26,154 bases of DNA from Actinomycetota bacterium (GTDB lineage Bacteria; Actinomycetota; Acidimicrobiia; Acidimicrobiales; UBA8592): positions 1 to 26,154 of the forward strand of contig PAYW01000040.1 in NCBI GenBank assembly GCA_002715425.1. Reading direction: 5' to 3'. The translations under genes were made by a program, and so were the position numbers. Shown here piece after piece: positions 1-26,154 of the stretch; positions within the stretch are counted from its first letter, which is position 1; every line of letters begins with the position of its first letter. The notes under the pieces are model-generated. The model made no database searches, was not told the DNA's origin, and worked only from the letters and a program-made list of their open reading frames with translations.

Positions 1-6
1 AGGAGG
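1..6 (+). promoter_or_regulatory. Shine-Dalgarno site of the first gene
   Basis: AGGAGG lies four bases before the ATG at 11. The same four-base spacing recurs at the P450 start at 16553 and the CoA-transferase start at 24387, so it is a usable guide to true starts here. The promoter and anything upstream lie outside the window. Confidence 0.8.
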
Positions 7-10
7 CTCA

Positions 11-493
11 ATGGCGCCTAAACCACAACCACTGGAAGAAGGAACAAAAGCTCCGAATTTCAAAGCAAAAACACACACCGGTGAAGAAATAAAACTCTCC
101 GACTTTAAAGGACAGCACCTCCTCCTGTACTTCTACCCCAAAGACAACACACCCGGCTGCACAAAACAAGCACAAAACCTTCAAACAAACCTCAAAAAAC
201 TCACCGCACAAAACATTGCAGTAGTGGGCGTATCCCCAGACGATAACGACAGCCACCAACGATTCTCAGAAAAGCATCAACTCACGTTCCCGCTCCTACC
301 AGACCCCGACCGGAAAATTATCGATAAATACGGAGTATGGGGAGAGAAAAAAAACTATGGCAAAGTCTATATGGGGCTCCAACGAACCTCATTCCTCATC
401 GACAGCTCAGGCGTTATCCAGCATGTATTCAAACGGCCAAAAACAAATGAACATACAGAAGAAATCCTCTCCTGGCTCAAAGCCAATATCTAA
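11..493 (+). CDS. bcp: Peroxiredoxin, Bcp/PrxQ type, apparently 1-Cys
   Basis: A 160-residue thiol peroxidase that should reduce hydrogen peroxide and organic hydroperoxides in the cytoplasm. Full length for the Bcp/PrxQ family. The peroxidatic motif YPKDNTPGCT (residues 42-51) puts the active cysteine at C50, with P43 and T47 of the PxxxT/SxxC signature present. The residue five positions later, which is the resolving cysteine in E. coli Bcp, is glutamine (Q55), and no other cysteine occurs in the protein. It therefore looks like a 1-Cys member that needs an external thiol for recycling. The start has an AGGAGG site four bases upstream. Its TAA stop shares one base with the ATG of the next gene (TAATG), so it heads an operon with lipid-catabolic genes and may protect flavoenzymes from peroxide. 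No signal peptide. The family call is firm; the link to the pathway is inference. Confidence 0.93.
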   Translation: MAPKPQPLEEGTKAPNFKAKTHTGEEIKLSDFKGQHLLLYFYPKDNTPGCTKQAQNLQTNLKKLTAQNIAVVGVSPDDNDSHQRFSEKHQLTFPLLPDPDRKIIDKYGVWGEKKNYGKVYMGLQRTSFLIDSSGVIQHVFKRPKTNEHTEEILSWLKANI

Positions 494-1605
494 TGCTGAA
501 CTTTTCCCTCACTGATGAGCAACTCGAGCTCCAAGCACGAGCCCGAAAAGTAGCCCAAGAAGGCGTTAAAGAATACGGACGACATAACGATAGCTGGATC
601 AACGGGTTCTCAAAAGAATTCGCCCGAATCATGGCTGACGAAGACTGGATTGGAATGGGGTGGCCCAAAAAATACGGAGGTCAAGAACGGCCGCCGATTG
701 ATCGCCTTCTCGTCGCAGAAGAAATGATCTCGCACGGAGCTCCAATAGCAGCAATGTGGTTCGCCGACCGGCAGATGGGACCAGCACTCATCGCATATGG
801 AACAGAAGACCAAAAAGCGGAATACTTGCCCGGCATGCTTTCTGGAGAAACTACTTGGTGCATCGGAATGAGCGAACCAGACTCTGGATCCGACTTGGCT
901 TCACTAGCTACATCAGCGGTTCGACAGGGAGACGAATTCATAGTGAACGGACAAAAAATATGGACCAGTTTCGGAGCGGTCGCAGACTACTGCTATTTGA
1001 TTTGCAGAACCAAAACGGAAGGACCGCCCCACAGAGGCATATCTGAACTTATTGTCCCCATGGATCTACCTGGGATTGAAGTTCGCCCGATTACCGACAT
1101 GACCGAAAACCGCCACTTCTGCGAAGTCTATTTCTCCGACGTACACGTTCCGATTGAAAACCTTGTCGGTGTTGAGGGGGAAGCATTCAAACAGACAATG
1201 CGACAACTCGAACACGAACGAGGAGGCATTGACAGGCTCGTGTCAAACAAAGCCCTGTACGACGAGGCACTCAAACACGCGGACACTGGCAACCCTCTAA
1301 TACGACAAGAAATCAGCACACTCGAATCCGGCTACCGCATAGGAAAACTCCTCGTGTACCGTGAAGTGCTCCGCCAAGCCCCCGCTGGGTTTAGTGCAGC
1401 AACAAAATGCTTCTGCACGGAGCACGAGTGGAATGTAGCACAATTCGTTAGTCGAATCCTCGGCCCAGAAGCTCTCCTCGACACCCACATGTCACGAGGC
1501 CTTGCGTATGCTCCTGCGTACACCATTATGGGAGGAACATCGAACATCATGCGAAACATACTCGGGGAAAGATGTTTAGGACTTGACAGGGAACCGAGAG
1601 GATAG
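493..1605 (+). CDS. Acyl-CoA dehydrogenase family protein
   Basis: A 370-residue FAD-dependent dehydrogenase expected to insert an alpha,beta double bond into an acyl-CoA. Family signatures are clear: WCIGMSEPDSGSDLA in the middle domain, followed by VNGQKIWTS, and a C-terminal GGTSNIMRNILGER helix. The position that carries the catalytic glutamate in medium-chain enzymes (YEGT) is glycine here (MGGT). Other ACADs use a glutamate on a different helix, as in isovaleryl-CoA dehydrogenase, and E242 in the EHERGG segment is a candidate. Mycobacterial steroid-degrading ACADs work as unequal heterotetramers in which only one subunit is catalytic, so a non-catalytic partner role is also possible. 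The start overlaps the peroxiredoxin stop by one base, implying translational coupling. A second, separate ACAD begins at 25643. The acyl substrate cannot be told from the sequence. Confidence 0.93.
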   Translation: MLNFSLTDEQLELQARARKVAQEGVKEYGRHNDSWINGFSKEFARIMADEDWIGMGWPKKYGGQERPPIDRLLVAEEMISHGAPIAAMWFADRQMGPALIAYGTEDQKAEYLPGMLSGETTWCIGMSEPDSGSDLASLATSAVRQGDEFIVNGQKIWTSFGAVADYCYLICRTKTEGPPHRGISELIVPMDLPGIEVRPITDMTENRHFCEVYFSDVHVPIENLVGVEGEAFKQTMRQLEHERGGIDRLVSNKALYDEALKHADTGNPLIRQEISTLESGYRIGKLLVYREVLRQAPAGFSAATKCFCTEHEWNVAQFVSRILGPEALLDTHMSRGLAYAPAYTIMGGTSNIMRNILGERCLGLDREPRG

Positions 1606-1637
1606 AAAATAGAGATAACGGGGAATGGGGAAGCGAG

Positions 1638-3605
1638 ATGTATGAAAAACTTTTTGAACCAATAGATGTCGGACCAGTCACCATCCCTAATCGCATCGTA
1701 CGATCAGCACACTCGACCGCTCTTCCCCTGAAAAGACTAATCGCATATCACGAAGCAAGAGCTGTCGGCGGGGTAGGGATGAGCACACTTGAAGCGACTG
1801 GGGTGCATTTGTCTTCGCCCGCTATGAGAAGCATCATTCCACTTCATGATGATGCTGTCATACCTTTTTACAAAGAACTTTCTGATGCTCTTCGCCCTCA
1901 CGGGATGAAAATACTCCAGCAAATTTATCACCCGGGATCTGCACGCGCTCCAGGGAAAGGAACGTTCCAAATCTCAGCTAGCGCTATCCCTAACCCAATA
2001 GCGGGAGGTATACCTACAGCAATGACAATCCCCATGATTGAAGAAATGATCGAAGCATTCGCATCCGCAGCTCGCCGATGTCGAGATGGAGGACTCGATG
2101 GAATAGATATCCATGCTTCTAGTGGTTATTTGATCGAGCAGTTCCTTTCACCTGCAAATAATATCCGTACTGATAGATATGGAGGATCGCTAGAAAACAG
2201 GATGAGATTCCTCATGGAGATAATTGAAGCGATACGTGAAGAAGTCGGGGCAGATATATGTGTTGGGATCCGCCTACCCAACGAAGAATATATCCCAGGA
2301 GGCTTAACAGCAGCGGACAATGCAGAAATAGCAAAAATTGTCGAACCCCATGTTGATTACATCTCTCTTCATATGGGCTCTTACTGGCGATTTCACAAAC
2401 TGCTCTCACCAATGGATGACCCTCTTGGCCATGAAATGCCAGCCAACGAACCCATCATAAAGCAGATAACCAAACCAACGATCGTTGTTGGACGGATCAT
2501 GACTCTCGACCATGCCGACACAATTGTGAGTGAAGGGCAAGCCGGCATGGTATCTATGGTGCGAGCCTTAATAGCTGACCCTGGCCTCGTGAACAAAGCA
2601 AGACAAGGCAACACGGATCAAATTCGACCTTGTATAGGGTCAAATTTCGGTTGTGTTGGACAGATCATGTCAACAGGAAAGCTTGGCTGTGTGGTAAATA
2701 TAGCCGCAGCCCAGGAAACAGAAGTGACTTTCGAACCCGAAGGAAAACCCAAGGCAATTGAAAAGATACTCATTGTAGGAGGTGGCCCAGCAGGTCTGGA
2801 AGCAGCACGAACAGCAGCGATCATGGGACACGAAGTGCACCTGCACGAAGCGACCAAGCACCTTGGAGGGCAGGTAAAAATCGCAGCAACGGCTCCAAGT
2901 AGGTCTGATATCGGCTCAATCACAAAATGGCTCGAATCAGAAATGGAACGCCTCAAAATTAACGTCACCCTTAATTCTTTGGTCGACCCGGACATTGTAG
3001 AAGAACTTGATCCGGACAGAATTATCCTCGCCACAGGGTCAACACCACGAAAAGATGGATTTCAATTAACGACCCCCATTTCTCCTCTGAAAGGGTTCGA
3101 TCTTGATCATGTCTACTCAAGTTGGGATATCTTCGGATTCGGCGGAAGAATAACGACAGATGGACCGGCGGTCGTTTTTGACGATACAGGAACCTTCGAA
3201 GCTATTTCTGTTGCAGACAAACTACTCGAACAGGGAATGAAAGTGACCTTTGTGAGTAGATACGAAAGCCTTGGTGCTTCGCTGCCGTATCCTCCTGCAA
3301 CTGTCGAAGCGGCCAAAGAAAGACTCATGTCACAAGATTTTGATTTTATCGGCGGACATTATCTCCAAGCCATCACAGATGATGAAGTCCTTATCGGAGT
3401 CCCATTTACAGAACGCATGCGAACCCTCTCCGCCAAAACAGTAGTTCTTGTCACATACAACCATCCAAACCGAGAGCTCGGAGACTACTTAAAGGAACAA
3501 CTTCCGGAGATGTCTGAGAAAATCCACACCGTCGGAGATGCATCTGGAACTAACGGAATCATGGACGCGATTCATCAATCCGCTAATCTGATTCGGGCGC
3601 TCTAG
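1638..3605 (+). CDS. NADH:flavin oxidoreductase / 2,4-dienoyl-CoA reductase-like fusion
   Basis: A 655-residue two-module reductase like E. coli FadH and trimethylamine dehydrogenase. An Old-Yellow-Enzyme TIM barrel binding FMN covers residues 1 to about 330 (LFEPIDVGPVTIPNRIVRS at the start, then IHASSGYLIEQFLSP and RTDRYGGSLENRMRF). A C-terminal dinucleotide-binding half opens with VGGGPAGLEAA (GGGPAG at 381-386). Y164 in SSGYL matches the position of the catalytic tyrosine of FadH. The linker should carry a 4Fe-4S cluster with four cysteines spaced C-x2-C-x3-C-x11-C; here they are C332, S335, C339 and C351, so the second ligand is serine. The likely role is reduction of an unsaturated acyl-CoA or enone with NAD(P)H. 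It lies 32 bases after the ACAD with a purine-rich GGGGAAGCGAG before the ATG, and 10 bases before the P450, as part of one operon. Confidence 0.9.
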   Translation: MYEKLFEPIDVGPVTIPNRIVRSAHSTALPLKRLIAYHEARAVGGVGMSTLEATGVHLSSPAMRSIIPLHDDAVIPFYKELSDALRPHGMKILQQIYHPGSARAPGKGTFQISASAIPNPIAGGIPTAMTIPMIEEMIEAFASAARRCRDGGLDGIDIHASSGYLIEQFLSPANNIRTDRYGGSLENRMRFLMEIIEAIREEVGADICVGIRLPNEEYIPGGLTAADNAEIAKIVEPHVDYISLHMGSYWRFHKLLSPMDDPLGHEMPANEPIIKQITKPTIVVGRIMTLDHADTIVSEGQAGMVSMVRALIADPGLVNKARQGNTDQIRPCIGSNFGCVGQIMSTGKLGCVVNIAAAQETEVTFEPEGKPKAIEKILIVGGGPAGLEAARTAAIMGHEVHLHEATKHLGGQVKIAATAPSRSDIGSITKWLESEMERLKINVTLNSLVDPDIVEELDPDRIILATGSTPRKDGFQLTTPISPLKGFDLDHVYSSWDIFGFGGRITTDGPAVVFDDTGTFEAISVADKLLEQGMKVTFVSRYESLGASLPYPPATVEAAKERLMSQDFDFIGGHYLQAITDDEVLIGVPFTERMRTLSAKTVVLVTYNHPNRELGDYLKEQLPEMSEKIHTVGDASGTNGIMDAIHQSANLIRAL

Positions 3606-3615
3606 ATCGACATCC

Positions 3616-4821
3616 ATGAACAGCGAACAAGTACTCTTCAGCTTCACTGACGAGAACTTCCAGACTGAACCCGAAACGGTATTTGCGGCTATGAGAGAAA
3701 AATGTCCGGTTCATCTGACACACGACCCAGCTCCACATTTCACACTAACAAGGGAAGAAGACGTAACAAGAGCGCTTAGAGACGAAAAAATCTGGTTGTC
3801 CAAGTACGGCCCTGGACTAGCGTTTTCAGAACCCGGAATCGGGGTCCTTGTATCAAGCGACCCGCCTGGACACACAAGCGAACGAATAGCGATATCTAGA
3901 ATCTTCAAACCTTCCGTAATTGAGAAAATGGAAGACGATATTACAGAACTAGTTCACGAATTGATTGATTCTTTTGAACACAACAAATCTGGAGACATCA
4001 TTACAGACTTTGCAGCGCCGATACCTCTCACCGTCATGTGCTGGATGCTAGGCACACCAATTACCCATATAGAGCAGTTCCGAAGTTGGGTCCTTGAAAT
4101 GGCTGCAGCTGTTGCCTATTCAGGCGGTCGGGAAGCCTCAGATGAAGTCAAAAATGCCTATCAAGACTTCTTTGCCTATTTTGGGGCTCACATAGAAAAG
4201 CGGAAGAAAGCCATAGAGTCCAGAGAAGACTACCCAGAGGACTTATTGACCCGACTTCTTACAGTCACGCAAGACGGGCACGCCTTAACTACGAAAAAAA
4301 TTCTAGGATTCTGCCAGTTTCTTCTTGTCGCAGGTTCAGAAACAACAACGCTTATGATCGGAAACATACTTCATCGCCTCATGGAAAACCCTGAACAGTT
4401 CGACCTCTTAAAAAAGAATCAAGCGCTTATCCCAAACGCAGTAGAGGAGAGCCTGCGATACGACGCTCCGGTCCATGGCCTCTTTCGAACGAACAATGAA
4501 AAGGTAACTATGCATGGCGTAGAGATGCCTGAGAATTCAAAGGTATGCATGATGTTCGCCTCGGCGAATAGAGATCCAAAGGCATGGGATAACCCTAATG
4601 CCTTTGACATCACAAGAGATATAACTGATCTTAGGAATCACGCATCGTTCGGAGTGGGATCCCACTACTGTTTGGGTGCCCCCCTATCGCGTCTCGAGGG
4701 AACCGTAGCGTTAAAAGCAATAGCCGAAAGGCTTCCAAAAATACGCAGCAACGGCCCACCAACTAGGACGAAGGCCGGAGTACTGAAGGGTTTCTCCTCT
4801 TTGCCAGTTAGATGGGATTAA
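3616..4821 (+). CDS. Cytochrome P450, bacterial class I type
   Basis: A soluble 401-residue P450 that should insert one oxygen atom into a C-H or C=C bond using electrons from a ferredoxin. All key elements are intact: I-helix AGSETT (239-244), the K-helix ExxR pair E278/R281, and the heme loop FGVGSHYCLG with thiolate ligand C352. Length and lack of a membrane anchor fit ordinary bacterial P450s. It is the last gene of the operon that starts with the peroxiredoxin, ten bases behind the flavin reductase. Its TAA stop overlaps the convergent thrH gene by four bases. No ferredoxin or ferredoxin reductase gene sits beside it. It is not closely similar to the two P450-fold proteins at 16553-19293, which have longer N-termini. 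The substrate is unknown; the neighbours suggest a fatty, terpenoid or steroid-like molecule. Confidence 0.95.
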   Translation: MNSEQVLFSFTDENFQTEPETVFAAMREKCPVHLTHDPAPHFTLTREEDVTRALRDEKIWLSKYGPGLAFSEPGIGVLVSSDPPGHTSERIAISRIFKPSVIEKMEDDITELVHELIDSFEHNKSGDIITDFAAPIPLTVMCWMLGTPITHIEQFRSWVLEMAAAVAYSGGREASDEVKNAYQDFFAYFGAHIEKRKKAIESREDYPEDLLTRLLTVTQDGHALTTKKILGFCQFLLVAGSETTTLMIGNILHRLMENPEQFDLLKKNQALIPNAVEESLRYDAPVHGLFRTNNEKVTMHGVEMPENSKVCMMFASANRDPKAWDNPNAFDITRDITDLRNHASFGVGSHYCLGAPLSRLEGTVALKAIAERLPKIRSNGPPTRTKAGVLKGFSSLPVRWD

Positions 4822-5450
4822 TTGCTTGAGTCGATGAAGCCTTGGAGCGAATTAAGCAAATCAGAGTAGTCATCATGGCAGACAAGGTCTGATCTCTCAG
4901 ACCGAACATGATCTGGAGCCCGAAATAAAAGCCCAGCGTCGGCTTGGTCAATCATCGTAAGATCATTATACGAATCTCCAGCAGCAAGCACCCGGTAATT
5001 CAACTCCTGAAACGAGCGAACAGCGTGGAATTTCTGATTCGGAATTCGTTCCACAAAACCAGTAATGACCCCGTTTGGGTTAACAATCAAACGATGGCAG
5101 AGAATCAACGGGTTTCCCAACTGATCCATCAAAGGCTGAATAAATTCCTCAAAAGTATCAGAAAGAAGAACTACTGAAACACGAGAACGAAGCTCATCCA
5201 AAAAATCAGAAGCACCCTCCAAAGGTGATAGCGATGCAATTACAGATTGAATATCCTGAAGCGCAATACCGTTGGAGTTGATCAACTGAATACGAGAATC
5301 CATCAACAACTGGTAATTAGGCTCATCCTTTGTGGTTCGTTTTAACCCTTCTATGCCAAATTCATCGGCAACCGCAATCCATATCTCCGGAGTGAGGACA
5401 CCTTCAACATCTAATGCTACAAGGCACTGCTGAGGAGGAGCCGAAGACAT
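4818..5450 (-). CDS. thrH: ThrH-like HAD phosphatase (phosphoserine phosphatase/homoserine phosphotransferase)
   Basis: A 210-residue haloacid-dehalogenase-fold enzyme. The pattern closely matches the Pseudomonas ThrH protein as I remember it: nucleophile motif ALDVEGVLTPEIWIA (D14, with E16 at the acid/base position), then VVLLSDTFEEFIQPLMDQLG, and the metal-binding VLAAGDSYNDLTMI. ThrH dephosphorylates phosphoserine and can transfer the phosphate to homoserine, linking serine and threonine synthesis. The start has AAGGTG seven bases upstream on the minus strand. The gene stands alone: it converges with the P450 (four-base overlap of 3' ends) and diverges from the DUF2797 gene across about 150 bases. 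The biological role in this organism is inferred from similarity alone. Confidence 0.85.
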   Translation of the reverse strand: MSSAPPQQCLVALDVEGVLTPEIWIAVADEFGIEGLKRTTKDEPNYQLLMDSRIQLINSNGIALQDIQSVIASLSPLEGASDFLDELRSRVSVVLLSDTFEEFIQPLMDQLGNPLILCHRLIVNPNGVITGFVERIPNQKFHAVRSFQELNYRVLAAGDSYNDLTMIDQADAGLLFRAPDHVRSERSDLVCHDDYSDLLNSLQGFIDSSN

Positions 5451-5601
5451 AGGTAGTCACCTTTCACATATGGAGAACGAATTTAAATCCATCTAGCAAT
5501 AGAATCGCAAATAGTGGACATATCTAGTTTACGCGCCCGATCGACACTCGCATCGTCTTTCTCCACTATCACCATCACTACAAGAGCTAAACTACAGAAT
5601 T
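5451..5601. other. Divergent intergenic region between thrH and the DUF2797 gene
   Basis: This 151-base gap must carry promoters for both divergent genes. It contains AT-rich stretches (for example around 5489-5495) but no pair of -35 and -10 hexamers that I would call on either strand. Short overlapping open frames here have no supporting features. Confidence 0.5.
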
Positions 5602-6522
5602 GTGACCAAAGAATATCCCTCTTCTACGGTTCTAATTTCCTTAAACTGGCAGGAATCAGAACCCATTTTACGGATGCGAAATGGGAACCAGCCGACAGCA
5701 ATAACCGAGTCGGCAGTTAATTATCCATTGCTCTACAGAGTCACGAGTGAAACAAGGAGATTCTGTCTTGGTCATACTGCAATGACCCAAAATGGCGCTT
5801 CTTACGAGATGTGCCTAGAAGAACCTCAGCAAGGCAGAAAATGCTTGAAATGCTCCAACGCCGATGCACGTTACGCCGCCAATCTCCACCAATCACACAA
5901 GAAAAGTATAGATGAAGTACCTCAAGCGTTCCGCAGCCACATGGACCAACCAAATTTCTTGTACCTGGCATGTTTCGCAGATGGGTCTCTAAAGGTCGGA
6001 ACAACAACCCAGAATCGGAAAGAACGGCGCCTACGAGAGCAGGGAGCCATATGGGCAACCATTGTCGCCAAAACATTAAATGGCTACACAGTACGAATCA
6101 TGGAAGACCTTGTGACCGACCAACTTTCAGTACAACAGGCAGTATCAACAAAACGAAAACTCGCCGGATTGGTAAACCCCATAAGCAGGAAAGATGCAAA
6201 GGAGAAACTCGCACACGCTAGCAGGGAAGTGCAGGCTGCCCTCGAAGATTCTCAGAATCTAGACTATGAATGGCATGTAATCGAGTGGGAAAACGATGCG
6301 CTGGAAAATAGTCTCTGGAGTAACGTCCACCTCTACCCGCGAGACCTTACCAATGGGGCACATGCACTGAAAATCGTCGATATGGTCGGAAGAGTCGCAG
6401 CCTTATCTCCCGAAGACTCATCAGATGTATTCATAGCTGACCTTAATCCTCTGTTCGGCGTTGAAATAGAAATCGGTCGATTCGATACTGATGACTTACT
6501 GGTGCAAGACGCACTGTTTTAG
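5602..6522 (+). CDS. DUF2797-type protein with cysteine knuckle and GIY-YIG-like segment
   Basis: A 306-residue protein recognised by its pattern rather than by any known function. The N-terminal part has four cysteines, C55, C71, C81 and C84, in the spacing of a zinc-binding knuckle (RRFCLGH, YEMCLEE, RKCLKC). It is followed by NFLYLACFADGSLKVGTT (residues 118-134) and RKERRLREQGA, which resemble the first strands and helix of a GIY-YIG nuclease. This order is what I know of the DUF2797 family. The start is GTG with no clear Shine-Dalgarno site, but residues from about 9 onward already match the family's usual beginning, so a later start is less likely. It runs toward the small gene at 6535 with a 12-base gap. 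Nucleic-acid binding is plausible; nuclease activity is unproven. Confidence 0.75.
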   Translation: MTKEYPSSTVLISLNWQESEPILRMRNGNQPTAITESAVNYPLLYRVTSETRRFCLGHTAMTQNGASYEMCLEEPQQGRKCLKCSNADARYAANLHQSHKKSIDEVPQAFRSHMDQPNFLYLACFADGSLKVGTTTQNRKERRLREQGAIWATIVAKTLNGYTVRIMEDLVTDQLSVQQAVSTKRKLAGLVNPISRKDAKEKLAHASREVQAALEDSQNLDYEWHVIEWENDALENSLWSNVHLYPRDLTNGAHALKIVDMVGRVAALSPEDSSDVFIADLNPLFGVEIEIGRFDTDDLLVQDALF

Positions 6523-6534
6523 AAGCCAATCAAG

Positions 6535-6969
6535 TCAAAATTTGTTTCCGTCCAGATGATTTTCAGGAGACTCAATAGCGTTAAATGAGTCCACAACCGG
6601 ATCGACGGCATTATGCTCTTCCTCAGCTTCGACCTCTTCCTCACCTTCAGGGGCCGGAAGATCTAAACCTCCAGCTGTAGCCAGAACAAAAGCTAAACCG
6701 ACAGATCGATCATAAATAGCATCAAGATACTTTATTGAAACTGTTTCCTGTCCAGTGATTGGTGGTCGCCCAAGAGACGAGGGTATGGCGTTAGTTACTG
6801 GTGGAGTCGATAATCCATAGATAGGTTTGGGGAGTGCTTCAGGATTACCCCAAAATTTTCTCGGATCCGGCTTACTTCGACTACGCCGTCTCCTTTTCCT
6901 AGTCCCACCCGGTGGAGAAGCAGTTCGGGGGCCAGACGCAGAACTTCCAGAGTTGCGCTTAGCGTTCAT
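6535..6969 (-). CDS. Small low-complexity protein with basic and acidic segments, partner of the SNF2 gene
   Basis: About 144 residues. I place the start at the ATG at 6967-6969 because a GGGAG site sits eight bases upstream; upstream in-frame ATGs would overlap the SNF2 gene further. The start overlaps the last 11 bases of the SNF2 gene, so the two are probably translated together. The N-terminus is disordered-looking and strongly basic (TRKRRRRSRSKPDPRKFWG), the middle is proline- and glycine-rich, and the C-terminal third is acidic (EGEEEVEAEEEHNA). No known domain, membrane segment or signal peptide is visible. The arginine cluster suggests nucleic-acid binding and the location suggests an accessory factor of the SNF2 ATPase, but both are inference. 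Confidence 0.65.
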   Translation of the reverse strand: MNAKRNSGSSASGPRTASPPGGTRKRRRRSRSKPDPRKFWGNPEALPKPIYGLSTPPVTNAIPSSLGRPPITGQETVSIKYLDAIYDRSVGLAFVLATAGGLDLPAPEGEEEVEAEEEHNAVDPVVDSFNAIESPENHLDGNKF

Positions 6970-9900
6970 CGATATCACTCCCGCCATTCTGTCGTGATTC
7001 ATACTCAAGCATAAAGTCCGTATCTATTCCGAATGCCTGTTGAAGCTGCTCTGCATTCAAATCTCCAATAGAGCTAGATTTCGGCAGAACAAGATTTGCT
7101 ATTTGCCTTTTCCCTGCGACGACCTCTTCAACGCGTTCATCTACAGTCCCAGGACAGATTAGTCTATGGGCGATAACGGTATTTTTCTGTCCAATTCTCC
7201 ACACTCTGTCACGAGCTTGATCTTCAACGGCAGGATTCCACCAACGATCATAAAGAATAACATGGTTGGCTGCAGTCAGATTAAGTCCTGTTCCGCCAGC
7301 TTTCAATGAAAGCACCATTGCTCCAGACCCAGAACCATTTTGAAAAGTCTCGACCATCTTGTCACGAGCCCCACGACCTAGCCCGCCGTGATAGCAGTCA
7401 ATTGGGAGATCGTACTTTTGAGAGAGATGTCTGGCAAGCCGCTCACCCCAAGTTGCGAAGTGGGTGAAGACTAAAAGTCGCTCGTCTGCTGCGAAAACCG
7501 TCTCAACCAGTTCATAAAGACGGTCAAGCTTTCCTGACCTGCCTTCTATAGGGCCACCATCATCGCGGTAATTTAAAGGATGATTACAAATCTGTTTTAA
7601 AGCGGTTATAGCAGCAAGCACAGCTCCTTTTCGCTGAGGAGTACCTGCGTCACTGTTTTCAGTTTCTTCAATCAACGAGTCAATAACAGCCTGATAGAGA
7701 CCAATTTGCTCAGGGGTCATGGCGCAATGGTCTACTTCGTCAATGCGATCAGGTAGCTCAGCGGCAATAATAGGCTCAGCCTTAGTTCTCCTGTAGACCA
7801 TGATTCCATTTAACGCCTTCAAGGCATCTTCATTCCCCGTTTCTCTTTTCTGGTCCGGAGTCAATTGCGCAATGAACTGAGTTCGAGGTCCGAGCAAACC
7901 GGGATTGGCCCAATCGAGAATAGACCATAAGTCTCCAAGCCCATTTTCAATGGGGGTGCCTGTAAGGGCAACACGTGAATGCGCCTCAAGCCGCCGCAAC
8001 TGCTTTGATGTTTCCGCAGCGGGATTTTTGATTGCTTGAGCTTCATCAAGCACAATCTTGGCCCAGTCAAAAGTTTCAAGCTGATCAATGTCTCTAACAG
8101 CGGTCCCATAAGTTGTAATAATAAGGTCATTATTTTCAACAGATTTTTTCAAAGAAGCGCCTTTCGCGCGATTCGGACCATGGTGAACAAGAACCTTCAC
8201 ACCAGGAACAAACTTTTGAGCTTCAGCCTTCCAATTTCCCACAACAGCAGGAGGAGCCACTACAAGACTTGCACTCTTAGTGTCCTCACCAGCAACAGAA
8301 GCAAGTGTTGTCGGAGTCTTACCTAGACCCATATCCAAGGCAAGACACCCTCCTAGCCCAGCAGCTTCTAAGAATTCAAGCCATGCAAGCGCATCAGCTT
8401 GGTAACTGCGTAATTCACCGACGAAATTATCCGGTTTAGTGTTCGGGTCTTCCGGCAATTCCTTCACGCTTCGGAGTAGCTCAACTGCCCAACCACCACC
8501 TGCAAGCGCTATCCCACCCAGAGCAAATCCCTCTAAACCTAAAGCATGTCTAAGCATCTCAGCTCCAGACATTTTTGTCATGTCTGATCGCTCTGCTAAT
8601 GCAGCGGCAGCTTCAGCAAGGTCAACTTTATCTAACTCAACCCACTGACCTTTAGACTCCACGAGCGGCTTCGCTTGAGAAGCTAGATCTCTAATCTGTT
8701 CAGCATCCAGTTCAACATCATCAAATACTGCTGTCCACCGGACATCAGCTATTTGCTGGGCTCCCACGACAGTGTTCTGATTGTCAGATGTAATCCTAAG
8801 AATAGGAGTTGTTTTCCGGTTAGTGAGTTTTGGAACGCGCACATCATAGCCCGCTGCGGTAAGCGTTTCTCCGACGTTGCTCATGAGCTCCCATGCTTCG
8901 CCCTGTGACAAGAGAACCTCACCTCTTCGGCGGCCTCCTGGGCGAAGCAATTCTGGAAATAGTCGTTCTAGCCTTGTTATTTGCTTATTAACCAGTTTAC
9001 GTCGCGCTTCGCTCCCTGTAGTTACCGTAACTTCAATGGGTTCAAGCTCGTCTTTTCCATTTGGAACCAACACTCTGGCGAGCCACGTATCAGAATCATC
9101 GGGCGGGTCAAGCTGAACAACAATTTTTAATTTCGCTAACCCAGTAACGGGAACCGACCATTGTGTCAACCGACGAGCAATGTCTCCGGCATCATCAGTC
9201 GGTGCACGAAAAGCCATTCCATCAAGACGAGAGACAATCATTTCACCAACGTCCTCTTTCGATGAGAGGGTCGGAGGGGTAGGGGGGAGATCTATTTGGC
9301 TAGCAGCCATCCGCACAATCGAATCAGTGAGATCACCAATGACTTTTCCAGTAAATTTATGCCTATCAGTTTCACCCGAAGTCACCATCACCGCTCCAGG
9401 AGCGGACTTGACAAGCTGGGCGTGAAGCTCAGCATCAAGTAGGGCTGGAGCCCACCGGACATGAAAAAGGGCTTCACCTGTTTCGTCATTATGTGTGCCG
9501 CTAACTTCATGGAGGAGAGGGAACATTTTTCCTTCAATAACTAATTTGACGGCGGTCCCTGCTGCAACCCCCATCCATATTGCAGTTGCCCCTAAGTTCG
9601 ACCCTCTTATTCCCCCAAGGGAGACCAGCCATCCAAGCGTTGCTGCGATAGGAGCAGAAACACAAGGAGCTTTTACGTCTCCTGGTAAAGCGATATCATC
9701 ACTTGGAGTCCATTCAATAGCGCTCGCACCATGAGCCGCAAGTCGTTCAAGAATCTGTTCATGGTCTTCTGGTTCTGTTTTATGCCCAGCTGACCATGCA
9801 ATAAGGCGCCCATCGCTCCATGCAAGTTGGAGAACCGGCATGGATAGGTCACTAGTCGATGATTCTCCGTCATGGGAGACGCTTCGTTTTGGAGCGGGGC

Positions 9901-10180
9901 CAAGTAGATCAGTCAGCACACCGTCAATACGGTCAGCCTCGCTATTCAAGTCGTCAAGGACTGTTCGACGCTCAGACCCACGGTAGCTTTTCCGAGCATT
10001 AGTAATGGCCCGGTCTGTTGACTCAAGATATTTAAATAAGCTTTCAACCCAGAGATTCTTATGCTCTTGAAGCAGAGTAAGTTCATCCTGAGTTCCAACC
10101 CCATCCAAATGCTTTTGCGCCAGCAGCGAAATCTCATACGCGGAAATAGGGTTTGATTCTGTATTTATATTTACGGCCAT
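6959..10180 (-). CDS. SNF2-family DNA-dependent ATPase (RapA/HepA-like helicase)
   Basis: A 1073-residue superfamily 2 motor protein. The N-terminal 560 or so residues are poorly conserved to my eye and probably include the SNF2-associated domain common in bacteria, with GGIALAGGGWAVELL just before the motor. Motor motifs occur in order: DMGLGKT (D616-T622, Walker A), DEAQ (712-715, Walker B), LTGTPIEN, LLVFTHFATW, and the motif V/VI block AGGTGLNLTAANHVI then ARDRVWRIGQ (ending at Q998). These proteins move along or remodel protein-DNA or transcription complexes. The AAGGAG sequence on the minus strand directly abuts the ATG with no spacer, which is poor for a Shine-Dalgarno site, so initiation may not depend on it. 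The gene ends inside the start of the small basic protein gene (11-base overlap). Its target complex is unknown. Confidence 0.93.
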   Translation of the reverse strand: MAVNINTESNPISAYEISLLAQKHLDGVGTQDELTLLQEHKNLWVESLFKYLESTDRAITNARKSYRGSERRTVLDDLNSEADRIDGVLTDLLGPAPKRSVSHDGESSTSDLSMPVLQLAWSDGRLIAWSAGHKTEPEDHEQILERLAAHGASAIEWTPSDDIALPGDVKAPCVSAPIAATLGWLVSLGGIRGSNLGATAIWMGVAAGTAVKLVIEGKMFPLLHEVSGTHNDETGEALFHVRWAPALLDAELHAQLVKSAPGAVMVTSGETDRHKFTGKVIGDLTDSIVRMAASQIDLPPTPPTLSSKEDVGEMIVSRLDGMAFRAPTDDAGDIARRLTQWSVPVTGLAKLKIVVQLDPPDDSDTWLARVLVPNGKDELEPIEVTVTTGSEARRKLVNKQITRLERLFPELLRPGGRRRGEVLLSQGEAWELMSNVGETLTAAGYDVRVPKLTNRKTTPILRITSDNQNTVVGAQQIADVRWTAVFDDVELDAEQIRDLASQAKPLVESKGQWVELDKVDLAEAAAALAERSDMTKMSGAEMLRHALGLEGFALGGIALAGGGWAVELLRSVKELPEDPNTKPDNFVGELRSYQADALAWLEFLEAAGLGGCLALDMGLGKTPTTLASVAGEDTKSASLVVAPPAVVGNWKAEAQKFVPGVKVLVHHGPNRAKGASLKKSVENNDLIITTYGTAVRDIDQLETFDWAKIVLDEAQAIKNPAAETSKQLRRLEAHSRVALTGTPIENGLGDLWSILDWANPGLLGPRTQFIAQLTPDQKRETGNEDALKALNGIMVYRRTKAEPIIAAELPDRIDEVDHCAMTPEQIGLYQAVIDSLIEETENSDAGTPQRKGAVLAAITALKQICNHPLNYRDDGGPIEGRSGKLDRLYELVETVFAADERLLVFTHFATWGERLARHLSQKYDLPIDCYHGGLGRGARDKMVETFQNGSGSGAMVLSLKAGGTGLNLTAANHVILYDRWWNPAVEDQARDRVWRIGQKNTVIAHRLICPGTVDERVEEVVAGKRQIANLVLPKSSSIGDLNAEQLQQAFGIDTDFMLEYESRQNGGSDIDER

Positions 10181-10186
10181 CTCCTT
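10181..10186 (-). promoter_or_regulatory. Zero-spacing AAGGAG at the SNF2 start
   Basis: AAGGAG on the minus strand touches the ATG of the SNF2 gene with no spacer. A productive Shine-Dalgarno site usually lies 4-9 bases away. A TTTACT hexamer (10189-10194, minus strand) eight bases before the ATG could instead be a -10 box for a transcript that begins at or near the start codon, though no good -35 box matches it. Confidence 0.3.
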
Positions 10187-10198
10187 AGAGTAAATGGA

Positions 10199-10213
10199 TT
10201 CTTAATTTAAGAA
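10199..10213. repeat. 15-base palindrome TTCTTAATTTAAGAA
   Basis: Two perfect seven-base arms around a central T, about 20 bases upstream of the SNF2 start. Its inner nine bases recur at 10345-10353 near the divergent SDR gene. It could be a dimeric repressor operator, or simply AT-rich promoter DNA. Confidence 0.35.
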
Positions 10214-10409
10214 ACCGCCGAAAACCCAGCGGCTTATTGGCCGAAAGCAAACCAAGCTCGATTGGGTTGCACATCGTCAACAGCCCACACGGGTTTCTTC
10301 CACTGTAAGACATTTTTTCCCAAACGCCACGTATGCGCTAGCTTTTAATTTAAATAAAGTGTTGGAGAAGGCAGATAAGGTACTGATTCACGGCAAGGTT
10401 AGGAAGAAG

Positions 10410-11261
10410 ATGGATCTAGAGGGAAAAGTAGTCGTTATTACCGGCGGTGGTGCAGGTATCGGAGCCGCCATGGCAAGAGCTATGGCAAAGGCTAACGCAA
10501 GACATATTGTTGTGACTGATATTAATTTTGAGAATGCGCAGGCCGTAGCAAGCGAAGTTAACGGCTCCGCGAGGAAGGTCGATGTATCCAAGGAAGAGCA
10601 AATAATCGAGCTTGTAAACGATGTAGAACAACAACATGGCCCCATCGACCTCTTTTGTTCAAATGCTGGTTTCGTAACTAATGCTGGATTAGAGGACACT
10701 AATGAAAGGATCACTCAGATGTGGGAGGTGCATGTCATGGCTCACATTTATGCCGCTAGAGCTGTTCTCCCACAAATGATTGCAAACGGTGGGGGATACT
10801 TACTAAATACAGCCTCAGCAGCTGGCCTTCTAACGCAGATCGGTTCTCTTGCTTACTCGGTTACAAAAGGGGCGGCAATTTCTCTGGCTCAATGGCTAGC
10901 TATCACGCACCATCATCAAGGGATACGGGTTTCAGTACTTTGCCCACAAGCGGTCCGGACGGACATCATCATAAATAGCCCTGACGCAGTGCTCGGAGAA
11001 GAAGCAGAATGGGAAGAAGGGGGAGTTGCAAGTTCCGATGGAATACTTGAACCAGACCTAGTAGCCCTCGAGTGCATATCGGCAATTAAAGATGAAAGGT
11101 TTCTTGTCCTCCCGCACCGTCAAGTTGAAGATTACATAAAATATCGGGCAGAGGATATGGATCGATGGCTTAGCGGCATGCGACGCTTTCAGGAGAAATT
11201 ATATGACGGGGATGATCTGCCAGGGGACATCATGGGGTTAGACCGTTGGACGAGTTTGTGA
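10410..11261 (+). CDS. Short-chain dehydrogenase/reductase (SDR), classical type
   Basis: A 283-residue NAD(P)-dependent oxidoreductase. The cofactor motif TGGGAGIG is at residues 11-18, the NAG motif appears as SNAGF, and the active site has the serine region NTASAAG and YSVTK with Y149 and K153. I start at the ATG at 10410, which has AGGA five bases upstream; an in-frame GTG at 10359 would add 17 residues that lack SDR character. The C-terminal extension, ending near RWLSGMRRFQEKLYDG, is longer than in the smallest SDRs. The stop overlaps the ribosome site of the PhyH gene, eight bases before its ATG, so the two are one operon. It most likely oxidises an alcohol produced by the neighbouring dioxygenases. 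The substrate is unknown. Confidence 0.9.
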   Translation: MDLEGKVVVITGGGAGIGAAMARAMAKANARHIVVTDINFENAQAVASEVNGSARKVDVSKEEQIIELVNDVEQQHGPIDLFCSNAGFVTNAGLEDTNERITQMWEVHVMAHIYAARAVLPQMIANGGGYLLNTASAAGLLTQIGSLAYSVTKGAAISLAQWLAITHHHQGIRVSVLCPQAVRTDIIINSPDAVLGEEAEWEEGGVASSDGILEPDLVALECISAIKDERFLVLPHRQVEDYIKYRAEDMDRWLSGMRRFQEKLYDGDDLPGDIMGLDRWTSL

Positions 11262-11268
11262 GGTTTAG

Positions 11269-12186
11269 ATGAGCGAAAACCAACCAAGTCGAAGATCTTC
11301 TGATCTGCCGGGAACTATAGAGAAATTGACCAAAGATTCAGTATCGCTTATCACTGACGATCATATGGAACAATATGGAAAAGACGGAGTTGTCATGGTC
11401 AAGAATGTCTTGCATCCTGAATGGCTCCTATTGCTCGAAGTTGGATTAGAGCGTGTCCTCAATGAAAGCTCTCAGCTTCTTCACAAGTTCTTCGAGGGTC
11501 AGGAAGGAGAATTTATCGAAACTATCCGGAACTTCGATGTGATTCCAGAAATTCGACGTTTTGTCTATGACTCTCCCATAGCTGACCTTGTCGGAAAGAT
11601 TATCGGCTCCGATAATCTTTGGTTGTATTCGGATGAGTTCTTCGTCAAAGAAGGTGGGAATGCTGAGCGAACTCCGTGGCATCAAGATACGCCATACTGG
11701 CCTATCCAAGGAGAACAGATTGCATCCGCTTGGATATCTCTTGACGCTCTGTCGAAAGCAGAATGCCTTGAATACGTAGCTGCTTCACATAAGGGGACAA
11801 TGTTTGATGGATTTAGCCCTTCTAAAGTTTCAGAAGATCCAACTGCCCCTCATTATGGAGATCAGTTGCCGCCGCTTCCAGACATTGAAGCTAATAGGGG
11901 GGCGTACGATATACGGTCTTGGGAAATATCTCCTGGTGATGTCATATTTGCTCATCCCGGCGTTTTGCACGGAGGTGGCCCTACAGGCCCTGATAGTAAG
12001 AGAAGGGCTATAACTATTCGCCTATATGGCGACGATCTTCGTTATGCGAAGCGGCCACCTACTCGTCCAACTGTCCCGTTAACTCCAGGATTATCTTTGT
12101 CGTTAAATCCAGGGGACCCCTTGCGTTCCCCCTGGTACCCCCGAATACGGCCAATCCCAGCGCATATTCGAGCTGAATGGGAGTGA
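11269..12186 (+). CDS. Phytanoyl-CoA dioxygenase (PhyH) family protein
   Basis: A 305-residue Fe(II)/2-oxoglutarate-dependent oxygenase of the double-stranded beta-helix fold. The iron-binding HxD is H138-Q-D140 in TPWHQDTPYWP, and the distal histidine is most likely H234 in HPGVLHGGGPTG, followed by basic residues (SKRRAITIRLYG) that would bind 2-oxoglutarate. The family includes phytanoyl-CoA 2-hydroxylase and many bacterial hydroxylases of small molecules. A GTGAGG site lies five bases before the ATG. It directly follows the SDR and precedes the SCP2-PhyH fusion, so the two dioxygenases may act on related substrates. No signal peptide or membrane segment. The family is firm; the substrate is not known. 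Confidence 0.92.
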   Translation: MSENQPSRRSSDLPGTIEKLTKDSVSLITDDHMEQYGKDGVVMVKNVLHPEWLLLLEVGLERVLNESSQLLHKFFEGQEGEFIETIRNFDVIPEIRRFVYDSPIADLVGKIIGSDNLWLYSDEFFVKEGGNAERTPWHQDTPYWPIQGEQIASAWISLDALSKAECLEYVAASHKGTMFDGFSPSKVSEDPTAPHYGDQLPPLPDIEANRGAYDIRSWEISPGDVIFAHPGVLHGGGPTGPDSKRRAITIRLYGDDLRYAKRPPTRPTVPLTPGLSLSLNPGDPLRSPWYPRIRPIPAHIRAEWE

Positions 12187-12239
12187 ATTGACCTGCGAAG
12201 ATTCGTCGGTTGAACGTTCCAATTCCCCTTGATAGGCAT

Positions 12240-12269
12240 TTCAAGATACAGAACAGCGTCTACTATACT
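12240..12269 (+). promoter_or_regulatory. Candidate promoter giving a leaderless transcript
   Basis: TATACT at 12264-12269 is a good -10 box, with TTCAAG at 12240-12245 as a weak -35 box across an 18-base spacer. The ATG of the SCP2-PhyH gene begins at 12277, seven bases after the -10 box, so transcription would start at or next to the start codon. No Shine-Dalgarno site is present before this gene. Leaderless mRNAs are common in Actinobacteria. Confidence 0.4.
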
Positions 12270-12276
12270 TCTTCGT

Positions 12277-13452
12277 ATGAAGACCTTGAACACATATTTC
12301 GGTTCGACTGATGTTAAAGACTTTTACTCCGGCAAGATCACTGATCGGGCAGCAGGACGACGTGGAGCTGAAGTAGCAGAACTAGTCGGAGACGGCAGAT
12401 CAATCGGCATCCAGTTAGAAGATGAGCACGGATGGACGTTTAGGGCGCACGAAGGCCAAGTTGTCGTTGAGGAAGGAACAGAGAGTGCCTCTCTCGTTAT
12501 TTCAACGGACGTGGCTGCATGGTCTGATCTCATTACCGAAGCCTGGTCAATTATGGGGCTAGCAATTCAAGGAAGAGTAACTATTGAGAGAGGAAGCTTC
12601 AATCATCTTGCGAAATGGGAACCTGCTTTACAGGGACTATACAATGACCGCCCCATATGGTTCCCTTCCAAAAAAGTAATAGGCGATGGTTATACATTTT
12701 CAATGCAGGACAGATTCACCGACATGAAGAATGTTTTGGATCGTTTGGGCTTCCTTCTTGTTAAGGGAGTCTTTTCGGATGAAGAGATTAAAAACATGAG
12801 AGATGAAGTCGAGGATCGTCGGGTCGCAGCAGACCCAGAAGATAAGCGTTCCTGGTGGGCTACAGATGGTCAAGGGAAAGAGCAATGCTGCCGAGTAACC
12901 TATCTCAATTATGGATCTCAGCTATTTTCTGACCTTCCCTATGACGAAAGGTTGCAGTATCTCGCAAGGTTATCGGCCAGACCCTTAATACCTGCACCGG
13001 ATCATGGTGATGGAATCGCTGCTGTAATAAAAGTGCCAGGAATAACTGAGGGGTTATCAGATCTTCCTTGGCACAGGGATTGTGGAATGGGAGGCCACCC
13101 ACTCCTCTGCCCTGGGCTAAACATGGGCATACAGTTAGATCAAGCATCGGAAGAATCAGGCCAGTTGAAATTCTTGCCCGGTACAAACAACTACGCTGGC
13201 GGAGCAGAGCACGCTGACCGGTCGTCAGCGATAATCCCCATCAACGCTGAACCCGGCGATGTTACAGTCCACTATGGCCACACGTTACATATCGCTCCAC
13301 CGCCTACAGGATCTGGAAGCTATAGGAAAACAGTCTATGTCAGTTTCCATATCCCAGAGTATCTGGAGGTCCTTCCCAAAGGACAAGGCTACAACGATGT
13401 GCTATTCACCCATGGTGACGGCAGAGTGCGATCTCCTCAGGAGCGAATCTAG
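12277..13452 (+). CDS. SCP2 domain fused to a PhyH-type dioxygenase
   Basis: A 391-residue two-domain protein. Residues 1 to about 125 look like a sterol carrier protein 2 (SCP2) domain: a strand-rich half (GWTFRAHEGQVVVEEGTES) followed by WSDLITEAWSIMGLAIQGRV and a closing helix. SCP2 domains bind hydrophobic ligands such as sterols or acyl chains. The rest is an Fe(II)/2-oxoglutarate oxygenase of the PhyH type, with H266-R-D268 in DLPWHRDCGMGGHP, H338 in HTLHIAPPPTG and R350 beyond it. The fusion suggests that the carrier domain delivers a lipid to the oxygenase. I start at the ATG at 12277, where a -10 box precedes it at leaderless distance; an in-frame TTG at 12229 would add 16 residues but lacks a ribosome site. 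Its TAG abuts the stop of the convergent glnS. The substrate is unknown. Confidence 0.82.
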   Translation: MKTLNTYFGSTDVKDFYSGKITDRAAGRRGAEVAELVGDGRSIGIQLEDEHGWTFRAHEGQVVVEEGTESASLVISTDVAAWSDLITEAWSIMGLAIQGRVTIERGSFNHLAKWEPALQGLYNDRPIWFPSKKVIGDGYTFSMQDRFTDMKNVLDRLGFLLVKGVFSDEEIKNMRDEVEDRRVAADPEDKRSWWATDGQGKEQCCRVTYLNYGSQLFSDLPYDERLQYLARLSARPLIPAPDHGDGIAAVIKVPGITEGLSDLPWHRDCGMGGHPLLCPGLNMGIQLDQASEESGQLKFLPGTNNYAGGAEHADRSSAIIPINAEPGDVTVHYGHTLHIAPPPTGSGSYRKTVYVSFHIPEYLEVLPKGQGYNDVLFTHGDGRVRSPQERI

Positions 13453-15150
13453 CTAGGAGTTCTTCCGTCGTTTAACAATATTCGCCCATTCATCTCGAAG
13501 TCCAACAGTTCTATGAAAGAACGAAGGTGTTTCCTCGTCAAGGTGAAAATACCCAAGTCGCTCAAATTGAACGACCGACCCCAGCGGTAAGTCGCTGATG
13601 GAGGGCTCAAGTTTTACACCTTCGAGAACGGACTTGGAATCTAAATTAACATCATCAAGAGCTTCTCCAGTTTCTTCTCCAGGATGCTCAGAACTAAATA
13701 GTCTCTCATATAGAGCTACAGATCCCTCAATAGCGTGCTCTGCTGAAACCCAATGTATTGTCGCTTTAACTTTTCGACCATCGGGTGCCTTGCCACCACT
13801 TGTCTCAGGATCATAGGTGCACAGAATCTCGATGGGATTTCCTTGGTCATCCTTGATGACGTCGGTGCAAGTGATGAAGTATCCGTATCGAAGTCTGACT
13901 TCACGACCAGGGGACAAACGATAATATTTCGGCTCAGGGTTTTCCATGAAGTCATCATGCTCAATAAAAAGCGAACCAGAAAAAGGGACATCTCGGGTGC
14001 CAGCAGAATCGTTTTCTGGGTTGTTGATCGCTGTACGGGTTTCAACTTGACCTTCAGGCCAATTTGTAATAGTTACCAAAAGAGGTTTAAGAACAGCCAT
14101 TTTTCGCTCAGCAGCCTTGTTGAGATCATTACGAACGAAAGATTCGAGTAATTCAATTTCATGAGTGCCATTTGTTCTAGCAACACCAATGTGATCACAG
14201 AATGAACGGATAGCTGTAGCTGGGTAACCTCTTTTCCGAAAGCCGCGTAACGTTGGCATCCGAGGGTCATCCCAACCGTCTACTACCTTTTGTTCAACGA
14301 GATGCTTTAAAAGCCTTTTAGACAATACAGTATGAGTGAAATTCAACCTAGCGAACTCGGTTTGGTATGGGCGGTTGGCTCCATCGATTTCAAGTTGATC
14401 AAGAAACCAGTCATATAGTTCACGATGCGAATCGAATTCAAGAGAACAAAGAGAGTGCGTCACCTTCTCTATGGCATCTGATTGCCCGTGGGCCCAGTCA
14501 TAAGTTGGGTATATGCACCAATCATCACCAGTACGGTAATGATTTTCGTGCCGAATTCTATACATAATCGGATCGCGCATATTCATATTGTCATGGCTCA
14601 TTGAAATCTTTGCGCGGAGAACGCACTCACCGTCAGAGAATTTTCCAGATCGCATTTCTCTGAAGAGATTAAGGTTCTCTTCGACATCCCGCCCCCTATA
14701 TGGGCTATTTACACCCGACTTTTGAAACCCGCCACGTTGCTCAGATATGGTGTCTCCATCTTGACTGTCAACGTAAGCCTTTCCATCCTGAATTAGCTTT
14801 TCAGCCCACATATAGAGCTGATCAAAGTACGAAGAAGTATGGAGCGGCTCCTTTTCGAGAGGTTCACCTAAAAGCCATTCAAGATCTTCAAAAATTCCGT
14901 CAACGAATTCTGTGTTCTCTGTCATCGGATTTGTGTCATCGTACCGAAGGTTAAAGACACCAGAATATTCCCTCGAGATGTTGAAATTCACGCAGATCGC
15001 TTTAGCATGGCCGACATGAAGATAGCCGTTTGGTTCTGGCGGAAATCGAGTTTGTACACGGCTATCAAATCTTCCTGATTCAAGATCAGCGTTTATTAGG
15101 TCATTAATGAAATTAGACTTCTTCGATGCAGTATCATCTTGCGATTTCAT
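13453..15150 (-). CDS. glnS: Glutaminyl-tRNA synthetase
   Basis: A 565-residue class I synthetase that charges tRNA-Gln directly with glutamine. Similarity to the E. coli enzyme runs along the whole length: TRFPPEPNGYLHVGHAKAIC with the HIGH motif as H45-V-G-H48, SPYRGRDVEENL, WCIYPTYDWAHG, the KMSKS-equivalent VLSKR at 275-279, GWDDPRMPTLRGFRKRGYP, and a C-terminal anticodon-binding beta-barrel ending in NRTVGL-type sequence (HRTVGLRDEWA). Full length, no break. No clear Shine-Dalgarno site precedes the ATG; the sequence just upstream is AT-rich (CACTATTAATAT). Most Actinobacteria lack GlnRS and make Gln-tRNA by amidation, so the gene bears on the organism's identity. It is an isolated minus-strand gene whose stop codon abuts that of the SCP2-PhyH gene. 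Confidence 0.97.
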   Translation of the reverse strand: MKSQDDTASKKSNFINDLINADLESGRFDSRVQTRFPPEPNGYLHVGHAKAICVNFNISREYSGVFNLRYDDTNPMTENTEFVDGIFEDLEWLLGEPLEKEPLHTSSYFDQLYMWAEKLIQDGKAYVDSQDGDTISEQRGGFQKSGVNSPYRGRDVEENLNLFREMRSGKFSDGECVLRAKISMSHDNMNMRDPIMYRIRHENHYRTGDDWCIYPTYDWAHGQSDAIEKVTHSLCSLEFDSHRELYDWFLDQLEIDGANRPYQTEFARLNFTHTVLSKRLLKHLVEQKVVDGWDDPRMPTLRGFRKRGYPATAIRSFCDHIGVARTNGTHEIELLESFVRNDLNKAAERKMAVLKPLLVTITNWPEGQVETRTAINNPENDSAGTRDVPFSGSLFIEHDDFMENPEPKYYRLSPGREVRLRYGYFITCTDVIKDDQGNPIEILCTYDPETSGGKAPDGRKVKATIHWVSAEHAIEGSVALYERLFSSEHPGEETGEALDDVNLDSKSVLEGVKLEPSISDLPLGSVVQFERLGYFHLDEETPSFFHRTVGLRDEWANIVKRRKNS

Positions 15151-15236
15151 ATATTAATAGTGTGCCATTTAGAACTCGTGTATGCGCGGGTCTAAGCTGA
15201 GATATCTAGAGAAATGGACGTCAAAAGGGGGCTTTC

Positions 15237-16442
15237 ATGAGTTCGGGATTCGACAAAGGCCGACTACAAAGAGTCGCTGAGCTATGTGATCGGTACGTCA
15301 GCGATGGAAAGTTCCCCTGCGCGCAAGTGCAAATAGCTCATAGAGGTTCAGTTGCTTTGCGACACACAGTGGGATCAGCAGATATCGAAAGCGGGGCCTC
15401 TCTCCGAGAAGACGCTATTTTTCGCATCTACTCAATGACAAAGCCAATTACATCCATAGGCCTGATGCAGCTATATGAAAAGGGCCTCTTAATCCTTGAG
15501 GACCCGGTGGCGAAGTACATTCCGGCATTTGCAGATCCACAAGTCCTCGTAGGTGGGTCCTACCTTAATCCTGTTACCCGTCCAGCGCAGACAGAGCTAA
15601 CCATAAGAGACATGCTCCTACACACTTCAGGACTGACGTACGGATTCCACTACTCAAACAATTTGGACAAAATGTACCGGTACAAAAAAATCGCCGGTGC
15701 TGCAGAAGGAGCTAACGGGACGCTTGAAGACAAAATTAATGAACTTGCAGCCCTGCCACTCCTATTTGATCCTGGAACTGCATGGAACTATTCAATGTCA
15801 ACTGATGTGTGCGGAAGATTAATCGAAGTGATTAGTGGGTTAGGTCTGGACGAATATTTAGAAGAATATGTGCTTGGTCCGATCGGAATGAATGACACAG
15901 GATTTTACGTGAAGGAAGGAAAAGGTGATCGCTTTACTTCGAACTACGCCATCACGCCAAAGGACCCACTTATGTTGATAGATCCCGCAAGCGAGAGTCC
16001 ATATCTAACGCAGCCCCTATTTCTTTCCGGAGGTGGGGGGCTAGTGTCAACTATCGATGACTACCAACGTTTCGTGGACATGCTACTCAATGGGGGGGAG
16101 ATCGATGGCAATCGAATCATTGGGCGCCACACACTAGAATTCATGACGCTAAATCATCTACCGGGTGGTGCAACACTTAACGAATTAGGCCAATCGACCT
16201 TTACTGAAACAGCAATGGAAGGAATGGGATTCGGGCTCGGATTTTCAGTACTCGTTAACCCGGCTGCAAATGCTGCTTTAGGTTCAGTAGGGGAATTCGC
16301 ATGGGGAGGAGCTGCTTCGACTCGATTCTGGGTAGATCCTCTGGAAGAAATCACCTGCGTCTTTATGACCCAATTCATGCCTTCGAGTCATTACCCGATC
16401 CGTCGGGAGTTAAAAGCAGTCGTCTATCAGGCGTTGAAATGA
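15237..16442 (+). CDS. Serine hydrolase of the class C beta-lactamase/esterase EstB family
   Basis: A 401-residue hydrolase of the penicillin-binding-protein-like fold. The nucleophile motif is S66-M-T-K69 in IYSMTKPITSIG, the second motif is at Y185 in WNYSMSTDVCGRLIE, and a glycine-rich FAWGGAAST near residue 355 stands in for the KTG box. There is no signal peptide, so it is probably a cytoplasmic esterase, lactonase or transesterase and not a secreted beta-lactamase. The start has GGGGG five bases upstream. It precedes the P450 pair on the same strand across 110 bases and could hydrolyse an ester or lactone in the same pathway. The exact reaction is unknown. Confidence 0.88.
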   Translation: MSSGFDKGRLQRVAELCDRYVSDGKFPCAQVQIAHRGSVALRHTVGSADIESGASLREDAIFRIYSMTKPITSIGLMQLYEKGLLILEDPVAKYIPAFADPQVLVGGSYLNPVTRPAQTELTIRDMLLHTSGLTYGFHYSNNLDKMYRYKKIAGAAEGANGTLEDKINELAALPLLFDPGTAWNYSMSTDVCGRLIEVISGLGLDEYLEEYVLGPIGMNDTGFYVKEGKGDRFTSNYAITPKDPLMLIDPASESPYLTQPLFLSGGGGLVSTIDDYQRFVDMLLNGGEIDGNRIIGRHTLEFMTLNHLPGGATLNELGQSTFTETAMEGMGFGLGFSVLVNPAANAALGSVGEFAWGGAASTRFWVDPLEEITCVFMTQFMPSSHYPIRRELKAVVYQALK

Positions 16443-16542
16443 TGGGCAGTGTCTAATGGAAAAGACAGCGAATGCGTTCTACTCAATAATCAGCCAAGAA
16501 GAAATTAAGAAACAAAGACAGACCAGTAGTACCCTTAGGGGG

Positions 16543-16548
16543 AGGAGG
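16543..16548 (+). promoter_or_regulatory. Shine-Dalgarno site fixing the P450 start at 16553
   Basis: AGGAGG within a longer purine run lies four bases before the ATG at 16553. A TTG directly upstream (16550) is in frame but would leave only one base of spacing, so the ATG is the likely start. The rest of the 110-base gap after the hydrolase shows nothing else I can name. Confidence 0.75.
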
Positions 16549-16552
16549 CTTG

Positions 16553-17998
16553 ATGACAAGAACAAATCCTTTTGATGCAGCCTTAGAAGGTTTTCCGAAT
16601 AAGATCGGAGAAGGAGCGGAGGCCTATAGGAAATTTCCGCATATGCCCGTTGGTGAAGCAGTAGATATGGGGCATGACGAGAATGGAATTCCGCTGTTCG
16701 ATCCCAGGATATTCGATAGCGGTGAGTTCGCACGCAACCCGTACCCCTATTACCGAATCCTGCGCGATCACTATCCGGTCTTCCATGACCAATTACACAA
16801 TTGTTATTTTGTAACACGTTATGAGGACATCACAGACTGCTACTTTGACGAAATTGGATTTAACACAATACCCAAAGGATCTTCGAGCGGAGTCCTTGGA
16901 AATACACAACTCGAACTGAGCGGAATAGAACATCGTCGGCGACGCAACATCTATGGTCGCCACCTCGTCGGAGCCGCGCTGACCAAACGAATCCACGCTC
17001 TTAAGGAACTAGGAAATGAGCTGATCGATGAATGGTGGGACCCTAATAACAATAAGGGCATAGAAATAAACGAGGACACTAATACAGTCACCCTAGAACT
17101 TGGGAAAGCCTTTGCGAATGAATTCCCTATCTCCGTAGTGGCACAAGTCCTGGGGATCCCCCAAGACGCTCGCGAACAATTCACTTGGTGGTATGACGCA
17201 ATGATGTCTGGTCTTGGTGGATCTGACACGCACCATGAAGGGCTCGAAGCTAGGCAGGATCTTGAAGAATATGTCGAAGAACTTGTTGAAGAGCGTAGGG
17301 CGAATCCGACGTACCTCCATGATGAAAACGGTAATGAGATATGTTTAGATATCATCTCCGAACTGTGCCATTCAGAGATTGATGGTTCGGTTATGTCAAC
17401 AGAAGAGATCACGTCCTTCATCGCTCTAGTAGTTGGGGGAGGGGGAGAAACAACTCGAGGAGCGATCTTGAATCTCTGGTACCTTCTCTTGCAGCACCCT
17501 GATCAATACCACCAGGTCAAAGAGAATGAAGAATTATGGGACACGGCATTTCATGAAATGTTGCGACATTCAACTTCTATAGGCGGTCAGCCGCGCCACA
17601 ACACGTTCGATATAGTTATGCACGGCGTTCATATTCCCGCAGGTTCCTTGATGCACATGGTTGACGTATCAGCTAACCACGATGAAAGAATCTTTAAAGA
17701 CCCTGAAGACTTTAATATCTTCCGTGATGACCTATACAGCGGGAAAATTCTGCGCTCTGGCCATAATAAGGAAGGGAAATGTAGCCATATGGCATTTGGC
17801 GTGGGCCCCCACTTGTGTCCCGGAGCATGGATATCCCATCAGGAAACAGTAATAGGCTCACAAATCCTTGATGGAGTTTTCAAAAACGTCAGAATAAACA
17901 CAGATCGTATGCCTAAAGACATCGATGGGAAATCTCTTGCCCCTATAGGGTTGAAATCTATTCGTGAACTATGGCTTGACTTCGATCTCCCGAGTTAA
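16553..17998 (+). CDS. Cytochrome P450, catalytically intact member of a tandem pair
   Basis: A 481-residue soluble P450 with an N-terminal extension of some 50 residues compared with ordinary bacterial P450s. Heme contacts are complete: C-helix H127 followed by four arginines (EHRRRR), I-helix GGGGETT with E299/T300, ExxR as E335-M-L-R338, and the heme loop FGVGPHLCPG with thiolate C422. It should be an active monooxygenase. The next gene begins after only two bases and encodes a related protein with matching blocks (ARDPYPLLEILRENYP against ARNPYPYYRILRDHYP here) that has lost the heme ligand. The pair therefore looks like a duplication in which one copy stayed catalytic. No dedicated P450 ferredoxin is adjacent; the nearest electron carrier is the Rieske ferredoxin at 20087. 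The substrate is unknown. Confidence 0.94.
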   Translation: MTRTNPFDAALEGFPNKIGEGAEAYRKFPHMPVGEAVDMGHDENGIPLFDPRIFDSGEFARNPYPYYRILRDHYPVFHDQLHNCYFVTRYEDITDCYFDEIGFNTIPKGSSSGVLGNTQLELSGIEHRRRRNIYGRHLVGAALTKRIHALKELGNELIDEWWDPNNNKGIEINEDTNTVTLELGKAFANEFPISVVAQVLGIPQDAREQFTWWYDAMMSGLGGSDTHHEGLEARQDLEEYVEELVEERRANPTYLHDENGNEICLDIISELCHSEIDGSVMSTEEITSFIALVVGGGGETTRGAILNLWYLLLQHPDQYHQVKENEELWDTAFHEMLRHSTSIGGQPRHNTFDIVMHGVHIPAGSLMHMVDVSANHDERIFKDPEDFNIFRDDLYSGKILRSGHNKEGKCSHMAFGVGPHLCPGAWISHQETVIGSQILDGVFKNVRINTDRMPKDIDGKSLAPIGLKSIRELWLDFDLPS

Positions 17999-18000
17999 GC

Positions 18001-19293
18001 ATGGAGTCATACGAGGCTGATTTCGAAGATGAACCTACACCCGAGCCTGGGTACAGAACCTACGAGGTGTACCAACGGGAGCGCGTTGGAGAAACGACAA
18101 ACTTAATAAAACCACGAGAACTGATATCGGATGAATACGCTCGTGACCCTTACCCACTGTTAGAGATATTACGTGAGAACTACCCGTGTTATAGGGATTG
18201 GTTGAGCAACTGCTTTTGGATTACGCGCTATGACGACGTAACATCCGTGTTTGCTGACGAGCAAAATTTTGAGACTCGACCAAAACGCTGGTATCTGGAT
18301 TCTATAAACTATGGACGTGACCTTTGGAAACACCTTCCTATTCAGTGGGCATATGAGAAAAAAATCGATGAGAATATAAGAACTGTCTCAGAGGAAGCGA
18401 TATGGTCGCTCGACGGATCAACAATGGATCTTGCAAAAAATTTCGCTGCACGGATCCCATTGGCACTCTGGCAAAAGATACTTAATATTCCATTAGAACA
18501 GGCTCAAGAGTTCGCTCACCTTTACCTCCAAATGCAACGTGGTGCCAGATGGAATCCACAGTTTAGACAAAAAGCCTTGCAGTCCATGCAAGGATTATCC
18601 GACCTTCTTGAACCTATATTCAACGACCGTTGCCAAAATCCGGAAGATGATTTTATTAGTGCAGTTGCGCAACTCCAGCTATCAGGGGCTCCTCCTACCG
18701 TGAAGGACCTCGTTACAACAATCCTCGAACTAGATCATGAGACTTTACATGGGGGGCTTTCGAATCTTTGGCTGAACTTGCTTACAAACCCAACAGAGAT
18801 GGAAAAAGTAAGAAATGATCATCGTCTCATGAAATTCGCGTGGTTAGAAACACTTCGCTATTCTCCGCCAGTTATGATCGCTGATAGATTCGCTCGCCAG
18901 GAAGTCGAAAGATTCGGAAGGTTGATTCCCAAAGGGGGTTTACTTCGATGCTCAGCTGCGGCAGCAAATCGAGACCCTCGCCAATTCGATGAACCTAATG
19001 TATTTATTATTGGGAGAAAGGATCTCTGTCAGCGAGAACCACGCGGACAGTATCGTGCTGATGGGCTTCCATCTGGAATAGCATTTGGCCTTGGAAGGCC
19101 ATCCATTCATCCTGCAGTTCCTAAGGGTAGGCCAAGATCGAGATATGCATTGATAAGGGATGCGGCTGTGACGGCTTCGCTGCTGCTTCTTGAAGAAAAG
19201 CCCTCAGTGAAAATTGCTGATGGGGCAGAACCGCACCTTACCTGTTCGCAACTAGGAGAAATGCACACCTGCTGGGAATTGCCGGCCTGTTAA
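18001..19293 (+). CDS. P450-like protein lacking the heme-thiolate cysteine
   Basis: A 430-residue P450-fold protein directly behind the intact P450 and homologous to it along most of its length (RDPYPLLEILRENYP, WLSNCFWITRYDDV, ANRDPRQFDEP). The K-helix ExxR is kept (E283/R286), as is an acid-threonine pair in the I helix (E247/T248). The glycines before that pair are replaced (LELDHET), the C-helix His/Arg cluster that contacts the heme propionates is WAYEKK (116-121), and the heme loop reads FGLGRPSIHPA (362-372). The position seven residues after F362, always cysteine in P450s, is I369, with H370 next. The other two forward frames do not restore the motif and the frame is open throughout, so this is not an obvious frameshift. 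It may be a non-catalytic partner like EryCII or DesVIII, or a P450 with another axial ligand. Confidence 0.88.
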   Translation: MESYEADFEDEPTPEPGYRTYEVYQRERVGETTNLIKPRELISDEYARDPYPLLEILRENYPCYRDWLSNCFWITRYDDVTSVFADEQNFETRPKRWYLDSINYGRDLWKHLPIQWAYEKKIDENIRTVSEEAIWSLDGSTMDLAKNFAARIPLALWQKILNIPLEQAQEFAHLYLQMQRGARWNPQFRQKALQSMQGLSDLLEPIFNDRCQNPEDDFISAVAQLQLSGAPPTVKDLVTTILELDHETLHGGLSNLWLNLLTNPTEMEKVRNDHRLMKFAWLETLRYSPPVMIADRFARQEVERFGRLIPKGGLLRCSAAAANRDPRQFDEPNVFIIGRKDLCQREPRGQYRADGLPSGIAFGLGRPSIHPAVPKGRPRSRYALIRDAAVTASLLLLEEKPSVKIADGAEPHLTCSQLGEMHTCWELPAC

Positions 19294-19301
19294 TAGAACT
19301 C

Positions 19302-20072
19302 TCAGGATTCTGGATCGGGTAATACGCAGGGAAATCCTGCATATAAACCTATGTTGTCACCAGTCCTACCTTCAGGCCCTTCAAGGAGAAGTTGAACAAG
19401 AACTTCTGCGGTTTCTTCTGGCTTCATCCAGCTTTCAACCCATGCCGGATCTGGATTTGGCCCACTCCATGATCTAATCATCTCGCTGTCGGTTGCCCCA
19501 ATACACAGGTTATTAACCCTGATGTTGTAGCCGGCTAAGGACTTGGCCCAGTCGAAGGCAAGCCCATTTAGTGCCCATTTTGATGCGTTATAAAGATCCA
19601 TATTCCCATGGCCGTGATGACGAGAAGAGCCGGGCGCAGGTTTGACGTGGTCGGTGCTGACATTTACGATCTCTCCGTAATTCTGTTCCACCATTATGGG
19701 GGCAACAGCACGACCGAAAAGAAACGCTCCGCGAATATTCGAACCAAATAATCTTTCGTAATTTGATAAGGACTCGTCCCAATCGTCTAACGGACCAGTT
19801 CGTAGGACTTCTCCGGCGTTATTTACAAGAATGTCAACTGATCCAAACTTGGCAACAGTCGTATCTACAACCGATCGAACGTGGTCTGGGTCAGAGACAT
19901 TACCAATATGCCAATCGGCGCCAATCTGTTGTCCGACTGTAGATACCGATTCTCGTTTATCTGTTATGACGACATTACAATCTTCCTCAGAAAACCGTCG
20001 AGCGAACGCAGCGCCCACGCCCTGGGCAGCTCCTGTAATGATGATAACTTTCTCCTTAAGCGTGATACTCAT
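19302..20072 (-). CDS. Short-chain dehydrogenase/reductase (SDR)
   Basis: A 256-residue classical SDR using NAD(P). The nucleotide-binding motif TGAAQGVG is at residues 13-20, NNAG is in DILVNNAGEV, the catalytic serine is in VNVSTDH, and the YxxxK pair is Y161 and K165 (LYNASKWALNG). An insert rich in His and Gly (SSRHHGHGN) lies between the serine and the tyrosine. It is the last gene of a minus-strand operon, 14 bases after the Rieske ferredoxin, with a GAAGGT site eight bases before the ATG. A likely role is oxidation of the diol or alcohol formed by the Rieske oxygenase; this is inference from gene order. It converges with the P450-like gene across an eight-base gap. Confidence 0.92.
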   Translation of the reverse strand: MSITLKEKVIIITGAAQGVGAAFARRFSEEDCNVVITDKRESVSTVGQQIGADWHIGNVSDPDHVRSVVDTTVAKFGSVDILVNNAGEVLRTGPLDDWDESLSNYERLFGSNIRGAFLFGRAVAPIMVEQNYGEIVNVSTDHVKPAPGSSRHHGHGNMDLYNASKWALNGLAFDWAKSLAGYNIRVNNLCIGATDSEMIRSWSGPNPDPAWVESWMKPEETAEVLVQLLLEGPEGRTGDNIGLYAGFPCVLPDPES

Positions 20073-20086
20073 ACTATTTACCTTCT

Positions 20087-20470
20087 CTACCTTGTCTGAA
20101 AAAAGTCACCTAGGCCTTCTGAGGCACCTTTGTCTTTTTTGTTACTATCTTCTTGTGGTAAGGCAACGGCTACTCCGTCATCTAATTGAATCTTGAAGCA
20201 AGGAACTCCCTCATAGGCTGGAGGGCCACTATGCTCTCCTGTTCGGACATCAAATGATGTTCCGTGTAGAGGGCACGTTAACTGGTAGCCGCGAAGACGA
20301 CCTTCACTTAAAGGAGTATCAGCATGACTACAGTTGTCTTCAAGGCCAAACAGCTCTCCATTTACTCGACAAACAACGATTCCATAATCACCGATATCCT
20401 CGAATACTTGTAAATCACCATCTTTGAGTTCATCAAGATTCCCTAGTTGATGGGCGTCCGGATCACTCAT
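20087..20470 (-). CDS. Rieske-type 2Fe-2S ferredoxin
   Basis: A 127-residue electron carrier. The cluster ligands are C47 and H49 in CSHADTPLSEG and C66 and H69 in CPLHGTSFD, the standard Rieske pair spacing. The first 107 residues match ferredoxins of ring-hydroxylating dioxygenases and small nitrite-reductase subunits; a charged tail rich in Asp, Lys and Gly follows. Its ATG overlaps the TGA of the oxygenase alpha subunit (ATGA), so translation is coupled and it is most likely the electron donor of that enzyme. No ferredoxin reductase is present in the window, so the reductase must come from elsewhere. Confidence 0.93.
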   Translation of the reverse strand: MSDPDAHQLGNLDELKDGDLQVFEDIGDYGIVVCRVNGELFGLEDNCSHADTPLSEGRLRGYQLTCPLHGTSFDVRTGEHSGPPAYEGVPCFKIQLDDGVAVALPQEDSNKKDKGASEGLGDFFQTR

Positions 20471-21837
20471 GCGGGACTCATGGCAATGTATTTATCGAGA
20501 GTTTGATGGAAATAACGGATTCTATTCTCTTGTGAAGGAAGGTACTCGCCTTTATAACCTCGTGAGCGCAATCCTTTATGCTGCGTGGTCCAGATTGCCA
20601 CATCCTGATCAATTCCTGGCCCGCAGCTCACTTCTCCCGCACGTCCAACAATATGTTCTACTTGATGATCTACAGATACCCAATCCTTCATCGAATTTGA
20701 ATAGTACTCGGTTGCTCCTTGGGGAAACATAGTTAAGTACCACATGTCAAAAATGCATTTATTTGGGTCTGTGGGGTGTGGGGCAGACCGAAGAAAAATA
20801 CAGCCATCAGGTTTCATACTGAATGAGAGGTTAGGAAATATTGTGTAGTGGTAGTTATCTGTTAACTGTTCGTCAGAATACCGAGAGAAATCGTATCCTT
20901 TAGATACTGATAGTTCACGTTTCCTCTGCTGAAGCGCAACGCGTAAACCGGATAGATTGTCACGGTATGGTTCTGGATCAAATTCCCAAAAATCAAAATC
21001 CTTTTTCATACCTTTAAAAGTTTTATCGGCAGATCCTTTATATTGCGGACCAGGGCCTCCGCCAGGCATAAGCATCCGACAGTGCCCAGATGGATATAAA
21101 TCAAACTGGCAACCACTGTGGTGTTCATTCAAATGATTAAGGGTCTGGGGGTGGACGAACGGAAGGTGGTAACTTTCGTTAAAATTATCTTGAACGCATT
21201 TCCAATTCCATTCCCCTTCGATGGTTACCCAATGCGTTCGCTTCATTTCTTCCATGCGGTATGAGTCCAGATGTTCGGTAACAGGATTTAGCCAGTCTCT
21301 AAGACTGTCAGATTGAGGATCCATATTGAACCAAATGAAACCCGCCCAAGTTTCGCATGGAATTTCAACTAAGTTTAATTTCCCACATGGCGACCCTTGT
21401 GGGAAATCATCTTCATCATATGCCCACGTGCACTCACCGGAAGAGCTGAATCTCCAACCGTGGTAAGCACACTGGAATTCTCCACTTGCCAAGGTTCCGA
21501 CTTCTGCAGTTACTAGTTGGTTTCCGCGATGCTGGCAAGCGTTATAGAAGGCTCGTATTTCGTGGTCTTCGCCGCGAACACAAATAATCGATTCATGGAC
21601 GATGTCATACTTAACGTAGTCTCCTGGATCAGGTATCTGGTCAACTCTCCCTGCAATCTGCCAGACTCTGGTCCACATTCGCTCCCATTCTTTCTGGGCA
21701 AAAGCAGGGGAGTAGTAACGGTAACCAAAAATATTTTGTTCTGAACCTAAATCGGGATCTGGGGCTTTATCTCGTGGTATGCCCGTAATCTCAAGATGAG
21801 TTGATCTTGTGTCAGTCATAAGAAAGTTTTTCTGCAT
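20467..21837 (-). CDS. Rieske non-heme iron oxygenase, alpha subunit
   Basis: A 456-residue terminal oxygenase. The Rieske domain has C101-x-H103 (NACQHRGNQL) and C123-x2-H126 (CAYHGWRF). The mononuclear iron site is in DNFNESYHLPFVH, with H224 and H229 as ligands; D412 in DQDVAIW is a likely third ligand. The acidic residue three before H224, which bridges the two metal centres and is usually Asp, is Glu (E221); carnitine oxygenase CntA also has Glu there. No beta subunit gene is adjacent, so an alpha-only oligomer is likely. The start at 21837 has no Shine-Dalgarno site; an ATG at 21819 is an alternative that removes six residues. It heads the operon with ferredoxin and SDR. The substrate is unknown: aromatic acid, quaternary amine and steroid oxygenases all share this layout. 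Confidence 0.93.
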   Translation of the reverse strand: MQKNFLMTDTRSTHLEITGIPRDKAPDPDLGSEQNIFGYRYYSPAFAQKEWERMWTRVWQIAGRVDQIPDPGDYVKYDIVHESIICVRGEDHEIRAFYNACQHRGNQLVTAEVGTLASGEFQCAYHGWRFSSSGECTWAYDEDDFPQGSPCGKLNLVEIPCETWAGFIWFNMDPQSDSLRDWLNPVTEHLDSYRMEEMKRTHWVTIEGEWNWKCVQDNFNESYHLPFVHPQTLNHLNEHHSGCQFDLYPSGHCRMLMPGGGPGPQYKGSADKTFKGMKKDFDFWEFDPEPYRDNLSGLRVALQQRKRELSVSKGYDFSRYSDEQLTDNYHYTIFPNLSFSMKPDGCIFLRSAPHPTDPNKCIFDMWYLTMFPQGATEYYSNSMKDWVSVDHQVEHIVGRAGEVSCGPGIDQDVAIWTTQHKGLRSRGYKGEYLPSQENRIRYFHQTLDKYIAMSPA

Positions 21838-21900
21838 TTTAAGATAGTTTATTAGTTAGATCACAAAGAATGCAGAAACTAAAAATATTTCGAGGGTAAA

Positions 21901-22380
21901 ATGTTTGATTTGTTGCCGGAAAGGCTCGCTTGGTACATCGTAGGTCCTTCTCTTGGACTTCTGATTGTGATCTTTTTTCTTGTGCTAAACCAACCATTAG
22001 GCGCTAGCGGTGCTTATGTGCATTCGTTAAAATTGATTCAACGTAAAACTGACGTCGCAGTTTGGAGAATCTGGTATTTCTTCGGCATCTTCTTAGGAGG
22101 AATTCTCACAACACAGATTTTCAGAGATTCAGGGAAGATCCGATCAGGATACTCAACGATGATAGAGGTGATGCAAGGCGGACCAACAATACTTATAGTT
22201 TTCGTAGGTGCTGTTGTCATGGGCTACGGAGCAAAAGTAGCTGGAGGCTGCACCTCTGGTCATGGCATATGTGGAACGTCCCAACGCTCCGTCGCTTCCA
22301 TGGTTGCGACAGGGACCTTTATGACCACAGCAGTCCTTACAACCCTTGTTATCAGAATATTATCTGGTGGTGATCTATGA
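21901..22380 (+). CDS. YeeE/YedE (DUF395) family transporter, first half
   Basis: A 159-residue membrane protein with about four hydrophobic segments, beginning with WYIVGPSLGLLIVIFFLVL. The family signature GGCTSGHGICGTSQRS is present with C117 and C124. YeeE/YedE proteins such as TsuA move thiosulfate or related reduced sulfur compounds across the inner membrane using cysteines. In many bacteria the two pseudo-symmetric halves are separate genes, as here. A GAGGG site lies just before the ATG. The stop overlaps the start of the second half by four bases (ATGA), so the halves are made together. The upstream 63 bases are shared with the divergent Rieske operon. Confidence 0.88.
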   Translation: MFDLLPERLAWYIVGPSLGLLIVIFFLVLNQPLGASGAYVHSLKLIQRKTDVAVWRIWYFFGIFLGGILTTQIFRDSGKIRSGYSTMIEVMQGGPTILIVFVGAVVMGYGAKVAGGCTSGHGICGTSQRSVASMVATGTFMTTAVLTTLVIRILSGGDL

Positions 22381-22832
22381 AGAACTCTATGGGGCTTCTT
22401 TTCGGAGCGTGCTTTGGGGGCTTACTTGGCGCAGCAAATCTGCATGAGTATGACACCATTCATGCAATGTTAAGGCTCGATGAATTCGACGTCTATGGTC
22501 TAATGGCGTCTGCCATCGTAGTTGCTGCAGGGTTATTGTGGTGGCTTGAACGTCGGCCAACTTCCACGGTGTTTGATGGGAGATTAACGCTTCAACGATC
22601 TCGCCCTAAAAGACACCACATCATAGGGGGAGGACTTTTCGGAATCGGATGGGCAATAGCGGGAACCTGCCCAGCGCCAGCTTTAGTGATGGTTTCATCA
22701 GGAGCGCTCTATGGCTTAATCGTCATTCTTGGTATCTTTATTGGAATTTACCTTGGAGATCGCAACAATATTTCATCTTCATTTGGAGATGGAGAGCACC
22801 ATTCCTCTAGTGAGGAATTTATCTCACTTTAA
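22377..22832 (+). CDS. YeeE/YedE family transporter, second half
   Basis: A 151-residue membrane protein with hydrophobic segments at the N-terminus (LLFGACFGGLLGAA), the middle (LMASAIVVAAGLLWWL) and the C-terminal half (GLIVILGIFIGIYLG). The conserved motif WAIAGTCPAPALV carries C98, the position that faces the pore in related sulfur transporters. It should pair with the preceding gene to form a complete channel for a reduced sulfur compound. The C-terminus is short, hydrophilic and Ser/Glu-rich. A small hairpin lies within the last 32 bases of the gene. No sulfurtransferase or rhodanese gene is adjacent, so the downstream use of the sulfur cannot be read from here. Confidence 0.87.
   Translation: MKNSMGLLFGACFGGLLGAANLHEYDTIHAMLRLDEFDVYGLMASAIVVAAGLLWWLERRPTSTVFDGRLTLQRSRPKRHHIIGGGLFGIGWAIAGTCPAPALVMVSSGALYGLIVILGIFIGIYLGDRNNISSSFGDGEHHSSSEEFISL
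22801..22818 (+). terminator. Possible terminator hairpin inside the end of the transporter gene
   Basis: ATTCCTC and GAGGAAT form a perfect seven-base stem around a TAGT loop, followed by a moderately T-rich stretch ending TCACTTT. The stem is AT-rich and the U-tract is interrupted, so termination would be weak. It sits inside the coding sequence, just before the stop and the convergent cupin gene. Confidence 0.3.
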
Positions 22833-22843
22833 CTTCAAATGGT

Positions 22844-23920
22844 TTATGCGTTCGTCCCCAGTGGTGACCATGCGAGGAGGGAAGAGTCACCAGGGAAAAC
22901 GTTAGCCACGAGTGGGGCGTCATTTGCATCAGCCATTTCTTTATAGCTCATCCACGATACAACTGCCGCTATTGGAGTTCCCATGCCTTCGTCAAACTGA
23001 ACTGGCCCATACACATTCGCCGTGTAGATCAGGTCTTCATTTCCGACCCGTTGTGTAGCTTCATGCCGAGCTCCTGCAGGCTCATAGAACCATACTCCAG
23101 GACCATAGCCTTCGGGTGGCCCTGCTCTATAACCTATTCGACCATTGAGTACAAGAAAATCGGCTGCTCCAAGGTGATAGTGGGGTCCCGCAACGCTGTT
23201 ATGAAGAACAAGTAGCGTTGACATCATTGTTTCTTCGCTGACACGAAGGATCTTGATGCCATAGTCATCCATTCCTGGGAATTCAATCCAAGGTATTGGC
23301 CGTGTATCGACCCAATGGGGATGCGTAAACGCTTCATCACCTGAAGCTCCGCTAGATTGAAGGACTTCACCAAGTGCTTCTGTCTGAGCTATGGCCAGCG
23401 GCTCAGGCTCACCATGGAATGGGGCAGGGCGCTCCTGCATGCATTCTGCCAAACTATTTGGAACTAGAGTCAATCCATTTGTATTCGAAGCTGCTAGGAC
23501 GTCAAGCGCTGTTAGGATGCTGTCAACTGTCTTGCCATCATCCGCTAGGAACGCCACAGGGCCGAAATAGTTTGCTTGGTATTCCGTGGTTTCTTCAACG
23601 ACTATTCCTTCAACGCGGGAATTGGCCGGAATGTATCCCCATATGCCTGGGCCAATGGTAGCCGCCAACTCTCCTTTGGTGTACGTCATGCGTCCAGAAA
23701 GGATCATCATATCTGTCCCACCAAGGAAGACCGTCGTTGGTAATTCGGTACCAGCTTCAACCTGAACGATCATGGAAAACCATCCTGACTCTCTGCTAGC
23801 TCGTAGCGGTTTGAAGCGCATTCCAGGAGCTTGTTTGATTTCGATCCAAGGCATGGTGTTGGTGTCAATGCCACCTTCTATGCCTGTAGGGTCAAATTCT
23901 GGGTTGTATGAGACTGACAT
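22844..23920 (-). CDS. Bicupin protein, ChrR/dihydroxyacetophenone-dioxygenase-like
   Basis: A 358-residue protein with two related cupin modules, each introduced by PWIEI or PWIEF and containing a G-R-x-x-Y strand (LSGRMTY and LNGRIGY). The second module keeps metal-binding histidines: H247 and H249 in GPHYHLGAADF, and H286 in GARHEATQ, with D253 where a Glu is common. The first module lacks these (ELPTTVFLGG, PANSRVEG), so it is probably structural. Related proteins include 2,4'-dihydroxyacetophenone dioxygenase and ChrR-type anti-sigma cupins; no sigma factor is adjacent and no zinc-binding N-terminal domain is present, favouring an enzymatic role. AGGAG lies upstream of the ATG. It follows the ABM gene by 16 bases on the same strand, forming a two-gene operon. 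Confidence 0.8.
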   Translation of the reverse strand: MSVSYNPEFDPTGIEGGIDTNTMPWIEIKQAPGMRFKPLRASRESGWFSMIVQVEAGTELPTTVFLGGTDMMILSGRMTYTKGELAATIGPGIWGYIPANSRVEGIVVEETTEYQANYFGPVAFLADDGKTVDSILTALDVLAASNTNGLTLVPNSLAECMQERPAPFHGEPEPLAIAQTEALGEVLQSSGASGDEAFTHPHWVDTRPIPWIEFPGMDDYGIKILRVSEETMMSTLLVLHNSVAGPHYHLGAADFLVLNGRIGYRAGPPEGYGPGVWFYEPAGARHEATQRVGNEDLIYTANVYGPVQFDEGMGTPIAAVVSWMSYKEMADANDAPLVANVFPGDSSLLAWSPLGTNA

Positions 23921-23936
23921 GTGGTTCTCCTATTTT

Positions 23937-24260
23937 CTATTCAACGGATAATTCTCCCATCAAAGACCAATCATTTGCGTCCTCGATGGTTGTATTAACT
24001 ATTTTTGGCGTTTCTGCTAGTGCTTGAGGCATTTCACTCATAGCTTTCTTAAAATGGTCGCTATTAACATGAGGGACAGCGCCATCTTCTTGAAATGCCT
24101 CTACAAGAACAAATGTAGATGGATCGTCAGCGCTTTGTGACCATTCAAACCATAGATTCCCTGGCTCTTCTCGCGTGGCAACTGTAAAGTCGTGGACAAG
24201 ATCTAGCCATTTGTCTGTCCATTCAGGTTTTGTCTTAAATTTGACAACAATAAAAATCAT
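23937..24260 (-). CDS. Antibiotic biosynthesis monooxygenase (ABM) domain protein, YgiN-like
   Basis: A 107-residue single-domain protein with the dimeric ferredoxin-like fold expected of ABM proteins: an opening strand (MIFIVVKFKTKPEW), a helix, EPGNLWFEWSQSADDPSTF and FVLVEAFQEDGAVPHVNSDHF, which is the family's usual histidine-containing segment. Members include quinol monooxygenases (YgiN) and heme- or quinone-handling proteins that need no cofactor. A GGGGG site four to five bases before the ATG supports the start. It is the first gene of the operon with the bicupin protein. The actual substrate is unknown; many family members have no known activity. Confidence 0.87.
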   Translation of the reverse strand: MIFIVVKFKTKPEWTDKWLDLVHDFTVATREEPGNLWFEWSQSADDPSTFVLVEAFQEDGAVPHVNSDHFKKAMSEMPQALAETPKIVNTTIEDANDWSLMGELSVE

Positions 24261-24360
24261 TCTTCCCCCTTTTCTTTAAGCATAAATTTCATTTCACAGA
24301 TTGGCAAGCTAAAGGACTTCCAATGTGTTTGCATGAAAGGGCATGTACAAATTAATCTTC

Positions 24361-24366
24361 TATACA
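24361..24366 (+). promoter_or_regulatory. Candidate -10 box of the CoA-transferase gene
   Basis: TATACA lies about 20 bases before the ATG at 24387, leaving a leader of roughly 14 bases that includes AAGGAG at 24377-24382. No convincing -35 box is found at the expected distance. The remaining bases between 24261 and 24386, shared with the divergent ABM operon, show nothing else I can name. Confidence 0.25.
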
Positions 24367-24386
24367 TTCCACATCGAAGGAGTAGT

Positions 24387-25583
24387 ATGTCTGGACCGCT
24401 GCAAGGTTATAAAATAATCGATTTAACTCAAGTAGTATCCGGCCCCTTTGCAACTATGTTGCTGGCTGATCAGGGTGCCGAAGTAATTAAGATAGAGCCA
24501 ACAACAGGACTTGGCGATTTAACCCGCCTCCCTTCATTCGACAAAGGAGGCATAGGGGCCTTTTATCTGAATAACAACAGAAGAAAAAAGTCTCTATCGA
24601 TAGATCTTTCCGGAGATGATGGAAAGCAGATCGTTTTAGATCTATGTGCAGAGGCAGACGTTATTGTCCAAAACTTTCGACCAGGTGCAATTGAGCGACT
24701 AGGTCTAGGTTATGACAGTATCAAGAAAATAAATCCGAACATTATTTATGTTTCAATAAGTGGTTTCGGACCCACCGGGCCATATTCGGATAGGCCTGTT
24801 TTGGATCCAGTAATTCAGGGAGTTTGTGTAGTCATTAGCAGGCAGCTAAACCCCCAAGTTCCATTTCCTGACCTAATAAGGAACCTATACGCTGATAAAT
24901 CAACTGCATTAACAGTAGCGCAAGCTACGACTGCAGCATTGCTTGCAAAAGAGCGCGGAAATGGTGGTCAATTAGTTGAGATACCGATGGTCGATGCATG
25001 CATGTACTTCTTTTGGCCAGACGCAATGATGGATTTGACGTTGACAGATGAAGATGCAAATGGCGGAGTGCTTCTTTCAAGCGTCTACAACCTGACTGAG
25101 TGTAGTGATGGGAAAATAGTTTACTTCGCAGCCTCAGATGGGCAACGCGCCGGAGTGTGTCAAGCAGTTGGTCACCCTGAATGGGCTGAAGATGAGCGAT
25201 TCTCTTCTATGCAGGCTCTTGCTGCAAACCCACAGAATTTTATACTTCTAGGAGAAATGCTTGCTGAGGCTTTCTTGGAGATGACATGTGACGAAGTTAT
25301 AGCAGCGCTGATTGAAGCTGATGTGCCAGCGGGCCCTGTCCTCACTGGCGAAGAGGCCGTTGCAGACCCGCAAATCATCCATAATGAAACACTTGTCGAA
25401 TGGCAACACCCAGATGCAGGCACGGTTCGCCAGCCGCGCCCCGCAGCACGCTTTTCGGAAACCCCAACAGATTTGGATTTCTCTGGAGCTCATCGCGGTC
25501 AACACAATGAAGAAATCCTCGGTGGTCTTGGGTATTCATCAGAGCAGATTCAAGGCCTTCAAGAATCTGGAGTGATTGGTTAA
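24387..25583 (+). CDS. Class III CoA-transferase (CaiB/BaiF family)
   Basis: A 398-residue enzyme that moves CoA between carboxylic acids. The start is taken at the ATG at 24387 because AAGGAG lies four bases upstream; an earlier in-frame ATG at 24333 would add 18 residues with no family character. Signatures in order: IDLTQVVSGPFATMLLADQGAEVIK, NNRRKKSLSIDL, VQNFRPGAIERLGLGY, and YVSISGFGPTGPYSDRP. D170 in ADKSTAL matches the catalytic aspartate of formyl-CoA transferase (D169). The C-terminal part has VPAGPVLTGEEAVADPQ, typical of the family. It precedes an ACAD by 59 bases on the same strand, so it probably activates an acid to its CoA ester for beta-oxidation. The acid is not known; alpha-methylacyl-CoA racemases share this fold and remain an alternative. 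Confidence 0.93.
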   Translation: MSGPLQGYKIIDLTQVVSGPFATMLLADQGAEVIKIEPTTGLGDLTRLPSFDKGGIGAFYLNNNRRKKSLSIDLSGDDGKQIVLDLCAEADVIVQNFRPGAIERLGLGYDSIKKINPNIIYVSISGFGPTGPYSDRPVLDPVIQGVCVVISRQLNPQVPFPDLIRNLYADKSTALTVAQATTAALLAKERGNGGQLVEIPMVDACMYFFWPDAMMDLTLTDEDANGGVLLSSVYNLTECSDGKIVYFAASDGQRAGVCQAVGHPEWAEDERFSSMQALAANPQNFILLGEMLAEAFLEMTCDEVIAALIEADVPAGPVLTGEEAVADPQIIHNETLVEWQHPDAGTVRQPRPAARFSETPTDLDFSGAHRGQHNEEILGGLGYSSEQIQGLQESGVIG

Positions 25584-25642
25584 GACTAGAGGACCTGAAG
25601 TATTCGCTAGCATGGAATAAAATACAAAAAGGACATATTGAA

Positions 25643-26154
25643 GTGCAGCCAACATATTCGAAAGAAGCCGAAGCGTTCCGTGAAAAAGTTCAAGCTTTTT
25701 TGGGGGAGCACCTCCCAGAGAACTGGAAAGGGATTGGAGCCCTGCCAGCTGATGAAGCATATGCCTTTACCAATAACGAGTGGAGGCCGCTACTAGCCGA
25801 GCATCGATTTCTAGCTCCAGCTTGGCCCGAAGAATACGGAGGCGGTGGATTAACTGAACTGGAGCAGGTTATTTTGGCAGAAGAGTTCATGCGTGCGGGC
25901 GTTCCTGCTGGAGGCACAAATGACGCTTTCAGTATTCAGATGGTAGGAAACACCATTCTACATTGGGGGAGCGAAGATCAAAGATCACATTTTCTACCAA
26001 AAATAATCTCTGGAGAGTACGTATGGTGTCAGGGCTACTCAGAACCGGATGCGGGCTCAGACTTGGGGGGTCTCGGATGTTCCGCTGAACTCGATGGTGA
26101 TGAATGGATAATTAACGGACAAAAAATCTGGACATCAGCAGGCCAATTTGCGAA
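25643..26154 (+). CDS. Acyl-CoA dehydrogenase, N-terminal part (runs off the window)
   Basis: An open frame from a GTG at 25643 to the window end, 170 complete codons with no stop. An AAAGGA site about nine bases upstream supports the GTG; no in-frame ATG is available nearby. The N-terminal helical domain (YSKEAEAFREKVQAFLGEHL), LAPAWPEEYGGGGLTELEQ, WCQGYSEPDAGSDLGGL and INGQKIWTSAG are standard for the family and parallel those of the ACAD at 493. It follows the CoA-transferase and should dehydrogenate the acyl-CoA made in that step. The catalytic glutamate region lies beyond the window, so activity cannot be judged. Confidence 0.9.
   Translation, partial: MQPTYSKEAEAFREKVQAFLGEHLPENWKGIGALPADEAYAFTNNEWRPLLAEHRFLAPAWPEEYGGGGLTELEQVILAEEFMRAGVPAGGTNDAFSIQMVGNTILHWGSEDQRSHFLPKIISGEYVWCQGYSEPDAGSDLGGLGCSAELDGDEWIINGQKIWTSAGQFA

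Follow-up and report, generated by a model that had tools for sequence, protein, structure and literature searches.

Two adjacent genes in a 26,154-nucleotide stretch of DNA from an Actinomycetota bacterium (the window) encode an intact cytochrome P450, P1, and a P450-fold protein, P2, whose family lacks the heme-thiolate cysteine throughout. The explanation that we favor, with a probability of roughly 0.55, is that P2 arose by duplication and serves as a heme-free, non-catalytic subunit of P1 in a hetero-oligomer, with the neighboring short-chain dehydrogenase SDR2 acting on the product of P1. The heme-less P450 homologues known so far are mainly proteins from antibiotic clusters that assist glycosyltransferases. 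The features of the pair are listed in Table 1.

Table 1. Positions of the P1–P2 pair, its mapped parts, and the adjoining gene in the window.
Feature	Position	Strand	Description
P1	16553..17998	+	Intact cytochrome P450 of 481 aa, presumed to be the catalytic partner; ATG at 16553
P1 heme loop	17795..17824	+	FGVGPHLCPG, residues 415-424, ligand Cys 422
P2	18001..19293	+	P450-fold protein of 430 aa lacking the heme-thiolate Cys; ATG at 18001
P2 N-terminal conserved segment	18052..18093	+	YRTYEVYQRERVGE, residues 18-31; candidate partner-binding element
P2 I-helix	18727..18753	+	ELDHETLHG, residues 243-251; two P1 glycines replaced, one by Glu and one by Asp
P2 ExxR	18847..18858	+	E283-R286, retained
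P2 rebuilt heme loop	19021..19140	+	Residues 341-380, DLCQREPRGQYRADGLPSGIAFGLGRPSIHPAVPKGRPRS
P2 His370 codon	19108..19110	+	Opposite P1 ligand Cys in alignment
SDR2	19302..20072	-	Short-chain dehydrogenase, convergent neighbor of the pair; PF00106

P1 scored 87 bits against PF00067, its ligand cysteine was present in 99 of 99 rows of alignment A2, and its AF2 model matched P450s. An in-frame TTG at 16550 lies one codon before the P1 start. P2 scored above the gathering score of PF00067 and has a P450 fold, placing it in the cytochrome P450 superfamily. The first-pass annotation of this DNA had described a P2 frame open for 430 codons and a two-base gap to P1, and the coordinates agree with both.

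The same annotation had called P2 a P450 homologue without the heme-thiolate cysteine, and this was borne out across the family. P2 has FGLGRPSIHPA where P1 has FGVGPHLCPG, and the ligand cysteine of FxxGxxxCxG was found in 0 of 247 distinct aligned members (256 rows less 9 repeated locus rows), all of which also lacked cysteine across columns 362-374. Homologues retaining the cysteine, which had been named as grounds for rejecting the claim, were looked for and did not occur among these members. The placement of I369 at the cysteine position stood in an ungapped count but failed in both gapped alignments (L-INS-i and profile-profile hhalign), where one extra P2 residue precedes H370 (PSIHP versus PHLCP) and H370 lies opposite C422 of P1. 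Approximately nine additional P2 residues follow the ligand position directly in the alignment. The heme loop has been rebuilt into the invariant segment DLCQREPRGQYRADGLPSG...HPAVP..RPRS, and R345, E346, R348, R352, D354, P371, P374, R377, and S380 were each conserved in 245 of 245 distinct members. Because the ligand cysteine is missing family-wide while this other set of residues is invariant, the loop supports P2 as a subunit. The nearby C343 was considered as an alternative thiolate; it was present in 218 of 218 proteins at first, yet it was valine in 10 of 245 members once further loci were added and is therefore not a family-wide heme ligand.

A P450-fold protein that still binds heme, with His370 replacing cysteine as ligand, had been put forward earlier as the other option, and it is weakened by the family alignment. 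Both aligners favor His370 as the counterpart of the ligand, and the retention of ExxR in P2, as annotated, is complete (both E283 and R286 in all 246 distinct members that have residues there), as is that of the meander arginine R339 (245/245). Of the 245 distinct members that have a residue at position 370, however, only 189 carry histidine, the other 56 having Phe (26), Tyr (25), Asn (2), Trp (2), or Arg (1). Sampled members from genus g339 read GTPSKFPALP or GTPSKYPALP at this position and keep the remainder of the loop. This variation makes histidine ligation unlikely, and the insertion just past the ligand position, the probable absence of helix C, and the acidic residues that replace two pocket glycines of P1 also count against it.

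The AF2 models contain two P1 helices in the region of helix C (124-138 and 140-161) and a single P2 helix (112-135), so helix C is probably missing from P2, although the confidence in helix C of P1 itself was low (pLDDT 46-58). The span from K95 to F148 in P2 is 26 residues shorter than the span from K108 to F187 in P1, and L-INS-i and hhalign disagree on the position of the gap. WAYEKK (116-121), proposed in the first-pass annotation to stand in place of the His/Arg cluster of the C-helix, did not fall opposite P1 127-131 in either alignment. R106 of P2, which hhalign sets opposite R131 of P1, is one possible counterpart of the cluster.

The loss of the I-helix glycines was confirmed. P2 reads ILELDHETLHG where P1 reads VVGGGGETTRG, and two of the P1 glycines are acidic in P2: position 243 was Glu in 236 and Asp in 11 members, and D245 was present in all 247 distinct members. 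These changes bear on a second reading, in which P2 works in the same pathway as a further enzyme or as a ligand-binding protein, and its emptied pocket has become a new active or metal-binding site formed by E243, D245, H246, E247, H250, H370, R345, R348, R352, and R377. The invariance of the charged loop and the always-acidic positions suit such a site, and adjacency to P1 is compatible with a shared pathway without contact. Of the 247 distinct members, 206 carry an HExxH motif in the I-helix and 41 do not, with E247 replaced by Gln in 19 and H250 not conserved as His in 14. 'HE' also occurs often in the I-helices of ordinary P450s (6 of 36 listed have AGHETT); for this reason, together with the 41 members lacking the motif, a metal site is kept as a possibility only. 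We regard the second-enzyme reading as a tentative alternative, well behind that of a subunit, which it does weaken because the many invariant charged residues of P2 would fit a new active site too. In a rather improbable variant, P1 and P2 would each be a catalytic half of an obligate P450–P2 complex, P2 holding a non-heme site in the emptied pocket (formed by the two always-acidic positions, HExxH in most members, and the invariant Arg/Glu/Asp loop), with the oxidized substrate passed from one fold to the other. If true, a P450 scaffold would carry an active site without heme and be joined with its heme-bearing twin in one machine.

The family of P2 is large and conserved, with named members from Acidimicrobiales, Alphaproteobacteria, and Gammaproteobacteria, and the same gene was in open frame at loci of five named public genome records. 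The dN/dS comparison of both genes that the first-pass annotation had called for gave values, against four close relatives, of 0.067-0.174 for P2, 0.016-0.050 for P1, and 0.011-0.213 for neighboring genes. P2 is thus under purifying selection. It evolves faster than P1, with approximately 58% identity versus 83% in many genus-g1 regions, which counts against the subunit reading. In favor of a pseudogene of recent origin, or of an error in sequencing or assembly, stands little besides the loss of the cysteine itself, although one relative, from a draft genome (L049), does have P2 split across two frames. The dN/dS values, the open frames in separate assemblies, and the absence of the cysteine from every member rule this reading out for practical purposes; the indel that had been raised as a concern is excluded by the family-wide pattern. 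Other searches returned little: a P2 search yielded 45 stretches of viral contigs, none of which was confirmed; 605 PLSDB plasmid records matched P2, all below 60% identity, the 40 listed matches lying at 23-29%; Rfam gave no match, no tRNA was found, and promoter- and terminator-like sites were not more numerous than in shuffled sequences.

P1 and P2 occur together. Among 395 Acidimicrobiia genomes, in each of which the best 4 candidates were scored, the same 7 contained both proteins, and P2 lay immediately downstream of P1 in each. Neither P2 nor a checked P1 was found in two genomes of the same genus (G004 and G007), which likewise counts against the subunit reading. Family f7 contained 23 P1-type loci in 22 of 221 genomes, 6 of these 22 genomes being also among the 7. 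P2 was directly downstream at 22 of 22 testable loci. At 2 of these, P2 is truncated by the end of the contig, and the remaining locus is truncated within P1. This family includes a second, divergent pair, P1'–P2', in which P1' is 47% identical to P1. In genome G018, P1 was found without P2, and the contig ends inside P1. A 638-aa protein, P0017, looks like part of P1 fused to P2; it is taken as a sign of adjacency only, because by eye the joining stretch resembles frameshift read-through.

In the tree, P1 and P2 formed sister clades (93/85 and 87/85, not starred), each clade being supported at 100/99 or 100/100, and P2 is likely the direct sister of P1. Co-occurrence, adjacency, this likely sister relationship, and purifying selection together support the earlier suggestion that the degenerate copy is kept as the partner of its catalytic paralogue.

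EryCII and DesVIII are described as heme-less P450 homologues that activate a neighboring enzyme, and EryCII, in a solved complex, lacks helix C and contacts its partner by way of an N-terminal helix (PMC3391682). These proteins (TIGR04515) resemble P2 in having a P450 fold, no ligand cysteine, a gene that adjoins that of the presumed partner, a missing helix C (only probable in P2, by model), and a conserved segment N-terminal to the P450 core. They differ in that the three activators have, by eye, a short heme-loop region whereas P2 has an invariant rebuilt loop, and in that the neighbor of P2 is a P450 rather than a glycosyltransferase. The data did not support placing P2 within the EryCII family: P2 scored 82.3 bits against TIGR04515 (cut-off 343), compared with 353.3 and 474.5 for two true activators, and P2 and the activators fell in separate clades, a joint clade having a p-AU of 0.0335 with three activators of odd composition on a long branch. 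EryCII was not among the 50 fold-search matches listed, which speaks neither for nor against the relationship.

P2 might alternatively act in the manner of EryCII on SDR2, a Rieske oxygenase, or an unlinked glycosyltransferase instead of on P1. Besides the precedent of the activators, the position of SDR2 is in keeping with this, as SDR2 adjoined P2 in all 11 regions, of 13, that could be tested and in 5 of 5 loci of another comparison. P1, however, is the constant upstream partner even where other neighbors differ (L037, L092-L096), and at L094 P1 is 68% identical to that of the window, while the SDR-type gene next to P2 shares only 25% identity with SDR2 of the window. Pfam scans of 24 window proteins revealed no glycosyltransferase domain, as the first-pass annotation had noted, whereas a glycosyltransferase gene adjoins the activator controls L122 and L123. 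We consider activation of one of these other enzymes doubtful.

CYP134A1/CypX (pulcherriminic acid synthase) is the closest solved relative of P1 and P2 by sequence and is among the closest by fold; unlike P2, it keeps the cysteine. Where sources name members of the P2 family, they mostly use pulcherriminic acid synthase, cytochrome P450, or hypothetical protein, and the first of these names should not be taken to indicate a function. Against TIGR04538 (cyclodipeptide-associated P450), P1 and P2 scored 162.1 and 117.1 bits, respectively, with a cut-off of 500, and the Pfam scans of the window reported no cyclodipeptide synthase domain. A report on the euthailol cluster describes EutEFG, a P450 split over three genes, as catalytically inactive with a proposed structural role for a neighboring enzyme, as suggested here for P2; it differs from P2 in being a fragmented P450 of one cluster, not a conserved family, and in assisting a hypothetical protein, EutC (PMC11574762). 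Among the literature matches listed, with bioRxiv preprints and most subscription papers outside the coverage, there was no description of the P2 family.

Two parts of P2 are candidates for the interface with P1. In the N-terminal segment, R19, E22, Q25, R26, and R28 were each conserved in 216 of 218 proteins, the remaining two being gaps, and the block pLDDT of residues 18-31 was 49-51. In the rebuilt loop, blocks 341-350 and 351-360 had conservation values of 0.95 and 0.90 (the highest and third highest; 218 proteins), with pLDDT of 53 and 52. High conservation combined with low confidence in the monomer is as expected for a segment that becomes ordered on a partner or ligand. The near-invariant B-C loop of P1 likewise drops to pLDDT 46-47 in an AF2 model folded without heme, so the pattern may indicate a missing ligand rather than a partner.

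If P2 is a subunit of P1, one P450 gene would have been duplicated to give both proteins, with heme-thiolate chemistry staying with P1. In P2 the cysteine and the distal-pocket glycines would have disappeared, probably along with helix C, leaving a protein that holds no heme and does not catalyze. The two would form a hetero-oligomer, P2 docking onto P1 through the conserved N-terminal segment and the invariant rebuilt heme loop. Docked P2 may stabilize P1 or shape its substrate pocket, and SDR2 would then work on the product of P1. The SDR, Rieske oxygenase, CoA-transferase, and PhyH genes nearby hint that the substrate may be a lipid- or terpenoid-like compound undergoing catabolism.

P2 represents a separate and widespread family of heme-less P450 homologues that is tied to a P450, not to a glycosyltransferase. 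P450 gene counts made by Pfam or automatic naming include such proteins, which probably hold no heme. The pair is present in Ilumatobacter coccineus, making the question directly testable, and if the two proteins do form a hetero-oligomer, a P450 can come with a pseudoenzyme subunit dedicated to it.

P1, the intact P450, and P2, the adjacent P450-fold homologue, are separated by two bases, and both were recognised by Pfam PF00067, the cut-off of which is 22.8 bits (see table). The heme loop of P1 reads FGVGPHLCPG, and the ligand cysteine is present in 99 of 99 P1-family rows; the corresponding stretch of P2 reads FGLGRPSIHPA. The first-pass annotation placed I369 (residues are numbered by P2 unless P1 is stated) at the cysteine position, which holds for an ungapped count from FxxG but not for gapped alignments. 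H370 faces P1 C422 both when 14 P1 and 20 P2 proteins are aligned together by L-INS-i and when the P2-family profile is aligned with that of the P1 family by hhalign (profile–profile), and P2 carries one extra residue ahead of the ligand position. Approximately nine additional residues lie in P2 between A372 and helix L.

The I-helix was also altered in P2. Gly295 and Gly297 of P1, both glycine in 99/99 P1-family rows, correspond to E243 (Glu in 236 and Asp in 11 of 247 P2-family members) and D245 (247/247). In addition, the K95–F148 region of P2 is 26 residues shorter than K108–F187 of P1. The L-INS-i alignment placed this deletion as a single block opposite P1 109–130, and hhalign split it into parts, with R106 staying opposite P1 R131. 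Helix C is probably absent from P2, because the predicted model of P2 has a single helix in this region (112–135) versus two in that of P1 (124–138 and 140–161), although helix C of P1 was itself modelled at low confidence (pLDDT 46–58).

Coordinates of the gene pair, other window genes and the second pair
Feature	Position	Strand	Description
P1	16553-17998	+	481 aa; PF00067, 87 bits
P2	18001-19293	+	430 aa; PF00067, 33.5 bits
Acyl-CoA dehydrogenase	493-1605		
Old-yellow-enzyme-type oxidoreductase	1638-3605		
Third P450	3616-4821		ordinary P450
SDR and two PhyH-type dioxygenases	10359-13452		in this order
Sulphur-transport gene pair	21901-22832		PF04143; short, adjoining
P1'-P2'	L097:8335-10486		second pair, genome G771

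Searching with the P2 protein yielded 2634 matches at E ≤ 1e-3, and an Iodidimonas member as query yielded 1416; the top 120 were taken from each search. The distinct proteins among the matches listed, together with P2, numbered 218; with 38 genome-locus rows, 256 sequences were aligned, leaving 247 after removal of nine repeats. The sources named among the matches listed include Acidimicrobiales, Ilumatobacter, Sphingomonadales, Emcibacter, Iodidimonas, Pseudomonadales, and Gammaproteobacteria. Homologues of P2 retaining the cysteine were sought, and none of these 247 distinct members has a cysteine at column 369 or within columns 362–374; because the sample consists of top matches, more distant members, possibly some with the cysteine, may lie beyond it. 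The closest cysteine-bearing relatives found form separate P450 clades. Among the 245 members with a residue at column 370, His predominates (189), followed by F (26), Y (25), N (2), W (2), and R (1). R345, E346, R348, G349, R352, D354, G355, L356, P371, P374, R377, and S380 are invariant in the 245 members, and position 343 is mostly Cys (235), with Val in the other 10.

Compared with the fetched loci L001–L004, Nei–Gojobori dN/dS was 0.075, 0.174, 0.067, and 0.094 for P2 and 0.050, 0.016, 0.025, and 0.032 for P1, with dS for L003 near saturation (approximately 1.7–1.9) and more distant P1 and P2 pairs saturated. Neighbouring genes gave 0.011–0.213 where dS was measurable. P2 is not a decaying gene; it is split across two frames in one draft genome (G008, locus L049).

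Among 60 relatives of the nearest genome, P2 matches of at least 425 bits were found in 15 of the 18 genomes of genus g1 and in G019, from the same family. The g1 genomes without a strong match (G004, G007, and G018) are drafts, and in G018 a P1 gene, 95% identical over 373 aa, is interrupted by the contig end. In a survey of 395 class genomes (E ≤ 1e-70; best four candidates per genome scored), P1 and P2 occurred in an identical set of seven, with P2 immediately downstream of P1 in all seven. P2 was found in 2 of 396 genomes of a phylum sample. Family f7 contained 23 P1-type loci in 22 of 221 genomes, six of the 22 being among the seven class genomes; P2 lay directly downstream in 22 loci, in two of which the sequence ends within P2, and the remaining locus was truncated within P1. 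L001–L004 and the hits in G011, G001, G016, and G013, respectively, lie on contigs of equal length and are therefore non-independent evidence. The first-pass annotation had asked whether the pair is conserved side by side; in these loci the two genes occur together. P1' of the second pair in G771 is 47% identical to P1 with its cysteine intact, and the I-helix of P2' (LLEVDIINIES) is more degenerate than that of P2; the contig ends ahead of the heme loop. In five cases among the matches listed, two P2 copies come from contigs of identical length (P0097/P0249, P0084/P0248, P0092/P0277, P0099/P0270, and P0102/P0273; for example, 2,322,019 and 134,054 bases), several named from Alphaproteobacteria. 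These paired copies, one pair with locus tags GC201_04635 and GC201_04645, suggest that P2 was duplicated in Alphaproteobacteria.

The gene order in g1 is esterase, (CoA-transferase), P1, P2, the convergent short-chain dehydrogenase gene SDR2, Rieske ferredoxin, and Rieske oxygenase, kept where contigs reach. Ten of 13 related regions carry the CoA-transferase gene immediately ahead of P1, a position (16442–16553) from which it is absent in the window. In G171, the recognisable window genes were limited to P1, P2, and SDR2, and a gene for a TetR regulator lies upstream. A Rieske oxygenase-like gene lies within 2–7 kb of the pair in three other f7 regions (L093, at the region edge, L094, and L095). 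Elsewhere in the window, the third P450, from a clade other than that of P1 and P2, adjoins the oxidoreductase and acyl-CoA dehydrogenase genes. The SDR–PhyH order is kept in related genomes, and in the second dioxygenase the PhyH domain is preceded by a weak SCP-2 sterol-transfer match. Genome G001 (1.8 Mb, 76% complete) looks P450-rich for its size, with 23 P450-type model matches at E ≤ 1e-5.

In a 71-protein tree, the P1 (100/99) and P2 (100/100) clades were sisters at 93/85 (unstarred); a 33-protein tree including three glycosyltransferase activators gave 87/85 (unstarred). The P2 stem was long in both (1.78 and 1.55). The starred branch holds P1, P2, and CypX-like P450s, whereas the activators fall outside it, and forcing P2 to group with them lowered the likelihood by 29.65 (p-AU 0.0335). 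The NCBIfam activator model matched two control activators at 353 and 474 bits but did not recognise P2 (82.3 bits). P2 was likely derived from a P1-like P450, apart from EryCII-type proteins.

The cysteine loss, pocket changes, conservation, and selection of P2 and its pairing with P1 are established. Partner roles are already known for heme-less P450 homologues, but the presumed partner of P2 is its own likely sister P450; no description of a heme-less homologue paired with a sister P450 was found in the literature searched. P2 would carry no heme and would bind P1 through an interface that may comprise the N-terminal segment 18–31 and the rebuilt loop of P2, thereby stabilising P1 or shaping its pocket.
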